DNA of 64,000 bases from Streptomyces sp. T12. Its GTDB lineage: Bacteria > Actinomycetota > Actinomycetes > Streptomycetales > Streptomycetaceae. Every line of letters begins with the position of its first letter. Positions within the stretch are counted from its first letter, which is position 1. The translations under genes were made by a program, and so were the position numbers. The notes below the pieces were generated by a model. That model was not told the origin of the DNA. It ran no database searches and was given only the letters and a program-made list of their open reading frames with translations. Below, piece after piece: positions 1 to 64,000 of the stretch. The stretch lies in assembly GCF_028736035.1 (NCBI RefSeq), contig NZ_CP117866.1, positions 3,534,001 through 3,598,000 of the forward strand, written 5' to 3'.

Positions 1-621
1 CGACCAGGGCCCGCTCCCGCCGAAGATCCACGGCTCCCCCGCGAGATCGGCGAGCCGCAGCCCGTCCGCGTCGGCGAGCGGGTGGTCGCGGGGCAGCGCG
101 ATGTCGAGGGGGTCGGCGAGCAGCGGGACGCGGGTGAAACGGGGGTCGGCGGCCGTCGGGGCCTGCGCGGCGAGGGACAGCGCGAGGTCGACGTCCCCGG
201 CGGCCAGCAGCTCGTACGCCTCCCCGGCCTCCGCCTCCCGTACCCGTACGACCACCCCGGGATGCGCCTCCCGCAGGGCCCGCACGGCCGGTACGACCAA
301 CGCGGGCACCGCCGTCGAGAAGGCCCCCACCCGCACCTCCCCCACCTCGCCGTGCACGTAGGCCGCCAACTCGGCGTCCGCCCGCTCCAGTTGCTCGAAC
401 ACGGCCTCGGCGTGCCGCAGCACCAGCCGCGCCGCGTCCGTCAGCCGCACCCGCCGCCCCTGTGCCTCCAGCAGCGGCACCCCGAGCTGCTTGGCGAGAT
501 TCGTCAGCTGCTGCGACACGGCCGACGGCGTCATCCGCAGCGCTTCGGCCGTTGCCGTCACGGTCCCCCGCTCCCTGAGCGTCCGCAGGATCTGCAGCTT
601 CCGGATGTCCCACTCGACCAT
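1..621 (-). CDS. LysR-family transcriptional regulator, 3' part cut by window edge
   Basis: About 207 codons are visible, starting at an ATG at 621 and running off the left edge without a stop. The N-terminus begins MVEWDIRKLQILRTLRERG and continues with a winged-helix segment containing TPSAVSQQL, the classic LysR DNA-binding recognition region (residues about 15-60). The rest is the start of the periplasmic-binding-like effector domain. It lies 14 bases downstream of the EamA exporter gene on the same strand, so the two are probably cotranscribed. LysR proteins usually control a neighbouring gene in response to a small molecule; the ligand cannot be read from sequence. Confidence 0.9.
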   Translation of the reverse strand, partial: MVEWDIRKLQILRTLRERGTVTATAEALRMTPSAVSQQLTNLAKQLGVPLLEAQGRRVRLTDAARLVLRHAEAVFEQLERADAELAAYVHGEVGEVRVGAFSTAVPALVVPAVRALREAHPGVVVRVREAEAGEAYELLAAGDVDLALSLAAQAPTAADPRFTRVPLLADPLDIALPRDHPLADADGLRLADLAGEPWIFGGSGPWS

Positions 622-635
622 GGCGGCAACCTACG

Positions 636-1562
636 TCACCGACTCGACCCGGCCCCCAGGACGACCCCGCCGAGGATCAGCGCCATGCACAGCACCTGCG
701 TCCAGCCTGTCGCCTCGCCGAGCACCGCCCAGGACAGCAGGGACACGCACACCGGCTGGAGGTAGTAGACGACCCCGGCGCGGCTCGGGCCGACCAGTGC
801 GATCGCCCTGTTCCAGGCGAAGAACGCGACGGCGGAGGAGACGACTCCCACGTAAAGGATCGGCAGGACGGTCCCGGGCGTCGGCTCGAAGCCGCCCTGC
901 AGCGCCAGGCTGACCCCCTGTGCGGGCGCCAGCAGGACCGCGCCCAGCAGGAACGTGGTGAACAGGAAGGCCACCCCGCCCAGTTCGGCCGGCTTGCGCC
1001 GCAACAGACCGCTGTACGACGCGAAGCAGCAGGCCGCGGCCACCATCCACAGGTCCCCTGCCGCGAACCCGGCCCCGCCCGCGCCACCCCCGATCAGCAG
1101 CACGACGCCCGCACAGGCCGTCAGCAGCCCCGCCACCCGGCGCGCGCCCAGCCGGACCCCCGCGACCCCTTCGAACACGGCCATCAGGACCGGCGAAGCG
1201 GCCATGATCATGCCCATGTTGGCGGCGGTCGTGGTCAACCCGGCCTGGTTGACGAGGGTGTTGTAGGTGGTGACGCCGAGGAGAGAGGCGAGGAGCACGA
1301 ACCCGAGGTGACGACGGATCACCTTCCGCTGCCGCCAGGCCTGCCGGGCACCGAAGGGAGCCACCGCGGCCAGCGCCACCAGCCACCTCCAGAACGCCTG
1401 CTGCACCGGCGGCACGCTGTCGTGCAACGCACGGGAGGTGACGAAGCTGCCCGACCAGACGACCGTGGCGAGGGCGGCGAGGGCGATGCCGAGGACGGGT
1501 GCGCTGAGAAGGGAGGCGGTGGTGGGGGTGGAGGTGGCGGTCCTGGGGAGGACGACGGTCAC
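636..1562 (-). CDS. EamA/DMT-family exporter
   Basis: A 308-residue protein with about ten hydrophobic segments in two repeats, the usual layout and length of EamA (drug/metabolite transporter) exporters. The start is a GTG at 1562 preceded by AAAGGA. An N-terminal Ser/Thr-rich tail precedes the first membrane segment (about residue 27). The family exports amino acids, metabolites or drugs from the cytoplasm; the substrate is not predictable. It is followed after 14 bases by the LysR gene. A second, distinct EamA gene lies just upstream, so this locus carries two paralogous exporters. Confidence 0.88.
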   Translation of the reverse strand: MTVVLPRTATSTPTTASLLSAPVLGIALAALATVVWSGSFVTSRALHDSVPPVQQAFWRWLVALAAVAPFGARQAWRQRKVIRRHLGFVLLASLLGVTTYNTLVNQAGLTTTAANMGMIMAASPVLMAVFEGVAGVRLGARRVAGLLTACAGVVLLIGGGAGGAGFAAGDLWMVAAACCFASYSGLLRRKPAELGGVAFLFTTFLLGAVLLAPAQGVSLALQGGFEPTPGTVLPILYVGVVSSAVAFFAWNRAIALVGPSRAGVVYYLQPVCVSLLSWAVLGEATGWTQVLCMALILGGVVLGAGSSR

Positions 1563-1597
1563 GGAGATCCTTTCGCTGGTCGGTGATCGGGCTCGAT

Positions 1598-2584
1598 CTA
1601 CCGTTGCAGCGTCGGATTTGTCACGTCCATCGAATCTTTTTGACGCTTCTTTTCAGCAGAACTGAATGATCCGCCACTGAACGATCTGCCACTGAACGAT
1701 CCCGCGACCGTTCCGCCCACCCCGATCTGCCCCACGACCGTCGCCCCGAACGCGAGCACCATGCCCGCCAGTTGGAGCGGGGCCAGCGCCTGCCCCAGCG
1801 CCGCCCAGCCGACCACGGCGGCGGTCAACGGGGACAGCGGGCCGAGGAAGGTGACCTGCGTGGCGCTGAGGCGGCCGATGCCGCGGAACCACAGCCAGTA
1901 CGCGACCGCCGTGTTCGCCAGCGCCAGATAGAGGTAGCCGCCGACCGCCCGGCCGTCGAGCGCGGGCGGGGCACCCTCGACCAGGAGGGCGAGGGGCGCG
2001 ATGAGCAGGCCGCCGGCCGTCAACTGCCAGCCGGTGAGGGCGAGCGGGCCGACACCCTCGGGGCGCCCCCACCGCTTGGTCAGGACGGTGCCGGTGGACA
2101 TGGACGCCGTGGAGGCCAGGGCCGCCAGCAGGCCGACGAGATCGAGCGCCCCGGCCGCCTTCAGCACCACCAGGCTGACGCCGAACGCCGCCACGACCCC
2201 GGTGAGCACGTTCCGCACCGTCGGCCGCTGCCCGAGGAGCAGCGCCGAGAGACCCACGACGAACAGCGGGCCGACCGAACCGACAACCGCCGCCATACCG
2301 CCGGGCAGCCGGTACGCGGAGAGGAAGAGGAGAGGGAAGAAGGCACCGATGTTCAGCGCCCCCAGCACCGCCGACTTCCACCACCAGGCGCCGCGCGGCA
2401 GCACGCGAGCCAGGGCGACCAGCAGCAGGCCGGCGGGGAGGGCGCGCATCAGGCCGGTGAACAGGGGGCGGTCGGCCGGCAGGAGCTCGGTGGTGACCGC
2501 GTAGGTCGTGCCCCAGGAGATGGGCGCGAGGGCGGTGAGGAGTATCAGGGCGGGAGAGACACCGCCGACGCGGTTGGCGGCCAT
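1598..2584 (-). CDS. EamA/DMT-family exporter
   Basis: A 328-residue EamA exporter with ten predicted membrane helices. Near the first helix it has PISWGTTYAVTTELLP, typical of the RhaT/YdcZ-like branch. I prefer ATG at 2584, preceded by GAAGGG, over a GTG three codons upstream. The C-terminal 35 residues are Ser/Gly/Phe-rich and outside the domain. It is transcribed away from the MarR gene at 2706, and the intergenic region carries paired direct repeats in opposite orientations, so it is probably the regulated target of that MarR protein. Its substrate is unknown. Confidence 0.88.
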   Translation of the reverse strand: MAANRVGGVSPALILLTALAPISWGTTYAVTTELLPADRPLFTGLMRALPAGLLLVALARVLPRGAWWWKSAVLGALNIGAFFPLLFLSAYRLPGGMAAVVGSVGPLFVVGLSALLLGQRPTVRNVLTGVVAAFGVSLVVLKAAGALDLVGLLAALASTASMSTGTVLTKRWGRPEGVGPLALTGWQLTAGGLLIAPLALLVEGAPPALDGRAVGGYLYLALANTAVAYWLWFRGIGRLSATQVTFLGPLSPLTAAVVGWAALGQALAPLQLAGMVLAFGATVVGQIGVGGTVAGSFSGRSFSGGSFSSAEKKRQKDSMDVTNPTLQR

Positions 2585-2599
2585 GGAACGCACCCTTCG

Positions 2600-2670
2600 A
2601 AGTAGGTCAGCGCAAAGTAGGTCAGCAGGAAGCAGCTTAGCGTCAAGCCACTTTCCGTCAAGCTACTTTC
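2600..2670. promoter_or_regulatory. Probable MarR operator: two pairs of direct repeats in opposite orientation
   Basis: Between the divergent EamA and MarR starts, AAGTAGGTCAGC occurs at 2600-2611 and 2615-2626. GTCAAGCCACTTTC and GTCAAGCTACTTTC occur at 2642-2655 and 2657-2670. Each pair repeats with a 15-base step, and the second pair resembles the reverse complement of the first (AAGTAG..TGA). Shared placement suggests binding by the neighbouring MarR protein. Confidence 0.55.
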
Positions 2671-2705
2671 TTGCAGGCCAGCATCAGACCGCCGATACTC
2701 GACAT

Positions 2706-3218
2706 ATGAGCGAACGCCCCCAGCGCAGGGACCCCGTCGACGCGATCATCGACCAGTGGGCGGCCGTGCGGCCCGACCTCGACACCAAGGCGATGGAGGT
2801 CTTCGGGCGGATCTACCGCCTCTCGCGCACACTGGGCGACCGCATGGAGAAGGCGTACGCGCCTTACGGCATCTCGCGCGGCGAGTTCGACGTCCTGGCG
2901 ACCCTGCGCCGCTCCGGTGAGCCCTACACCCTCTCGCCCCGCCAGCTCTCGGCGACGCTGATGCTCACCACCGGAGGCATGACCGGCCGGCTCGACAAGC
3001 TGGAACGGGCCGGCCTGCTGCGCCGCTCCCCCGACCCGCACGACCGCCGCGGCCTGCAAGTCACGCTCACCGAGAAGGGGTTGGACATCATCGACCAGGC
3101 GGTCGGCGCCGGCTTGGCCGTCCAGACGGAGGCCCTGTCCACCCTCGACGACGAACAGGCCGACCAGCTGGCCGACCTGTTGCGGGAGTTGCTCGCAGGG
3201 GCGCCCGAACCGCGGTAG
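2706..3218 (+). CDS. MarR-family transcriptional regulator
   Basis: A 170-residue regulator starting MSERPQRRDP at ATG 2706; an in-frame extension upstream crosses the operator-like repeats and is unlikely to be coding. The winged helix spans about residues 60-130 (LSPRQLSATLMLTTGGMT, then the wing with SPDPHDRRGLQVTLTEKG). MarR proteins are dimeric repressors released by small phenolic or drug-like ligands. Divergence from an EamA exporter is the standard layout for ligand-induced efflux. It ends about 50 bases before the convergent monooxygenase gene. Confidence 0.93.
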   Translation: MSERPQRRDPVDAIIDQWAAVRPDLDTKAMEVFGRIYRLSRTLGDRMEKAYAPYGISRGEFDVLATLRRSGEPYTLSPRQLSATLMLTTGGMTGRLDKLERAGLLRRSPDPHDRRGLQVTLTEKGLDIIDQAVGAGLAVQTEALSTLDDEQADQLADLLRELLAGAPEPR

Positions 3219-3271
3219 GGGGATCCGGCCTCCGACAGGAAGGGGCCGACCCCGGTCAGGAGGGGCTTCCC

Positions 3272-4732
3272 TCACCCCACGTGGACGGCGAGCGCCTCCT
3301 CGATCGCCCGCGTGTCCGCGGAATCCGCCGCCCACGCCACGTATCCGTCGGGCCGCACCAGCACGGCCGTACGGCGGTCGCCCGCCCAGCGTTCCACCGC
3401 CAGCCGGCCCTTACGGGCGCCCTGACTCCCGTAGGCCTCCGGGACGATCAGGACGAACCGACCGCCACGCAGGGCCTCGTAAAGGCGGCCGCTCTCCAGA
3501 GCCACGTCCGGGACGCGGGTGCCGACCAGACGGTGGGAGGCGCGCGGGGCGGGGTACCGGTAGCCGATGCCCGAGATCTGGGCCAGCGCCTTCGCCCGGG
3601 CGGGCCGGGCCGCGTTGACGACGACGGAGACGAGGGCGCGTACGGCGCGCAACGCCGGGTTCTGCGCCCTCGCCAGCCGGACCAGCCCACCGCTGCTGCG
3701 GAGCACGGCCTTGCCGACCGGGTGGCGCTCGGCCTGGTAGGTCTCCAGGAGCCCCTCGGGCAACCGCCCCTTGACGACCGCGGCGAGCTTCCAGCCGAGG
3801 TTGGCCGCGTCCTGGAGGCCGGTGTTCATGCCCTGGCCGCCGGCCGGCGAGTGGACGTGCGCGGCGTCGCCGGCGAGGAAGACCCGTCCGACCCGGTACT
3901 GCGGCGCCTGTCGCTCGTCGCTGTGGAAGCGGGAGAGCCAGCGCGCGTCATGCATGCCGTAGTCGGTGCCCAGGGCGCGGCGGGTGACCTCCTTGACCTC
4001 GTCGAGGTCGAGCGGGGCGTCGTCGGGGACCTCGTGGTGGCGGTTCCAGCCCATGACGCGGTACCAGCCGTCGCCGAAGGAGGCGATCATCGCGAAGGCG
4101 TCACCGGCGCCGTTGACGGTGAGCACGCTCTCGGGCCGCTCGGCGAGCCGCACGTCCGCGAGGAACAGGGACTTGATGACGGAGACGCCGGGGAAGGGCA
4201 GGCCCACGGCCTGGCGTACGGCGCTGCGGTGGCCGTCCGCGCCGACGACGTAGGCGGCGCGGCGCGTGACGACCGCCCCGTCCGGGCCGCGCACGTCGAG
4301 GTCGACCCCGCTGTCGTCCTGCCGCAGCCCCACGACCTCGCTCTCGAAGAGGAACTCGACACCGAGCTCACGCGCCCGCCGCTCCAGCAGCCGCTCGACC
4401 TCGTACTGCGGGGTGATGAGCAGGAACGGGAAGCGGGACGGCAGCGTGCCGAGATCGAGGGAGAGGCGGCGGAACAGGCGCAACTCGGTGATGGTGCTGC
4501 CGGTGGCGAGCAACTGGTCGGCGAGGCCGCGGGCGTCGAGCTGTTCCAGGGTGCGGGCGTGCACGCCGAAGGCGCGGGAGAGGTTGCTGATCTTGTGAGG
4601 GCGCTTCTCGACGAGGGCGACGGGGACGCCGGCGGCGGCGAGGTCACCGGCCAGGAGGAGCCCGGTCGGGCCGGAGCCGACGACGAGCACGGGGTGGGTG
4701 GTGCTGGTGCTGGTGCCGTTCATGGTGGTCAT
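3272..4732 (-). CDS. Class A FAD-dependent monooxygenase (aromatic hydroxylase type)
   Basis: A 486-residue flavoprotein. Visible motifs are the GxGxxG nucleotide fold VVGSGPTGLLLAGDL at the N-terminus, VVGADGHRSAVR (the DG motif), and FLAGDAAHVHSPAGGQGMN (the GD motif that contacts FAD ribityl). The C-terminal part is thioredoxin-like, as in PheA/PgaE-type hydroxylases. These enzymes use NAD(P)H and O2 to hydroxylate phenolic or polyketide rings. I chose ATG 4732 because CCAGGAGGCCACC lies in front of it. It diverges from a TetR gene across a tandem operator array, so it is probably the repressor's target. Its role may be detoxification of an aromatic compound such as a tetracycline- or rifampicin-like drug; this is not proven. 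Confidence 0.9.
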   Translation of the reverse strand: MTTMNGTSTSTTHPVLVVGSGPTGLLLAGDLAAAGVPVALVEKRPHKISNLSRAFGVHARTLEQLDARGLADQLLATGSTITELRLFRRLSLDLGTLPSRFPFLLITPQYEVERLLERRARELGVEFLFESEVVGLRQDDSGVDLDVRGPDGAVVTRRAAYVVGADGHRSAVRQAVGLPFPGVSVIKSLFLADVRLAERPESVLTVNGAGDAFAMIASFGDGWYRVMGWNRHHEVPDDAPLDLDEVKEVTRRALGTDYGMHDARWLSRFHSDERQAPQYRVGRVFLAGDAAHVHSPAGGQGMNTGLQDAANLGWKLAAVVKGRLPEGLLETYQAERHPVGKAVLRSSGGLVRLARAQNPALRAVRALVSVVVNAARPARAKALAQISGIGYRYPAPRASHRLVGTRVPDVALESGRLYEALRGGRFVLIVPEAYGSQGARKGRLAVERWAGDRRTAVLVRPDGYVAWAADSADTRAIEEALAVHVG

Positions 4733-4747
4733 GGTGGCCTCCTGGTG

Positions 4748-4887
4748 CCAACGCCTGTGGGCCAACAGTTGCTGGCCAACGCTCGTAGGTCAACGCCTGT
4801 TGGTCAACGCTTGTTGGCAACCATAGAACCGCCCCGGCGAGGACGTCAACGCTTGTTGGCCCACGAATGTTGGCCTACGCTTGTTGA
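4748..4887. repeat. Phased array of 14-bp operator-like repeats between monooxygenase and tetR
   Basis: Units follow the partly palindromic pattern (C/T)CAACGCTTGTTGG. Five contiguous units lie at 4748-4761, 4762-4775, 4776-4789, 4790-4803 and 4804-4817; a 28-base gap follows; three more lie at 4846-4859, 4860-4873 and 4874-4887, the last ending one base before the tetR ATG. The gap equals two units, so all eight sites stay in one 14-bp phase. The 28-base gap is the likely site of the divergent promoters. Binding by the TetR protein is inferred from position. Confidence 0.75.
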
Positions 4888-4888
4888 C

Positions 4889-5470
4889 ATGCCCCAGAGC
4901 AAGCCCCCCACCCCAGCACGCCGTTCCGAGGCCACCCGCACGGCGATCCTCGACGCGGCCCGCGAGCGCTTCGCGGCCGACGGTTACGAGCGCGCCACCA
5001 TTCGCGCCATCGCCAAGGACGCGAACATCGATCCGTCGATGGTGATGCGCTACTTCGGCAACAAGGAGGGTCTGTTCGCGGCGGCCGTCGCCATAGATCT
5101 GAAGCTGCCGGACCCGGCGTCGCTCCCCCGGGACGAGGTCGGCCGGGCGCTCGTGACGCACTTCCTGGCCATGTGGGAGGAGAACGAGGTCCTCACGGCC
5201 CTGCTCCGGGTCGGCGCGACCAATCAGGCCGGGGCCGAGCGCATGCGGGGCATCTTCGGGGAGCAGTTGCTGCCCCTCGCCCGCCGGGTGTGCCCCGACC
5301 CCGAGCAGGCCTCGGCGCGGGCCGCACTGGCGTCGTCGCAACTGCTCGGGCTGGCGCTCACGCGCTATGTCCTACGGTTCCCGCCCGCCGTGGCGCTGGC
5401 CCCCGAGGAGGTCGTGGCATGGCTGGCGCCCACGGTGCAGCGGTATCTGACCGCGCCGCACCCGGCGTGA
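4889..5470 (+). CDS. TetR-family transcriptional repressor
   Basis: A 193-residue protein with an N-terminal TetR helix-turn-helix (residues about 14-60: TRTAILDAARERF, ATIRAIAKDANIDPSMVMRYFGNKEGLF). It is followed by an all-helical ligand domain like the TetR_C group often found next to efflux or monooxygenase genes. ATG 4889 directly abuts the last 14-bp operator-like unit, so it probably represses its own transcription and that of the divergent monooxygenase. The inducing ligand is unknown but is probably the monooxygenase substrate. Confidence 0.93.
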   Translation: MPQSKPPTPARRSEATRTAILDAARERFAADGYERATIRAIAKDANIDPSMVMRYFGNKEGLFAAAVAIDLKLPDPASLPRDEVGRALVTHFLAMWEENEVLTALLRVGATNQAGAERMRGIFGEQLLPLARRVCPDPEQASARAALASSQLLGLALTRYVLRFPPAVALAPEEVVAWLAPTVQRYLTAPHPA

Positions 5471-5542
5471 GCGCCGCCTGCCCGAGAACACCTGACGGAC
5501 CTGGCGAAACCAGCGAACCCAGACATTCCTGCAGAGAACACA

Positions 5543-5608
5543 CCGAGGGCGCCGGCCTCGCCCACGTACGGCGGATGCGCGTACGTGCGACAGGGTCGGC
5601 GCCCTCGG
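5543..5608. terminator. Long hairpin, probable bidirectional terminator
   Basis: CCGAGGGCGCCGGCC at the left pairs with GGTCGGCGCCCTCGG at the right. A second inner pairing (CGTACG with CGTACG) lies within the loop. It sits between the convergent tetR gene and the small membrane-protein gene. Confidence 0.7.
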
Positions 5609-5674
5609 GGAAGCAGTGACCGGGCGGAAGATTCCTGATCAGCGTGATCAGGCCGAGCCGGCCCAGCCGGCCAA

Positions 5675-5932
5675 TCAGGCCTTCGCCTTGGCCTTCGCCT
5701 TCGGCTGGCGGTCCGTGGAGCGGTCCAGGACCATCACGAGGCCCGCGATGACCGCGAACAGCACGATCGGGGCCAAGACGAACTGGCCCAGCGTCTCCAT
5801 GACGCTCAGGCCCTGACCGGGGTCGTCGCCGTCGTCGCGCGTGAGCGCGAGCGCGGGGGACGACATGAGCAGCATCATCAGCGTCGTACCGGCAGCCAGG
5901 GCGCCGGCGCGCAGGGCGTTCTTCTTGTCCAC
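5675..5932 (-). CDS. Small exported or membrane protein, unknown function
   Basis: An 85-residue protein with a signal-like segment (residues about 8-30, ending SSPALAL), a short acidic stretch (RDDGDDPGQG), one strong membrane helix (about 50-70) and a Lys/Ala tail (PKAKAKAKA). The start is GTG at 5932. No good ribosome site is visible upstream; GATACT at 5942-5947 on this strand resembles a -10 element close enough to give a near-leaderless transcript. The function is unknown. The charged repeat tail would face the cytoplasm if the signal-like segment is cleaved. Confidence 0.7.
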   Translation of the reverse strand: MDKKNALRAGALAAGTTLMMLLMSSPALALTRDDGDDPGQGLSVMETLGQFVLAPIVLFAVIAGLVMVLDRSTDRQPKAKAKAKA

Positions 5933-6005
5933 GGGGCCAAAAGTATCGAACGACGGGAAGGGCCGCGCGCCCGGGGTGCCGTATGAGGCGCGGTCCGCTG
6001 GGGCG

Positions 6006-8150
6006 TCACCCCCGCCGGACCGCCTCGCCCCGCAGCACCTCCACCAACGCCCGCACCCGGGCCGACTCCGCCAGTTCCTCCAGCGTCACCGCTCGCCCCT
6101 GCGCGTCCGCGATCGGCAGCCGCCAGTTCGGGTACTGGTCCCACGTCCCCGGCAGGTTCTGCGGGCGGCGGTCGCCCACGCCGTCCGGGAGCCAGATGCC
6201 GACCATGCGGGCCGGGGTGCGCAGCAGGAAGCGGTGGACGGCCTGGATCTCGGCCTCCTCCTGCGAGGTGCAGTGCCCGCCGTGCGAGCCCCGCAGCAGG
6301 CCGAGCCGGGAGAGCAGCTCCAGCCACTCGCCCGTGTCCGCCGACGCCTCCGCCCGTTCCTGCTCCAGTGGGCGGGTCAACAGGCCCAGGCTGTCGCGGA
6401 GTTGGACGTGTTCGCCGGTGAGGCGGGCCGCGGTGGGCGGCAGGTCGTGGGTGGTGGCGGTGGCGAGGCAGTCGGCGCGCCAGGACTCCGGCGGCAGCGG
6501 GCGGCCGCCCCCGTCCCAGTCCCGCTCGAACCACAGCACCGAGGTGCCGAGCACGCCCCGCGAGCGCAGCGTCTCCCGCACGCCCGGCTCCACCGTGCCG
6601 AGATCCTCCCCGATCACCACCGCCCCTGCCCGGGAGGCCTCCAGCACCAGGATCGCGAGCATGGCCTCGGCGTCGTAACGGACGTACGTCCCCTCCGTCG
6701 GCGCATGCCCCTGCGGCACCCACCACAGCCGGAACAGCCCCATGACGTGGTCGATCCGCAGCGCGCCCGCGGAGCGGAAGAGCGCCCTGAGCAGTCGGCG
6801 GTACGGCTCGTACCCCGACTCGGCCAGCCGGTCCGGCCGCCAGGGCGGCAGCCCCCAGTCCTGGCCGCGGGCGTTGAAGGCGTCCGGCGGGGCGCCCACC
6901 GACATCCCGGCCGCGAAGTACTCCTGCTGCGCCCAGGCGTCCGCGCCCCCGGGATGCACACCGACCGCGAGGTCGTGCACGATCCCGACCGGCATCCCCG
7001 CCTCCCGCGCGAGCCGCTGCGCGGTGGTCAGCTGGCCGTCGGTGAGCCATGCGAGACGGCAGTGGAAGTCGACCCGGTCCATCAACTCGCCCCGCGCGCG
7101 GATGGTTTCGGGTGATCGCGGGTCCCGCAGCCCCTCCGGCCACCGCTGCCAGTCCGAGCCGTGCAGCTCGGCCAGCGCGCACCAGGTGGCGTGGTCCTCC
7201 AGCGCGTCCCCCTCCTGCGCGAGGAAGTCGACGTACGCGGCCCGCCGCCCCGGCCCGAGCGGTACCTCGCGCACCAGCTCCAGCGCCTCGCGCTTGGCCT
7301 CCCACACCGCGTCCCGGTCGATCAACTCCCCCTTCTCCAGTACCGCTTCACGCAGCCGCCCGGCCCGCTCCAGCAAGACCCGCACGCGCTCACGGTCCTC
7401 GACGTGTGCGAACTCGGGCACGTCCTCGACCCGCAGGTGCACCGGGTCGGGGAAACGGCGGGAGGACGGGCGGTAGGGGGAAGGGTCGGTCGGGGATCCG
7501 GGTACGGCCGCGTGCAGCGGGTTGACCTGCACGAATCCGGCGCCCAGCGCCCGGCCGGCCCAGGCGGCGAGTTCGGCGAGGTCGCCGAGGTCGCCCATGC
7601 CCCAGGAGCGGCGGGAGAGGAGGGAGTAGAGCTGGACGAGGAGGCCGTACGAGCGTCCGGGGGGCGTGGGCAGGCGGGGCGGGGCGACGACCAGGTGGCT
7701 GGTCGCCGTACGGCCGTCGGGGGCGGTCGCCGTCAAGCGGTGGACGCCGGGCGGGAGGTGGTCGGCGGCGGCGCGGGCCTCGCCCTGTTCGGTCTCGATG
7801 TGCAGCCGGGTGCCGGACGGCAGCCCGGCCAGCGCCTCGGGCTCGGCCCCGCTCCAGCACACGACCGTCGGCGGCAGCAGCCGCTCGCGCAGCTCCCGCT
7901 CCCGCGCGCCGAGCGCGGCACCGACGGCCCCGGGTGTGCTCGTGTCGACGTCGAGGGCGGCCAGGGCGAGGGTGAGCGCGGCGGCGGAGGCCGTGACCGT
8001 ACGGTCGGCGGACGGCTGGTAGGAGGTGGCGACGCCGTGCAACTCGGCGAGCCGGGCCAGGTCGTCGGAGGGGAGATCCTCGGGGCTCTCGGGACCCTCA
8101 GGGCCCTCAGAACCCTCGGCAAGGGCTTCGGCCGACCGCTCTGCTGTCAT
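6006..8150 (-). CDS. malQ: 4-alpha-glucanotransferase (amylomaltase, GH77)
   Basis: A 714-residue protein of the long actinobacterial MalQ type with an N-terminal beta-rich extension (about residues 40-160) before the GH77 barrel. Catalytic regions are visible: LRIDHVMGLFRLWW carries the nucleophile Asp, VVIGEDLGTVEP the acid/base Glu, and TATTHDLPPTAARL the third carboxylate. It transfers alpha-1,4-glucan segments between malto-oligosaccharides in cytoplasmic maltodextrin and glycogen metabolism. The ATG follows directly on the stop codon of the tiny gene upstream (TAGATG), so the two are translationally coupled. Confidence 0.95.
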   Translation of the reverse strand: MTAERSAEALAEGSEGPEGPESPEDLPSDDLARLAELHGVATSYQPSADRTVTASAAALTLALAALDVDTSTPGAVGAALGARERELRERLLPPTVVCWSGAEPEALAGLPSGTRLHIETEQGEARAAADHLPPGVHRLTATAPDGRTATSHLVVAPPRLPTPPGRSYGLLVQLYSLLSRRSWGMGDLGDLAELAAWAGRALGAGFVQVNPLHAAVPGSPTDPSPYRPSSRRFPDPVHLRVEDVPEFAHVEDRERVRVLLERAGRLREAVLEKGELIDRDAVWEAKREALELVREVPLGPGRRAAYVDFLAQEGDALEDHATWCALAELHGSDWQRWPEGLRDPRSPETIRARGELMDRVDFHCRLAWLTDGQLTTAQRLAREAGMPVGIVHDLAVGVHPGGADAWAQQEYFAAGMSVGAPPDAFNARGQDWGLPPWRPDRLAESGYEPYRRLLRALFRSAGALRIDHVMGLFRLWWVPQGHAPTEGTYVRYDAEAMLAILVLEASRAGAVVIGEDLGTVEPGVRETLRSRGVLGTSVLWFERDWDGGGRPLPPESWRADCLATATTHDLPPTAARLTGEHVQLRDSLGLLTRPLEQERAEASADTGEWLELLSRLGLLRGSHGGHCTSQEEAEIQAVHRFLLRTPARMVGIWLPDGVGDRRPQNLPGTWDQYPNWRLPIADAQGRAVTLEELAESARVRALVEVLRGEAVRRG

Positions 8151-8423
8151 CTACGGCCTCGGGAAATCCATGTCCATACCGGTGTCCATACCCGCATCCC
8201 AGACGGCTGCCTCACTCGTCAGCGGCGCGGCGTCGGCGAGCGGCGGCTCGCTGGTGAGGGGCTCGACGTCGGGGAGGGGAGGTTCGCTGGTGAGGGGGGT
8301 TTCGGCGGAGGCGCCCTCGGCGCTGAAGACGCAGGCGTGCATCTCCGGTTCGGTGAAGACGCCTTCGTACATCACGGGCTCGCTGGGCGCCTCGGGTTTG
8401 GACAGGGCCGATGCTGTGGGCAC
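8151..8423 (-). CDS. Small acidic repeat protein, unknown function, coupled to malQ
   Basis: A 90-residue ORF starting at a GTG with an excellent ribosome site (GAGGAGGGCACCC). Its stop touches the malQ start. Codons are strongly GC-ending, as in real genes of this genome. The protein is acidic and Pro-rich, with three imperfect repeats beginning PLTSEPPL, PLTSEPPL and PLTSEAAV, and a Met/Asp-rich tail. No membrane segment or known domain is visible. A role with MalQ is suggested only by position. Confidence 0.65.
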   Translation of the reverse strand: MPTASALSKPEAPSEPVMYEGVFTEPEMHACVFSAEGASAETPLTSEPPLPDVEPLTSEPPLADAAPLTSEAAVWDAGMDTGMDMDFPRP

Positions 8424-8591
8424 GGGTGCCCTCCTCTGCTAGTACGGCGTGCGGGTTACCGCAGCCCTACCCACCGGGCGCGGGGACAGACGTCCAGAAA
8501 CGAACAACGTGCCTCGTGTCACATTCTGTTCCGCACATTCTGCTCCACAGGCCGCCCTTCTCGAACTATTTTTCTGATCACTATTCACTCA

Positions 8592-8610
8592 GTACATGTA
8601 CGCAGTACAT
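8592..8610. promoter_or_regulatory. Palindromic PadR-type operator
   Basis: GTACATGTAC (8592-8601) overlaps ATGTAC-GCA-GTACAT (8596-8610), ending just before the padR start codon region. PadR regulators typically bind ATGTAC/GTACAT-type palindromes in their own promoters, so autoregulation is likely. Confidence 0.7.
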
Positions 8611-8620
8611 AATGATCGGC

Positions 8621-9154
8621 ATGAGCACCCGCCACATCCTGCTGGGGCTGCTCGCCACGGGGCCGAGCCATGGCTACGACCTCAAGCGACGCCATGACGA
8701 ACGCTTCCCGCAGGCCCGCCCACTGGCCTACGGGCAGGTCTACACGACCCTGCAGCGACTGGTCCGCGACGGGCTCGCCGAGGTCGAGGGCACCGATGCG
8801 GACGGCGGCCCGGAGCGCACCACGTACCGCTCGACGGACGCCGGAGCGCGCGAACTGGCCAGGTGGGCCGGCGAGATCGCGCCACCCGCGCCGTTCGTGA
8901 CGAACGAGATCTTCGCCAAGGTCGTCGTGTCGATCCTGTCGGGCGGCGACCCCGAGGCCTATCTGCGCGCCCAGCGCACCGCCCACATGGCACGGATGCG
9001 GGAGCTCACGGCGGTCAAGACCGCGTCGGGCACCGATCTCGCGACCGTGCTCTCGGCGGACTACGCCCTCAACCACCTCGATGCCGACCTCCGCTGGATG
9101 ACGACCACGGCGGCCCGGCTCACCACCCTGACCGCGGAGGTCGACGCAGCATGA
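8621..9154 (+). CDS. PadR-family transcriptional regulator
   Basis: A 177-residue regulator. The winged helix occupies residues about 1-85 (MSTRHILLGLLATGPSHGYDL, with AYGQVYTTLQRLVRDGL in the recognition region), followed by a C-terminal helical dimerisation domain. ATG 8621 is preferred; ATG 8612 is also in frame and lies directly against the palindrome. Its last codons overlap the start of the ABC ATPase gene (ATGA), so it is the first gene of a three-gene operon. Such PadR-ABC operons commonly act in ligand-responsive efflux or resistance. Confidence 0.92.
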   Translation: MSTRHILLGLLATGPSHGYDLKRRHDERFPQARPLAYGQVYTTLQRLVRDGLAEVEGTDADGGPERTTYRSTDAGARELARWAGEIAPPAPFVTNEIFAKVVVSILSGGDPEAYLRAQRTAHMARMRELTAVKTASGTDLATVLSADYALNHLDADLRWMTTTAARLTTLTAEVDAA

Positions 9155-9849
9155 GCAACACAGGGGGAGGCGCGGTGCCGCTGCTGGCGGCCCGTGACCT
9201 CGTCAAGGCACACGGCAGGACCGAGGCCCTGCGCGGCGCCTCCGTCGAGCTGCGGGCCGGCGAGATCCTCGCCGTCACCGGCGCCAGCGGCAGCGGAAAG
9301 TCCACGCTGCTGCACTGCCTGTCCGGCATCGTCCGCCCGGACAGCGGCTCGGTGACGTATGCCGGGGAGCGGCTGGACCGGCTGCCCGAGCGGCGGCTGA
9401 GCGAGCTGCGGCGTACGGAGTTCGGCGTGGTCTTCCAGTTCGGGCAGCTGATCCCGGAGCTGACGGCCCTGGACAATGTGGCGCTGCCGCTGCTGCTCGC
9501 CGGTGCGCGCAGGCAGGAGGCACAGGCGAAGGCCGGTGAATGGCTGGAGCGGTTCGGGGTGCGCGGGCAGGAGGAGCTGCGGCCCGGCGAGATGAGCGGC
9601 GGCCAGGCCCAGCGGGCGGCCCTGGCCCGGGCCCTGGTCACCGGCCCGAAGGTGGTCTTCGCGGACGAGCCGACCGGGGCGCTGGACTCGCTGGCGAGCG
9701 AGCAGGTGATGACGGCCCTGACGCACACGGCCCGCGAGTCGGGCACGGCGGTGCTGCTGATCACGCACGACGCCCAGGTGGCGGCGTACGCGGACCGCGA
9801 GGTGCGGCTGGCCGACGGGACCGTGACGCCGCTGGAGGTGGCGGCATGA
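9151..9849 (+). CDS. ABC transporter ATP-binding protein (LolD/MacB-like)
   Basis: A 232-residue ATPase with Walker A GASGSGKST, Q-loop region VFQFGQLIPELTALDNV, signature MSGGQAQRAALARAL and Walker B VVFADEPTGALDS. It starts at ATG 9151 in a 4-base overlap with padR and ends in a 4-base overlap with the permease gene. The sequence belongs to the MacB/LolD/SalX group that pairs with FtsX-like permeases. It drives export or extraction of an unknown compound across or from the membrane. Confidence 0.95.
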   Translation: MSNTGGGAVPLLAARDLVKAHGRTEALRGASVELRAGEILAVTGASGSGKSTLLHCLSGIVRPDSGSVTYAGERLDRLPERRLSELRRTEFGVVFQFGQLIPELTALDNVALPLLLAGARRQEAQAKAGEWLERFGVRGQEELRPGEMSGGQAQRAALARALVTGPKVVFADEPTGALDSLASEQVMTALTHTARESGTAVLLITHDAQVAAYADREVRLADGTVTPLEVAA

Positions 9850-11204
9850 GGGCCGACCTCCGGCTGGCCTGGCTGCTCACCCAGGGATCCGACCGGCGCG
9901 AGTGGTGGCGGGTCGCCCTCACGGCGGTCGGGGCGGCGCTCGCGACCGGGTTCGTGCAGGCGGGCGTCGCGCTGGCCTCGCTCGACGGCTACAACAGCGT
10001 GCCGCTCGCGCACGGCCTGCTGAACGACCCGGGACAGCGCTCCGGGGTGATCTTCAGCCTGGCGCTCCTTCTCATCCCGGTGCTCGGCTTCCTCGGCCAG
10101 ACCGCGCGGATCGGTGCCGTCCACCGCGACCGGCGGCTCGCCGGGCTGCGACTGGCCGGGGCCGCTCCCTGGCAGGTGCGCCGGATCGCCGCGCTGGAGA
10201 CGGGGATCGCCTGTCTGCTGGGCTCGGCGCTCGCCACCGCGGTCGCGGTTCCGGTGCTGCTGTCCCTGTGGACCAGTCCGACCGCCCTCGCCTGGGCGGG
10301 GATGACCCTGGTCACCCTGGCGGTACCGGCGCTGGGAGCGGCGGTGGCCGCGCTGGCGTTGCGCCGGGTGGTGGCGTCACCGCTCGGCTGGGTGCGCCGG
10401 GTGCGGACCGCCCAGCGTCCGGGCCGGGTGTTCCTGGTGGGGACCGGGCTGCTCGCGGTGTCGGCGGTACTGACCTTGCGCACCTCGGTGTTCGACAGGC
10501 CCCACGTGGTCTCCCCCCTTCCGGTGATCATCCTGGCCCTGACCCTGCTGGTCGGTGCCGCGGCGGTGTGGCTGACGGGCTGGTCCTCCGGCCTGCTGGG
10601 CCGCACCCTCGCGGTCCGGGCTCAGCGCCCGGCCCTGCTGATCGCTGCGGAACGGCTGCGCGACGACCCGTGGGCGGCGGCCCGAACCCACGGGGCCGTG
10701 CTGCTGGTGACCGTGGTCGGCACCGGCTTCGTGGGAGTGCGGCAGGTAATGCTCGCCGATCTGCACGCCATGAGGCGCGAGGGCCACCTCGGCATGCGCA
10801 TGGAGTTCTATACGACGGGCCTCGATCTGACGGCGGCCGCGATCCTCGTCGCCCTCGGGATCGTCCTGTCGGCTCTCGCTGTCGGTACCGCCGAGTCCCT
10901 GGCCACCCGGCGCCGGGGCCTGGCGGTGCAGAACGCTGCCGGGGTGCCGCGCGGGGTGCTGGCCCGGGCGCTGTTCCTGGAGACCGCGCTCCCGCTGATC
11001 CCGGCGGTCGTGGCGGCGGGCGCCGGCGGCATGGCGATCGGCGTCTGGTACGCGTCGATCACCACGGAGTACGTGTTGCCGGACGTGCCGTACGTCTCGC
11101 TGCTGGTCCCCCTCGCGGTGTACGCCTGCTGCCTGCTGGCGGCGGCCACCTCACTGCCCCTGCTGCACCGCTCGGTGCGGCCGGCGGAGCTGCGGTACGT
11201 GTGA
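9846..11204 (+). CDS. FtsX-like ABC transporter permease
   Basis: A 452-residue membrane protein with about eight helices in two FtsX-like blocks. It starts MRADLRLAWLLTQGS at ATG 9846, overlapping the ATPase gene by 4 bases. It probably forms one exporter with that ATPase, regulated by the PadR protein. Permeases of this shape in Streptomyces often serve antibiotic or peptide resistance; no substrate can be assigned. A strong hairpin follows the stop. Confidence 0.9.
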   Translation: MRADLRLAWLLTQGSDRREWWRVALTAVGAALATGFVQAGVALASLDGYNSVPLAHGLLNDPGQRSGVIFSLALLLIPVLGFLGQTARIGAVHRDRRLAGLRLAGAAPWQVRRIAALETGIACLLGSALATAVAVPVLLSLWTSPTALAWAGMTLVTLAVPALGAAVAALALRRVVASPLGWVRRVRTAQRPGRVFLVGTGLLAVSAVLTLRTSVFDRPHVVSPLPVIILALTLLVGAAAVWLTGWSSGLLGRTLAVRAQRPALLIAAERLRDDPWAAARTHGAVLLVTVVGTGFVGVRQVMLADLHAMRREGHLGMRMEFYTTGLDLTAAAILVALGIVLSALAVGTAESLATRRRGLAVQNAAGVPRGVLARALFLETALPLIPAVVAAGAGGMAIGVWYASITTEYVLPDVPYVSLLVPLAVYACCLLAAATSLPLLHRSVRPAELRYV

Positions 11205-11245
11205 GAGCGGAGCCGCGCTGCGGGTGAGGACGGCCCGGCGGCCAC

Positions 11246-11296
11246 GTGACCGTCCGGCCCCGGGGGCACGGGGGACCCTCGGGGCCGGACGGTCAC
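11246..11296. terminator. Bidirectional hairpin terminator
   Basis: GTGACCGTCCGGCCCC at 11246-11261 pairs with GGGGCCGGACGGTCAC at 11281-11296, a 16-base perfect stem between the convergent permease and HNH genes. Confidence 0.85.
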
Positions 11297-11332
11297 ACGC
11301 ACGGCACGCCGGGTATGCGAAGGCCCGGATCG

Positions 11333-11869
11333 TCAGGCGGAAATGCCGTCGATCCGGGCCATGGCGTCCTCCGCGCCGAACGGCTGCAAGTACGGCAGCC
11401 AGCGCGGGTCCCTATGCCCGGTGCCGATGATGCGCCAGGCGAGGCCGGTGGGTGGAGCAGGTTTGTGGCGCAGCCGCCAGCCGATCTCGAACAGGTGTCG
11501 GTCGGCCTTCACGTGGTTGCAGCGGCGGCACGAGGCCACCACGTTGTCCCAGACGTGCTTGCCCCCGCGGCTGCGCGGGATGACGTGGTCGACGCTGGTT
11601 GCGACGCCACCGCAGTACATGCACCGGCCCCCGTCGCGCGCGAAGAGCGCCCTGCGGGTAAGAGGAACGGGCCCCCGATAGGGAACCCGGACGAATCGCT
11701 TGAGCCGGACCACGCTGGGTGCGGGGACTGTGACGGTTGCGCTGTGCATAAAGGCGCCGGACTCCTCGAGGCATACGGCCTTGTTCTCGAGGACGAGGAC
11801 GAGCGCGCGGCGGAGCGGTACGACGCCGAGTGGCTCGTACGACGCGTTGAGGACCAGGACATGCGGCAC
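11333..11869 (-). CDS. HNH endonuclease family protein
   Basis: A 178-residue protein. I chose GTG at 11869 because AGGAGG lies seven bases upstream; a longer reading frame exists but lacks such a site. The N-terminus reads VPHVLVLNASYEPLG. The HNH domain spans about residues 85-140: CMYCGG, the histidine pair region VDHVIPRSRGGKH, then WDNVVASCRRCNHVKADR, which supplies the second zinc cysteine pair. The family is widespread and conserved in actinobacteria as a chromosomal gene; its biological target is not established. Nuclease chemistry is inferred from intact motifs. Confidence 0.9.
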   Translation of the reverse strand: MPHVLVLNASYEPLGVVPLRRALVLVLENKAVCLEESGAFMHSATVTVPAPSVVRLKRFVRVPYRGPVPLTRRALFARDGGRCMYCGGVATSVDHVIPRSRGGKHVWDNVVASCRRCNHVKADRHLFEIGWRLRHKPAPPTGLAWRIIGTGHRDPRWLPYLQPFGAEDAMARIDGISA

Positions 11870-12186
11870 GGATGCCTCCTTGGGCGTCGGCGGCGCGTGG
11901 CTCGCGCCGGGACGATCTGGACTCAGTCTCCCCTCTTGCCTGGTGAAAGCGCCACCATGTCCCGGTAACGGGCTGGGAGTGTTTTCGACCACATCTGATT
12001 CATCCCCAGGATGACGAACTGTTCATCCCACCAGTTCATCCCCGGGTGGGCACGGTTCCTCCCTCGAACACGGCGACGATCCACACACGATGCCCCGATA
12101 GTGTGGTGGACCTGCCCTGCCGGTGACCTTTTCGTGACCTTGACCATCTGCCGGTGGGGCGGGCCGCTGCACTGGAGGTACCAGCC

Positions 12187-13281
12187 GTGTCCTTGCCCGC
12201 CGACCTACTGGCCGCCGGTTCGACCCCGTCACCGTCCCCGTCGGAGACGACGACCCCGGCGGTGCCCTCGATCCAGGACGCCCACGAGAGCGCGACCCAG
12301 GCCGCGAGCTGGGTCGAGCAGAACTGGTCGACCTGGCTCGCGATAGGCCTGAAGGTCCTGCTGATCCTGGTCATCGGGGCAGTGCTGAGAGTGGCGATCC
12401 GGCGGGCGATCACCAAGCTCATAGACCGGATGAACCGCACCGCCCAGGCGGTGGACGGCACGGCCCTCGGCGGCCTGCTGGTCAATGTCGAGCGGCGCCG
12501 TCAGCGCTCGCAGGCGATCGGCTCGGTCCTGCGCTCGGTGGCGAGCTTCCTGATCATGGGCACCGCGGCCCTGATGATCCTCGCCACCTTCGACATCAAC
12601 CTGGCCCCGCTGCTGGCCTCCGCCGGCGTGGCGGGCGTGGCGATCGGCTTCGGCGCCCGCAACCTGGTCACCGACTTCCTCTCCGGCGTCTTCATGATCC
12701 TGGAGGACCAGTACGGCGTCGGCGACTCCATCGACGCCGGCGTCGCCTCCGGCGAGGTCATCGAGGTCGGCCTGCGCGTGACCAAGCTGCGCGGCGACAA
12801 CGGCGAGATCTGGTACGTCCGCAACGGCGAGGTCAAGCGCATCGGCAACCTCTCGCAGGGCTGGTCGACGTCCGGCGTGGACGTCACCGTCCGCTCCTCG
12901 GAGGACCTGGACAAGGTCAAGCGCACCATCGACGAGGTCGCCGAGAAGATGAGCAAGGAGGAGCCCTGGAACGAGCTCCTCTGGGGCCCGATCGAGGTCC
13001 TCGGCCTGGACAGCGTGCTGCTGGACTCGATGGTCGTACGGGTGTCCGCGAAGACCATGCCCGGCAAGTCCCTGACGGTGGAACGCGAGCTGCGCTGGCG
13101 CATCAAGCGCGCCTTCGACGCCGCCGACATCCGGATCGTCGGCCGCGCTCCCCTCACGACGGAGGAGGCGGCCGCCACCGACCCGACGGCGGGGATGGCG
13201 GCTCCGTCGGCGTACTCCAACACGTCCTCTCCGCAGGCCCAGGCGGCCACCCCGCTGACGCCGCCCAGCGTGACGAAGTAG
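12187..13281 (+). CDS. MscS-family mechanosensitive ion channel
   Basis: A 364-residue membrane protein. Start GTG 12187 has GGAGG eight bases upstream. An N-terminal Pro/Ser-rich segment is followed by membrane helices (about residues 45-65 and 110-150). The pore-lining TM3 region reads LLASAGVAGVAIGFGARNLVTDFLSG, with the Gly/Ala spacing of MscS. A cytoplasmic beta domain and a disordered tail follow. It should open on membrane tension to release osmolytes during osmotic downshock. Confidence 0.93.
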   Translation: MSLPADLLAAGSTPSPSPSETTTPAVPSIQDAHESATQAASWVEQNWSTWLAIGLKVLLILVIGAVLRVAIRRAITKLIDRMNRTAQAVDGTALGGLLVNVERRRQRSQAIGSVLRSVASFLIMGTAALMILATFDINLAPLLASAGVAGVAIGFGARNLVTDFLSGVFMILEDQYGVGDSIDAGVASGEVIEVGLRVTKLRGDNGEIWYVRNGEVKRIGNLSQGWSTSGVDVTVRSSEDLDKVKRTIDEVAEKMSKEEPWNELLWGPIEVLGLDSVLLDSMVVRVSAKTMPGKSLTVERELRWRIKRAFDAADIRIVGRAPLTTEEAAATDPTAGMAAPSAYSNTSSPQAQAATPLTPPSVTK

Positions 13282-13292
13282 CCGCGCCTCCC

Positions 13293-13460
13293 TCAGCCGA
13301 CCCACCCCCGCCACCGCGGCCACGGCGCCTCGCACCGTCCCTCGGCGATCACCTTCTCGTACTCCCGCTGGGCGAGTTCGTCCAGCTCACGCCCGGTCAG
13401 CGGCTTGCTGCCGATGGTCCTGACCCGCGAGAAGGCGATCAGGCACTCGCCGTGCGGCAT
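13293..13460 (-). CDS. Small 55-residue protein, unknown function
   Basis: A short reading frame, MPHGECLIAFSRVRTIGSKP onwards, ending in a Trp/Arg-rich segment (APWPRWRGWVG). An in-frame stop lies six codons upstream, so ATG 13460 is the only plausible start; its ribosome site is weak. Codon third positions are GC-rich and the frame covers almost the whole gap between mscS and the csn promoter. The middle part (GRELDELAQREYEKVIAEG) looks like one amphipathic helix. Confidence 0.5.
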   Translation of the reverse strand: MPHGECLIAFSRVRTIGSKPLTGRELDELAQREYEKVIAEGRCEAPWPRWRGWVG

Positions 13461-13503
13461 CGCCGGAACCGGTCACCGCACGGTTGCCTGGTATAGACCT
13501 CTC

Positions 13504-13531
13504 TTGACGACACCTCCCCCTCGGGTCTACC
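13504..13531 (+). promoter_or_regulatory. Probable csn operon promoter
   Basis: TTGACG at 13504-13509 and TCTACC at 13526-13531 are separated by 16 bases, giving a predicted start near 13538, just upstream of the CsnR-box-like palindrome. Confidence 0.45.
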
Positions 13532-13546
13532 TTCCTGGCAACCCGA

Positions 13547-13561
13547 TAGGAAACTTTCCTA
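13547..13561. promoter_or_regulatory. CsnR-box-like operator
   Basis: The 15-base perfect palindrome TAGGAAACTTTCCTA lies between the predicted promoter and the ROK regulator gene. It matches the GGAAA/TTTCC palindrome type described for the chitosan repressor CsnR. Bound repressor would block early elongation or open-complex formation. Confidence 0.8.
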
Positions 13562-13622
13562 ACAGTGATCCTGGATGGACTTCCGTCGTAGATCGCTGAG
13601 AAGCTGGTCAGCCGAGAGGCAG

Positions 13623-14846
13623 GTGTCGATCCCCATGGCAGGAACCGCCGGTACGCCGGGCACCCCGCGCGTCCTGCGCGCCATGAACGACCGTGCCGCC
13701 CTGGACCTCCTCCTGGAGCACGGGCCGCTGTCCCGCACGCGGATCGGCAAGCTGACCGGCCTCTCCAAGCCGACCGCCTCCCAGTTGCTCGCCCGCCTCG
13801 AAGCCGCCGGCCTCGTCCTGGCCACCGGCACGACGGAGGGCCGCCCCGGCCCGGGCGCCCAGCTGTACGAGGTCAATCCGGCCGCCGCGTACGCCGCGGG
13901 GCTCGATGTCACCCCCGAACGCATCCTCGCCGCCGTCGCCGACATCACGGGCCGCACGGTGGGGTCGTACGAACTGCCCACCCCCGGCAGGCGGCCGGCC
14001 CGACCCGTCGTCCGGCAGGTCACCGACGCCCTCGACGGCGCGGTGAAGGCGGCAGGCCTCGCCCACGACGACATCCACCGGCTCGTCATCGGCACCCCCG
14101 GCGCCTTCGACCCCAACACGGGCCGGCTGCGCTACGCCTCCCACCTCCCCGGCTGGCACACCCCGGCGCTGCTCGACGAACTCGCCGCGGCCCTGCCGAT
14201 GCCGGTCGAGTACGAGAACGACGTCAACCTCGTGGCGGTGGCCGAGCAGCGGCTCGGCGCGGCCCGCGGTCACGAGGACTTCGTGCTGCTGTGGAACGAA
14301 GGGGGCCTGGGCGCCGCCCTGGTCCTCGGCGGCCGGCTGCATCGCGGCTGGACCGGCGGCGCGGGAGAGGTAGGTTTCCTGCCGGTTCCGGGCGCCCCCC
14401 TGGTCCGCCAGGTAACCAAAGCCAACAGTGGTGGCTACCAGGAGCTGGCCGGTTCGCAGGCGATCCCCCATCTCGCGAGCGAACTCGGTATCGCGAACAT
14501 CCCGTCGGGGCCGTACCCCGAGGCGGCCGCCGCCCTCGTCGAACGGGCCGCCGCGGAGGACACCGTCCTCAACCGGCTCCTCCTGGAGACCTACGCGACC
14601 CGGCTCGCGACCGGTCTCGCCTCCCTCGTCTCGGTCCTCGACCCCGAACTGGTCGTCCTCAGCGGCGCCTCCCTCACCTCCGGCGGCGAGGCGCTGCGCG
14701 CCCTCGTCCAGGCCGAGCTGGAGGAACTGGCCGCGGCCCGGCCCCGGCTCGTCGTCGGGGACGTGCGTGAACACCCCGTGTTGCGGGGCGCGTTGGAGAG
14801 CGCCCTCGCGACCACGCGCGACGAGGTCTTCGACACCGCACGCTGA
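13623..14846 (+). CDS. csnR: ROK-family repressor of the chitooligosaccharide operon
   Basis: A ROK-type regulator of 407 residues if started at GTG 13623, which follows GAGAGG; ATG 13635 is an alternative. The N-terminal winged helix (LLLEHGPLSRTRIGKLTGLSKPTASQLLARL) is followed by a sugar-kinase-like ROK domain. It heads an operon with a sugar-binding lipoprotein, two permeases, a GH4 glycosidase and a sugar kinase. This order matches csnR-csnEFGHK, which in S. coelicolor and S. lividans takes up chitosan oligosaccharides. Oligosaccharide binding is known to release CsnR from its palindrome. Confidence 0.88.
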   Translation: MSIPMAGTAGTPGTPRVLRAMNDRAALDLLLEHGPLSRTRIGKLTGLSKPTASQLLARLEAAGLVLATGTTEGRPGPGAQLYEVNPAAAYAAGLDVTPERILAAVADITGRTVGSYELPTPGRRPARPVVRQVTDALDGAVKAAGLAHDDIHRLVIGTPGAFDPNTGRLRYASHLPGWHTPALLDELAAALPMPVEYENDVNLVAVAEQRLGAARGHEDFVLLWNEGGLGAALVLGGRLHRGWTGGAGEVGFLPVPGAPLVRQVTKANSGGYQELAGSQAIPHLASELGIANIPSGPYPEAAAALVERAAAEDTVLNRLLLETYATRLATGLASLVSVLDPELVVLSGASLTSGGEALRALVQAELEELAAARPRLVVGDVREHPVLRGALESALATTRDEVFDTAR

Positions 14847-14925
14847 GCCCCCCCCTGAGCTCAGCCCTTTAACCCACCCCCCGCCTTCCCTCACTCACCC
14901 CGTCCCGCCCTTGGGAGACCCTGCC

Positions 14926-16287
14926 ATGCCCGGAAAGTCCTGGAACGTCATACCCTCACCGTCCCGCAAGGCGGCCGCCGCCCTCGCCGCCACCGCCTCC
15001 CTGGCCCTCTTCGCCACGGCCTGCACCGGCCAGTCGGAGTCCGGTGCCACCGACGACCCCAACGCCAAGACGACGATCACCTTCTGGCACGGCTGGAGCG
15101 CGCCCGCCGAGGCCAAGGCGATCCAGGCGAACGTGGACCGCTTCGAGAAGGCCCACCCGAACATCACGGTGAAGGTCGTCGGCAACATCAACGACGACAA
15201 GCTCAACCAGGCGCTGCGAGCGGGCGGTTCGAGCGGTCCGGACGTGGTGTCGTCGTTCACGACCTCCAACATCGGCAAGTTCTGTTCCTCCGGCGCCTTC
15301 CTCGACCTGAAGCCGTTCATCGAGAAGTCGAAGCTCGACCTCGACAAGATCATCCCGAAGCCGATGCTGGACTACACCCAGTTCGAGGGCACCCGCTGCG
15401 CCCTGCCGCTGCTGGGCGACGCCTACGGCCTCTACTACAACAAGGACGCCTTCGAGAAGGCGGGCATCACGTCCCCGCCGAAGACCTGGTCGCAGTTCGC
15501 GAAGGTCGCGAAGAAGCTGACGAGGACCAAGGGCGACAGCTACGAGCAGCTCGGCTTCATGCCGACGTACCACGGCTACGAGACGGTCGTGGACCACTAC
15601 ATGTCCCAGTGGGACCACGCCTACTTCGACAAGGACGGCAAGTCCAACATCGCCAAGGACCCGGCCTTCGCCGACATGTTCACGTACCAGAAGAAGCTCG
15701 TCGACGACCTCGGCGGCTTCGCGAAGCTGGAGAAGTACCGAAACACCTTCGGTGACGAGTGGGGCGCCAAGCACCCGTTCCAGACCGGCCAGGTGGCCAT
15801 GCAGCTCGACGGCGAGTGGCGCCTCGGCATGGCGAAGGACTCCGGCGTCGACTTCGAGGTCGGCACCGCCCCGATGCCCGTCGCGGACGACGAGGTCGAC
15901 CAGTACGGCAAGGGCTTCCTCTCCGGCACGATCATCGGCATCGCCCCGCAGAGCGAGAAGCAGAACGCGGCCTGGGAGCTGGTGAAGTACCTGACGACCG
16001 ACACGGAGGCCGTCGTGTCCTTCGCCAACGCCATCCACAACGTGCCCTCCACGTTCGCCGCGCTGAAGTCGCCCGACCTGAAGGTGGACCCCGGCTTCAA
16101 GACGTTCCTGGACATCGCCCGGAACCCGGAGTCGAACACGCCGCCGGCCTCCGTCAACGGCTCGACGTACCAGACGACGCTGCAGGACTTCGGCTACCAG
16201 TACGAGTCGGGCAAGGTGAAGGACCTGAAGGCCGGTCTGGAGAAGACCGCCCGGCAGATCGACACCGACATCGAGCAGGCGAAGTAG
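14926..16287 (+). CDS. csnE: ABC transporter sugar-binding lipoprotein
   Basis: A 453-residue family 1 extracellular solute-binding protein. The signal peptide ends in the lipobox LFATAC, with Cys33 as the lipidated residue. The mature part opens TTITFWHGWSAPAEAKAI, typical of carbohydrate-binding proteins. ATG 14926 lies after TTGGGAGA. Position directly behind the ROK regulator and before two permeases identifies it as the substrate-capturing part of the Csn importer, with chitosan (glucosamine) oligosaccharides as expected ligands. No ATPase gene is present; Streptomyces sugar importers usually share MsiK. Confidence 0.9.
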   Translation: MPGKSWNVIPSPSRKAAAALAATASLALFATACTGQSESGATDDPNAKTTITFWHGWSAPAEAKAIQANVDRFEKAHPNITVKVVGNINDDKLNQALRAGGSSGPDVVSSFTTSNIGKFCSSGAFLDLKPFIEKSKLDLDKIIPKPMLDYTQFEGTRCALPLLGDAYGLYYNKDAFEKAGITSPPKTWSQFAKVAKKLTRTKGDSYEQLGFMPTYHGYETVVDHYMSQWDHAYFDKDGKSNIAKDPAFADMFTYQKKLVDDLGGFAKLEKYRNTFGDEWGAKHPFQTGQVAMQLDGEWRLGMAKDSGVDFEVGTAPMPVADDEVDQYGKGFLSGTIIGIAPQSEKQNAAWELVKYLTTDTEAVVSFANAIHNVPSTFAALKSPDLKVDPGFKTFLDIARNPESNTPPASVNGSTYQTTLQDFGYQYESGKVKDLKAGLEKTARQIDTDIEQAK

Positions 16288-16294
16288 CGTCCCG

Positions 16295-17236
16295 ATGCCG
16301 ACGCACACTCTCCGCGCGAAGCGCCGCAGGTCGGCGCTTCGAACGGTGGCCTTCCTGTCACCGTGGCTCATCGGTTTCGGCGTCTTCTTCGCCTATCCGC
16401 TGGTGTCCACCGTGTACTTCTCACTGATGAAGTACGACGGCTTCGGCACACCGGTCTTCCGCGGCCTGGGCAACTGGGCCTACGTCTTCAACGACTACCC
16501 GCTGTTCTGGCCGGCACTGCGCAACACGCTCTGGCTGGTGCTGGTGATGGTGACCTGCCGGGTGGTGTTCGGGCTCGGCATCGGTCTGCTGATCACGAAG
16601 ATCAAGACCGGCACGGGTGTCTTCCGCACCCTCTTCTACCTGCCGTACCTCGCCCCGCCGGTCGCCGCGACGCTGGCCTTCGTCTTCCTCCTCAACCCCG
16701 GCACCGGCCCGGTCAACTCGGTCCTCGACGGCCTGGGGCTGCCGACGCCCGGCTGGTTCACGGACCCCGCCTGGTCCAAGCCGGCCCTCACCGCGCTGGC
16801 GCTGTGGGGCGTGGGCGACCTCATGGTCATCTTCATGGCCGCGCTGCTCGACGTACCGAAGGAGCAGTACGAGGCCGCGGAGCTGGACGGGACGTCGGCC
16901 TGGCAGCGGTTCCGGTTCGTGACCCTGCCGAACATCTCGCCGATCGTGATGTTCGCCGTCGTCACGGGCGTGATCCAGACCATGCAGTACTACACGCAGC
17001 CACTGGTGGCCGGGAAGGTCGCCTCCGGCATCATCGGCGGCTCCGGCCAGCAGTTCGAGCCGGGCTATCCGGACAAGTCGACGCTGACCCTCCCCCAGCT
17101 CGTCTACAACCTCGGCTTCCAGCGCTTCGACTACGGCTCGGCGTGCGTGGTCGCGCTGGTGCTGTTCGCGCTGGCCATGGCGTTCACCGCGCTGCTGATG
17201 CGGCGTCGGGGCGGACTGATGCAGGCAGGTGACTGA
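16295..17236 (+). CDS. csnF: Sugar ABC transporter permease (MalF-like)
   Basis: A 313-residue permease with six predicted helices and the EAA loop near YEAAELDGTSAWQRFRFVTLP. It starts seven bases after csnE and is followed after two bases by csnG. It should form the membrane channel of the Csn importer together with CsnG. Confidence 0.9.
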   Translation: MPTHTLRAKRRRSALRTVAFLSPWLIGFGVFFAYPLVSTVYFSLMKYDGFGTPVFRGLGNWAYVFNDYPLFWPALRNTLWLVLVMVTCRVVFGLGIGLLITKIKTGTGVFRTLFYLPYLAPPVAATLAFVFLLNPGTGPVNSVLDGLGLPTPGWFTDPAWSKPALTALALWGVGDLMVIFMAALLDVPKEQYEAAELDGTSAWQRFRFVTLPNISPIVMFAVVTGVIQTMQYYTQPLVAGKVASGIIGGSGQQFEPGYPDKSTLTLPQLVYNLGFQRFDYGSACVVALVLFALAMAFTALLMRRRGGLMQAGD

Positions 17237-17238
17237 CC

Positions 17239-18129
17239 ATGACCCAAGTGCTGGACAAGCCGGTGGAGTTGAGCGCTCCGAGCATCGCCGAGCGCACGGC
17301 CCGGCGCAGGGCGCTGCTGGAGTGGATCGCCGTCCACTCGCTCGGCGTCGCGGCCGCGCTCTTCTTCACCCTGCCCTTCGTGTTCGTCGTCCTGACCTCG
17401 CTGATGAGCGACCAGCAGGCGCTCACCCGCGACCTGGTCCCGGACACCTGGGAGTGGGGCAACTACACCAAGGTCTTCGACACGCCCGGCTTTCTGACCT
17501 GGTGGAAGAACACCCTGATCTACGCGGGTCTGGGCACCGTCCTCACCGTCGTGTCGTCCGTCCCGGTGGCGTACGCGCTCGCCAAGTTCCGCTTCCGTGG
17601 CCGGAATTTGTCTCTGATGCTGGTCATCTCGATGATGATGCTGCCGCCCCAGGTGGTCATCATCCCGATGTACCTGTTCTGGGCGAAGCAGCTGGACCTC
17701 TCGGGCACCCTGTGGCCCCTGATCATCCCGATGGCGTTCGGAGACGCGTTCTCGATCTTTCTCCTGCGCCAGTTCCTGATGACGATCCCGAACGAGTACC
17801 TGGACGCGGCGAGGGTGGACGGCTGCGGCGAATTCCGCACACTCCTGCGGGTCGTCCTCCCCATGGCGAAGCCGGGGATAGCCGCTGTGGCCCTCTTCCA
17901 GTTCTTCTACGCGTGGAACGACTACTTCGGCCCCCAGATCTACGCGTCCGAGAACCCGGGCGCCTGGACGCTCTCCTACGGCCTGGAGTCGTTCAAGGGC
18001 GCACACCACACCGACTGGAACCTGACCATGGCCGCGACCGTACTGGTCATGGCCCCTGTGATCCTCGTGTTCTTCTTCGCGCAGAAGGCGTTCGTCGAGG
18101 GCGTCACGCTCACCGGAGTGAAGGGTTGA
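17239..18129 (+). CDS. csnG: Sugar ABC transporter permease (MalG-like)
   Basis: A 296-residue permease with six helices and an EAA motif around YLDAARVDGCGEFRTLLRVV followed by LPMAKPG, the MalG-type sequence. The short spacing to csnF and csnH shows one transcript. It is the second transmembrane half of the presumed chitooligosaccharide importer; ATP hydrolysis is probably supplied by a shared MsiK-type ATPase encoded elsewhere. Confidence 0.9.
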   Translation: MTQVLDKPVELSAPSIAERTARRRALLEWIAVHSLGVAAALFFTLPFVFVVLTSLMSDQQALTRDLVPDTWEWGNYTKVFDTPGFLTWWKNTLIYAGLGTVLTVVSSVPVAYALAKFRFRGRNLSLMLVISMMMLPPQVVIIPMYLFWAKQLDLSGTLWPLIIPMAFGDAFSIFLLRQFLMTIPNEYLDAARVDGCGEFRTLLRVVLPMAKPGIAAVALFQFFYAWNDYFGPQIYASENPGAWTLSYGLESFKGAHHTDWNLTMAATVLVMAPVILVFFFAQKAFVEGVTLTGVKG

Positions 18130-18136
18130 ACCACCT

Positions 18137-19402
18137 GTGAAACTCACCGTGGTCGGCGGAGGCTCGACCTACACCCCCGAACTCATCGACGGCTTCGCCC
18201 GCCTCCGGGACACCCTGCCGATAGCGGAACTGGTCCTGATGGACCCGGCGACGGACCGTCTGGAACTGGTGGGTGGCCTGGCCCGCCGCATCTTCGAGCG
18301 CCAGGGTCACCACGGCACGATCACCACGACGACAGACCTGGACGCGGCGGTGGAAGGTGCGGACGCGGTCCTCCTCCAGCTCCGCGTGGGCGGTCAGGCG
18401 GCCCGCGAGCAGGACGAGACCTGGCCCCTGGAATGCGGCTGCGTGGGCCAGGAGACGACGGGCGCCGGCGGCCTGGCAAAGGCACTCCGCACGGTCCCCG
18501 TGGTCCTGGACATCGCGGACCGCGTCCGCCGTACCAACCCCACCGCCTGGATCATCGACTTCACCAACCCGGTCGGCATCGTGACCCGGGCCCTGCTCCA
18601 GGCGGGCCACAAGGCGGTCGGCCTGTGCAACGTGGCGATCGGCTTCCAGCGCAAGTTCGCGGCCATGCTCGGCGTGACCCCCGCCGACGTCCACCTCGAC
18701 CACGTGGGCCTCAACCACCTCACCTGGGAGACCGGGGTACGCCTGGGCGGCCCCGAGGGCGAGGACGTCCTGCCGACACTGCTGGCCGACCACGGCGACA
18801 CCCTCGCCGCCGACCTGCACCTCCCCCGCCCCCTCCTGGACCGTCTGGGCGTGGTGCCGTCGTACTACCTGCGCTACTACTACGCCCACGACGAGGTGGT
18901 GCGAGAACTGCGCACCAAACCGTCGCGCGCCGCGGAAGTGGCGAAAATGGAAAGGAGGTTGCTCACCCTCTACGCCGACCCTTCCCTCGACGAGAAGCCG
19001 GAACTGCTCTCCAAGAGAGGCGGCGCGTACTACTCGGAGGCCGCGGTGGACCTGGCGGCCGCGCTGCTGAACGGCGCCGGCAGCCCGTACCAAGTGGTCA
19101 ACACCTCCAACAAGGGCACGCTTCCCTTCCTCCCCGACGACGCGGTGATCGAGGTACAGGCCGGGGTGGGAACGAAGGGCGCGACCCCTCTCCCGATGGC
19201 GCCCCCGGACCCCCTGTACGCGGGCCTGATGGCCCAGGTGACGGCCTACGAGGACCTGGCCCTGGACGCGGCCCTGCACGGCGGCCGCACCCGGGTCTTC
19301 AAGGCTCTGCTCTCCCACCCCCTGATCGGCCAGTACGCGTACGCGGAGCAACTCACCGACCAGCTGATCGCACACAACCGGGAGCACCTCGCGTGGGCAT
19401 GA
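18137..19402 (+). CDS. csnH: Family 4 glycosidase (6-phospho-beta-glucosidase-like)
   Basis: A 421-residue GH4 enzyme starting at GTG 18137 with the NAD-binding start MKLTVVGGGSTYTPELIDG. GH4-typical segments follow: QLRVGGQAAREQDE, CGCVGQETTGAGGLAKAL, and VGLCNVAIGFQRK (the metal-binding cysteine region). These enzymes need NAD+ and a divalent metal and cleave glycosidic bonds by oxidation-elimination. Here it probably processes imported glucosamine oligosaccharides, possibly after phosphorylation by the kinase encoded next. Its end overlaps csnK by 4 bases. Confidence 0.88.
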   Translation: MKLTVVGGGSTYTPELIDGFARLRDTLPIAELVLMDPATDRLELVGGLARRIFERQGHHGTITTTTDLDAAVEGADAVLLQLRVGGQAAREQDETWPLECGCVGQETTGAGGLAKALRTVPVVLDIADRVRRTNPTAWIIDFTNPVGIVTRALLQAGHKAVGLCNVAIGFQRKFAAMLGVTPADVHLDHVGLNHLTWETGVRLGGPEGEDVLPTLLADHGDTLAADLHLPRPLLDRLGVVPSYYLRYYYAHDEVVRELRTKPSRAAEVAKMERRLLTLYADPSLDEKPELLSKRGGAYYSEAAVDLAAALLNGAGSPYQVVNTSNKGTLPFLPDDAVIEVQAGVGTKGATPLPMAPPDPLYAGLMAQVTAYEDLALDAALHGGRTRVFKALLSHPLIGQYAYAEQLTDQLIAHNREHLAWA

Positions 19403-20391
19403 CCGCACGTGTCCTCGCCGTAGACGCGGGCAACAGCAAAACCGACGTGGCGGTCGTGGCCGCCGACGGAACCGTCCTGGCCACGGCCCGCGGAGGCGGA
19501 TTCCGCCCGCCGGCGGTAGGCGTGGAGCCGGCGATGGACACCCTTGCCGAAGCGGTGAAGGAGGCCTTCACCTCGGCAGGCGTCACCCGCGCCGACCACG
19601 TCTCGGCCTGCCTGGCCAACGCCGACTTCCCGGTGGAGGAGGAGCAACTGGCGACGGCGCTGCACGCACGCGCGTGGGGCACGACCGTCGACGTCCGCAA
19701 CGACACCTTCGCCATCCTCCGGGCGGGCGTGACGGAGCCCCGCGGTGTGGCCGTCGTCTGCGGCGCCGGCATCAACTGCGTGGGCATGCGCCCCGACGGC
19801 CGTACGGCCCGCTTCCCCGCGCTGGGCCGTATCTCCGGCGACTGGGGTGGCGGCTGGGGTCTGTCGGAGGAGGCCCTGTGGCACGCGGCCCGGGCCGAGG
19901 ACGGCCGCGGAGTGCCTACGGCGTTGGCGCACACCCTCCCCGCCCACTTCGGCCTGCCGACCATGTACGCCCTGATCGAGGCCCTGCACCTCGAACGCAT
20001 CGCCCCTGTCCGCCGCCACGAACTGACCCCGGTCCTCTTCGCGACGGCCATGACCGGCGACCCGATCGCCCGCGAGATCGTCGACCGCCTGGCCGACGAG
20101 GTGGTGACGATGGTGACGGTCGCCCTGACCCGACTGGAGCTGCTGGAGGAGGAGACGCCGGTGCTGTTGGGCGGGGGCGTCCTGGCGGCGCGCCACCCCC
20201 AACTCATCGACGGTATCCGCGACTTGCTCACATCCCGCGCCCCCAAGGCGGTACCGGGCGTGGTCACGGCGAGTCCGGTGCTGGGGGCGGCGCTGCTGGG
20301 GCTGGACCGGGTGGGGGCGGGAGCGGAGGTGCATGAGCGGGTACGCACCCATTTCGAATCGGCCGCAGGCCCCCAGGGGGAACCGAACTGA
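19399..20391 (+). CDS. csnK: BadF/BadG-type sugar (N-acetylglucosamine/glucosamine) kinase
   Basis: A 330-residue ASKHA-fold kinase. MTARVLAVDAGNSKTDVAVV is the phosphate 1 motif. GVAVVCGAGINCVG and RISGDWGGGWGLSEEA match the BadF/NAGK group, and PVLLGGGVLAARHP is the adenosine loop. It overlaps csnH by four bases (ATGA) and is the last gene of the csn operon. It probably phosphorylates glucosamine or its oligomers for entry into amino-sugar metabolism. Confidence 0.88.
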   Translation: MTARVLAVDAGNSKTDVAVVAADGTVLATARGGGFRPPAVGVEPAMDTLAEAVKEAFTSAGVTRADHVSACLANADFPVEEEQLATALHARAWGTTVDVRNDTFAILRAGVTEPRGVAVVCGAGINCVGMRPDGRTARFPALGRISGDWGGGWGLSEEALWHAARAEDGRGVPTALAHTLPAHFGLPTMYALIEALHLERIAPVRRHELTPVLFATAMTGDPIAREIVDRLADEVVTMVTVALTRLELLEEETPVLLGGGVLAARHPQLIDGIRDLLTSRAPKAVPGVVTASPVLGAALLGLDRVGAGAEVHERVRTHFESAAGPQGEPN

Positions 20392-20549
20392 TTCCCGCCG
20401 CGTGTTCATGGGCAGGGGTGGTGCGGGGTCCTGCCCAGCCGCTGACAGGCATTCCGCTGCGATCCGATCAAGATCCAGCGAAGCCCGGTGCGGATGTCAG
20501 TCCCGGCAGCGATACTTGCGGCGACGGATGACCACGGGGGAGGTCAGCA

Positions 20550-22001
20550 GTGACACAGACGCCGAAGAGCAGCACGGCACCACCACCGGGACACGACCCG
20601 GCACCCGGCGCACCCACCATGCCGTCCGTACCGCCCCAGCCCGTCCGGCCCGCCACGCCCACCCCGCCTGCCGCGGGCCCCCGCCGCACCGCCTTCGCCG
20701 AGGGCTTCGACCAGCTCCGCGCGGCCGCCACCACCGAGCCCGGCCGCCTGCGGATCATCGGCGCCCTCCTCGCCCTCTTCGTCGTGGCCTTCGGTGCCGT
20801 GGCCGCCTGGCAGATGACCGAGCGGGCGACGGCCGCCGACGACGTCCTCCACCGCAGCCAGCCCCTGCCCTCGGCCGCGGCCGACATCTACGGCTCCCTG
20901 GCGGACGCCAACACCGCGGCGACCAGCGGCTATCTCGCAGGACTGCAGGAAAAGCACGCCATGCGCGAGGGCTACGAGCGAGACATCCGCACGGCGGCCT
21001 CGAAACTCGTCACCGCCGCCGCCAACTCCGAACCGGGCTCCACCTCGGCGAACACCATCGCCGAACTCAGCAGGCTGCTGCCGCAGTACAAGGGCCTGGT
21101 CGAGACGGCGAGGGCCAACAACCGCCAGGGCTACCCCGTGGGCGGCGCCTATCTGCGCGCGGCGAACGAGATGATGCAGCAGAAGATGCTGCCGGCCGCC
21201 GAGAAGCTCCACCAGACGGAGAACCAGCGCCTGCGCGACGACTACGCGGACGCGAAGTCGTTCCCCTGGGCCGCGGCCGGCCTCGGCATCCTCGCCCTGG
21301 CCGCCCTCGCCTGGGCCCAGCACCGCAACTACCAGCGCACGAACCGGGTCCTGAACCACGGCCTCGTCACCGCCACGGCCGCATCCACCGTGGTCCTGCT
21401 GTGGCTGGCCGTGGGCCACACCGTCGCGCGCGCGGGCCTGACCGACTCCTACGACCACGGCGTCCGCTCGCTGAACGTGCTGCACGAGGCCCGCATCGCC
21501 TCCCTGACCGCCCGCAGCGACGAGAACCTGAACCTGGTCCGCCGCGGCGCGGACACCAGGACGCTCGACGACGACACCGTGGTGGACGCGTACGAGTGGG
21601 GCTACGACCAGGAGATCGAACAGCTCGGCAAGGCACTGGTCCGGGCCGAGGGCCTCGCCGACGACACGGCGGGAAAGAAGCCCGTGCAGGACGCGAACGG
21701 CTTCATGAAGGTCTGGAAGGACCGCCACGGCCTCGCCCGCGCCGACAACGACTCGGGCAACTACCAGGCCGCCCGCGACCGCGTCATCGGCGCCGCGAAG
21801 GAGCCGACGAGCGTGTGCTTCGACAACATCGACAAGGCCCTGGCGGCGGCGCTCAAGCACGAGCAGAACGAGTTCAAGCAGGCCGCGAGCGACGGCCGTG
21901 ACTCGCTGGCCGGCCTCCCGACCGGGGCCGCGGTCCTCGCGGTCCTGGGCGCGGCCGGCGCGGTGCTCGGCATCGGTCGCAGGCTGTCGGAGTACCGGTG
22001 A
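20550..22001 (+). CDS. GlnX-like membrane sensor protein
   Basis: A 483-residue membrane protein, GTG start after GGGGGAGG. A Pro-rich cytoplasmic tail (about 50 residues) is followed by TM1 (about 67-90). A helical extracellular domain comes next, then two helices (about 235-255 and 270-290), a second extracellular helical domain, and a last TM near the C-terminus (about 450-470). This four-helix arrangement, followed directly by a GlnH-like binding protein and a PknG-like kinase, matches GlnX of mycobacteria and corynebacteria. There GlnX relays glutamate/aspartate binding by GlnH to PknG. Function here is by analogy. Confidence 0.8.
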   Translation: MTQTPKSSTAPPPGHDPAPGAPTMPSVPPQPVRPATPTPPAAGPRRTAFAEGFDQLRAAATTEPGRLRIIGALLALFVVAFGAVAAWQMTERATAADDVLHRSQPLPSAAADIYGSLADANTAATSGYLAGLQEKHAMREGYERDIRTAASKLVTAAANSEPGSTSANTIAELSRLLPQYKGLVETARANNRQGYPVGGAYLRAANEMMQQKMLPAAEKLHQTENQRLRDDYADAKSFPWAAAGLGILALAALAWAQHRNYQRTNRVLNHGLVTATAASTVVLLWLAVGHTVARAGLTDSYDHGVRSLNVLHEARIASLTARSDENLNLVRRGADTRTLDDDTVVDAYEWGYDQEIEQLGKALVRAEGLADDTAGKKPVQDANGFMKVWKDRHGLARADNDSGNYQAARDRVIGAAKEPTSVCFDNIDKALAAALKHEQNEFKQAASDGRDSLAGLPTGAAVLAVLGAAGAVLGIGRRLSEYR

Positions 22002-22015
22002 AAGGGGGCAGGACG

Positions 22016-23092
22016 ATGCACGCACGCGACGACTCGGTTCGCCTCCGGGGCGCGGGCCGCCGGTGGCGGCGTCTGCGGACCGGCCTGCGCGGCTGGGGCG
22101 GGGTGGGCGCGATGGCGCTCGTCTGCGCCCTGGCGGTGGCCTTCGCGCTGCTGCTGCCCCTGTCCCAGCCGTACGGCGGGGACGACGGTGCGGTCATCGG
22201 CGGCCAAGGCGTCGCCCACGGCAGCCAGGTGCGGGCCGAGGACTGCGAGAACCCGCAGGACCAGAGCCTGTCGCCGTCCGGCGGCGACGGGAAGACCCCG
22301 GCCGTCGACGCCATCAAGGCCCGCAAGGACCGGCGCCTGATCGTCGGCGTCGACACCAACAGCTACCGCTGGGGCTACCTCGACCCGAACAACCCCTCCG
22401 GTGAGCTGGAGGGATTCGACATCGACCTGGTCCACCGGATCGCCCAGGACATCCTCGGCGACCGCGACGCGGTGCAGTTCAAGGCCATCCCGACCAGCCG
22501 GCGTATCGAGGCGATCCAGAAGGGCGAGGTCGACATGGTGGTCCGCACCATGACGATCAACTGCGACCGCATCGGGCAAGTCGCCTTCTCCGCCCCCTAC
22601 TTCGTGACCGGTCAGCAGGTCCTGGCGCCCAAGACCTCGACGATCACCGGATACGACAAGACCCTGGCCGACAAGAAGGTGTGCTCGGCGAAGGGCTCCA
22701 CCGCGTACGACAACCTGAAGGCGGGCAGGAAGAGCGGCGAGCTCCCCGGCTCCACCGACATCAGGATAATCGTCCCCAACCAGCTCGACTGCCTGGTGAA
22801 GTTGCAGCTCGGCGAGGTCGACGCGGTCGTGACCGACGGCGCGCTCGCCGCGAGTCAGGCCGCGCAGGACCCCGCGGTGGAACTCAAGGGCGGCCTGTTC
22901 ACGGACGAGTACTACGGCGTGGCGATGAAACTGGGCTCCGACGATCTGGTACGCCAGGTCAACCGGACCCTGGAGAACTACGTCAAGGACGGCGGCTGGG
23001 AGACGTCGTACGAGAAGTGGCTGCATCCGACCATGGACCAGGGCGACAAGAAGTCGGCCTCGGCGACCCCGCCCGAAGCCCAGTACAAGTGA
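22016..23092 (+). CDS. GlnH-like amino-acid-binding protein, membrane anchored
   Basis: A 358-residue family 3 solute-binding protein. I chose ATG 22016, with AAGGGGG upstream, over a GTG overlapping the previous stop. One hydrophobic segment (about residues 26-45) lacks a clear lipobox, so it is probably a signal anchor. The binding domain includes GFDIDLVHRIAQDIL, VDMVVRTMTINCDR and FSAPYFVTGQQVL, typical of glutamate/glutamine/aspartate binders. It lies between glnX-like and pknG-like genes, as in Mycobacterium, where it signals amino acid availability instead of feeding a transporter. Confidence 0.85.
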   Translation: MHARDDSVRLRGAGRRWRRLRTGLRGWGGVGAMALVCALAVAFALLLPLSQPYGGDDGAVIGGQGVAHGSQVRAEDCENPQDQSLSPSGGDGKTPAVDAIKARKDRRLIVGVDTNSYRWGYLDPNNPSGELEGFDIDLVHRIAQDILGDRDAVQFKAIPTSRRIEAIQKGEVDMVVRTMTINCDRIGQVAFSAPYFVTGQQVLAPKTSTITGYDKTLADKKVCSAKGSTAYDNLKAGRKSGELPGSTDIRIIVPNQLDCLVKLQLGEVDAVVTDGALAASQAAQDPAVELKGGLFTDEYYGVAMKLGSDDLVRQVNRTLENYVKDGGWETSYEKWLHPTMDQGDKKSASATPPEAQYK

Positions 23093-23182
23093 CCGACCAT
23101 CGACTGACGATCGACCGCCGACGAAGACTGACGAACACTGACGAAGACCACTGACGGAACACAACGCAGCGAGAGGTGATCG

Positions 23183-24514
23183 ATGGGCGTCACGGACCCC
23201 GCCGGGCCGGTGATGGACCGGGACGAGGTGGACCGTGCGCTGGCGCGGCTCGGCGCGGAGCACGAGGCGATCGAGACCTCGCTCCTCGCCCTGCAGGACC
23301 ACGCGGGCCGCAGACTTCTCGAAGGCGCCGAGCTCACGGGCGTCACCAAGGAGCGCTGGACGGCCGCGGAGGCGTCGATCACGCTGCTGTGGGCGTACTT
23401 CGACGCGTACACGGACACGTTGCGCTCCGCCCGCGAGATCCGCTCCCGCCGCCGCTGGTCCAGCCGCGACGACCTGGTGGAGCTCACGGAACTGCTGCGC
23501 GGCGAGTCCGTCACCGTGGCGGGATCGGCGGCCGCCGCGGCCAACGCCCCGACGCTGCACGGCGGTTCGGGCAAGCTCAGCGAGCAGTTCACGCTCGTCA
23601 CCCTGGTCGACCGGATGAACGAGCTGTACGCGACGTCGCTGGACATGGTCGTCGCCGCCGACGCGGTCTGGTCGGCGCTGCCCGCCCGCATCGATTTACT
23701 GGCCGCGGAACTCCAGCGCACCCGCCGGCTCGCACACTCCGTCGGCGTACGCCCCGGCGAGCACCCGGCGGGTGACGACCTGGAGCGCATCACGCGCACG
23801 CTCACCAACCTGCGCGCCCAGGTGGTGTCCGACCCGCTCGCGTACTGGGTTCCCACACAAGGGAGTTCGGCACCCGGCGGCGGCAAGCCGGACACCACGG
23901 TCTACGACCGGGAGGCGCGCGCCCTGGAGGACGTACGCCGGGAGATCGACGCTGTGCTGACGGTCCGTCAGGACGCAGAGCAGCGTCTGGTCAGGCTGCG
24001 TGACGTGCTGTCCCGCGCGGACCGTACGCTCGCCGAGGCCCGCACCGCGCGCGGCGAGGTGCTGGCGAAGATCGCCGCCACGGAGGTGCCCGTCGTCAGC
24101 GGCCCGCCGACCGCGCTGCAGGAGCAGCTGGCGACGGCCGCCGAGTACCGCAGACACGCCCAGTGGCACCGCCTGTCCCCGCTCCTGGAGTCCCTGGAGC
24201 AGAGGGCGGAGGACGAACTGCTGCGCGCCCGCGAGTCGTTGACCGCGGTCACCGCGCCCCTGGCGGTCCGTGCCGAGCTGCGCGGCCGCCTCGACGCGTA
24301 CAAGGCGAAGGTGGCCCGGCACGGCCTGGCGGAGGACCCGTTCCTCATCGAGCGGTACGACGCGGCCCGCCGCATGCTGTGGAGCGCCCCCTGCGACCTG
24401 CGCGTCGCCGAACAGGCGGTCCTGCGCTACCAGCATGCGGCCGCCGAACTGCTCGGCGGCCCGCGCGTGCCGGGTCCCCGCGGGCCCGAGGACCGGAGGG
24501 GGCCGGGGTCATGA
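23183..24514 (+). CDS. Helical (coiled-coil) cytoplasmic protein of the PknG locus, unknown function
   Basis: A 443-residue protein without signal or membrane helices, starting at ATG 23183 after GAGAGGTGATCG. It is Arg/Glu/Ala/Leu-rich and mostly helical, with coiled-coil-like stretches around residues 240-300 (DVRREIDAVLTVRQDAEQRL) and 310-380. I recognise no named domain. It separates the glnH-like gene from the pknG-like gene and ends 19 bases before the latter, so it belongs to the same operon. It could be a scaffold or kinase adaptor; that is inference from place only. Confidence 0.75.
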   Translation: MGVTDPAGPVMDRDEVDRALARLGAEHEAIETSLLALQDHAGRRLLEGAELTGVTKERWTAAEASITLLWAYFDAYTDTLRSAREIRSRRRWSSRDDLVELTELLRGESVTVAGSAAAAANAPTLHGGSGKLSEQFTLVTLVDRMNELYATSLDMVVAADAVWSALPARIDLLAAELQRTRRLAHSVGVRPGEHPAGDDLERITRTLTNLRAQVVSDPLAYWVPTQGSSAPGGGKPDTTVYDREARALEDVRREIDAVLTVRQDAEQRLVRLRDVLSRADRTLAEARTARGEVLAKIAATEVPVVSGPPTALQEQLATAAEYRRHAQWHRLSPLLESLEQRAEDELLRARESLTAVTAPLAVRAELRGRLDAYKAKVARHGLAEDPFLIERYDAARRMLWSAPCDLRVAEQAVLRYQHAAAELLGGPRVPGPRGPEDRRGPGS

Positions 24515-24533
24515 GGGACAGGGGGGAGTCGTC

Positions 24534-27098
24534 GTGAGTCAGCCACAGCAGACCTGCCAGCGACCGGACTGCGGCGGGGCGTACGAGGACGTGGGCGGCG
24601 GCGAGCTGTACTGCGACACCTGCGGCCTCGCCCCGGTCGTCTCGGCGACCGGCACGGTCGGCTCGCCGCCCACCGGGGTGACGGCCGGCGGCAAGGACTC
24701 ACGCGGCTCGGCGGGCAGCGGCAGCTCCCGCTCCACCAGCCGCGGCAGTTCGCGTACGTCGTCGCAGTCGTCGAAGTCCCGGCGCTCGGTGTCGGGACGG
24801 CTGTCACGCGCGCTGTCGGGCCGTTCCACGGGCCGCTCGGTGTCGGTGCGCAGCTCCGGCTCGACCGCCGGCTCCAGCGGCCGCGGCCGGCTCGGCGTCG
24901 GCCTGGTCCAGGTCCCGGACGTGCCGCGGCCCGACCCGCGCGCGATGGTGCTGGAGAACCCGGAGGTGCCCGAGCGCAAGCGGTTCTGCTCCCGCTCGGA
25001 CTGCGGCGCGCCCGTCGGCCGGGCCCGCGGCGACCGCCCGGGCCGCACCGAGGGCTTCTGCACGAAGTGCGGCCACCCGTACTCCTTCGTCCCGAAGCTG
25101 AGGGCCGGCGACATCGTGCACGGCCAGTACGAGGTCGTGGGCTGTCTGGCGCACGGCGGCCTCGGCTGGATCTACCTCGCCGTGGACCGCGCGGTCTCCG
25201 ACCGCTGGGTGGTGCTCAAGGGCCTGCTCGACACCGGCGACCAGGACGCGATGGCGGCGGCGATCTCCGAGCGGCGCTTCCTCGCGGAGATCGAGCACGC
25301 CAACATCGTGCGGATCTACAACTTCGTCGAGCACCTCGACCAGCGCACGGGCTCGCTCGACGGCTACATCGTCATGGAGTACGTGGGCGGCAAGTCCCTG
25401 AAGGAACTCGCGAATTCGCGCCGTACGCAGACCGGAAAGCGTGACCCGCTCCCCGTCGAGCAGGCGTGCGCGTACGGCATCGAGGCGCTGGAGGCCCTCG
25501 GCCACCTGCACAGCCGGAACCTCCTCTACTGCGACTTCAAGGTCGACAACGCCATCCAGACCGAGGACCAGCTCAAGCTGATCGACATGGGCGCGGTGCG
25601 CAGGATGGACGACGACGAGTCGGCCATCTACGGCACGGTGGGCTACCAGGCGCCGGAGGTCGCGGAGGTCGGCCCGTCGGTGTCGTCCGACCTCTACACC
25701 GTGGCGCGCACCCTGGCCGTGCTGACCTTCGACTTCCAGGGCTACACGAACGTCTACGTCGACTCCCTGCCCGACCCCGACCACATCGAGGTCTTCCGCC
25801 AGTACGAGTCCTTCTACCGCCTCCTGGTCCGCGCCACCGACCCCGACCCGGCCCGCCGCTTCGCCTCCGCGCAGGAGATGACGGAGCAACTGACCGGCGT
25901 CCTGCGCGAGGTGGTGTCCCTGCAGACGGGCCGGGCCAGGCCGGCGCTGTCGACCCTGTTCGGCCCCGAGGTACGGGTCACGGACACGGAGCTGTTCCCG
26001 AAGCAGGCCGGCGAGGTGTCGCGGTTGGGGGCGCGGGTCGTGCGCACCCGGAAGCAGCAGCTCTCCCTCCCCGCCGCCCACCTGCCTGCCGTCTCCGCCG
26101 CCAACCTGCCTGCCGTCTCCGCCGCCAACCTGCCTGCCGTCTCCGGCGGCATCGTCAAGGTCGTCGACGCCGCCGTCGCCGCCCTCGCGCTTCCGGTCCC
26201 CCGGGTCGACCCCTCCGACCCCAACGCCGGTTTCCTCGCGGGCCTGATGACCACCGCGCCGGCCGAGTTGCTCGGTGCCCTCGCCGCCGCTTCCGCGCCG
26301 TCGACCGAGACGCGGCTGCGACAGGTGCGGGCCTGGCTGGAGAACGGCGACGCCGGCACCGCGCACGAGGCCCTGCTGAAGCTGGAGGACGAGCGGCCCG
26401 ACGACTGGCGGGTCGTCTGGTACCGGGGCGTGGCGGCGCTCGGCACCGGCGACCGCGAGGGCGCCGCGCTCGCCTTCGACGCGATCTACGACGCCTTCCC
26501 CGGCGAGCCCGCCCCCAAGCTGGCCCTCGGCCTGTGCGCGGAGGTGCTGGGCCAGCTGGACAACGCCGCCGAGTACTACCGTCTGGTGTGGTCGACCGAC
26601 CCGAGCTATGTGAGCGCCGCCTTCGGTCTCGCCCGCGTCCAGCTCGCGGCCGGCGACCGCCGCAGCGCCGTGGGGACCCTGGAGTCGGTTCCGGAAAGCT
26701 CCATTCACTACACGGCCGCACGCGTGGCGGCCGTCCGCGCCCGGTTGCGTGGGCGCACGGCGGTCGCCGCTGACGTACCGTTCCTGGACGACCTGACCGC
26801 GGCCGCGGGCCAGGTCGAGGCGCTGGACGCGTACGGTCTGGACCCGGCGCGCCGGGAGCAGTTGTCGACGGAAGTCCTCGGCTGCGCGCTGGACTGGATA
26901 CTCTCCGGTGGCCAGGGTTCCGCCCCTCCCGCCGCCACCGGAGGACGGACGCTGCTCGGCAGCGGCCTGGACGAGCGGGGACTGCGTTTCGGCCTGGAGC
27001 GTTCGTACCGGATGCTGGCCAGGCTCGCGCGGGGCGGCGAGGAGAGGATCGACCTGGTGGAACGTGCCAACCGTTACCGCCCCCGGACGTGGGTGTAG
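24534..27098 (+). CDS. pknG: PknG-like serine/threonine protein kinase
   Basis: An 854-residue cytoplasmic kinase starting at GTG 24534 after GGGGGGAG. It opens with a zinc-ribbon-like motif (CQRPDCGG, then YCDTCG) and a Ser/Arg-rich linker. A rubredoxin-like region follows (FCSRSDCGAPVG ... FCTKCGHPYSF). The kinase domain has the lysine in WVVLKGLL (about K229), catalytic YCDFKVDN (D334, N339) and IDMGAVR instead of DFG (D351), as in PknG. The C-terminal third is TPR-like. In relatives PknG phosphorylates FHA proteins (GarA, OdhI) that control glutamate metabolism. A 24-bp tandem repeat lies in the linker after the kinase domain. Confidence 0.92.
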   Translation: MSQPQQTCQRPDCGGAYEDVGGGELYCDTCGLAPVVSATGTVGSPPTGVTAGGKDSRGSAGSGSSRSTSRGSSRTSSQSSKSRRSVSGRLSRALSGRSTGRSVSVRSSGSTAGSSGRGRLGVGLVQVPDVPRPDPRAMVLENPEVPERKRFCSRSDCGAPVGRARGDRPGRTEGFCTKCGHPYSFVPKLRAGDIVHGQYEVVGCLAHGGLGWIYLAVDRAVSDRWVVLKGLLDTGDQDAMAAAISERRFLAEIEHANIVRIYNFVEHLDQRTGSLDGYIVMEYVGGKSLKELANSRRTQTGKRDPLPVEQACAYGIEALEALGHLHSRNLLYCDFKVDNAIQTEDQLKLIDMGAVRRMDDDESAIYGTVGYQAPEVAEVGPSVSSDLYTVARTLAVLTFDFQGYTNVYVDSLPDPDHIEVFRQYESFYRLLVRATDPDPARRFASAQEMTEQLTGVLREVVSLQTGRARPALSTLFGPEVRVTDTELFPKQAGEVSRLGARVVRTRKQQLSLPAAHLPAVSAANLPAVSAANLPAVSGGIVKVVDAAVAALALPVPRVDPSDPNAGFLAGLMTTAPAELLGALAAASAPSTETRLRQVRAWLENGDAGTAHEALLKLEDERPDDWRVVWYRGVAALGTGDREGAALAFDAIYDAFPGEPAPKLALGLCAEVLGQLDNAAEYYRLVWSTDPSYVSAAFGLARVQLAAGDRRSAVGTLESVPESSIHYTAARVAAVRARLRGRTAVAADVPFLDDLTAAAGQVEALDAYGLDPARREQLSTEVLGCALDWILSGGQGSAPPAATGGRTLLGSGLDERGLRFGLERSYRMLARLARGGEERIDLVERANRYRPRTWV
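26081..26150 (+). repeat. 24-bp tandem repeat inside pknG
   Basis: Two full units (26081-26104 and 26105-26128) and most of a third are nearly identical and encode LPAVSAAN repeated in frame, preceded by a degenerate copy. They lie in the linker between the kinase and TPR regions, so copy-number change would alter linker length without breaking the frame. Confidence 0.85.
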
Positions 27099-27101
27099 TT
27101 G

Positions 27102-28607
27102 ATGTCGCAGATGCCCCAGCTGTCCGCCTGCCCGAGCTGCGAATGGCCGCTCGAGTCGGGTGACCGTTTCTGCGGTGCGTGCGGATACGACCTGTCCGCC
27201 GTGCCCGTACGGCCGGACGACAACCCGACCATCGTCATGAACGGCTCGGCGCCACCCCCTGCCACGGGTGCGCCCGGCATGGACTGGCCCGGCGCCGCCG
27301 CACCGGACGGCCCCGGCGGCCACGAACTGCCCCCGGGCACGCCCCCGCTCCCCCCGTCACCGCCGCCCGCCGCACCGGTGTCACCGACCGCGAGCGGTCC
27401 CGACGTGTCGCCGGGCTCCCCGGCCTCCGCCGCCCCCGGCCTCCCGGGTGGCGTCCCGGCCCCCGGCCACCCCGCCCCGCCCGTTTTCCCCACCGTCCCG
27501 GCCCCGGGCGGCCCCGGCGCGCCGGCCGGACCGCAGACGCCGCCCGCCACCGCGGGTCCCCCCGCCCCGACCGGCTCCCCCGTCTCCCCGGCCTCCGGAG
27601 TCCGTTTCGACCATCCTCCCGAGCCCGAGGAGTACCCCTTGCAGGCGCCCGATCCGCGCGTCGTCACCGACCTGCCCACCCCGCCCGAGGGCACCAAGGT
27701 GTGCGTGGCCTGCCGTGCGGGCCGCGTCGACCACGACGGGTACTGCGAGAACTGCGGGCACGCCCAGCCGCGTGAGCGCGACCACATGGAGCTGGACGCC
27801 GGCCTCGTCGCCGCCGTCAGCGACCGCGGTCTGCGCCACCACCGCAACGAGGACGCGTTCGCCGTCGCCTGCACCGCGCTGCCCGACGGCCGGCCCGCGG
27901 TCCTGGCGATCGTCTGCGACGGTGTGTCCTCGGCGACCCGCCCCGACGACGCCTCGATGGCCGCGTCCCGGGCGGCGAGCGAGTCGCTGCTGGCCGCCCT
28001 GCCGCGCGGCACACACCCGCAGCAGGCCATGCACGACGCGATCGTCGCCGCCGCGAACGCGGTCAACGCGCTGGCCGCCGAGCCGGCCACCGCCCGCGAG
28101 CAGGGCCCCCACCAGAACGCCCCCGCCTGCACGATCGTCGGCTCCGTGGTGACGCCCGAGCTGCTGATCGTCGGCTGGGTCGGCGACAGCCGCGTCTACT
28201 GGGTCCCGGTGGACCGCAGCACTCCCCCGGCCCGGCTCACCGAGGACGACTCCTGGGCCGCGCAGATGGTCGCCGCCGGCCTGATGAACGAGGCCGAGGC
28301 GTACGCCGACGAGCGCGCCCACGCGATCACGGGCTGGCTCGGCGCGGACGCCTACGAGTTGGAGCCGCACACCGCTTCCTTCAAGCCGGACCGTCCGGGT
28401 GTAGTGGTGGTGTGCACGGACGGGCTGTGGAACTACGCGGAGGCGGCCGACGAAATGGCCGAGGCCGTACCCCTCGACGCCGCCTCGCGCCCTCTGCACA
28501 GCGCCCAGGTGCTCGTCGGTCACGCCCTCGACGGCGGGGGCCACGACAACGTAACAGTGGCCGTCCTGCCGTTCCCGGCGCCGCCGATGGGGGCAGGATC
28601 GGCCTGA
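27102..28607 (+). CDS. PP2C-family protein phosphatase with zinc ribbons
   Basis: A 501-residue protein. The N-terminal zinc ribbon (CPSCEWPLESGDRFCGACG) is followed by a roughly 130-residue Pro/Gly/Ala linker, a second ribbon (CVACRAGRVDHDGYCENCG), then a PP2C domain. Metal-site segments are visible: RHHRNEDAF, AIVCDGVSS, VGDSRVYW, VCTDGLWNY and GGHDNVTVAVL. ATG 27102 lies three bases after the pknG stop, so translation is coupled. It probably dephosphorylates targets of the adjacent PknG-like kinase. Confidence 0.9.
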   Translation: MSQMPQLSACPSCEWPLESGDRFCGACGYDLSAVPVRPDDNPTIVMNGSAPPPATGAPGMDWPGAAAPDGPGGHELPPGTPPLPPSPPPAAPVSPTASGPDVSPGSPASAAPGLPGGVPAPGHPAPPVFPTVPAPGGPGAPAGPQTPPATAGPPAPTGSPVSPASGVRFDHPPEPEEYPLQAPDPRVVTDLPTPPEGTKVCVACRAGRVDHDGYCENCGHAQPRERDHMELDAGLVAAVSDRGLRHHRNEDAFAVACTALPDGRPAVLAIVCDGVSSATRPDDASMAASRAASESLLAALPRGTHPQQAMHDAIVAAANAVNALAAEPATAREQGPHQNAPACTIVGSVVTPELLIVGWVGDSRVYWVPVDRSTPPARLTEDDSWAAQMVAAGLMNEAEAYADERAHAITGWLGADAYELEPHTASFKPDRPGVVVVCTDGLWNYAEAADEMAEAVPLDAASRPLHSAQVLVGHALDGGGHDNVTVAVLPFPAPPMGAGSA

Positions 28608-28704
28608 GGCCGCACCGCGGGGACGGCCTCATCGGACCGGAGGGGACCGGTCCGCCTACAGCCATGGCCCCACCACGGGGTTCTTTAGGGGGATTTGAGA
28701 ACAC

Positions 28705-30051
28705 ATGGCCAATTTCTCGAAGTCGAACGTGCCGCAGTTCTCGGTGGACGTGTACCAGAACGAGTACCTGCCGGAGGGCGGTCGCGAGGTCAACGCGATC
28801 GTCACGGTGACCGCGACCGGTGGTGGCACGGTCGGAAGCGCGGTCGCGGCGCCTCACCTCTACTCGCCGGGGCAGGGCCCGTCCGCGGCCGTGGCGATCA
28901 TGGTCGACTGCTCGGGCTCGATGGACTACCCGCCGACCAAGATGCGCAACGCCCGCGACGCCACGGCCGCCGCGATCGACACCCTGCGCGACGGCGTGCA
29001 CTTCGCGGTGGTCGGCGGCACGCACGTGGCCAAGGAGGTCTATCCGGGGGGCGGCCGCCTGGCCGTGGCCGACGCCACCACCCGCGACCAGGCCAAGCAG
29101 GCTCTGCGCAGGCTCAGCGCGGGCGGCGGCACGGCCATCGGCACCTGGCTGCGCCTCGCCGACCACCTGCTGTCCTCGGCCGACGTCGCCATCCGGCACG
29201 GCATCCTGCTCACCGACGGCCGCAACGAACACGAGTCGCCGCAAGACCTCAAAGCCGCGCTCGACGCCTGTGCCGGACGCTTCACCTGTGACGCCCGCGG
29301 CGTGGGTACGGACTGGGAAGTGAAAGAAGTCACAGCAATCGCCTCGGCCCTGCTCGGCAGCGCCGACATCGTCGCCGACCCGGCCGGCCTGGCCGCCGAC
29401 TTCACGCAGATGATGGAGACGGCGATGGGCAAGGAGGTCGCGGACGTCGCCCTGCGCGTGTGGACGCCGGTCGGCACGACCATCAAGTTCGTCAAGCAGG
29501 TCGCGCCGACGGTCGAGGAGTTGACCGAGCGTCGCACCGAAGCCGGCCCGCGCGCCGGGGACTACCCCACCGGCTCCTGGGGAGACGAGTCCCGTGACTA
29601 CCACGTCTGCGTGGAGGTCCCCGCCGCCGACCTCGGCCGGGAGATGCTCGCCGCCCGGGTCTCCCTGGTCGTCCCGCAGCCTGACGGCACCGCGCAGAAC
29701 CTGGGCGCCCAGGGCCTCGTACGGGCCGTGTGGACGGACGACATGGTCGCCTCGACGTCGATCAACCCCCAGGTTGCCCACTACACGGGCCAAGCCGAAC
29801 TGGCACAAGCCATCCAGCAAGGTCTGGATCTGCGCAAAGCGGGGGATATGGATGGAGCAACGGCCAAACTGGGCCGGGCCGTTCAGCTCGCCAGCGCCTC
29901 CGGAAACGCGGATACGGCGAAACTCCTTGCGAAGGTGGTGGACGTGGTCGATGCCGCGGCAGGTACTGTGCGACTGAAGGCGAAGGTCGCGGAGGCCGAT
30001 GAGATGACTCTCGAAACACGGTCGACAAAGACTGTTCGTGTAAAGAAGTGA
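28705..30051 (+). CDS. VWA-domain protein of the PknG locus
   Basis: A 448-residue cytoplasmic protein with a von Willebrand factor A domain (about residues 60-240). The MIDAS motif is DCSGS (D68, S70, S72), supported by GGTAIGTW and LLTDGRNEHES. The rest is beta-rich, and the C-terminus carries helical KLGRAVQLA-type repeats. There is no signal peptide. It follows the PP2C gene and precedes an FHA gene. VWA proteins often assemble signalling complexes by metal-dependent contacts; its partners are unknown. Confidence 0.9.
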   Translation: MANFSKSNVPQFSVDVYQNEYLPEGGREVNAIVTVTATGGGTVGSAVAAPHLYSPGQGPSAAVAIMVDCSGSMDYPPTKMRNARDATAAAIDTLRDGVHFAVVGGTHVAKEVYPGGGRLAVADATTRDQAKQALRRLSAGGGTAIGTWLRLADHLLSSADVAIRHGILLTDGRNEHESPQDLKAALDACAGRFTCDARGVGTDWEVKEVTAIASALLGSADIVADPAGLAADFTQMMETAMGKEVADVALRVWTPVGTTIKFVKQVAPTVEELTERRTEAGPRAGDYPTGSWGDESRDYHVCVEVPAADLGREMLAARVSLVVPQPDGTAQNLGAQGLVRAVWTDDMVASTSINPQVAHYTGQAELAQAIQQGLDLRKAGDMDGATAKLGRAVQLASASGNADTAKLLAKVVDVVDAAAGTVRLKAKVAEADEMTLETRSTKTVRVKK

Positions 30052-30154
30052 CTGAGAACTGACTGAGCAGGACCCTGGAAAGCAGCGAGCCTGACCCCTT
30101 GGGGTTGGAGAAATCCGGTCGAACCGGCCGGAAAGGAGAGGGGGAAGCGCCGAC

Positions 30155-31717
30155 ATGCCGACCTGCCCGAACGGACACCAGTCGGGTTCCGACGACTGGT
30201 GCGAGGTCTGCGGTCACCGCATGGCCGGTGCCGTACCTCCACCCCCTCCGCCGCCGCCCCCGCCCGGCGGTGGCTACGGCTTCCCGCCCCCCGGCGGTCC
30301 CGGTGGCCCTGGTGGCCCCGGCGGTCCGTTCGGTGGCCCGAACACCGGTCAGCCGGGTGGCCCGCCGCCCATGTCCGCCGTTCCGGAGCCGGAGCTCTGC
30401 CCGCAGTGCCGTACGCCGCGTGAGGGCGGTGCGCCGTTCTGCGAGGAGTGCCGGTGGAACTTCCTGACCAACACGGCGACGTCGTACACCCCTGCCGCCC
30501 CGCGCACCCAGGCGCCCGGCGGCCCGGGCCTGCCCTCCCACTTCCAGCAGCAGTCGGCCCCACCGCCGTCGTTCGGCGGCGGTGACTCGTACGAGTACCA
30601 GGGCTCGCGCCCGTCCCAGGTGAACCGCCCGGCGGAGCCGATCCCGCCGTTCGGCGCGGAGCCGCCGGGGCCCGGTGGCGCTGGCGGTCCTGGTCCCGGT
30701 GGGTCCGGCGGTCCCGGCGGCATGGGTCCTGGTGGACCCGGCGGTCCCGGTGGACCCGGTCCCGGCCCGGGCGGTTTCGGCGCGGGTCCCGGCGGTCCTG
30801 GCAACCCGAACCCCGGTGGTCCCGGTAGCCATGGTGGACCCGGCGGCCCGGGCGGCTTCGGCGCAGGCCCTGGCGGTCCTGGCAACCCCAACCCCGGTGG
30901 CCCCGGTGCCCCTGGCGGCCCCGGCGGCTTCGGCCCGGGCCCCGGCGGTCCCGGTGGTCCGGGAGGCAACGGCCCCTCCGGCTTCGGCGGCGACCCGTCG
31001 CGGTCGGTTCCGCCGCCGCCCGGCCCCACTCCGCCCGGCGGTCCGGGCGCGACCAGTGGTGCTCCGCAGGCGTTCCAGCAGGCCGGCCCCGGCAGCCCGC
31101 CGGCCCCGCCCGGGTTCCCGCAGGAGACTCACCGTCCTCCGCAGCAGGGCGGCCCGTCCTTCGGCGGCGGTGACGACTGGGTGATCTCGCCGCCGTCGTC
31201 GGGTCCCGGCGCTCCCGGTGGCCCCGGCCCCGCTCAGGGCGGGTACGGCTACCCGCAGCCCGGCTCGAACCAGGCCCCGCCGCCCCCCGGTCCCGGCTAC
31301 CCGCAGCAGCCGACGACCTGGTCTGCGACCATCGGGCCGGACCGCGAGTACTTCATGGCGATGATGCAGCGCTCCGGCCCCGAGGCCGCGGGCCTGAACC
31401 TGCCCGCGTACTCGCCCGAGCAGCAGCGCGCCCTCACCGGCAACCAGGTCACCATCGGCCGCCGCCGCCACTCCACCGGCGACACCCCCGACATCGACCT
31501 GTCGGTGCCGCCGGAGGACCCGGGCGTCTCGCACCAGCACGCGGTCCTGGTCCAGCAGCCGGACGGCACCTGGGCGGTCGTCGACCAGAACTCGACGAAC
31601 GGCACGACGGTGAACGGCTCCGAGGACCCGATCCAGCCCTTCGTGCCGGTACCGCTGCAGGACGGCGACCGGGTGCACGTGGGCGCGTGGACGACGATCA
31701 CGATCCGGCGCGGCTAG
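30155..31717 (+). CDS. FHA-domain protein with zinc ribbons and Gly/Pro-rich linker
   Basis: A 520-residue protein. Two N-terminal zinc-ribbon-like motifs (CPNGHQSGSDDWCEVCG and CPQCRTPREGGAPFCEEC) precede a very long Gly/Pro-rich linker (about residues 160-390). The C-terminal FHA domain is intact: VTIGRRRHS, SHQHAVL and NSTNGTTVNG supply the phosphothreonine-binding residues. FHA proteins are the classical targets of PknG in relatives (GarA, OdhI), but this one is much longer than those. It is the last gene of the signalling locus, and its stop codon lies inside the left arm of a short inverted-repeat element. Confidence 0.9.
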   Translation: MPTCPNGHQSGSDDWCEVCGHRMAGAVPPPPPPPPPPGGGYGFPPPGGPGGPGGPGGPFGGPNTGQPGGPPPMSAVPEPELCPQCRTPREGGAPFCEECRWNFLTNTATSYTPAAPRTQAPGGPGLPSHFQQQSAPPPSFGGGDSYEYQGSRPSQVNRPAEPIPPFGAEPPGPGGAGGPGPGGSGGPGGMGPGGPGGPGGPGPGPGGFGAGPGGPGNPNPGGPGSHGGPGGPGGFGAGPGGPGNPNPGGPGAPGGPGGFGPGPGGPGGPGGNGPSGFGGDPSRSVPPPPGPTPPGGPGATSGAPQAFQQAGPGSPPAPPGFPQETHRPPQQGGPSFGGGDDWVISPPSSGPGAPGGPGPAQGGYGYPQPGSNQAPPPPGPGYPQQPTTWSATIGPDREYFMAMMQRSGPEAAGLNLPAYSPEQQRALTGNQVTIGRRRHSTGDTPDIDLSVPPEDPGVSHQHAVLVQQPDGTWAVVDQNSTNGTTVNGSEDPIQPFVPVPLQDGDRVHVGAWTTITIRRG

Positions 31718-31816
31718 GGCCTGTCGTTTGGATCAGGCCGGCTGAGAGAGACTGCGCCTCTCAACCGACCCGTGCCAGGCCCCGCGACGCCGGCATGATC
31801 CAAACGGCAGGCCCTA
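31715..31816. mobile_element. MITE-like 102-bp inverted-repeat element
   Basis: Arms at 31715-31735 and 31796-31816 are 21-base inverted repeats with one mismatch (core CGTTTGGATCA). The 60-base interior has a smaller stem (GAGAG with CTCTC). The left arm begins with the TAG that ends the FHA gene. Such short elements without a coding region are usually mobilised by a transposase encoded elsewhere. No target duplication is obvious. Confidence 0.55.
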
Positions 31817-31828
31817 GGTCTCTCGATA

Positions 31829-31882
31829 CCGGGAGGGGACGGTCGTACGGCACTTTCTCGCCGTACGACCGCCCCCTCCCGG
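31829..31882. terminator. Strong bidirectional terminator
   Basis: CCGGGAGGGGACGGTCGTAC at 31829-31848 pairs with the complementary segment ending at 31882 (one mismatch), leaving a short loop near ACTTTCTC. It separates the convergent FHA and methyltransferase genes. Confidence 0.85.
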
Positions 31883-31886
31883 CGTT

Positions 31887-32882
31887 TCAGCCGGGCAGCG
31901 CCCAGGCGTACGCCCCCTCGGGATCGTCCAGCCACGCCCACTCGTGCTCGCCGCTCACGGTGATCCCGTACCGCTCCCGCTGTGGCTGTCCCTCGCGCTC
32001 CCACAGCACGTACGCCTCCTGCGGATCGAGGCTGCCGCGGGTCAGGGCCAGCAGGAAGCGGAACAGCTCGTCGTCACGGGCCCGGCGCGGCAGTCCGCCC
32101 AGTTGCGCGCGCTCCGGCTCGGAGCGGGTCGCGCCGCGCAGCGGCACGAAGTAGGCGGGCGTGTGCAGGAAGCGCCCCTCGGCGTGCTCGGCGTCGCGTA
32201 CGGCGAGGGCGATCAGGCCGGTGGCGAGCGGTGCCAGGATGCGGGCGCCGGGGCGGCACTGGGCGAGCCAGGCGCGGGGGATCGACCGCAGGGTGCAGGT
32301 CGCGATGATCCGGTCGAAGGGGGCGCGTTCGGGCACGCCGCGTGCGCCGTCGCCGGTGACGACGACGGGGTGGTATCCGGCGGCGGCCAGGTGCTGGCGG
32401 GCCGACTCGGTGATGTCCGGCTCCAGGTCGACGGTGGTGACGAGGTCGTCGTCGCCGAGCCGGTGGGCGAGGAGGGCGGCGTTGTAGCCCGTGCCCGCGC
32501 CGATCTCCAGGACCCTGTTGCCGTCCTCCACCTCCAGCGCGACCAGCATCATCGCCATCAGGGACGGCTGGCTGCTGGAGGAGAGCAGCTCGCCGTCGCG
32601 CAGCCGGGTGGCCAGCGGGATGTCCGCGTACGCACCGCGCACCCAGCGCTCGCGTGCGGCCGGGTCGGGACTCTGACCCCAGCGGCGCTCGTAGCCGCCG
32701 ACGACGCCGACGTAGTAGTACGGCACGAACAGATGCCGCGGAACGGCGGCGAAGGCCTCCCGCCACACCGGGTCGTCGGCCCATGCCCCGCTCGCGTCGA
32801 TCTCGCTGACCAGTGCGGCCCGCGCCGCGGCGGCGACGTCGGCGAGCTCCTCGGCGTCCCTGCCGAGATCCTGCGCGCTCAT
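31887..32882 (-). CDS. Protein-L-isoaspartate O-methyltransferase-like protein
   Basis: A 331-residue SAM-dependent methyltransferase. ATG 32882 is chosen because the N-terminus from there (MSAQDLGRDAEELADVAAAA) is uniform, whereas the upstream extension overlaps the neighbouring gene's region. PCMT-type features are FAAVPRHLFVP, SSSSQPSLMAMML (substrate-loop region) and LEIGAGTGYNAALLAHRLG (SAM motif I). The C-terminal 120 residues exceed the normal PCMT length. The family repairs isoaspartyl residues, but many Streptomyces members act in peptide modification. It diverges from the globin gene. Confidence 0.88.
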   Translation of the reverse strand: MSAQDLGRDAEELADVAAAARAALVSEIDASGAWADDPVWREAFAAVPRHLFVPYYYVGVVGGYERRWGQSPDPAARERWVRGAYADIPLATRLRDGELLSSSSQPSLMAMMLVALEVEDGNRVLEIGAGTGYNAALLAHRLGDDDLVTTVDLEPDITESARQHLAAAGYHPVVVTGDGARGVPERAPFDRIIATCTLRSIPRAWLAQCRPGARILAPLATGLIALAVRDAEHAEGRFLHTPAYFVPLRGATRSEPERAQLGGLPRRARDDELFRFLLALTRGSLDPQEAYVLWEREGQPQRERYGITVSGEHEWAWLDDPEGAYAWALPG

Positions 32883-32991
32883 ACGTCCACTGTGCTGCGG
32901 CGGGCGGCACGAGGCGAGTGCCGCGGCCGGAATCAGTGGCTCGATGCGGGTGGTCCTAGGCCTTGAGTCCTGGGCCGCCCCGTCTGAGACC

Positions 32992-33405
32992 ATGGGTGAT
33001 GTGAATGAGATTCGGCGCGGCACGCTTCAGGAGCAGACCTTCTACGAGCAGGTCGGCGGGGAGGAGACCTTCCGCCGGCTCGTCCACCGTTTCTACGAGG
33101 GTGTCGCCGAGGACCCGCTCCTGCGGCCCATGTACCCCGAGGAGGACCTGGGTCCGGCAGCGGAGCGCCTGACCTTCTTCCTGATCCAGTACTGGGGCGG
33201 CCCGACGACGTACAGCGAGAACCGCGGCCACCCCCGGCTGCGGATGCGCCACGCCCCCTTCACCGTCGACCGCGCGGCCCACGACGCCTGGCTGAAGCAC
33301 ATGCGGGTCGCCGTCGACGAGCTCGGCCTCTCCGAGGAGCACGAGCGGACGCTGTGGAACTACCTGACGTATGCGGCGGCGTCGATGGTGAACACGGCGG
33401 GCTGA
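32992..33405 (+). CDS. Truncated haemoglobin, group II
   Basis: A 137-residue globin starting MGDVNEIRRG at ATG 32992. Visible features are the B-helix start FYEQVGGEETFRRLVHRFYE, the CD region YPEEDLGPAAERLTFFL, QYWGGPTTYSENRGHPRLRMRH (F-helix histidine region) and the conserved tryptophan in HDAWLKHM. Group II globins (TrHbO) bind O2 and detoxify reactive oxygen or nitrogen species. It stands alone, divergent from the PCMT-like gene. Confidence 0.93.
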   Translation: MGDVNEIRRGTLQEQTFYEQVGGEETFRRLVHRFYEGVAEDPLLRPMYPEEDLGPAAERLTFFLIQYWGGPTTYSENRGHPRLRMRHAPFTVDRAAHDAWLKHMRVAVDELGLSEEHERTLWNYLTYAAASMVNTAG

Positions 33406-33457
33406 GCCTGCGGCCCCCGCCTCCCTGGTGTAACCGAACGGAAATGCCGTACGGGTA

Positions 33458-33486
33458 TTGACGCGCCTTCGCCCTGGTGCCATGGT
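33458..33486 (+). promoter_or_regulatory. Probable promoter of the GntR-led operon
   Basis: TTGACG (33458-33463) and CATGGT (33481-33486) are 17 bases apart. The predicted start lies just before the operator-like repeats at 33502. Confidence 0.5.
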
Positions 33487-33501
33487 TACGCACATCGAGA
33501 C

Positions 33502-33530
33502 ATCAGATGTCTGACGTCAGATATCTGAGG
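33502..33530. promoter_or_regulatory. GntR/FCD operator-like nested palindrome
   Basis: CAGATGTCTG and CAGATATCTG flank the palindromic ACGT core, giving two overlapping dyads. It lies downstream of the predicted promoter and upstream of the GntR gene, as expected for autoregulation. Confidence 0.6.
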
Positions 33531-33612
33531 TTCCTGTCGAGGCCGCCGCACACACCCCGTACGGTGGCTCCGGCACCCGCCGTATCCTCATCCGCCCGCC
33601 GGAGGCCCGAAG

Positions 33613-34308
33613 ATGTCGCTCTCCGAAGAACTCGCCGAACGCCTGCTCAGCGAGATCATCGACGGCGTCTACCTGCCGGACGCCGCCCTCCCCCCGGAGG
33701 GCGAGCTCGCCGAGCAGTCCGCCGTGAGCCGCCTGACGGTGCGCGAGGCGGTCAAGCAGCTACGGGCACAGAACGTCGTCCGGGTGGTCCGCGGGCGCGG
33801 TACCTATGTGAACCCGCCGGACCGCTGGACGGCACTGGAGCCGGTGGTGCGTGCCGCGTCCCGCTCCTCCCAGGCCTCGCTCTCCGAGCGGCTCATCGAG
33901 GCCCGGCGCCTCATCGAGAACGGTGCGACGGAACTGGCCGCGCTGCGCCGCGACGAAACCGACCTCGCGGAGCTGCGGGAACACCTCGCCACGATGCGGG
34001 AGGCCGCGGACGAGGCCGACACGGAGAAGTTCGTGCAGGCCGACATCGACTTCCACGCCACGGTGATGCGGGCGACGGGCAACCTCTTCGTCCCCCTCCT
34101 CTTCGAACCCTTCGGTCCCCTCCTGGCCAAGGGCCGCCGCGAGACCTCCGCGGTCCCCCAGATCCGCGTCAACGCCATCGCCCACCACGAGGCGGTCCTT
34201 GCGGCCCTGGAATCCGGCGACCCCGACAAGGCCCGCGAGGCGATGAACGCCCATATGAACCAGACTGCCGACGACTATCGGACGCACGTGGCGAAGCCGG
34301 CCGAGTAG
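33613..34308 (+). CDS. GntR-family regulator, FadR/FCD subfamily
   Basis: A 231-residue regulator starting MSLSEELAERLLSEIIDGVY. The N-terminal winged helix contains PPEGELAEQSAVSRLTVREA; the C-terminal all-helical FCD domain has the Asp/His metal-ligand pattern (DIDFHATVMRATGN, ITHHEA-like IAHHEAVL). It precedes a kinase, aldolase, dehydrogenase and permease operon for a sugar acid, so its ligand is probably that acid or an intermediate. Its final codons lie in a 20-bp tandem repeat. Confidence 0.92.
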   Translation: MSLSEELAERLLSEIIDGVYLPDAALPPEGELAEQSAVSRLTVREAVKQLRAQNVVRVVRGRGTYVNPPDRWTALEPVVRAASRSSQASLSERLIEARRLIENGATELAALRRDETDLAELREHLATMREAADEADTEKFVQADIDFHATVMRATGNLFVPLLFEPFGPLLAKGRRETSAVPQIRVNAIAHHEAVLAALESGDPDKAREAMNAHMNQTADDYRTHVAKPAE

Positions 34309-34370
34309 CGGCGAAGCCGGCCGAGCAGCAGCGGAGCCGACCGAGCAGCAGCGAAGTCTGCCGAGCAACA
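34291..34370 (+). repeat. Four 20-bp tandem repeats spanning the gntR stop codon
   Basis: Units at 34291, 34311, 34331 and 34351 are variants of GCGAAGCCGGCCGAGCAGCA. The first unit encodes the last residues of the regulator and its TAG stop; only that unit carries the base that makes the stop. Slippage could change the C-terminus. Confidence 0.85.
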
Positions 34371-34493
34371 AGGCACATCGGGCAGCGGCAGCCCGGTAGT
34401 CGGTGTAGCCGCGCCCACCCGGCGCACCCTTCGCTCCCTCGTTCCCTTCACCACCCACCCCTACCCTCACGCACCCTCATCCCAGGAACCGCC

Positions 34494-35936
34494 ATGTCCC
34501 TACCCCGCCATGCCCTCCCGGAGCCCGAAGTGCTCCACAATGCCCCACCCGTGAGGAATGTCAGCCCCGCCGAGGTGGCCGCCCGTCTGCGAACGGCCCC
34601 CCGCCTGGCCGTCCTCGACGACGACCCCACCGGCACCCAGACCGTCAAGGACATCCCGGTCCTCACCACCTGGACCGTCGAGGACCTCCGCTGGGCCCTC
34701 CGCCAGAACAGCCCCGCCTTCTTCGTCCTCACCAACACCCGCAGCCTCTCCCCCCAGGACGCCGCCACCCGCAACCGCGAAGTGGCCCGCGCCCTGAACG
34801 AGGCCTCCCGGGCCGAGGAGATCCCGTACGTCATCGCCTCCCGCGGCGACTCCACCCTGCGCGGTCACTTCCCCCTCGAAACCGACGTCCTCACCGAGGA
34901 GTTGACGGCAGCAGGCGCCGCCCCCGACGGCGTCGTCCTGGTCCCCGCCTACATCGAGGCCGGACGCCTGACGGTCGACTCGACCCACTGGATGCGCACG
35001 CCGCAAGGCCTGCTCCCCGTCGGCGAGAGCGAGTTCGCGAGGGACGCCACCTTCGGCTACACCTCCTCCGCCCTCCCCGACTGGGTCGAGGAGAAGACCA
35101 AGGGCCGCACGCCCGCCGACAAGGTCCTGCGCATCACGCTCACCGACCTGCGCACCGGCGGCCCCGCCCACGTCGCCGCCCGCCTGGCCACCCTCCGCGA
35201 CGGGGCCACGGCCGTCGTGGACGCGGTCTGCGACGACGACCTACGCGTCCTGACCCTCGCCCTGGCCGAGGCCGAGGAGAACGGCACCCGTCTCCTGTAC
35301 CGAGTGGGCCCTTCCTTCGTCCGCGCCCGTGCGGGACAGCCCGCCCATCCCCCGCTCACCGCCGCCGAACTCCACCCCCTGCGCGCCCCCGACGCCCCGC
35401 ACGGCCTGATCGTCGTCGGCTCCCACGTCTCGCTCACCACCCGCCAGCTGAACCACCTCCGCGACTCCACCGGCGACCTGGCCGAACACGAACTCGACGT
35501 CGCCCAGCTCCTCGACCCCGCGGCCCGGGGCAGGCACATCCACGAGATCGCCGACAAGGCGGCGGCCTCCCTCGCGACGGCCGACACCGTCATCCGCACC
35601 ACCCGCACGGTCGTCACGGCCACCGACCCGGACGAGAGCCTGGCCATCTCCCGCAGCGTCTCCGCGGCCCTCGTCGAGACGGTCCGCCTGATCACGTCGG
35701 CCCGTCGCCCCGCGTTCGTCGTCGCGAAGGGCGGCATCACCTCCAGCGACACCGCGACCCACGGCCTGGAGATCCGCCGAGCCTGGGCCCGCGGCACCCT
35801 CCTCCCCGGCATCGTCTCCCTCTGGCAGCCCGTCGACGGTCCCGCAGCCGGCGTCCCCTACATCGTGTTCGCCGGCAACGTCGGCGGCGAGGCGGCCCTC
35901 GCCGACGCCCTGGCCCTGCTGAGGAGCGCCGCCTGA
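34494..35936 (+). CDS. Four-carbon acid sugar kinase (DUF1537/OtnK-DtnK-LtnK type)
   Basis: A 480-residue kinase of the four-carbon acid sugar kinase family. The N-terminal part has LAVLDDDPTGTQTVKD (DDDPTG motif) and ASRGDSTLRGHFPLE (SRGDST...H motif). The C-terminal ATP-binding part has VAKGGITSSDTATHGL and IVFAGNVGGEAAL. It starts at ATG 34494 after CAGGAACC and overlaps the aldolase gene by one base. Known members phosphorylate 2-oxo-tetronates, threonate or erythronate derivatives. Exact substrate specificity needs its neighbours, which here include an aldolase. Confidence 0.9.
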   Translation: MSLPRHALPEPEVLHNAPPVRNVSPAEVAARLRTAPRLAVLDDDPTGTQTVKDIPVLTTWTVEDLRWALRQNSPAFFVLTNTRSLSPQDAATRNREVARALNEASRAEEIPYVIASRGDSTLRGHFPLETDVLTEELTAAGAAPDGVVLVPAYIEAGRLTVDSTHWMRTPQGLLPVGESEFARDATFGYTSSALPDWVEEKTKGRTPADKVLRITLTDLRTGGPAHVAARLATLRDGATAVVDAVCDDDLRVLTLALAEAEENGTRLLYRVGPSFVRARAGQPAHPPLTAAELHPLRAPDAPHGLIVVGSHVSLTTRQLNHLRDSTGDLAEHELDVAQLLDPAARGRHIHEIADKAAASLATADTVIRTTRTVVTATDPDESLAISRSVSAALVETVRLITSARRPAFVVAKGGITSSDTATHGLEIRRAWARGTLLPGIVSLWQPVDGPAAGVPYIVFAGNVGGEAALADALALLRSAA

Positions 35937-36787
35937 TGCTGCTCACCGGACCCGAGGGCCTGAAGGCCCTGACCACGGCCTACGAAACCGGCCGCGCCCT
36001 TCCCGGATTCGTGGCGTACAACCTGGAGACCGTCCAGGGCATAGTCGCGGCGGCGGAGGCGAACCCCGCCCACCCCGTAGTGCTCCAGGCAGGCTCAAGC
36101 CCCTTCAAACACGCGGGCCGCGAACCGCTCATGCGCCTGGCCCTGGACGCGGCGGCCGACTCCCACGCCGCCCTGGGCGTCCACCTGGACCACAGCCGCG
36201 ACCTGGACGAGATCACGGCCTGTCTGAAGGCCGGCTATACGTCCGTCATGGTCGACGGCTCCCACCTCCCCTTCGCCGAGAACATCGCCCTGACCAGGGA
36301 GGCGGTCCGTCGAGCTCGCGACCATGGCGCCTGGGTGGAGGCCGAGCTGGGCGCCCTCGCGGGAGACGAGGACGTGTCGACCGACGCCGACGCGGCCACG
36401 GCGGCGATGACGGACCCGGCTCAGGCCGCCGAGTTCGTGACGGAAACGGGCGTGGACGCACTGGCAGTGGCGGTGGGCAACGTCCATGGCTTCACGGCCA
36501 CGCCAGTACGCCTCGACCTGGACCGCCTGTCGGCCATCCACCTCGCCGTCCCCGTCCCTCTGGTCCTCCACGGCGCCAGCGGCCTCCCCGAACACCAGCT
36601 CCTCGGTGCCCTGACCCGAGGCGTCGCCAAGATCAACGTCAACGCCGAACTGCGCCGCGCCTATCTGCAGGCGGTGAGCGCCGAACTCCCCACGGCACTC
36701 CCCGGTTCGGACGTGGTGAGCCTCTGGTCGGCAGGCCGGAACGCGGTCGCAGCCGCGGCCTCCCGAATCATCGGGCAACTCACCTAG
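35936..36787 (+). CDS. Class II (zinc) ketose-bisphosphate aldolase family protein
   Basis: A 283-residue fructose-bisphosphate aldolase class II / GatY-like protein. Zinc-site regions are HLDHSRDLDEI (HxDH), AELGALAGDED, VAVGNVHG and VLHGASGLP; KINVNAELR follows. It starts on the last base of the kinase stop codon (TGATG), so expression is tightly coupled. It should cleave or decarboxylatively process a phosphorylated keto-acid intermediate formed by the kinase. It is not the OtnC (class II aldolase/adducin) enzyme of described tetronate pathways. Confidence 0.88.
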   Translation: MLLTGPEGLKALTTAYETGRALPGFVAYNLETVQGIVAAAEANPAHPVVLQAGSSPFKHAGREPLMRLALDAAADSHAALGVHLDHSRDLDEITACLKAGYTSVMVDGSHLPFAENIALTREAVRRARDHGAWVEAELGALAGDEDVSTDADAATAAMTDPAQAAEFVTETGVDALAVAVGNVHGFTATPVRLDLDRLSAIHLAVPVPLVLHGASGLPEHQLLGALTRGVAKINVNAELRRAYLQAVSAELPTALPGSDVVSLWSAGRNAVAAAASRIIGQLT

Positions 36788-36871
36788 CCCCCGAAGAGCC
36801 CCCCTCCCGACTCCGGCCTCCCCACCGGACACCGGACACACTCCACCGCTCCCCAGAAAGGCCTCCACCCC

Positions 36872-37822
36872 ATGCACCCCCGTCCCCGCACCGCAGTGAT
36901 CGGTCTGGGCGCCATGGGCCTCCCCATGGCCACCCGCCTGGCCACCCACCTCCCCGTCACCGCCTTCGACGTGGCCGAGGACCGCCTCGCCCGGCTCACC
37001 GCCGTCGGCGGCGCCACGGCCCCCACCCCGGCCGACGCCGCCCGCGACGCCGACGTCGTCCTGCTCGCCGTACGCGACCAGGCACAGGTGGACGCCGCCC
37101 TCTTCAGCAAGGGCGGCGCCGCCGAAACCCTCCGCCCCGGCAGCACGGTCATCCTCACCAGCACCGTCGGCCCGGACGCAGCCCGCGCCACGGCCGCCCG
37201 CCTCGCGGAGCAGGGTGTCCTCACCGTCGACGCCCCCGTCAGCGGCGGCCCCGTCCGGGCCGGCAACGGCGACCTGCTGATCGTCGTGGGCGCGGACGAC
37301 AAGGCGCTCGACCTGGCCCGCCCGGTCCTGGACCTGCTGGCCTCCACCCTCACGGTCGTAGGGGAGAACCCCGGCGACGGCCAGTCCCTCAAGGCGATCA
37401 ACCAGCTCCTCGCCGGCGTCCACATCGCCGCCGCGGCGGAGGCCGTAGCGCTGGCCCGGGGCCTCGGCCTCGACCCGCGAACGGTCGTGGACAGCCTGCG
37501 CCACGGGGCCGCGGGGTCCTTCATGTTCGGCGACCGCGGCCCGCGCATGGTCGAGACGTACGAGAGTGACGTCGCCCCCGAGGTGAAGTCCCGCCTGGAC
37601 ATCTTCGTGAAGGACATGGGCATCGTCACCGCCATCGCGAAGGACGCCCACGTCCCCGTCCCCCTCGCCTCCGCCGCCCAGCAGCTCTACCTCCTCGGCG
37701 AGGCCGCCGGACTGGCCGCCCAGGACGACTCCTCGGTCGTGACCGTCCTGTCCCCGAAGCCCACCACTGCCCTGTCCCCGAAGTCCACCACCGTCAACTC
37801 CTCGGCGGGAGGCCCCCGATGA
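36872..37822 (+). CDS. NAD-binding 2-hydroxy-acid dehydrogenase (beta-HAD; LtnD/GarR-like)
   Basis: A 316-residue beta-hydroxyacid dehydrogenase. It has the Rossmann motif VIGLGAMGLPMATRL, VDAPVSGGPVRAGNG (substrate-binding motif) and the catalytic lysine region SLKAINQLLAG. Members include L-threonate 2-dehydrogenase and tartronate semialdehyde reductase. In this operon it probably oxidises a four-carbon acid before phosphorylation. The Thr/Ser/Pro-rich C-terminal tail contains a short duplication (SPKPTTALSPKSTT) and overlaps the permease start by 4 bases. Confidence 0.9.
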   Translation: MHPRPRTAVIGLGAMGLPMATRLATHLPVTAFDVAEDRLARLTAVGGATAPTPADAARDADVVLLAVRDQAQVDAALFSKGGAAETLRPGSTVILTSTVGPDAARATAARLAEQGVLTVDAPVSGGPVRAGNGDLLIVVGADDKALDLARPVLDLLASTLTVVGENPGDGQSLKAINQLLAGVHIAAAAEAVALARGLGLDPRTVVDSLRHGAAGSFMFGDRGPRMVETYESDVAPEVKSRLDIFVKDMGIVTAIAKDAHVPVPLASAAQQLYLLGEAAGLAAQDDSSVVTVLSPKPTTALSPKSTTVNSSAGGPR

Positions 37823-39261
37823 GCCACTCCACCCTGCTCCTCATAGCCGCGGCAGGCGTCGCCACCCTCCTGCTCCTCATCCTGCGCGCCAAGGTCCAGC
37901 CGTTCGTCGCCCTGGTCGTCGTGTCCATCGGCGTCGCCCTCGCCGCCGGCGTCCCGGCCGCCGACCTGGTGAAGACCATCGAGGAGGGCATGGGCTCCAC
38001 CCTCGGCCACATCGCCACGATCATCGCCCTGGGCGCCATGATCGGCCGGATCATCGAACTCTCCGGCGGCGCCGCGTCGTTCGCGCACTCCCTCATCGAC
38101 CGCTTCGGCTCCAAGCGCACCCCGCTCGCGCTCACCGTCGCCGGCTTCGTCCTCGGCATCCCGGTCTTCTTCGAGGTCGGCCTGATCATCCTGATGCCGA
38201 TCGCGTACGGCGTCGCGCGCGCCTCCCGCAAGCCGCTCCTCGTCTACGCCCTCCCGATGGGCGCGGCCATGCTCACCGTGCACGCCTTCCTGCCGCCGCA
38301 CCCCGGCGCGGTCGCCGTCACCCAGGCCATCGGCGCCGACCAGGGCCTGGTCCTCCTCCTGGGCATCCCGGTCACCGCGCTCGTGGTCCTGCTCGGCTAC
38401 CTGATCTCCCGCCGTATGACCCGCCGCGAGTACCCGATGGACCCGGCCGTGTGCGCGGAGGTCTACGGCGAGGAGCCCGCCGCCCCCGAGGCGTCCTCGG
38501 CTCCCTCCGTTCCTGCGGCAGACGACGGCCACGGCACCGCCGTACTCACCAAGCCCGCGCGGACGACGACCACGGACCCGGCGCTGCGCCCGCCCTCCTT
38601 CGGCATGGTCCTCGCCCTGATCGTCACCCCGATCCTGCTGATCCTGGCCGGCACCCTCAGTCAGAACCTCCTCACCGAAGGCTCGACCTTCCGCGCCGTC
38701 CTCACCGTTCTCGGCGCCCCGATGGTCGCCCTGCTCATCGACGTGGCGCTGTGCGCCTGGCTCCTCGGTGCCCGCCGCGGCTGGGACCGCACGCACATCG
38801 CGAACGTGATGGGCTCGGCCCTCCCCTCCGTCGCGATGGTGATCCTCGTGGCGGGCGCGGGCGGCGTCTTCGGCAAGGTGCTGGTGGCGAGCGGCATCGG
38901 CGACGCGATCGCCGACGTACTGGACAGGACCGGTCTCCCGGCGCTCCTCCTGGCCTTTCTGACGGCGCTGGCCCTGCGCGCCGCCCAGGGCTCGACGACG
39001 GTGGCCCTGATCACGACGGCGGGCATCCTCACGCCGCTGCTCCAGCGCGCGGACCTGTCGACCGCCCAGCTCTCCCTGGTCGCGCTGGCGATGGGCGCGG
39101 GCGGGCTGGCCGTGTCGCACATCAACGACGCGGGCTACTGGATGTTCACCAAGCTGGCCGGCCTCGACGTGGCGAGCGGCCTGCGCACCTGGACGGTCCT
39201 GACGACCACGATGGGTGTCATCGGCTTCGGCCTGACGGCCGCGCTGTGGCCCCTGGTGTGA
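37819..39261 (+). CDS. GntP-family gluconate/sugar-acid permease
   Basis: A 480-residue membrane protein with about 12 helices. GntP-type segments are GMGSTLGHIATIIALGAMIG, GIPVFFEVGLIILMPI, LPPHPGAVAV and AHINDAGYW-like SHINDAGYWMF. A charged cytoplasmic loop of about 60 residues (about 205-260) is longer than usual. It is a proton symporter for gluconate-like acids and would import the substrate of the kinase/dehydrogenase operon, where it is the last gene. Confidence 0.92.
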   Translation: MSHSTLLLIAAAGVATLLLLILRAKVQPFVALVVVSIGVALAAGVPAADLVKTIEEGMGSTLGHIATIIALGAMIGRIIELSGGAASFAHSLIDRFGSKRTPLALTVAGFVLGIPVFFEVGLIILMPIAYGVARASRKPLLVYALPMGAAMLTVHAFLPPHPGAVAVTQAIGADQGLVLLLGIPVTALVVLLGYLISRRMTRREYPMDPAVCAEVYGEEPAAPEASSAPSVPAADDGHGTAVLTKPARTTTTDPALRPPSFGMVLALIVTPILLILAGTLSQNLLTEGSTFRAVLTVLGAPMVALLIDVALCAWLLGARRGWDRTHIANVMGSALPSVAMVILVAGAGGVFGKVLVASGIGDAIADVLDRTGLPALLLAFLTALALRAAQGSTTVALITTAGILTPLLQRADLSTAQLSLVALAMGAGGLAVSHINDAGYWMFTKLAGLDVASGLRTWTVLTTTMGVIGFGLTAALWPLV

Positions 39262-39267
39262 CCGGCG

Positions 39268-39936
39268 TCAGCGCACGCTGACGTCCAACGCCCCAAGTCC
39301 CGCACGCCGTACGGCAATCGACCCGTACGGCGTGCGCAGCCGTAGCCACGCACCGGACGAGAGCAACGCCAGATCCCCGGTGCCCCGCAGGAACCCCAGC
39401 GACTGGGCGGCGTGCACCGCCCGCACCGGCAGCTGCGTGTCTCCGACGGTCCGGGACCAGATCTCCCGCCCGATCCGGTCGAGTTCGCCGCGCGTACGCC
39501 GCTCGGACTCCAACTCCTGGGTACGGGACCGGAATTCGGTGATGCCTGCGCCGACCATCGCCAGCAGCTCGTCCGGCGCGGGCAGCCCCGGCACCGGCAG
39601 CCAGCCTCCGCGCGGCGGAAGCACCCCGGCCCAGGGCGGACCGGTGACGGCCGCCGGAACGACAGCCGTGGCAGCCGCCTCGTCGACGGACTCCAGCAGC
39701 TCGCCCGCGGACACGGTCACGTCCAGCGTGACGTCGAGCCCGTTCTCGTACGGCTTCGCCAGCCGTACCGCACGGATCGCCAGTACCTCGAAGGACGGCG
39801 GCCGCCCGAAGACGGCGAGCGCGGTGCCGGCCGCCTGCAGGCGCACCGCGGCTGAACGGTCGTAGTGGAGCAGCCGGGAGAGGAAGGCCGCGAGGTCCGC
39901 CGCCTCCCCCTCGTCGGCGAGGTGGAGCACCGTCAT
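39268..39936 (-). CDS. Conserved hypothetical protein downstream of a thioesterase gene
   Basis: A 222-residue soluble protein starting MTVLHLADEGEAADLAAFL at ATG 39936, overlapping the thioesterase stop by 4 bases. It is rich in Arg, Ala and Val, with a middle Pro/Gly segment (VLPPRGGWLPVPG) and a helical region (EFRSRTQELESERRTRGELD). No catalytic motif is recognisable. Coupling to the acyl-CoA thioesterase gene is the only functional hint. Confidence 0.8.
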   Translation of the reverse strand: MTVLHLADEGEAADLAAFLSRLLHYDRSAAVRLQAAGTALAVFGRPPSFEVLAIRAVRLAKPYENGLDVTLDVTVSAGELLESVDEAAATAVVPAAVTGPPWAGVLPPRGGWLPVPGLPAPDELLAMVGAGITEFRSRTQELESERRTRGELDRIGREIWSRTVGDTQLPVRAVHAAQSLGFLRGTGDLALLSSGAWLRLRTPYGSIAVRRAGLGALDVSVR

Positions 39937-40352
39937 GCGGCGACGGCCTCCGCCTCGTCGGCCGCGTCATCCATGTACTCCCGGAGGAACTCCTTCTCCT
40001 CCGCGGTGATCCGGCGCGGCCGTTCCGCCTCGAAGTCGAACGGCACGACCACCGTCGAGGCCCGGACGTAGACCACGTCGTCGTCCTTCACCTCGCAGGT
40101 GATGGTGAAGGACGCCGCCCTGATCTCGGTGATCCACAGCTCTATGTCCACCGGGTGGTGCCGGTGCACGAGCTGCCGCTTGTAGTCGATCTCGTGGCGC
40201 GCCACCACCGACCCCTGCTTGAAGTCCTTCTCCGGACGGAACAGGAAGTCGATACGGGCTTCCTCCAGGTAGCGGACGAAGACCGCGTTGTTGACGTGTC
40301 CGTACGCGTCCATGTCGGACCAGCGCAGGGGGCAGCGGTAGATGTGGCGCAA
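39933..40352 (-). CDS. Acyl-CoA thioesterase, 4HBT hot-dog fold
   Basis: A 139-residue hot-dog-fold protein with the 4-hydroxybenzoyl-CoA thioesterase motif WSDMDAYGHVNNAVFVRYLEEAR; the Asp is the catalytic residue in this family. The start is unusual: an in-frame stop lies two codons upstream, and the only start that keeps the conserved N-terminus is TTG at 40352. It begins seven bases after the ettA stop. Substrate acyl group unknown. Confidence 0.88.
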   Translation of the reverse strand: MRHIYRCPLRWSDMDAYGHVNNAVFVRYLEEARIDFLFRPEKDFKQGSVVARHEIDYKRQLVHRHHPVDIELWITEIRAASFTITCEVKDDDVVYVRASTVVVPFDFEAERPRRITAEEKEFLREYMDDAADEAEAVAA

Positions 40353-40358
40353 GATCGA

Positions 40359-42023
<1,665 letters not shown>

Positions 42024-42265
42024 GAGAAACCGTCCGGCAGCTTGAAATCAGGCAGTGGGCAGATACACCCCATCTTGCCCGACCGCCACCCCTGGGGGGA
42101 AACGCGTATACCGCAGGGGCTCTGACCTGGCGTTTCGCGGATGGCGCCGGAGACTCGCCTGTCACTGCCGGTCGCCGCCGGTCGGGCACGGGCACCCTCG
42201 CACCGCCCACGGACGGCCCAGCCCGAGGGTGCCGCTCCCCCACCGCGCCGGGCTATCGTGCCGCC

Positions 42266-42778
42266 GTGACCAGCGCACCGGAGCGCCCTCTCCTCTTCCT
42301 CGACGTCGATGGCCCACTGATCCCGTTCGGGTCACCGTCCGGTCACCCGCAGGTCGCCACTGCCGCCGCGGCGGCGCCTGCCGATCAAGGGAACCCACTG
42401 CTGACCCGGCTTGACCCAGGGATCGGGGCGCGCCTCATGGCCTTGGGCTGCCCTCTCGTATGGGCGACCACCTGGATGGACGAGGCGAACGAGGCCGTGG
42501 CCCCACGCATCGGCCTACCGCCACTGCCCGTGGTGGAGTGGCTGGACACCGGTGCCGCGGAAGGCCCGCGGGGCCTGCACTGGAAGACCCGCTCCCTGGT
42601 CGAGTGGGCCAACGGCCGGCCATTCATCTGGGTCGACGACGAGATCAGCGGCACGGATCGTCAGTGGGTCGCCGGCAGCCACCCAGGGCCGTCACTTCTC
42701 CACCGCGTCGACCCGGTCAAGGGCCTCACCGAAGCCGACTTCACAACGCTCGCCACTTGGCTCTGCACAGTTCCGTAG
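42266..42778 (+). CDS. HAD-like hypothetical protein
   Basis: A 170-residue protein from GTG 42266 (MTSAPERPLLFLDVDGPLIP). The N-terminal LFLDVDGPL matches the DxDG motif of haloacid dehalogenase-like hydrolases. WATTWMDEANE and FIWVDDEISGTDRQW resemble the short HAD group found in Streptomyces. The longer in-frame extension upstream crosses the ettA promoter and is unlikely. It may be a phosphatase; substrate unknown. Confidence 0.8.
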   Translation: MTSAPERPLLFLDVDGPLIPFGSPSGHPQVATAAAAAPADQGNPLLTRLDPGIGARLMALGCPLVWATTWMDEANEAVAPRIGLPPLPVVEWLDTGAAEGPRGLHWKTRSLVEWANGRPFIWVDDEISGTDRQWVAGSHPGPSLLHRVDPVKGLTEADFTTLATWLCTVP

Positions 42779-42779
42779 G

Positions 42780-42930
42780 ACCGAGACGCGAGCATTCACC
42801 GCCCTGCCATCCGCCAGGAACTCGCACGTCGTCCGCGCGCACAGCTCGCCCTCGGTGATCCCGAGCCGCGTCGCGGTGTCCGCGGGCGCCTGCCGCTCGG
42901 CACGAAGCGAATGTCGGCAGGCGCTCGCGC
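42780..42930 (-). pseudogene. Remnant of a GntR-family UTRA domain
   Basis: On the minus strand a frame reads ADTATRLGITEGELCARTTC followed by EFLADGRAV, like the UTRA ligand domain of HutC-type GntR regulators. No start, DNA-binding domain or rest of the domain is present; the fragment is only about 45 codons and runs into the end of the HAD-like gene. It is read as a decayed gene, identified by pattern only. Confidence 0.4.
42886..42924. terminator. Hairpin terminator
   Basis: GCGCCTGCCG (42886-42895) pairs with CGGCAGGCGC (42915-42924), between the HAD-like gene and the convergent surface-protein gene. Confidence 0.7.
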
Positions 42931-42943
42931 TTGCGTCGGGCGC

Positions 42944-44362
42944 TCAGTCCTGCGTCCGCGCTTCCTTCTTCCGTACGAAGACCAGGGCCGCGCCGCCGAT
43001 CAGGACCAGGCCGATGGCGAGGCCCGTGATCAGGGGGGTCATGGCGGAGCCGCCGGTCGCGGCGAGGTTGGTGTCGTCGGATGTGGTGCCGACCGTGGCG
43101 GGGCTCGGCTCGCTGACGGTCTGGGTGACGGCGCCTGCCTGGTCGGCCTCGGTCGCCTGCGTCATGCAGTCCAGCACGCCGGTGAAGCGCTGCTCGAAGC
43201 GGGCCGGGCCCTGGATGGTGAAGTCGTAGGCCTGGTCCTCCTGGAGCGGGATCGTCACCGTCCGCGACTCGCCCGCCGGGATGCTGTACTCGATCCCGAG
43301 CAGCTCGAAGGTGAAGGCCGCGTCGCCCTTGTTGGCCGCGGTGATGTCGACACCGCCCTTGTCGCAGTTCTCCGCCGCCGACAGTGCGGGTATGGCACCG
43401 GTCCCCGCCCAGGTCGCGCTCGCCGTCGCCGAGACGGTCGACTCGCTGGAGCCGGCCAGGATCTGCGTCTGGCTGCGGCTCTCGGCGGCGAAGGCCCGCC
43501 CCACCGGCACGGTCGTCGAGGCCTGCACGGACAGCTCGGCCTGGCCGGCCGCGGCCTTCTCGGGCACCTCGAAGAACACCTGAGCGCCGTCGGCCGCGGA
43601 GGTGACGGCCTTGCCGTCCTTGTCCACGATCCGCACCCCGCTGGTGGCGGCGTCCGCGGGCGGCGTCACCGTCACGCTGCCGGCGTTGGTGTGCACCGTC
43701 ACCGGACCGAGCCGCTCACCGGGGTGGCCGGAGACCGCGGGCGGGTCGAGCGTCAGCGACGCCTGGGGTTCGGCCACCGAGCGTGCGCTGTGCTCCAGGT
43801 AGTCCGCGAGCTTCTCGGCCTGCGGGTCGACGGCGTCGACGGCCACGCCGTCCGAGTAGCGCCAGATGGCCACCTGGGTGCCGGCCGCCGCGTCCTGCTC
43901 GGTGAGGCCGCCCTCGACGCCCGCCTTGCCGGCGAGTGCCGCGAGGTCGTTCACCTGCGGGTAGGAGTTCTGCAGGATCCAGCGGATCTTGCCCGCGTCC
44001 TTGTTGGCGCCCAGCGAGGTGCCGTTCCAGGGCGTCTCGTGGTACTTGGCGTCGCGCTGCGTGGGGTTGTGGATGTCGACGCAGTACGTCTGCAGGGTGC
44101 CGCCGCCGTCGACGGACATCTCGAACAGGCCGGCCGAGATCTCCTGGTCGCCGGAGTCGGCGTGGACGACCGCCGCGCCGTATGTCTTCAGGCCGCCTAT
44201 GGTGGCGGTCGCCCCGCCCTGGCTCCGCTCCGTCCCGTCGGCCGCGGCCGTGCCCGCGCCGGCCATCACCGAGGCGGCGACGAGCCCGGACACCAGGGTC
44301 GCCGCGGCGAGGCGGGCTGCCCCTCGTCCGCGCACCGACAGCGCGGAGAACGCAGAAAACAC
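42944..44362 (-). CDS. Thioester-domain surface protein with LAATG sorting signal
   Basis: A 472-residue secreted protein. GTG 44362 follows GGGGAA. A signal peptide ends near GAGTAAA (about residue 41). The thioester domain has Cys94 in TYCVDIHN and Gln163 in GTQVAIWRY, the pair expected to form an internal Cys-Gln thioester for covalent adhesion. Ig-like repeats follow. The C-terminus carries LAATGGSA, a hydrophobic helix and RKKEAR, the class E sortase signal of Streptomyces. It is probably anchored to the cell wall of aerial or vegetative hyphae; its target surface is unknown. Confidence 0.9.
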   Translation of the reverse strand: MFSAFSALSVRGRGAARLAAATLVSGLVAASVMAGAGTAAADGTERSQGGATATIGGLKTYGAAVVHADSGDQEISAGLFEMSVDGGGTLQTYCVDIHNPTQRDAKYHETPWNGTSLGANKDAGKIRWILQNSYPQVNDLAALAGKAGVEGGLTEQDAAAGTQVAIWRYSDGVAVDAVDPQAEKLADYLEHSARSVAEPQASLTLDPPAVSGHPGERLGPVTVHTNAGSVTVTPPADAATSGVRIVDKDGKAVTSAADGAQVFFEVPEKAAAGQAELSVQASTTVPVGRAFAAESRSQTQILAGSSESTVSATASATWAGTGAIPALSAAENCDKGGVDITAANKGDAAFTFELLGIEYSIPAGESRTVTIPLQEDQAYDFTIQGPARFEQRFTGVLDCMTQATEADQAGAVTQTVSEPSPATVGTTSDDTNLAATGGSAMTPLITGLAIGLVLIGGAALVFVRKKEARTQD

Positions 44363-44540
44363 AGAATTCCCCTTCGAGCAGGACCCGTTGACGTGGGGGA
44401 TGAGGTCCCACCAGCAGAATCAGAAGCCCCGAGAGCTATGTCCGGCATCCTAGGGACGCGCCGCACCACGCTTCCCTGTGATCCCGTCGGAGGGCCGATC
44501 CGACTCGGAATCGTTATCGCCAAGATCCGTTGCGAGCAGG

Positions 44541-44590
44541 GCTTATCGACAAATCCACCGGGGTGGTTCGGAACGCATTCGTCGATAAGC
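44541..44590. terminator. Two-tier hairpin downstream of ssbB
   Basis: GCTTATCGAC (44541-44550) pairs with GTCGATAAGC (44581-44590). Inside, CCACC pairs with GGTGG. It lies beyond the ssbB stop and upstream of the surface-protein gene. Confidence 0.65.
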
Positions 44591-44635
44591 CGCAGTTCGG
44601 TCAGCTCCGGTGTCGGCGGCGGCGAGTGACTGACG

Positions 44636-45100
44636 TCACGTCACCGCCGCTGGTTCCGGGGCCTGTTGGGCTTCGCTCTCCGCGGGTTGCGTCTCCCAGT
44701 TGGGCTCGGGGCGGTCCGGTGCGGCGGTGGCTCCCGCCTCCGGCCTCGGGGTGCGCCGGAAGGCCGACGTGCCGCGGGCGAGGTCGTGGCCGATAGCCAC
44801 CGCGTCGATGTCGGCCGAGGTCCAGCTCTGGCCCTCGCGCACGTCCGAACGCACCTTCAGCCGACCCTGCACCACGACGGGATCGCCCACGTTCAGCGAC
44901 CCGGCGGCGTTCGTGGCGAGCTGCCGATTGGCCCACACGGTGAAGAAGTTGGTGTGCCCGTCGGTCCACTCGTTCTTCCCGCGGTCCAGGTAGCGCGCGG
45001 TCACCGCCAGCCGGAAGCGCGCGGACGGTCCCGTCGCCAGTTCCCGGTACACGGGCTGCGTCGCCACGTTGCCCACCGCGCAGATGGTCGTCTCGTTCAT
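44636..45100 (-). CDS. ssbB: Single-stranded DNA-binding protein, SsbB paralogue
   Basis: A 154-residue OB-fold protein starting MNETTICAVGNVATQP at ATG 45100, with GGAGGGG upstream. NFFTVWANRQLATNAAGSL and GDPVVVQGRLKVRSD are SSB hallmarks. The C-terminal tail (EAQQAPEPAAVT) lacks the acidic DDDIPF tip of the main SsbA, as for SsbB of Streptomyces, which supports chromosome segregation during sporulation. It is next to the dynamin pair that acts in sporulation septation. Confidence 0.92.
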   Translation of the reverse strand: MNETTICAVGNVATQPVYRELATGPSARFRLAVTARYLDRGKNEWTDGHTNFFTVWANRQLATNAAGSLNVGDPVVVQGRLKVRSDVREGQSWTSADIDAVAIGHDLARGTSAFRRTPRPEAGATAAPDRPEPNWETQPAESEAQQAPEPAAVT

Positions 45101-45417
45101 CTCGAACCCCTCCCTCACCCGGCCGCTCCAGCCGGGCGGATACGCCTACGGGCCCGTCCCGTACGGCTGCGTCCGACATGACGGCGGCGCGCGTTGGCAC
45201 GTCCCGGTACGTCTCTCGTACGTCCCCGGTACGTCCCTTTGCCGCCGCCGTCACCGCGATCGACCGCGTCCGTCGCGATCGCCGCGAAGCCAGACTGCCT
45301 CCGCCGGGCCGAGCCCGCTGAGCCCTGTGGATCACCGCCGATCTGTGGATATCTCCGCCACCCGAACGAGTGAGCCACCGGCCCTCTGCCCAAGGTCGCC
45401 CCCCCCGGGCCCTCAGT
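45101..45417. promoter_or_regulatory. ssbB upstream region with repeats
   Basis: About 320 bases without a gene. It holds four close copies of a (C)GTACGTCCC-like motif (about 45198-45240) and two TGTGGAT sequences (45326-45334 and 45344-45352) that resemble DnaA boxes. The ssbB promoter should lie here; no clear -10/-35 pair was found. Confidence 0.4.
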
Positions 45418-47856
45418 TCACCTCGCCGCGACCCCCGCCCCCATCACCCGCCCGTACTGCTCCCGAACCTCCCGATAGCGCAGCAGCTCCGCCGCCACCG
45501 GATCCAGCACCCGGGCCCGCCCGCACCCGGCCGCCGCCTCCCGCAACCGCCGTTCCGCCTCCAGGCCGTACCGCCGTGCCGGCCCCCGTGCTGCGATCCG
45601 GCATCCCCACTCGACGAACGGACCGCCGACGATGCCGGCCACCATCAACAGCACCGGCACGCCCAGGTTGGGTGCCATGACCCCGATGATCTGCCCCACC
45701 AGCCAGAGCCCGCCGATGACCTGAAGGATCGTCATGGCGGCCTGCACCAGGACCGCCGCCGGCCACCAGCCCGGCCGCGGCGGTCGCCCCGGCGGCAGTC
45801 CGGCCCGCGCGGCCAGGTCGTCCAGCGCCTCGGGCAGCCCCTGGGCCCCCCGTACGGCCGCCTCGCGCACCGCCTGCGCCCAGGCCGTGGGCAGCCCGGC
45901 CGACGCATGGTCGGCGACCGTCCGCACCGCCTGTTCGACGCGCTGGCGCGCGGTGGCCTCCTCGTCCGTCTGGCCGCGCAGAGTCAGGCGTCCCGTCGGG
46001 GGTTCGCCGCGGTCCTGGTACCAGCGCCACAGCCGCAGCCAGGGCGTCCCGCACGCGCGGTTGGCGTTGCGCAGCCAGGCCCGCTCGGCGGCCTCGCCCG
46101 CGGCCGTGGCGCCGATCGCGTCCGCGAGCCGGGCGGAGAACTCGTCCCGCGCCTCCTCAGTGAGCCCGGTCCGCCGGCGCGCGGCGTATACGGGCCGCAG
46201 CCGCCACCCGGCGGCGTCCACGTCGGCCGAGATCCGGCGCGCCGCGGCGCCGCGCTCCGCCACGAACTGGCCGAGCGCCTCGCGCAGGTCACCGACGCCG
46301 TCCCCGGTGAGCGCGGACAGCGCGAGCACGGTCGCGCCCGGTTCGCCGTGCTCGCCCAGCGCGATGCCGTCCTCGTCGAGCAGCCGCCGCAGGTCGTCGA
46401 GGACCTGGTCGGTGGCCTCCCCGGGCAGCCGGTCGATCTGGTTGAGGACGACGAACATGATCTCGGCGTGCCCCGCCATGGGCCGCAGATAGCGCTCGTG
46501 CAGCATGGCGTCGGCGTACTTCTCGGGGTCGACCACCCAGATGACCGCGTCGACGAGCGCCAGGACGCGGTCGACCTGCTCGCGGTGCTGTACGGCCGCC
46601 GAGTCGTGGTCGGGCAGATCGACCAGGACGAGCCCGCGCAGCTGCCCGTCCGCGGTCGCGTTCTGCGCCGGGCGCCGCCGCAGGCGTGGCGGGATGCCGA
46701 GCCGGTCGATGAGGCCGGCCGCGCCGTCGCTCCAACTGCACGCGAGGGGCGCGGCGGTCGTCGGACGCCGTACGCCCGTCTCCGAGATGGTCACTCCGGC
46801 GAGCGCGTTGAAGAGCTGCGACTTGCCGCTGCCGGTGGCGCCGGCGATCGCGACGACGGTGTGCTGCCCGGAGAGCCTGCGCCGCGACGCCGCCTCGTCG
46901 AGCACCTTGCCCGCCTCGGCGAGCGTCTTGCTGTCGAGCCGGGTGCGGGAGAGCCCGACCAGTTCACGCAGCGCGTCGAGCCGGGACCGTAGCGCCCCGT
47001 CGTACGCGAGCGGCGTCACGACCGGCGAGCCGACGGCCCTGGGCTCCACGACGGCGGGCTGCTCGGAGGCGGCGGTCTCATTCACCCGCCGTGCGATGAG
47101 CCCGTCGTCCCAGGGGGGCGCGGATTCCGTACCGGAGGGGGAGTCCGCGCGTGAGGGGGGTTCCGTGCGCGAAGGGGACTCCTTGCGGGAGGCGGGCTCC
47201 GCGCGGGACGAGGACTCCGGACGTGAGGAGGGCTCCTTGCGCGAAGAGGGCTCCGGACGTGAGGAGGATTCCGTACGGGACGAGGGTGGCTGCGGACGCG
47301 AGGAGGATTCGGTACGGGACGAGGGCGGCTGCGGACGCGAGGAGGACTCCGTACGGGACGAGGACGGCTCCGTACGAGACGCCGACTGCGTACGAGGCGA
47401 GGACTGCGTACGACGTGAGGTGTCGCCGCTCTCGTGGCCGCCGCCCTCCTTGCCGCCGGCCTCGGAGCGGCCCCCGCGCGCGTCGGTGTCGGCGTCCCCC
47501 ACGCGCGCGTGGTCGTCGTTGGGCCGCCCCTCCCGCTTCGTCGGCGTCCTCCAGAGAGCCCGCTTGTCCGGCTCCTCGGCCACAGCGGGGCTCTCGCCGT
47601 CGCCGGGGCCTCCCTCCGCGCGGCCCTCTGCGGGGAGGGAGCTTTCGGAAGGCTTCTGCGCACCGCGGGCGTCCGCCGCGCCGCGTGCGCCCGCGGTATC
47701 GGGAGCGCCATCCCCAGAGACGCTCACAGGGACGTTCACGGGGACGTCCCCGTGGACGTCCGCAGGGATACCGGCTTCGCGTTCGTCGTCCATCGTGACG
47801 ACGTCCTCCCGCTGATCGGCGTGCTCCGTGTGGTCCTGGTCAGTGACGGCAGTCAC
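45418..47856 (-). CDS. dynB: Dynamin-like GTPase DynB
   Basis: An 812-residue protein. A long disordered N-terminus (about 260 residues) includes a Ser/Arg/Glu/Pro repeat. The GTPase domain follows: IAGATGSGKSQLFNAL (P-loop), LVDLPDHDS (switch 2/G3) and LNQIDRLPG (G4-like). Two adjacent membrane helices (about residues 690-740) match DynB. GTG 47856 has GGAGAGG in the end of dynA. Position and layout match the Streptomyces dynAB pair, whose products stabilise FtsZ rings at sporulation septa. Confidence 0.9.
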   Translation of the reverse strand: MTAVTDQDHTEHADQREDVVTMDDEREAGIPADVHGDVPVNVPVSVSGDGAPDTAGARGAADARGAQKPSESSLPAEGRAEGGPGDGESPAVAEEPDKRALWRTPTKREGRPNDDHARVGDADTDARGGRSEAGGKEGGGHESGDTSRRTQSSPRTQSASRTEPSSSRTESSSRPQPPSSRTESSSRPQPPSSRTESSSRPEPSSRKEPSSRPESSSRAEPASRKESPSRTEPPSRADSPSGTESAPPWDDGLIARRVNETAASEQPAVVEPRAVGSPVVTPLAYDGALRSRLDALRELVGLSRTRLDSKTLAEAGKVLDEAASRRRLSGQHTVVAIAGATGSGKSQLFNALAGVTISETGVRRPTTAAPLACSWSDGAAGLIDRLGIPPRLRRRPAQNATADGQLRGLVLVDLPDHDSAAVQHREQVDRVLALVDAVIWVVDPEKYADAMLHERYLRPMAGHAEIMFVVLNQIDRLPGEATDQVLDDLRRLLDEDGIALGEHGEPGATVLALSALTGDGVGDLREALGQFVAERGAAARRISADVDAAGWRLRPVYAARRRTGLTEEARDEFSARLADAIGATAAGEAAERAWLRNANRACGTPWLRLWRWYQDRGEPPTGRLTLRGQTDEEATARQRVEQAVRTVADHASAGLPTAWAQAVREAAVRGAQGLPEALDDLAARAGLPPGRPPRPGWWPAAVLVQAAMTILQVIGGLWLVGQIIGVMAPNLGVPVLLMVAGIVGGPFVEWGCRIAARGPARRYGLEAERRLREAAAGCGRARVLDPVAAELLRYREVREQYGRVMGAGVAAR

Positions 47857-47859
47857 CGG

Positions 47860-49467
47860 TCACCTCTCCTTCAGCAGTACGGACAGCGCGGCGATGAGTT
47901 CGGCCTGGGGGTCCGGATGGATCTCCAGGGCGTCGAGTGGGGCGAGCCGGCGCTCGCGTTCGTTGTGCATGACCCGGTCCAGGTGCTCGGCAAGCAGCCG
48001 CCCGGCCCGGTCACGCAGCCGCAGCGCCCCGTGCGCCCCGATCCGCTCGGCGAGCCCCTCCCCCGCGGACCGCGCCCGGCGGGCGCCCAGCAGCGCGGTG
48101 GCGACAAGGGCGGTGACGACCTCGGAATCGGGGACGACGCTGCGGTCGTGGACGCTCACCTCGTCCTCGGCGTACTCCTCGAGCTCCCGCCGCCATCGCC
48201 GTACGGCCAGCCCGATGCGGTGCTCGACACTCGCCGGCCTCGGGTCACGGTCCGTCAGCTCGGGAGCCGCGGCGGCCGGTTCGCGCCGCCAGGCGTCATC
48301 GACGCGCTCGTCGGCGGCGGTGACAGCGCACAGCAGGAGGGTGCTCAGACTGTCCACCAGCGAGTCGAGGAGCTCCCCGGCGGAGCAGTCGAGCGGGAAG
48401 GCGCGCCAGCGCTTCAGGGCGTCGCCGGCGAGTACGGCGCCGGCCTGCAGCCGGCTCCGCACGCGCGCGTACTCGCTGTCGTACGCGCTGTCCACGGCGG
48501 CCGTGAGCCGCAGCGCGGCCGCGTACTGGGCGGCGGCGGCACTGGCGAGCTCGGGCATGCGGGCCTTGAGGGAGTCGAGAAGCCCGTGTGCCGTACGGGC
48601 CACGACGTGCTCCCGTGCCGCCGGGTCCTGGGCCTGCTGGACGAGCCAGGTGCGCAGCGCCGCAACGGCGCTGGCCGGCAGCAGTCCGCCACCCCAGGCC
48701 GACTCGGGCAGCTCGGGCACGGTGAAGCGGGGTACTTCGCCGAGGCCGGCCTTGGTGAGGAGCGCCCCGTACTGCCGCGACACCTCGGACACGACCTGAT
48801 GGGGAACCCTGTCGAGAACGGTCACCAGGGTGGCGTCGTACTCCTTGGCGGTGCGCAGCAGGTGCCAGGGGACGGCGTCGGCGTACCGCGCGGCCGTGGT
48901 GACCATGACCCAGATGTCGGCGGCGCAGATCAGTTCGGCGGCGAGGGCACGGTTGTCGGCGAGCAGGGAGTCGATGTCGGGCGCGTCGAGGAGGGCGAGC
49001 CCGGCGGGCATGGTGTCGGCGGTCTCGACGCGCAGCACGCGCGCGCCGTCCTCGCCCGGCAGCATCAGTTCGTCCGCCGGATCGTGCTCGGGCACCCACA
49101 CACGTGTGAGATCGGGCAGTACGCGCATCCCGCTGAACCAATGATGATCCTCCGGATGGCAGACCAGCACCGGGTTTCGCGTCGTCGGCCGCAGCACGCC
49201 CGCCTCGGTCACGCGTCTTCCCACGATGGAGTTGACGAGCGTCGACTTCCCGGCCCCGGTGGATCCTCCCACCACGGCCAGCAAGGGCGCTTCGGGCTCT
49301 CTCAGGCGGGGCACCAAATAGTCGTCGAGCTGCGCGAGCAGTTCGTCGCGGTTGGCACGCGCGCGTGGGGCCCCCTCCAGGGGCAGCGGGAAGCGTGCGG
49401 CAGCGACACGGTCGCGCAGGGCGGAGAGTGCGTCGAGCAGCTGAGGCCGTACGTCCAAGGTCACCAC
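47860..49467 (-). CDS. dynA: Dynamin-like GTPase DynA
   Basis: About 535 residues from GTG 49467 ([14 protein letters not shown]); the adjacent GTG 49464 is equally possible. The GTPase domain has [19 protein letters not shown] (P-loop), [11 protein letters not shown] (G3) and LVTVLDRVP (G4-like); the rest is helical. A -10-like TAAAAT lies 17 bases upstream, so the leader is very short and no strong ribosome site is seen. It is the first gene of the dynAB operon and works with DynB in cell division. Confidence 0.9.
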
Positions 49468-49789
49468 ATGCGAAGAATGCCCAATTTTAGGGGAATTCTG
49501 AAGCATATGAGCATGTCTGCGCGCCGACGGGACACAAGGGATGGAAGGGGCGACTGGGACACAGGCACAGTCCAGGCATAACGAGTGCACAACACCCGGG
49601 GCGCAAGAGCCCAAAAGCGGTGCACGATTCGCACCTGCCTGCGATTATCAGGACCGCTTCACCGAACCTCCACATCGAGCCACGGAGGCGAAGCAACTGG
49701 GACATGGACGCGGGAGCCCTATCCTTGTCCCCGGCATCGTCACGGACCAGCCCACACCCCGGGCACCACGACCGAGGCCACCACAACCG
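49468..49789. promoter_or_regulatory. Region between dynA and tRNA-Arg
   Basis: About 320 bases without a convincing gene. TAAAAT on the minus strand at 49484-49489 is a likely -10 element for dynA. A tRNA promoter should lie at the right end; I could not fix its elements. Confidence 0.45.
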
Positions 49790-49865
49790 GCCCCCGTAGC
49801 TCAGTGGATAGAGCAGGCGCCTTCTAAGCGCTTGGCCGCAGGTTCGAGTCCTGCCGGGGGCGCCA
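49790..49865 (+). tRNA. tRNA-Arg (anticodon TCT)
   Basis: A complete cloverleaf: GCCCCCG (49790-49796) pairs with CGGGGGC (49855-49861), followed by G and an encoded CCA. The D arm contains AGCTCAGTGGATAGAGC, the anticodon stem-loop CGCCTTCTAAGCG places TCT in the loop, and the T arm reads GGTTCGAGTCC. It decodes AGA, a rare codon in this GC-rich genome. It marks the boundary between core genes and a mosaic accessory region. Confidence 0.97.
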
Positions 49866-49991
49866 CTGACGCCCTGTCAGGTTGGCGACGTTTTCGCAGG
49901 TCAGACCATGCCCAGCCTGCGCTTGCACCCAGCGTGCGCCGATTCGGAGAGCGGCGCAGGCGTCCGGCTGGAACCGGCTTAAACCGGGCCC

Positions 49992-50249
49992 CTACGGGCG
50001 CCTGCCCCCCATGCGTCCCCCAGCCTCCCCGCCTCGAAGGTGCCCGGTGGCCGTCAGCCGGGCCAGTAGCCCCTCCGCGTCCGACAGGTTCTTCGCGCCC
50101 ATCACGATCGCCACCGCCAGCGAGATGAGCACCTCGGCCCGTTCCCGCCAGGCGCCCGGCCCGCGCGGTAACACCCCGCCCAGTGCGGACGTCAGCCCCG
50201 TACGGTCCGCGCAGCGGCGCAGCAGCACCGCCCCCACATGCCCGATCAA
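49992..50249 (-). pseudogene. IS1380-type transposase, N-terminal fragment
   Basis: A frame on the minus strand reads IGHVGAVLLRRCADRTGL, then WRERAEVLISLAVAIVMGAKNLSDAEGL, the N-terminal pattern of IS1380-family transposases (helical domain before the DDE core). It stops after about 85 codons, and the catalytic part is missing. An IS-end-like sequence lies just to its right. Confidence 0.6.
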
Positions 50250-50300
50250 TTCACCTCACGGCATGAAACGGAAGTGTCGGACCTCAAGGGGTCACTTCAG

Positions 50301-50406
50301 CCGGATGAGCGCACCTGCCGAGCCGCTGGCCCGCCTAGGCGGCCCTGGCTGATGTCAGTACGCGTGCCGCCAGTGGATCGCTAATATGCGGTTCCATATA
50401 GTCAAT
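50301..50406. repeat. IS-end-like direct repeat, copy 1
   Basis: Segments 50301-50324 and 50336-50406 recur, in the same orientation and with a few substitutions, at 55646-55669 and 55694-55764. This copy lies beside the IS1380-type transposase fragment and is probably the terminus of that element. Confidence 0.7.
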
Positions 50407-50504
50407 TGGAATCCGGCGACCACCCGAGCCGACTCTCGGGCCACAGGACTGCCCACCCTCAGCCGCAGAACGCGAAATCATCCGCCGAATCCGTCGGCGG
50501 ATCA

Positions 50505-51278
50505 TCACGAAAGATCGAGGTCAGGAAGCAGGGCAAGGTGTTCCTCGCGGACCAGGTCGAACCTGAGGGCGAATGCGACTAAGGCCTCACGCTTTGAGTG
50601 CATACGGCCTCCGTCCACATACTTGGCCCAATGGCTGACCGGTAGCTTCTGATCGGCCAGGTAGTCGATGTGGTAATTGATACTGCTGCGGTTTGCACCT
50701 TTGAACTGATCGGTAACCCTCAACCTCTCAACCACCTCTTGAACGGAGGGCACTGCCGCCATAGATGAACCGCGCAATCGCGGCTCACAGAGCGTAACGA
50801 GAACAGCAAAGTACTTGCTCGCCGTATCCAATTTGAACATATCCGACTCGGCCACGCTAGCGGCCCGCTCAGGTCCGAGCATGACCGGCGGCGGACTGAA
50901 AACAGTGAGTTCGACTATGTCCAAACCGGACGGAATCAGAATGCGAGACATTTCAAAAGGAATTACCATACCCAATCGACGAGGGCGCGCCTTGATCAGC
51001 TCCGTACCCCCCTCTAGGTTCTCGATGACAAAAGTGGAGGACGTGGTGAAATTCGAGAGGAGGAGGTGATTGCTGGAAACCTCAAACGCGCCAATTCCTG
51101 GCACGGCTTTGGGTTGAAATACTCCGGTGCGGCTCGATATTTTGAATTCTAGCCGATCGCCGACTTTTAGATTACTACGTCCCCCCTCTGAATTCACCCC
51201 GCTAAGGTCGCGAGCATTTCCGCGCCAGGTCACGATCACTTCTACGTCGGATTCGATTTTGGTAGGCATGAACAGCAC
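50505..51278 (-). CDS. Putative regulator with FHA-like N-terminus and winged-helix-like C-terminus
   Basis: A 257-residue protein of clearly lower GC than the core genes. The N-terminal half is beta-rich (VEVIVTWRGNARDLSG, VGDRLEF, HLLLSNFTTSSTFVIENLEGG) with an FHA-like feel, although the canonical GR..S..H motifs are not intact. The C-terminal part (VPSVQEVVERLRVTDQFKG, then SSINYHIDYLADQKL) looks like a DNA-binding helix-turn-helix. Similar proteins occur beside secondary-metabolite genes in Streptomyces. I infer a cluster-linked regulator; this is not proven. A TTG/ATG ambiguity exists at the N-terminus. Confidence 0.6.
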   Translation of the reverse strand: MLFMPTKIESDVEVIVTWRGNARDLSGVNSEGGRSNLKVGDRLEFKISSRTGVFQPKAVPGIGAFEVSSNHLLLSNFTTSSTFVIENLEGGTELIKARPRRLGMVIPFEMSRILIPSGLDIVELTVFSPPPVMLGPERAASVAESDMFKLDTASKYFAVLVTLCEPRLRGSSMAAVPSVQEVVERLRVTDQFKGANRSSINYHIDYLADQKLPVSHWAKYVDGGRMHSKREALVAFALRFDLVREEHLALLPDLDLS

Positions 51279-51834
51279 TTCCCCGTTTTTGTTGACCTCT
51301 CGCCATTGTCACACCTTGTCGGATTGAACACCTTTCCGTCGCCTCGACTATCACCGCATCTTAAGGTGACACGAGTATCGCATCGGCAAGTTTCATTGAC
51401 ATGACAAGAGGGATGTTGGCATCGGAGCCCGCCAGCATGAGGTTCGGTGGCCACAGAGCCGGCCGAGACTCCCGCGCCTCATATCTGACTTGCTTGATCA
51501 TGAGACCGTACAACGCGCACAACTACCCTAGCAAAGTAAAAAGTTGGGGCTCATGGAGTGATCTCGGTTGCTGTCAGGCCGGTACTGCAGGGGAGCTTCA
51601 AGAGCTCGCTTGCGTCGTTGCCACTAGTGGATCCGTTTTGCAATGGTCTGATGTGTTCTGCGTGCAAGGGGCGTGTTGATCTTGGCTCTTGACGCTCGAC
51701 TGGCCTTTGGATACTGTTTCTGCCCCTGTTGATTTGACGGGTCGGCCACTCGGTGGCCACTCCGGCAATCGGCGCGAACTGAACGATCTGTTCATTCTCT
51801 GGCGCTTATGCAATGCAGTACAGGTTGAGCAGGC
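51279..51834. other. Low-GC divergent intergenic region
   Basis: About 555 bases between the divergent regulator and SHMT-like genes. Apart from the promoter at 51689-51717 I see only short frames with no recognisable product. The base composition is the lowest in the window, which fits horizontally acquired DNA. Confidence 0.5.
51689..51717 (+). promoter_or_regulatory. Probable vegetative-type promoter for the SHMT-like gene
   Basis: TTGACG (51689-51694), a 17-base spacer and TACTGT (51712-51717) give a good HrdB-type promoter about 120 bases upstream of the SHMT-like start codon. Confidence 0.55.
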
Positions 51835-53175
51835 ATGAAAATGCCTGTCCTGCCATCCGTCCTAGTACACTCTGATATGCGGGGTAAGGTGTCAACAGAC
51901 GAAAGCGCTATATCCAGCGCGGTTTTACGAGAACAGCATGGGCGTCAACTCCATGAATTCGCACGGCGACTTCGCGATGGCCATAACCGAAGTCGAGATG
52001 CACTGAGTCTGGTCCCGAGCGAAAACCGCCTTTCCCCTTTGGCGCAGTTGCCTCTGCAGCTTGATTTTCACAACCGTTACTTCTTTAATGAAGACCACGA
52101 CCCGGATTTTTGGCAATTCAGGGGCGGGGAAAGCGTCGCAGACATCGAAACGGATGTGGCGCATAGCAGCTTGAGCGCGCTGTCCGATGCGCCGTTCGTC
52201 AACCTCCGCCCGGTTTCCGGGCTCAGCGCGATGATCGTCGCGATCTCGGGCCTGGGTGGCGACCCGGGCAGCACGGTCGTCTGCATCGACCCCGCGAGCG
52301 GAGGCCACCACGCCTCCGCGGGAGTGATCGAGCGCTTTGGCTTTGTTCCTGCCACCGTCTCTGTTGAGGCAGGCGCCGTGGACATCGACGGCCTGCGGAA
52401 GATCCTTTCTTCGCAGAACGTATCCCTGCTTTACCTTGACCTGGCGAACAGCCTGCATCTGCTGGACGTTGCCGCAGTCGCCGCATGCCTCGCTGAGCAC
52501 AGCCCGCACACCTTGCTGCACATCGACGCCAGTCACACCCTCGGGCTCATTCTCGGCGGCCAGGCGCCCAACCCACTTGATCTCGGCGCAACCAGCTTCG
52601 GTGGCTCTACGCACAAGACCTTTCCCGGGCCGCACAAGGGCGTCCTGTTCACCCGGCTGCCGCATGTGAGTCGGCTCATCAAGGACGCGCAGCGTATCTT
52701 GGTAAGCAGTCACCACTTCGCCTCGACCCTTGCGCTGGGTCTGGCCGCACGCGAGTTCCAGCACTTCGGCCCAGCTTACGCGCGACAGGTCGTTGCCAAT
52801 GCCAAGCGGTTGGGTGCCGAGTTGACGGAGCGGGGCTTTGATGTTCACCGCTGCACGGACGGGTTCACCGATAACCACATGCTCTGGGTCAATGTCGGGG
52901 ACCCCGCCGCAACCAACAAGCTCGCTGGGGCCCTGGCCGAGGCTGGGATCCGGGCCAACGTCCAGACTGAGAATGAAATGCCGAACGTCTCAGGTGCTGT
53001 GTTCCGACTGGGCACCAACGAGGTGACGTTCGAAGGTGCTACCGAGACGTCCATGGCCCTAATTGCCGAGGCATTCGCGGCGGCTCGGGATGGTGCAGTC
53101 GACCGTGCTGCCAAGAACCGCTCACAGGCGCGGCAGTCGTTCGAGAGTCCCTACTTCTTCGCTGACACGGAGTAG
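51835..53175 (+). CDS. SHMT-like fold-type I PLP enzyme
   Basis: A 446-residue protein resembling serine hydroxymethyltransferase. It has LVPSENRLSP (SHMT NxxPSENxxS region), HIDASHTLGLI (PLP ring Asp) and GGSTHKTFPGPHKG with the Schiff-base lysine at about K261. The start may be ATG 51835 or a later one (51877); no strong ribosome site is seen. In natural-product clusters such proteins act as threonine/serine transaldolases or hydroxymethyltransferases that make beta-hydroxy or alpha-modified amino acids. Whether it is a true SHMT cannot be decided here. It is probably the first gene of the rightward cluster piece. Confidence 0.75.
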   Translation: MKMPVLPSVLVHSDMRGKVSTDESAISSAVLREQHGRQLHEFARRLRDGHNRSRDALSLVPSENRLSPLAQLPLQLDFHNRYFFNEDHDPDFWQFRGGESVADIETDVAHSSLSALSDAPFVNLRPVSGLSAMIVAISGLGGDPGSTVVCIDPASGGHHASAGVIERFGFVPATVSVEAGAVDIDGLRKILSSQNVSLLYLDLANSLHLLDVAAVAACLAEHSPHTLLHIDASHTLGLILGGQAPNPLDLGATSFGGSTHKTFPGPHKGVLFTRLPHVSRLIKDAQRILVSSHHFASTLALGLAAREFQHFGPAYARQVVANAKRLGAELTERGFDVHRCTDGFTDNHMLWVNVGDPAATNKLAGALAEAGIRANVQTENEMPNVSGAVFRLGTNEVTFEGATETSMALIAEAFAAARDGAVDRAAKNRSQARQSFESPYFFADTE

Positions 53176-53291
53176 GCGTCGGCGCCCGGAACCACGTACT
53201 ACAGCCTCAGATCATGTGACCTTGGGGGATTGCCCCCGTTTATGGACATTCCTTGAGGATCGGATCGTGGGGTCCGAGGAGGAGGTGTCCG

Positions 53292-53366
53292 GGTGGCTGC
53301 ATGGCGGTATGCGGAGGAGTTCAGGCGGGACGCGGTCGAGCTGGTGGCATCCACCGGCCGCCGGTC
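53292..53366 (+). pseudogene. IS3-type OrfA N-terminal fragment
   Basis: A frame reads WRYAEEFRRDAVELVASTGR, the N-terminal helix-turn-helix start of IS3-family OrfA proteins. It breaks off after about 25 codons. Confidence 0.55.
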
Positions 53367-53468
53367 AACGCGGTGGCCAGGCAGGGCGGTTGCAAGGTCC
53401 CGGTGACCTTGCGAGTGCGCAGGTCACGACAGTGTGACCATGCTGGGTGAGCGCTCGACCAGATACAA

Positions 53469-53524
53469 CGAAGCTCCGTTGCGGAGGTGACCTTCCCAAG
53501 TCCCCTTCGCGCAACGGAGCTTCG
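53469..53524. repeat. 15-bp perfect inverted repeat, IS-end-like
   Basis: CGAAGCTCCGTTGCG (53469-53483) and CGCAACGGAGCTTCG (53510-53524) face each other across 26 bases, next to an ISAs1-type fragment. It could be two abutting IS ends. Confidence 0.6.
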
Positions 53525-53584
53525 CTGTGCCGCCCGTCTGCCACCGTCTGCCTGGTCGAGTCGCCCACCCGTCAGCACCGCGCG

Positions 53585-53728
53585 GTGGGCTCGATGGCCG
53601 AGCGGCCGGCCACGCTGGCTGATCCGCGGTGTCGGCGCGGCAAACGTCGCCCCTTCGCGGCGGTACTGCTGACTGCCTGTTCCGCCGTGGTCTGCGGGGC
53701 GAAGAGCTTCGCGGCGGTCAACGAGTGA
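53585..53728 (+). pseudogene. ISAs1-family (H-repeat-like) transposase N-terminal fragment
   Basis: The frame ends LADPRCRRGKRRPFAAVLLT, then AVVCGAKSFAAVNE and a stop. This matches the N-terminal domain of ISAs1 transposases (DPRxxRGxRHPL...GARSF). The DDE part is absent. Confidence 0.65.
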
Positions 53729-53737
53729 GCTTCTTAG

Positions 53738-53864
53738 AAGGGGGGCGGTGCGAAGAGGGACGCGAAGAGCACGCCGGAGGACAAGGATGCGGTGATCGCA
53801 CGTCTGATGGCGGAGAACGCGGCGTTGAAGAAGGGCAACAGGGAGCTGGGGGATGGAGCGTGAT
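53738..53864 (+). pseudogene. Transposase OrfA-like C-terminal fragment
   Basis: A frame reads STPEDKDAVIARLMAENAAL, then KKGNRELGDGA and a stop, like the leucine-zipper end of IS3-type OrfA proteins. It is isolated from any start and adjoins the next gene. Confidence 0.4.
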
Positions 53865-53992
53865 GTCCTCATCCGAAAATGAATCACGGTGGTGGGCAGG
53901 CTGAGGTGCCCCGGGTGTTGGTCGATGGGCGACCGGCAATGGAATGGCCGATTGGGACAACCCGGACTGCGGGCGCGACCGACACGACCAGC

Positions 53993-54886
53993 ATGCAGGC
54001 CGCAATCACACTGTCCGCACCTAGCGTGGAAGAGTTCGACACACGGATCGCCGACGATTCGAGATTGGTATACGGAACAGGTCTCACTTCCTCCCTACGA
54101 ATGGGCGACACTGTGGAACCCACATCCCTCATCAAGCTCGCAACCTGGAACATAGGAGGCGGGATTCTCGGCGCATCCCATCAGCGCGGCGGAATCCCCT
54201 CGCCGGACTACTATGCTTCGGTGCTGCGGCAGCATGCGCCCGATGTGGTCTGCCTCCAGGAGGCTCACGACTACCTCGGGCGTTGCGAGAGCCAGCCGCA
54301 CTACCTGGCGCGCCGAGCGGGGTATCCGCACGTGGTGTCGTTCCCCACCAGCGCCTCGCACCTAGCAGGAGACGCCAACCTCACGCTGGCGGTCCTGTCC
54401 CGGTTCCCGCTCGGGAACGCGGTGTACAGACAATTCCCAAACCCCGGCCTGACTGGCACCGGCCCAGACGGAGAGGCATGGTCGCTGGCAGACAAGGGAT
54501 ACATGATCACAAAGGTCGACCTGGGTGGCCGTCAGGTCGGGCTGATTAACGGCCACTGCTTTCCGCTGCGGTACTTCGGCGCACGTGCCACAGACCCAGC
54601 ATTTACTGAAGTATGGGACATGCTCACACGGGACATGCTGACCCTCAAGGAGTCCGGTCCGGCCGTGGTCGCCGTCGACCTGAACCATGACCCGATCGAG
54701 GACGTGCTGAATGAGGTCCTCAGGCAAGACAGGTACATCAACGCGTTCGCGAATACCGTCACGGCCGTCAAGGGCGCCAAGCGGGACCATATCCTCTACG
54801 AGCAGGGGATGCGCCTACTGTCGGCTACTGTGACGGCCACCGAATCCGATCACGCGTACCGTCAGGTGAGCCTTTTCGTCGAATGA
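53993..54886 (+). CDS. Endonuclease/exonuclease/phosphatase-fold protein
   Basis: An EEP-fold protein of about 297 residues from ATG 53993; the exact start is uncertain, since an upstream ATG (53879) lies in transposon-derived sequence and a later one (54100) is possible. Motifs: LATWNIGGG, DVVCLQEAHDYLGR (metal-binding Glu), GLINGHCFPLRYFG, VVAVDLNHDPIEDV (catalytic Asp/Asn region) and ESDHAYRQV (final Asp-His). The fold includes DNase I, sphingomyelinases and inositol phosphatases. In this cluster it could be a phosphatase or diesterase on an intermediate, or unrelated cargo. Confidence 0.75.
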   Translation: MQAAITLSAPSVEEFDTRIADDSRLVYGTGLTSSLRMGDTVEPTSLIKLATWNIGGGILGASHQRGGIPSPDYYASVLRQHAPDVVCLQEAHDYLGRCESQPHYLARRAGYPHVVSFPTSASHLAGDANLTLAVLSRFPLGNAVYRQFPNPGLTGTGPDGEAWSLADKGYMITKVDLGGRQVGLINGHCFPLRYFGARATDPAFTEVWDMLTRDMLTLKESGPAVVAVDLNHDPIEDVLNEVLRQDRYINAFANTVTAVKGAKRDHILYEQGMRLLSATVTATESDHAYRQVSLFVE

Positions 54887-54905
54887 TCTACCTCCCAAAT
54901 CCATA

Positions 54906-55435
54906 ATTGAGCTTCTTTGGCGTTGCTGCTCCGGGGCCCGGTTGGCGGCGTTCTCGGTGCGGGTGGGTTCCTGCGGGGGCCTGCGTTTGATGCCTGTGGT
55001 CACCCAGGGGCCGCCGTCCTGGCAGGCGAGGCCGACCGGGATGGGGACGCCCTGGCGCTCGTAGATGCGGATGATCTGGTGGGTGCGGGACGCGGTCGGG
55101 TCGTGAGCCCGGCCCGGCAGGGCGGGGGACAGCCGCAGCGGCCGGGCTGTTCGGATCGGTGGCCACCTCCACGTTCACTCCGTGCCGGCGGTGTGTGTGA
55201 CGAAGTCCGCATCGGGGCGGAGCTTGCAGCGCCGGTCGCCCTCGCGGGTGAGGACGGGCATCGTCACCCGCTCCACGAGCGCATGCGGCAGGTCGGGTGC
55301 GGCAGGATGGATGACCAACGAGGCCCCCGAGCAGCGTGGTTGAGACGATAGACATCTCGATCAATAGCTCGGAGGCCTCGCTCCTTGCGCTCCGGAACCC
55401 TCACCTGATCGGTGACCAACTCGAAGAAGCTCAAT
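54906..55435 (-). mobile_element. Internally deleted IS5-type element
   Basis: ATTGAGCTTCTT at 54906-54917 and its exact reverse complement at 55424-55435 are terminal inverted repeats. On the minus strand a transposase start-like piece (ALVERVTMPVLTREGDRRCK) is followed by a stop, then a C-terminal piece (THQIIRIYERQGVPIPVGLA, then CQDGGPWVTTGIKRR and TENAANRA) typical of DDE_4/IS5 transposases. The DDE core is deleted, so it cannot transpose by itself. Confidence 0.7.
54937..55061. repeat. 125-bp direct repeat, copy 1 (IS5 transposase C-terminal piece)
   Basis: Nearly identical to 59946-60070 in the same orientation, with only a few substitutions. The two copies bracket the cupin, methyltransferase and hydroxylase genes. 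Confidence 0.85.
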
Positions 55436-55645
55436 AACGAGCAACGTCCGGCCCCTGAGCTGGCAGTCCGTCGTTCATGTTCATCCTGCCGTCGCACACG
55501 GGCCGGTTGCCGACCCGAGACATCCGAGCGCAGATCCCCACGATGAACGACGCGTCCACCCGATACGTCCCCAGAACCAAAGACGCCCAACAACAGTACG
55601 TGCGGCGACGTCCGAGGCGACGTCCCCGCTGGCCGGGACCCGGGG

Positions 55646-55764
55646 CCGGATGAGCGCACCTGCCGTGCCACCGCCAATCATGCACAAGCTCGTTAGGCGG
55701 CCCTGGCTGATGTCAGTACGCGTGCCGCCAGCGGATCGCTAGTATCCGGTTTCGTATGGTCAAT
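55646..55764. repeat. IS-end-like direct repeat, copy 2
   Basis: Second copy of the repeat at 50301-50406, with about 12 extra bases between its two parts. The two copies flank a 5.3-kb block carrying the regulator, SHMT-like and EEP genes. No transposase frame is recognisable beside this copy. Confidence 0.7.
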
Positions 55765-56121
55765 GAGCTGCCCCGGCTCAGGAATTTGCACCACCTCGCA
55801 GGAGATGACCGAGCCGCAATAGAGATTGGATGCCACGTATGGAGACGTTCAATCCGACCTGGCCCCCGTCGGAGCAAATCCAGTCTTGCAGCTTCTTCTC
55901 ACGTGGCCAAAGCAGCCCGTGAGTGAAACTCAGAATTGCTTACCAAGATGGCCGTCTGGCTACATAGCGTCCCTGGCCGGGGCGAGGCCGACGCGCCGCT
56001 CGGCTCATCCCAAATGCGCTCCGTTTCGCGGTCTCCCGCGGGGGGCCGCCAGGTAGGGAGCGGCAGTCACTAGACACACCCGGTGTATGGGGAACCAACG
56101 CTCGCACAAAGGATCCGATTC
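55765..56121. other. Intergenic region before the cupin genes
   Basis: About 355 bases with no recognisable gene. Short frames (for example 55826-56056) have no homologous look. The promoter of the cupin-methyltransferase-hydroxylase operon should lie here, but no convincing -35/-10 pair was found. Confidence 0.4.
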
Positions 56122-56904
56122 ATGGCACAACTTTTCGCAAAGACGCTACTGCCTGAAGTGCGCGACCACCTGGAAATGACGGGCCACCTTGGTGACGGCA
56201 CACTCTCCGAACGAGCCGGGGCGGTGGTCCGCAGCCTGGCCAGGCGCGACGAGATGCGGTCCCTGATAGATCACGTACTGTCGGACGACGTTCAACTCGC
56301 CGAGATCGCTGCGCGGTCGTATTACCACGCGAACAGCTTTCTCAAACTCGTTTTGGCGGTCGGCAGCGAGAACGCCTGGAAGCTTCGCCTCCATGTATGG
56401 CATCCGCAGTCGGAGGAGGATCGCCCGCCGAGGGAGGACATCCACTCGCATCGCTGGGACTTCACAACCGCCCTGCTGCTCGGCGAGTACAACGCCCGCG
56501 AGTACATGATCGCCCCCGGCAACGAGTACCACCACTACAAGTACACCCCAGTTCGGGCGGACCAGTTCTTCTCGCTGGAGGCCATGGGGACCAATCAGCT
56601 AGCCCAAGTATTCGAATCCAACCTTCAGGCCGGCACGGTCTACCACCTTGACCACCGCGTCCTCCACAGCATCGCGCGTTCCCACGACGGGCCTACGGCC
56701 ACGCTCGTCCTGCAAGGGCCCACCGTGCGGAATTCGACGAATGTCTATCGCACGACCCCGGTCAGCGAGGAGGGCGGAGATAGGAAGATCGAGAAGGGCG
56801 GAGGCAGGCAGATCGAGAAGGGCGGAGGCAGGGAGATCTATGTCGAACGGCCTTCCATCGACCAACTGCGCGCGGAGCTGATTCAGCTCCACGGCTGGTT
56901 GTGA
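56122..56904 (+). CDS. Cupin-fold protein, cysteine-dioxygenase-like, unknown function
   Basis: A 260-residue protein. ATG 56122 is preferred because AAAGGA lies upstream; a GTG 13 codons earlier is in frame. The N-terminal half is helical. A single cupin barrel follows with a histidine cluster (DIHSHRWDFTTALLLGEYN, then EYHHYKY and VYHLDHRVLHSIAR) that could bind iron, as in cysteine-dioxygenase-like enzymes. Near the C-terminus an 8-residue Gly/Lys repeat occurs three times. It overlaps the next cupin gene by 4 bases, so both belong to one operon with the methyltransferase. A thiol or amino acid oxygenase is possible; no direct evidence. Confidence 0.7.
   Translation: MAQLFAKTLLPEVRDHLEMTGHLGDGTLSERAGAVVRSLARRDEMRSLIDHVLSDDVQLAEIAARSYYHANSFLKLVLAVGSENAWKLRLHVWHPQSEEDRPPREDIHSHRWDFTTALLLGEYNAREYMIAPGNEYHHYKYTPVRADQFFSLEAMGTNQLAQVFESNLQAGTVYHLDHRVLHSIARSHDGPTATLVLQGPTVRNSTNVYRTTPVSEEGGDRKIEKGGGRQIEKGGGREIYVERPSIDQLRAELIQLHGWL
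56773..56844 (+). repeat. Three 24-bp tandem repeats in the cupin-fold gene
   Basis: Units at 56773, 56797 and 56821 encode variants of GGGRQIEK in frame. They sit between the cupin barrel and the C-terminal helix and look like a recent linker expansion. Confidence 0.85.
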
Positions 56905-57305
56905 CCCCGGGCCCGGTGCACAGAATCGTGACTCAATACAAATACACGGCTGAGGCTGCGGCACGCTTCAACAAGCACGGTGTCGACCTGACCGTGTACG
57001 GGCAAGCGGATCCGTCTGTGACCACCGTCCACATCAGTGTCGCGGAAGGTCACTTTCAGGAGTTCTGCAACCTTAAGAGCACCTATACGATTTACGTCAT
57101 CGGTGGCCATGGCACCTTCTACCTCAACGACGAAGCCGTGGAGGTGAACGCCACGGATCTAATTGTCGTTCCACCGGAGACACGTATTTACTATTTCGGA
57201 ACCATGGAGCTGCTGCTCACTGTCTCTCCAGCGTGGGACGAAGCGAACGAACGCCACATTAGGATTCTGGAAAAGAACCAGATTCCGAACACTCCCCGCC
57301 CCTGA
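56901..57305 (+). CDS. Small cupin protein (MarH/StnK3-type epimerase candidate)
   Basis: A 134-residue single-domain cupin starting at GTG 56901, overlapping the previous gene by 4 bases. The barrel reads TTVHISVAEGHFQEFCN, then IYVIGGHGTFYLNDEAVEV and LIVVPPETRIYYFG. The usual HxH metal pair of motif 1 is largely replaced, so metal binding is uncertain. It directly precedes an MppJ/MarI-type methyltransferase gene. In beta-methyltryptophan pathways (maremycin, streptonigrin) a small cupin inverts the beta-methyl stereocentre of the aryl-pyruvate. That role is inferred from size and context. Confidence 0.6.
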   Translation: MTPGPVHRIVTQYKYTAEAAARFNKHGVDLTVYGQADPSVTTVHISVAEGHFQEFCNLKSTYTIYVIGGHGTFYLNDEAVEVNATDLIVVPPETRIYYFGTMELLLTVSPAWDEANERHIRILEKNQIPNTPRP

Positions 57306-57416
57306 AGGCCGCCGCCCGGCCTGGATAAAGCTGAACTCAGGCAGTGGCAGAGAAGATCCTTGGGGGAACCGTAATTTTGAAAGCTCCCCCTATCCGCATG
57401 ACGGAAAGGCCGTACA

Positions 57417-58448
57417 ATGAATGCTCCTGAACGGGAAACAGGTCACGTAGCCGATCTACCACACCTGGCCGCCTCGCAGTCAGCGGCTGATCTCTTCAAC
57501 TCGGCAGTCGCGGCTTGGGCGATCGCTGCAGGATGGGAGATCGGCGCACTTGACGAGCTGAGCGGGAAAGGCAAGCTCGAGGCGCGCGACTTCGCCGAGG
57601 AGCACGACCTGCACATCCAGTCGACAAGGGGCATGTTCACCGCGCTGGCCAGCGTCGGCGTCGTCGAGCGTGAAGGCGACACCATCCTCCCCGGCCCGTT
57701 GTTCGACGACGTGTTCCGGACCAAGTCCTTCTTCCATTGGCTCTCCCGCGGCAGTGCGCCCTTGTTCACGGCGATGCCCACGGTGATGCAGAACGCCAAC
57801 CGAGTCGGCAAGTTCTACACCCGGGACGCGCCGGCGATCAGTTACGCCTGCCGGGAGATCAATGCGGAGGTCTTTGACCCTGCCTTCTGGGCGGCGATGG
57901 ACAGCCTGGATCTCCCCTTCACCAAGGTTGCCGACCTCGGATGCGGCAGCGGTGAACGACTGCGGCAGATCGCCCGGCGTCATCCCGGAGTCCAGGGGGT
58001 CGGGCTCGATATCGCGCCCGATGCGCTGGAGGCCGCCAAGGCCGCCACAGCGGAGGCTGGGCTCGGAGACCGCATATCGTTCGGTGTCGCGGACGCCCGC
58101 GCGCTCGAACCACGTCCCGAACTCGCTGACGTCGACCTCGTCACTAGCTTCATGATGGCGCACGACTTCTGGCCCCGAGAGGAGTGCATCGCCTCTTTCC
58201 GGAAGCTTCGCGAGGTGTTTCCGAACGCGCGCCGACTCCTGCTGGCGGACACCGCTCGACTGACCGATCTGCCCGACCACCGATTCCCGATGTTCAACCT
58301 GGGTTACGAAGTCGGACACGACCTCATGGGCGTTTATCTGCCGACCATGGAGGATTGGGAAGACGTCTTTCCCGAGACGGGCTGGCGACTTCTGCGGACT
58401 CACCAGGTGGACGGGTTGACAAACGGATTCATATTCGAACTCGAATAA
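57417..58448 (+). CDS. SAM methyltransferase, MppJ-like (aryl-pyruvate beta-carbon methylation)
   Basis: A 343-residue class I methyltransferase with an N-terminal winged-helix/dimerisation region and SAM motif DLGCGSGERL (residues 173-182). The sequence closely recalls MppJ of mannopeptimycin: NRVGKFYTRDAPAISYACRE, SFMMAHDFWPREEC and LGYEVGHDLMGVYLPT. MppJ is an iron-containing enzyme that methylates C3 of phenylpyruvate; two histidines here (H249, H301) match its conserved metal-site region. Start ATG 57417 has GGAAAGG upstream. A partner aminotransferase, needed to make and re-aminate the keto acid, is not seen in the window. Confidence 0.82.
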   Translation: MNAPERETGHVADLPHLAASQSAADLFNSAVAAWAIAAGWEIGALDELSGKGKLEARDFAEEHDLHIQSTRGMFTALASVGVVEREGDTILPGPLFDDVFRTKSFFHWLSRGSAPLFTAMPTVMQNANRVGKFYTRDAPAISYACREINAEVFDPAFWAAMDSLDLPFTKVADLGCGSGERLRQIARRHPGVQGVGLDIAPDALEAAKAATAEAGLGDRISFGVADARALEPRPELADVDLVTSFMMAHDFWPREECIASFRKLREVFPNARRLLLADTARLTDLPDHRFPMFNLGYEVGHDLMGVYLPTMEDWEDVFPETGWRLLRTHQVDGLTNGFIFELE

Positions 58449-58474
58449 CACCTGGACAAGGAGCTGAGAAGCAC

Positions 58475-59299
58475 GTGCAGGAACAATCAGCAGAGGCCTC
58501 CGACCCGTACTACGAGGCGCGACGTGCCGAAATAGCGGCCTTGGCGGATCGCTGTGGTCCGGACGATCCGATCCCAACGGTCGAGTACACGGAACAGGAA
58601 CACGAGGTCTGGCGGCTGGTGTGCGGAAAGCTTGCCGTACACCACCGCTCGGACGCCGCGATCGAGTACCTTGACGCGGCGGAATGCCTCGCAATCCCCC
58701 AGGAACGGGTTCCGCAGCTCCGGGATGTCAGCGGGCGTATTGAATCGCTTTCCGGCTTTCGTTTCAAGTCAGCGCCTGCGCTCGTTCCCTTCCGGCAGTT
58801 CTGCAGCGGTCTGGCAGATTCAGCCTTCCACTCCACACAGTATTTGAGGCACCCGAACACCCCCTTCTACACCGCAGATCCGGACATGTTGCACGATGTT
58901 ATCGGGCACGGGAACGCTCTGGCGAGCAAGCGGTTCGCCCGTTTGTACCGCCTGGCTGGTGAGGCTGCCGCGCGAGCCGAAAGTGAGGCGGCGTTGCAGT
59001 TCATTGCCAAGGTGTTCTGGTTCACGCTCGAGTGCGGCCTGATCCGGGAGCGGGGAGAGCTAAAGGCATACGGCGCGACGATCGTTTCCTCGTACGGAGA
59101 GCTGAACCATTTCCGTAACGCTGACATCCGCCCGCTAGAGCTGAAGAGCCTGGCCGACGTCGCATACGACATATCGACGTACCAGAAAATTCTGTTCGAA
59201 GCGGACTCGATGAACCAGCTCGAAGACATTGTGGGTAGCTTCTGGGAGACCTGCGACGACAATACTATTGAGGCTCTGCTAGCCGAATCCGTCTGTTGA
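58475..59299 (+). CDS. Pterin-dependent aromatic amino acid hydroxylase
   Basis: A 274-residue protein starting at GTG 58475 (VQEQSAEASDPYYEARRAEI). It matches the bacterial phenylalanine hydroxylase fold: YTEQEHEVWRLV, STQYLRHPNTPFYTADPDMLHDVIGH and VFWFTLECGLI. The facial triad of the non-haem iron is His140, His145 and Glu186. Housekeeping members make tyrosine from phenylalanine; cluster-borne members such as PacX make meta-tyrosine. It follows the methyltransferase by 26 bases in one operon, so it probably supplies a ring-hydroxylated precursor. Regiochemistry cannot be read from sequence. Confidence 0.88.
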   Translation: MQEQSAEASDPYYEARRAEIAALADRCGPDDPIPTVEYTEQEHEVWRLVCGKLAVHHRSDAAIEYLDAAECLAIPQERVPQLRDVSGRIESLSGFRFKSAPALVPFRQFCSGLADSAFHSTQYLRHPNTPFYTADPDMLHDVIGHGNALASKRFARLYRLAGEAAARAESEAALQFIAKVFWFTLECGLIRERGELKAYGATIVSSYGELNHFRNADIRPLELKSLADVAYDISTYQKILFEADSMNQLEDIVGSFWETCDDNTIEALLAESVC

Positions 59300-59384
59300 G
59301 ATTGAACTGGTAGGGCTGGGTTGCGGTAGCGCAGCAGGCCTATCCCGGCTGCTTTCATCGCCCTTCAGGGTCGTTGCGGCTGAT

Positions 59385-59585
59385 CTGAACGTCAACCCCG
59401 AAACGCTCCGTAGCTGGGCGCGCGTCGCCGATAGCCGCCCGGCCGGCAGCGGCGGCCAGGACGAAGAAGGCGTGCAGAGCGAGGTCGCCCGGTTGCGGGC
59501 GGAGAACGCCCGGCTCGTGAAGGCCGAGAAGGAATGGCAGCTGGAATGCGAGATCCTGCGCCGGGCGGCGCAATATTTCGCGTAG
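59385..59585 (+). pseudogene. IS3-family OrfA C-terminal fragment
   Basis: A frame reads LNVNPETLRSWARVADSRPA, then EVARLRAENARLVKAEKEWQ and LECEILRRAAQYFA before a stop, the standard IS3 OrfA ending. Its N-terminus is lost. An OrfB fragment follows in another frame, as in intact IS3 elements. Confidence 0.75.
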
Positions 59586-59639
59586 GAGATGAAGTGAAGG
59601 CCCGCCGCTGCGACTTCACTTCACCTCCGAGAAAACCGA

Positions 59640-59895
59640 GTCCTTCGGCGGTGGATCGCCGGCGCGGACGCGCGCGCCGAGCGGCAGGCCAGGGAGGACG
59701 CCCTGGTCGCCGAGATCCATGCCGAACACCGTGGGAACTACGGCGCGTTGAGCGTCCACGCCGATCTGCGGGGCTTCGGCCACACCGTCACTCGCAAGCG
59801 GGTCCCCCGGCTGATGGGCAAGAACGACATCGTCGGCCGGTATCTGCGCAAGAAGAAGCGGACCACCATCGCGGACCGTCTCGCCCCGCCTAGGA
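59640..59895 (+). pseudogene. IS3-family OrfB N-terminal fragment
   Basis: A frame reads WIAGADARAERQAREDALVA, then EIHAEHRGNYGALSVHADLR and RKRVPRLMG, typical of OrfB before the integrase core. It is cut at about 59895 by the sequence of an IS5-type fragment on the other strand. Confidence 0.7.
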
Positions 59896-59904
59896 CTTCA
59901 GGTG

Positions 59905-60515
59905 TGCGAGGCCGCGTTCGACCGGTGTCCGTGCCGTGGCCGGGGCCCGGTTGACGGTCTTCTGGGTGCGGGTGGGTTCCTGCAGGGGCCTGCATTTGAT
60001 GCCTGTGGTCACCCAGGGGCCGCCGTCCTGGCAGGCGAGGCCGGCCGGGATGGGGACGCCCTGGCGCTCGGGCTCGTCCGTCTCCGGCCCGGTCGCACTC
60101 GGCGGGGGTGCCGTCCCGCAGGACGAAGTCCGCATCGGTCTCGCGCAGAACCATGATCCGCTCGACCTTCTTGCGGTTGATCCGCCAGCCCTTCCGCCGC
60201 AGCGTGGCGGGCACGCGCGGGGCGCCGTGGGCACCCCGGGGCTCGGCGTGGACCTTCCGTATCCCGTATCGCCTCGGCGAGCTCGTCCTCGCCCGGCGAC
60301 GTCCAGGACGCGACACAGGGCAGCGACAGTGAAGCCGCCGGGGTTGTGTTCGGTGGCCTTCTCCACGTCGATGAAGCGGCAGGTCTCGCCCACTTCATCT
60401 CCTTCGCGAAGTAGGCGAGACCTCTTTTCAGGATCTCTATGGTCTGCTGCTGTTCACGGCCCCGCTTGCGCAGCTGCCGGAGTTCTTCACGCTCGACGGG
60501 TGGTCAACGCACCCG
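59905..60515 (-). pseudogene. Composite remnant: IS3 OrfA/OrfB start joined to an IS5 transposase end
   Basis: Reading leftwards from 60515: EREELRQLRKRGREQQQTIE is an OrfA ending, then MGETCRFIDVEKATEHNPGG begins OrfB in an overlapping frame. After a frame change GAHGAPRVPATLRRKGWRIN continues OrfB. From about 60070 the frame reads GVPIPAGLACQDGGPWVTTG and VNRAPATARTPVERGLAHLK, the end of an IS5-type transposase. It is a nested, dead structure at the 3' end of the leftward cluster operon. Confidence 0.65.
59946..60070. repeat. 125-bp direct repeat, copy 2
   Basis: Near-identical to 54937-55061, same orientation. Homologous recombination between the two would delete or amplify the intervening 5.0 kb with the cupin, methyltransferase and hydroxylase genes. 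Confidence 0.85.
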
Positions 60516-60570
60516 CCGGCCCCTCGCCCCGGTCGGTCTTCGCCTGCTGCACCCAGCCCTGCAAGCTCTC

Positions 60571-61320
60571 TCATGCAAGGGTCGTCAGACCCGCGGCGAA
60601 GGTCTCGAAGAGTTCCGGCGGCGCACTGAGGAAGCGCTGGTGCGGGCCGTTGAGGAGCACGAACTGCGTGTCCCCGCAGGCCGTCCATCCGCCCATGTGC
60701 CGATGGTCGACCTCGATGTCCTCGCTCCATCCGATCGTGGTGATCGGCGTCGCCAGCCGCTGCGGGTTCGGCATGACGTACCGCTTGTTGGCGGCGATGT
60801 CCTCTTCGAGGATGTCCAGATAGACGTCGCTGAGGTCGGGGATGGGCGTGCCGCCCATCGCGATGGTCATCTTGTCCAGCTCGTCGTTCAGCTCGGACCG
60901 GTTCATCACGAGCCATCGCCCGGTCGGTCCGTCCTGCGGTGCGACCTGCGACGAGATGAACAGGCCGCTCGGCGTCGGCCATCCGCGCCGCTCGATCTCC
61001 GCAGATACCTCATACGCCGCGAGCGCGGAACCGCAGTGGCCGAAAAAGCCGTAGGGGACGTCGAGGTAGGGCTCGACGGCGTCCGCCAGCGCCGCCGCCA
61101 TCTCCTGGTAGGTGGCGAAGATCGGCTCGTTGAACCGGTTCTCCCGGCCCGGCGGTTGCAGGCGGCAGAAGTCGATCCCCCGATAGGAATCCGGCCACTG
61201 CCGGTACATCATCGCCCCGCAGCCGGAGTAGGGGATGCAGAACAGGCGCGCCGACGCCTCGGCCAACGGCGCACGCGGAAACCACTTGTTCGGAGCCAGG
61301 CCTGCGGTGACATCGCTCAT
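60571..61320 (-). CDS. Type II thioesterase-fold protein with cysteine nucleophile (aminoacyl shuttle candidate)
   Basis: A 249-residue alpha/beta hydrolase of the type II NRPS/PKS thioesterase family. LFCIPYSGCGAMMYRQWP, LQPPGRENRFNEP and GPHQRFLSAPPELFETF (catalytic His region) are intact. The nucleophile elbow reads GFFGHCGSA, with Cys96 where the family has Ser (GHSMG). Thioesterase-like enzymes with this change, such as CmaE and SyrC, move aminoacyl groups between carrier proteins instead of hydrolysing them. Start ATG 61320 overlaps the end of the serine thioesterase gene by 4 bases. It is the last gene of the leftward operon after A-PCP, P450 and thioesterase. Confidence 0.85.
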   Translation of the reverse strand: MSDVTAGLAPNKWFPRAPLAEASARLFCIPYSGCGAMMYRQWPDSYRGIDFCRLQPPGRENRFNEPIFATYQEMAAALADAVEPYLDVPYGFFGHCGSALAAYEVSAEIERRGWPTPSGLFISSQVAPQDGPTGRWLVMNRSELNDELDKMTIAMGGTPIPDLSDVYLDILEEDIAANKRYVMPNPQRLATPITTIGWSEDIEVDHRHMGGWTACGDTQFVLLNGPHQRFLSAPPELFETFAAGLTTLA

Positions 61321-62054
61321 CGCAGGTCCTCCGAGATAGCGTCGATCACGAACCGCGTCGCATTCGCGTCGAGGAAGTGCCCGCCGTCGATGACGTTCAT
61401 GACGAACGGACCGGTGGTCTCCTTGCCCCACGGCTCCTGCTGCTGCGGTGAGGATTCTTCGTCGGCCGCACCGGCGAAGGCTGTGATCGGGATGTCGAGC
61501 AGCACGTCGGGCTGATACGTGTGCGTACTGAGCACGGTCAGGTCAGCGCGCAAGGTGGCCACGATTCCCTCCAACAGCTCAGGGTCGTCGAGGAACTGGG
61601 CCGGGGTGCCTCCCAGCGTCTTCATATACTGCACCAAGCCCTCGTCCGGGCCGTTCCAGCCGCGCACCTCGCGATCAAGGCTCGGCGCCGAGCTCGCCGA
61701 GACGTACAGCGCGCGCAGCATCGGCATCCCCCTCTCGCGCAGGGCATGTGCGAGCGACCACCCGACCCGCGCACCCATGCTCGCTCCGAACAAGGCGACG
61801 GGCCGGTCCAGCAGTGGCTCGACGGCATTGACGAGGTCGTCGACCAAGTCATCCATGGCGAGGAACGGCGGTTCGTCCATCCGGTCGGCACGGCCGGGCA
61901 GCTGCACCGCGATCGGATCGATCGACGGCGGCAGCAGCCGCGGCCACTCGCGGAACATCGCCGCGTTGCCGCCCGCGTGGTGCAGGCACAGCAGCGTGGT
62001 CGCCCCGGCTGCCGGGCTTCGAAAACGCTTGAACCAGCGATGTCCGTCGGACAT
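61317..62054 (-). CDS. Type II thioesterase (serine nucleophile)
   Basis: A 245-residue alpha/beta hydrolase starting MSDGHRWFKRFRSPAAGATT. LLCLHHAGGNAAMFREWP, VQLPGRADRMDEPPF and FGASMGARVGWSLAH (Ser92) are the classic TEII motifs; VIDGGHFLDAN supplies the histidine. Such enzymes clear mis-primed carrier proteins or release a finished amino acid from a stand-alone PCP. It lies between the P450 and the Cys-type homologue, so the pair may divide editing/release and transfer. Confidence 0.9.
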   Translation of the reverse strand: MSDGHRWFKRFRSPAAGATTLLCLHHAGGNAAMFREWPRLLPPSIDPIAVQLPGRADRMDEPPFLAMDDLVDDLVNAVEPLLDRPVALFGASMGARVGWSLAHALRERGMPMLRALYVSASSAPSLDREVRGWNGPDEGLVQYMKTLGGTPAQFLDDPELLEGIVATLRADLTVLSTHTYQPDVLLDIPITAFAGAADEESSPQQQEPWGKETTGPFVMNVIDGGHFLDANATRFVIDAISEDLR

Positions 62055-62079
62055 GGAGCTTCTTACCTTCCGGTGTTCG

Positions 62080-63345
62080 TCAGATGGGGCGTGCCGTGAT
62101 CGGCAGGTGCTTGTAACCGGACACGAACGTCGAGCGCATCCGTACCGGAGTGCCAGCGGACTCGAACCGGTGATACGAGGTCAGCAGCTCTTCGAAGAGG
62201 ATCTTCAGGGTGGCGCGGGCGAGTGTGTGACCGACGCAGTAGTGCGGGCCCATGCCGAACGAGAGGTGCCGGTTCGGCTTGCGACGCAGTTGGAACTCGT
62301 CGGGATCGGGGAACGCATCCCCGTCTCGGTTCGCCGATCCGAACCAGACGACGAGCGGGTCGCCCTCCTTGACGGTGGTGCCCCGCACCTCGACGTCCCT
62401 GGTGGCATGGCGCATGAAGTAGTTCACGGGCGCCGCGAGCCGCAAGGCCTCCTCGACCGCCGACGCGGTGACGCTGATGTCGGCGGCCCACTCGTCGAGC
62501 AGTCCGGTCCCGATCTGCTCAGCCATCACGTAGTTGGGCGAGTGCGGAGTCGTCACCGACGCGCCGAGCAGCACGCTGTAGCAGTTGGACATGACCTCGC
62601 CGGGCGCCATCGGCCGACCGTCCACCTGGGTGGTCATCAGAACACTGATGAGGTCGTCGCCGAGCTTGCGCTTCCGCTCGCGGTAGATCTCCTGGAAGTA
62701 CGCGAACAGCTCCCGGTGCGCGCCGTCCACCGTCGCCACGGCATCGCCGGAGGCGGTGTCCAGATAGTCGGGATCGTGGCCCGCGATCGAGGCGTTGAGC
62801 AGGTGGCACAGCCGCGGCCAGTCCTCCCGGGGCAGGTCCATCTGGACCCCGGCCACCGCTACGGGGAGCATGAGCATGGCCTGGGCGAAGTCGAAGGTAC
62901 CGCCGTCACCCAGCGGCGCGAACAGCTCGCGCACCAGACCCCGGATCGCCGCGTGCTGCGCCTCCAGCGACTTGGGCGTCAGCGCCTTCTGCAACCGCGC
63001 GCGCATCCCGGTGTGCCGCGGAGGGTCGGTCACCGGAATCTGACGGCCGCCCGCGGGGTCCTGGGTGCCCAGGGTGTCGAGCATCGTTCCGCGCTCGGAC
63101 GTGAACGTCTCGTGGTCGCGCAGGACCCGGTCGGCGTCCTCGTACTTGACCACGGACCAGAAGCCGCGCCGGTCGTCCACCTGCTGCCAGGTGAGCCGAT
63201 CCAGCTCGCGCAAGTGGGCCCAGGTGGCGCGGTAGTCGCCGTCGCTGAACAGCATGGGGTCGGCGACGCCGTACGCCGCCGTGTGGCTCACCGGGCACTT
63301 GCCCACCAGGCGGACGGGCGTCTCGTCGACATCGGTCATCTTCAT
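62080..63345 (-). CDS. Cytochrome P450, likely beta-hydroxylase of a PCP-bound amino acid
   Basis: A 421-residue P450 starting at ATG 63345, overlapping the NRPS stop (TGATG). The haem-binding loop is FGMGPHYCVGHTLAR with Cys370; the ExxR helix is EEALRLAAP; the I-helix region is LLGASVTTPHSPNYV. PVTDPPRHTGMRARLQKALTPK and VNYFMRHATRDVEVRG resemble the CYP163 group (NovI, P450sky, Ecm12), which hydroxylates the beta-carbon of Tyr, Trp, Phe or Leu while attached to a carrier protein. Direct coupling to an A-PCP gene end supports this. Confidence 0.88.
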   Translation of the reverse strand: MKMTDVDETPVRLVGKCPVSHTAAYGVADPMLFSDGDYRATWAHLRELDRLTWQQVDDRRGFWSVVKYEDADRVLRDHETFTSERGTMLDTLGTQDPAGGRQIPVTDPPRHTGMRARLQKALTPKSLEAQHAAIRGLVRELFAPLGDGGTFDFAQAMLMLPVAVAGVQMDLPREDWPRLCHLLNASIAGHDPDYLDTASGDAVATVDGAHRELFAYFQEIYRERKRKLGDDLISVLMTTQVDGRPMAPGEVMSNCYSVLLGASVTTPHSPNYVMAEQIGTGLLDEWAADISVTASAVEEALRLAAPVNYFMRHATRDVEVRGTTVKEGDPLVVWFGSANRDGDAFPDPDEFQLRRKPNRHLSFGMGPHYCVGHTLARATLKILFEELLTSYHRFESAGTPVRMRSTFVSGYKHLPITARPI

Positions 63346-64000
63346 CACCCTTGTCCGGCCTCGACCGCAGCACTGTCCAGCCGCCGCGAGACCTCTTCGG
63401 CCAAAGCCTCGATCGTGGGATTCAGGAACAAAGTACGGGCGGACATGGCCACCTTGAACCGACTCTCCAGCGCGGCCAACAGCTCGGCCGCGAGCAGCGA
63501 ATGCCCGCCCAGCTCGAAGAAGTCGTCGGTGATGCCGATCGGCTCGATCTCCAGGGCGTCGCTCCAGACCTCCGCCAGCTGCCGCTGGAGATCGGTGGAG
63601 GGCTCGACGTATTCATTCCAGACGTTGCGCGGCATCTTGGCCGCGGGCAGGGCCGAGCGATCGACCTTGCCATTCGGGTTCAGCGGGATGTCCTCGACCG
63701 GGAAGATCCCCCACGGGACGAGGTGCGCGGGCAATGTCTTGTGCAGGTAGTCGCGCAACTCGTTGCCCAGGGTGGTCGCTTCGTCCGCCAGGAGCTCGCC
63801 GACGGCGACGGTGGCGATGAGCCGGGCGTCGCCTGCGCCGTCGGTGTGGGCGAGCACCACGGCCCGCTGCACCTTCGGATGGGACATCAGTTCCATCTCC
63901 ACCGTGCTCGGCTCGACGCGGTAGCCGCGGATCTTGAGCTGCCGGTCGGCACGGCCCAGGAAGTCGAGGTCGCCGGAGTCGGTGGCGACCACGAGATCGC
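63345..64000 (-). CDS. NRPS adenylation-PCP protein, C-terminal part (cut by window edge)
   Basis: About 218 codons are visible. They hold the end of an adenylation domain (A7/A8 region SGDLDFLGRADRQLKIRGYR, then VEPSTVEMEL; A10 NPNGKVDRSAL) and one carrier domain with DDFFELGGHSLLAAEL, whose Ser is the phosphopantetheine site. The stop follows directly after the carrier, with no condensation or thioesterase domain, the layout of stand-alone A-PCP loaders such as NovH. The specificity-code residues lie outside the window, so the amino acid activated is unknown. Confidence 0.92.
   Translation of the reverse strand, partial: DLVVATDSGDLDFLGRADRQLKIRGYRVEPSTVEMELMSHPKVQRAVVLAHTDGAGDARLIATVAVGELLADEATTLGNELRDYLHKTLPAHLVPWGIFPVEDIPLNPNGKVDRSALPAAKMPRNVWNEYVEPSTDLQRQLAEVWSDALEIEPIGITDDFFELGGHSLLAAELLAALESRFKVAMSARTLFLNPTIEALAEEVSRRLDSAAVEAGQG

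Follow-up and report, generated by a model that had tools for sequence, protein, structure and literature searches.

Sequence analysis of a two-cupin, methyltransferase and phenylalanine hydroxylase operon in a predicted peptidyl-nucleoside antibiotic cluster of Streptomyces sp. T12

The window, a 64,000-nucleotide stretch of the Streptomyces sp. T12 genome, contains one tight operon of four open reading frames on the forward strand: cupin 1, cupin 2, a methyltransferase and a hydroxylase (Table 1), separated in that order by gaps of 23, 111 and 26 bp. The start given for cupin 2 is probable because many of its relatives are 121-125 amino acids long. An identical four-gene order is found in two further genomes (73-93% identity). 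This recurrence and the strong family matches of the predicted proteins indicate that the operon is not a chance assembly.

Table 1. Coordinates of the operon and of neighbouring features, numbered from the first letter of the window
Feature	Position	Strand	Remarks
Conserved cluster protein ('50505')	50505..51278	-	similar proteins (68-70%) in two Pac13-bearing clusters; no Pfam match
Transaldolase-like enzyme	51835..53175, homologues suggest start near 51889	+	51-56% to P0214, P0217, P0229, P0269
Endonuclease/exonuclease/phosphatase-family (EEP) enzyme	53879..54886, start uncertain	+	PF03372
IS remnant copy 1	54931..55061	.	131 bp, 95% identical to copy 2
Cupin 1	56122..56904	+	260 aa; start Met common to closest homologues
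Cupin 2	56928..57305 (probable start)	+	125 aa; ORF tool start 56901
Predicted MppJ-type aryl-pyruvate beta-C-methyltransferase	57417..58448	+	MppJ match
Predicted pterin-dependent phenylalanine 3-hydroxylase, PacX-like	58475..59299	+	PF00351, Cys187 and Thr202
IS remnant copy 2	59940..60070	.	amid transposase-like fragments, about 59302-60400; HTH_21 match
Type II thioesterase	60571..61431	-	PF00975; also in S. ferrugineus and Micromonospora clusters
Type II thioesterase	61317..62054	-	PF00975; also in S. ferrugineus and Micromonospora clusters
Cytochrome P450	62080..63348	-	PF00067; 95% in S. ferrugineus, 91% in Micromonospora
MbtH-A-PCP NRPS protein, end part	63345..64000, runs to about 65597 outside the window	-	Pfam

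The operon lies in a nonribosomal peptide synthetase (NRPS) cluster. All 24 of its genes recur in Streptomyces ferrugineus (G009), and 20 of the 24 have counterparts of at least 60% identity in Micromonospora sp. ALFpr18c. A search for further clusters of the window type, covering 130 relatives and 160 Micromonospora-group genomes, matched G000, G009 and G001 itself and no others. Past the MbtH-A-PCP protein the cluster encodes Aminotran_4, PCP, B12-radical SAM, C, C, A-PCP, PCP, A-PCP-C and MFS proteins. Read by eye from the motifs, the A-domain codes are DVFWLAGTYK (A1), DIQFAAHVAK (A2) and DAFFAAGCIK (A3); the first looks valine-like, and none names an aromatic substrate. PDB matches of A1 and A2 gave no clear specificity. 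The '50505' protein is possibly an SsaA/PacA-type regulator, a guess made by eye.

Three of the proteins related to the transaldolase-like enzyme (P0214, P0217 and P0229) are named L-threonine:uridine-5'-aldehyde transaldolases, and P0269 comes from the muraymycin producer NRRL 30471; the motif GSTHK(T/S)FPGP is common to the enzyme and these relatives. Transaldolase activity is established for Mur17 (PMC9814697). The EEP enzyme is 55% identical to copies in the clusters of Streptomyces sp. 13-12-16 and G236:C24 and is kept in Pac13-bearing clusters.

By sequence, the methyltransferase is an MppJ-type C-methyltransferase. It matches MppJ (PDB 4kib) over residues 14-343 with an E-value of 1e-124 and 419 bits, against 73 bits for the next best family, a difference that rules out an O-methyltransferase. 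The residues aligned to MppJ H243, D244 and H295, presumably of functional importance in that enzyme, are kept. For the hydroxylase, the PF00351 match scores 189 bits; the protein has Cys187 and Thr202 (PacX numbering is identical), as do the S. ferrugineus and Micromonospora proteins. These two residues, in place of Phe and Gly, mark phenylalanine meta-hydroxylases (Phe3H; PMC7027792), and we predict a PacX-type phenylalanine 3-hydroxylase from them. No other protein of the genome matches PF00351, yet we dismiss a housekeeping PhhA on three grounds: the Phe3H signature, the biosynthetic cluster setting and how seldom the family occurs in Streptomyces (with the best six candidates per genome scored, 357 of 392 genomes of the genus lack a PF00351 hydroxylase match at E <= 0.001). 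The first-pass annotation had proposed two cupins, an MppJ-like methyltransferase and a pterin hydroxylase in tight order, and had named as contrary outcomes a methyltransferase that groups with O-methyltransferases and a hydroxylase that is the sole housekeeping PhhA; the place and order of the genes are confirmed and both enzyme assignments are supported.

Methyltransferase and hydroxylase genes adjoin each other within the operon in all three window-type clusters, which suggests one common building block. The building block is likely to be beta-methyl-m-tyrosine, or beta-methylphenylalanine plus m-tyrosine, as predicted from the two enzyme families. For beta-methyl-m-tyrosine we found no related description among the open-access literature matches listed, and the A-domain codes are neutral to negative for it.

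Cupin 2 shares 74 of 120 residues (62%) with Pac13, matches PDB chain 5oo9 (E 6e-51) and is the sole Pac13-family match in the genome. Pac13 is the pacidamycin 3'-deoxyuridine dehydratase that acts on uridine-5'-aldehyde, and its Tyr55 helps to stabilise the 5'-oxyanion (PMC5656905). Cupin 2 keeps K16, the catalytic H42, Y89 and E108 and has Ile for Y55 and Trp for F103. Position 103 is Trp in 22 of 120 relatives, so this change is not special to the lineage of the window. Position 55 is Tyr in 117 of the 120, the exceptions being the window's own protein, P0002 and the Micromonospora protein; the S. ferrugineus protein also has Ile there. The residue is Ile or Leu at all three loci that bear the methyltransferase and Tyr at all four that lack it, a comparison of three loci from one lineage with four others that leaves aside the contexts of P0002, P0003 and P0008. 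Loss of Tyr55 means that the substrate may differ from that of Pac13. Cupin 2 is most likely a nucleoside gene, a predicted relative of the Pac13-family uridine-5'-aldehyde 3'-dehydratases.

Cupin 1 is 52% identical to P0139 (named pac7, from S. coeruleorubidus) and 50% to P0153 (named npsS). Pac7 and NpsS belong to the pacidamycin and napsamycin clusters and are uncharacterised, with no related description among the open-access literature matches. Pfam and PDB sequence searches with cupin 1 gave no match. Its AlphaFold model (mean pLDDT 83) has thiol and cysteine dioxygenases and other cupins as nearest folds, and we call it a cupin because the modelled fold is cysteine-dioxygenase-like. H108, H110 and H182 are invariant across 40 aligned sequences. 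Cupin 1 is a Pac7/NpsS-family protein with a likely step in nucleoside formation.

The two cupins share their distribution: the same five of 392 Streptomyces genomes carry close homologues of both, together at all six loci (best six cupin 1 candidates per genome). The genome G236 has cupin 1, cupin 2, the EEP enzyme and the transaldolase in one row, and no MppJ-like gene was found there among the best five of 51 candidates (best E 8e-6). Three of the six loci belong to a different type; the EEP enzyme, the '50505' protein and C and PCP proteins are each shared by the window with one or more of these three, and the hydroxylase with two of them. Distant relatives of cupin 1, mostly at 28-37% identity, occur in 81 more genomes without a close Pac13 homologue (best six candidates per genome), and thus the wider cupin 1 family is not tied to nucleosides.

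Scoring the best five candidates per genome, we found 29 MppJ-like loci of at least 39% identity outside the window type. No Pac13-family cupin is present at the 27 examined (all except G339:C1194 and G321:C236), and two plasmid loci with MppJ-like genes have no cupin 2 or hydroxylase match. Small ORFs near the 27 loci were scanned by eye for MarH-like cupins, giving seven ORFs, two with an H-x-H motif. PDB 6l2e was dismissed as a MarH structure; the entry is a different cupin, tm1459.

Several genes were looked for in the cluster and not found. The Aminotran_3 gene of three related Pac13 clusters, which we take as PacE-like, is absent from the window-type clusters, and its best matches in the genome (37-39%) lie elsewhere. 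The TauD gene of the same three clusters has no match in the window-type clusters; a TauD protein query from a related cluster (not LipL, and run with no positive control) had none in the genome. No PacK-like flavin oxidase turned up in the cluster genes that were searched against Pfam, and the queries used found no enzyme in the cluster that makes uridine-5'-aldehyde. Pfam recognised neither 2,3-diaminobutyrate genes nor a PacB-type tRNA-dependent aminoacyl transferase; h84145 and h77298 have no Pfam match.

We predict that the four genes are probably part of a peptidyl-nucleoside antibiotic cluster, a hybrid of the uridyl-peptide and glycyl-uridine types with a 3'-deoxy-5'-C-glycyluridine core. 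The reactions and the product are predicted from family membership, diagnostic residues and conserved gene sets. Cupin 2 would dehydrate uridine-5'-aldehyde at C3'. This step should come before C-C bond formation because E1cB elimination needs the free aldehyde. The transaldolase-like enzyme would then add a glycyl unit from threonine to give 3'-deoxy-3',4'-didehydro-5'-C-glycyluridine, although it could act on a different aldehyde. Cupin 1 may carry out one more nucleoside step, possibly as a metal-dependent oxygenase. On the amino acid side, the hydroxylase would convert phenylalanine to m-tyrosine, the MppJ-type enzyme would methylate the beta-carbon of an aryl-pyruvate, and an aminotransferase (the cluster's class IV enzyme may serve) would interconvert keto and amino acids to yield beta-methyl-m-tyrosine. 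The dissociated NRPS would join the parts.

The first-pass annotation had read the four genes as an operon for one beta-methylated, ring-hydroxylated aromatic amino acid, with cupin 2 flipping the beta-stereocentre as MarH and StnK3 do. The order of cupin and methyltransferase does resemble the methyltransferase-cupin-aminotransferase cassette of streptonigrin (PMC4742848), and Tyr55 is lost just in the methyltransferase-bearing lineage of cupin 2. Against these points stand the Pac13 match with the ribose-binding K16 and E108 and the base His42 kept, the lack of such a cupin at the 27 other MppJ-like loci, the constant pairing with a Pac7-like gene, and the G236 row with its cupins beside EEP and transaldolase. 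We consider this reading very improbable and a MarH-type epimerase role for cupin 2 unlikely. What survives of the proposal is beta-methyl-m-tyrosine itself, a sensible guess because the hydroxylase carries the meta-hydroxylase signature and an MppJ-type methyltransferase is its neighbour; neither cupin appears to be an amino acid enzyme, and the setting is that of a peptidyl-nucleoside cluster.

Two further readings keep the nucleoside setting. The peptide could contain m-tyrosine and beta-methylphenylalanine as separate residues, with no beta-methyl-m-tyrosine. The substrate of MppJ is phenylpyruvate, the NRPS has several A domains, and enzymes of the two types can each work alone. PacX-type enzymes act on free phenylalanine (PMC7027792). 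The adjacency of the two genes in every window-type cluster speaks against separate residues, and we hold this reading to be rather unlikely. Alternatively, the product could be an ordinary uridyl-peptide antibiotic like pacidamycin or napsamycin that bears a single additional methyl group, in which case the transaldolase-like gene would serve a beta-hydroxy amino acid and not the nucleoside. The relatives of Pac7, Pac13 and Phe3H and the dissociated NRPS agree with this; the missing Aminotran_3 gene, the nucleoside-type named relatives of the transaldolase-like enzyme and its place beside the cupins and EEP enzyme in G236 do not, and it seems unlikely.

For the hybrid cluster we see even chances that the family represents a new class of MraY-type nucleoside antibiotics. 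This class would combine a Pac13-type dehydratase and a LipK-type transaldolase on the same uridine-5'-aldehyde, a 3'-deoxy-5'-C-glycyluridine core and a beta-methyl-m-tyrosine peptide, with the oxyanion residue Tyr55 changed in the methyltransferase lineage. No description of a hybrid cluster of this type was found among the open-access literature matches listed. If the prediction is right, key nucleoside enzymes of the uridyl-peptide and glycyl-uridine groups occur in one cluster, linking both. 3'-Hydroxymureidomycin A makes contact with the uridine-adjacent pocket of MraY through its m-tyrosine (PMC6606608), and a beta-methyl group at that place would matter for binding. The role of the Pac7 family also becomes testable with this cluster, and every step is open to study with single purified enzymes.

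The methyltransferase resembles MppJ of mannopeptimycin in sequence and in the three aligned residues and differs in cluster context, as it adjoins a phenylalanine 3-hydroxylase. As in the MarH/StnK3 cassettes for beta-methyltryptophan, a small cupin lies near an aryl-pyruvate C-methyltransferase (PMC4742848), but the small cupin of the window is a relative of Pac13. Unlike the muraymycin and caprazamycin (5'-C-glycyluridine) clusters, the cluster carries a Pac13-type 3'-dehydratase, and a TauD-type gene was not seen with the queries used. With the pacidamycin, napsamycin and sansanmycin clusters it shares the Pac13-type dehydratase, the Pac7/NpsS-family cupin, the phenylalanine 3-hydroxylase signature and an NRPS with stand-alone C and PCP proteins. 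It differs from them in lacking the Aminotran_3 gene of the three related Pac13 clusters and in having a transaldolase, an MppJ-type methyltransferase, a P450, an MbtH-A-PCP protein and type II thioesterases.

All four genes that the first-pass annotation had placed in one operon (two cupins, a methyltransferase, and a hydroxylase) are present on the + strand, separated by gaps of 23, 111, and 26 bp. The operon is flanked by two IS-remnant copies in the same orientation (131 bp, 95% identical). GC content is 0.62-0.64 at 48-60 kb; two flanking stretches, at 36-48 kb and 88-100 kb, have values of 0.67-0.74. The host genome is 11.46 Mb.

Features of the operon and its surroundings (window positions)
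Feature	Position	Strand	Remark
EEP-family enzyme, serine-hydroxymethyltransferase-like enzyme			left of operon
IS-remnant copies	54931-55061; 59940-60070		
Cupin 1	56122-56904	+	
Insertion in cupin 1	about 56772-56838		
Cupin 2	56928-57305	+	ORF tool puts start at 56901
Methyltransferase	57417-58448	+	
Hydroxylase	58475-59299	+	
Two thioesterases, P450, MbtH-A-PCP, Aminotran_4, PCP		-	right of operon, in order
P450, MbtH-A-PCP, two thioesterases, class IV aminotransferase	60571-64000 and beyond		genes of the preceding row, forming a separate conserved block
B12-binding radical SAM, DUF364, and tRNA-binding-domain proteins	67901-71908 (window-equivalent)	+	grouped; L002:7901-11908 (stretch right of window)
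C, C, A-PCP, PCP, A-PCP-C		-	after the B12-radical SAM enzyme
MFS transporter		+	after A-PCP-C

The methyltransferase has MppJ as its top PDB match (E 1e-124, 419 bits, residues 14-343); the second-best family scores 73 bits. MppJ H243, D244, and H295, the residues of its iron site, are conserved at the aligned positions. MppJ-like genes (39% identity or more) occur in at least 28 of 392 genomes, with up to five candidates per genome scored. Among the matches listed, such a gene adjoins a hydroxylase match, by position, only in the window genome and in Streptomyces ferrugineus, and 27 loci examined of the 29 others lack a hydroxylase match.

The first-pass annotation had named, as a case against its reading, that the hydroxylase might be the genome's sole housekeeping PhhA. 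It is the sole PF00351 match in the host genome, but the family is not housekeeping in this genus because only 35 of 392 Streptomyces genomes have a match (E ≤ 0.001). Cys187 and Thr202 separate Phe 3-hydroxylases from Phe 4-hydroxylases (PMC7027792). In the window enzyme, residue 187 is Cys and residue 202 is Thr. These residues were checked in 20 of 39 matches (up to six candidates per genome scored in the 392-genome search); Cys187 is found in four and Thr202 in three, and both together only in the window and S. ferrugineus enzymes. Both are also present in the Micromonospora sp. ALFpr18c hydroxylase; two related Pac13 clusters encode hydroxylases with Cys at the first of these positions and Ser at the second. 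In a 21-row tree without PacX, the three enzymes with both Cys and Thr cluster as a single clade (support 100/100) within a supported nine-row group that includes the two Pac13-cluster enzymes and four others.

Together, the methyltransferase and the hydroxylase appear to make up an amino-acid module, and the building block is most likely beta-methyl-m-tyrosine. It is possible that beta-methyl-Phe and m-Tyr are made as separate residues. For beta-methyl-m-tyrosine in this sense, no description was found in the accessible portions of the open-access literature searched.

A search of the 392 genomes with cupin 1 gave matches in 86 (E ≤ 0.001; up to six candidates per genome scored). Close matches (51% or more), among those listed, are limited to six loci in five genomes. 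Cupin 2 has matches in six of the 392 genomes at the same threshold; its close matches are at exactly the same six loci in the same five genomes, and the sixth genome (G294) has a weak match (32%). Near its C-terminus, cupin 1 has an in-frame insertion of repeated EKGGGR units, modelled with low confidence; homologues P0121 and P0122 have a similar insertion, which is absent from most others.

Cupin 1, cupin 2, the EEP enzyme, and the transaldolase (the serine-hydroxymethyltransferase-like enzyme) look like a nucleoside module. Mur17 makes 5′-C-glycyluridine (PMC9814697). Pac13-type dehydration should come first and glycyl transfer second, because Pac13 chemistry requires a free 5′-aldehyde; the predicted product would therefore be 3′-deoxy-3′,4′-didehydro-5′-C-glycyluridine. 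Tyr55 is lost from cupin 2 in the methyltransferase-bearing lineage, which could reflect a changed substrate.

All 24 window cluster genes are found in S. ferrugineus; a 35.5 kb stretch of Micromonospora contains 20 of the 24, lacking the radical SAM trio and one transporter. The trio has 62-73% counterparts in S. ferrugineus. The aminotransferase/A/P450/thioesterase block is collinear with the operon in Micromonospora and convergent with it in the other two. From its A1 code, read by eye, this P450 block perhaps hydroxylates a carrier-bound, valine-like residue.

Three of the six close loci lie in related clusters, those of Streptomyces sp. 13-12-16, G236 (contig C24), and G389, in which cupin 2 is 74-80% identical to Pac13 and retains K16, H42, Y55, Y89, F103, and E108. 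All three clusters include Aminotran_3 and TauD genes; we guess that this TauD may supply uridine-5′-aldehyde in place of PacK. The G236 genome has two different Pac13/Pac7 loci, C24 with Aminotran_3 and a small contig (C78) on which the genes for both cupins, the EEP enzyme, and the transaldolase stand side by side. No MppJ-like gene was found among the best five of 51 G236 candidates (best E 8e-6).

Window-type clusters have no match to the Aminotran_3 or TauD of these three clusters. The best Aminotran_3 matches in the window genome are only 37-39%, and a TauD search of this genome, run without a positive control, found nothing. Membership in the uridyl-peptide clusters was considered and is not assigned because the Aminotran_3 feature is lacking. 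No transaldolase in pacidamycin-type biosynthesis is described in the accessible portions of the open-access literature searched. Compared with the three related Pac13 clusters, window-type clusters have a transaldolase instead of Aminotran_3 and TauD, and the cluster joins features of two known kinds.
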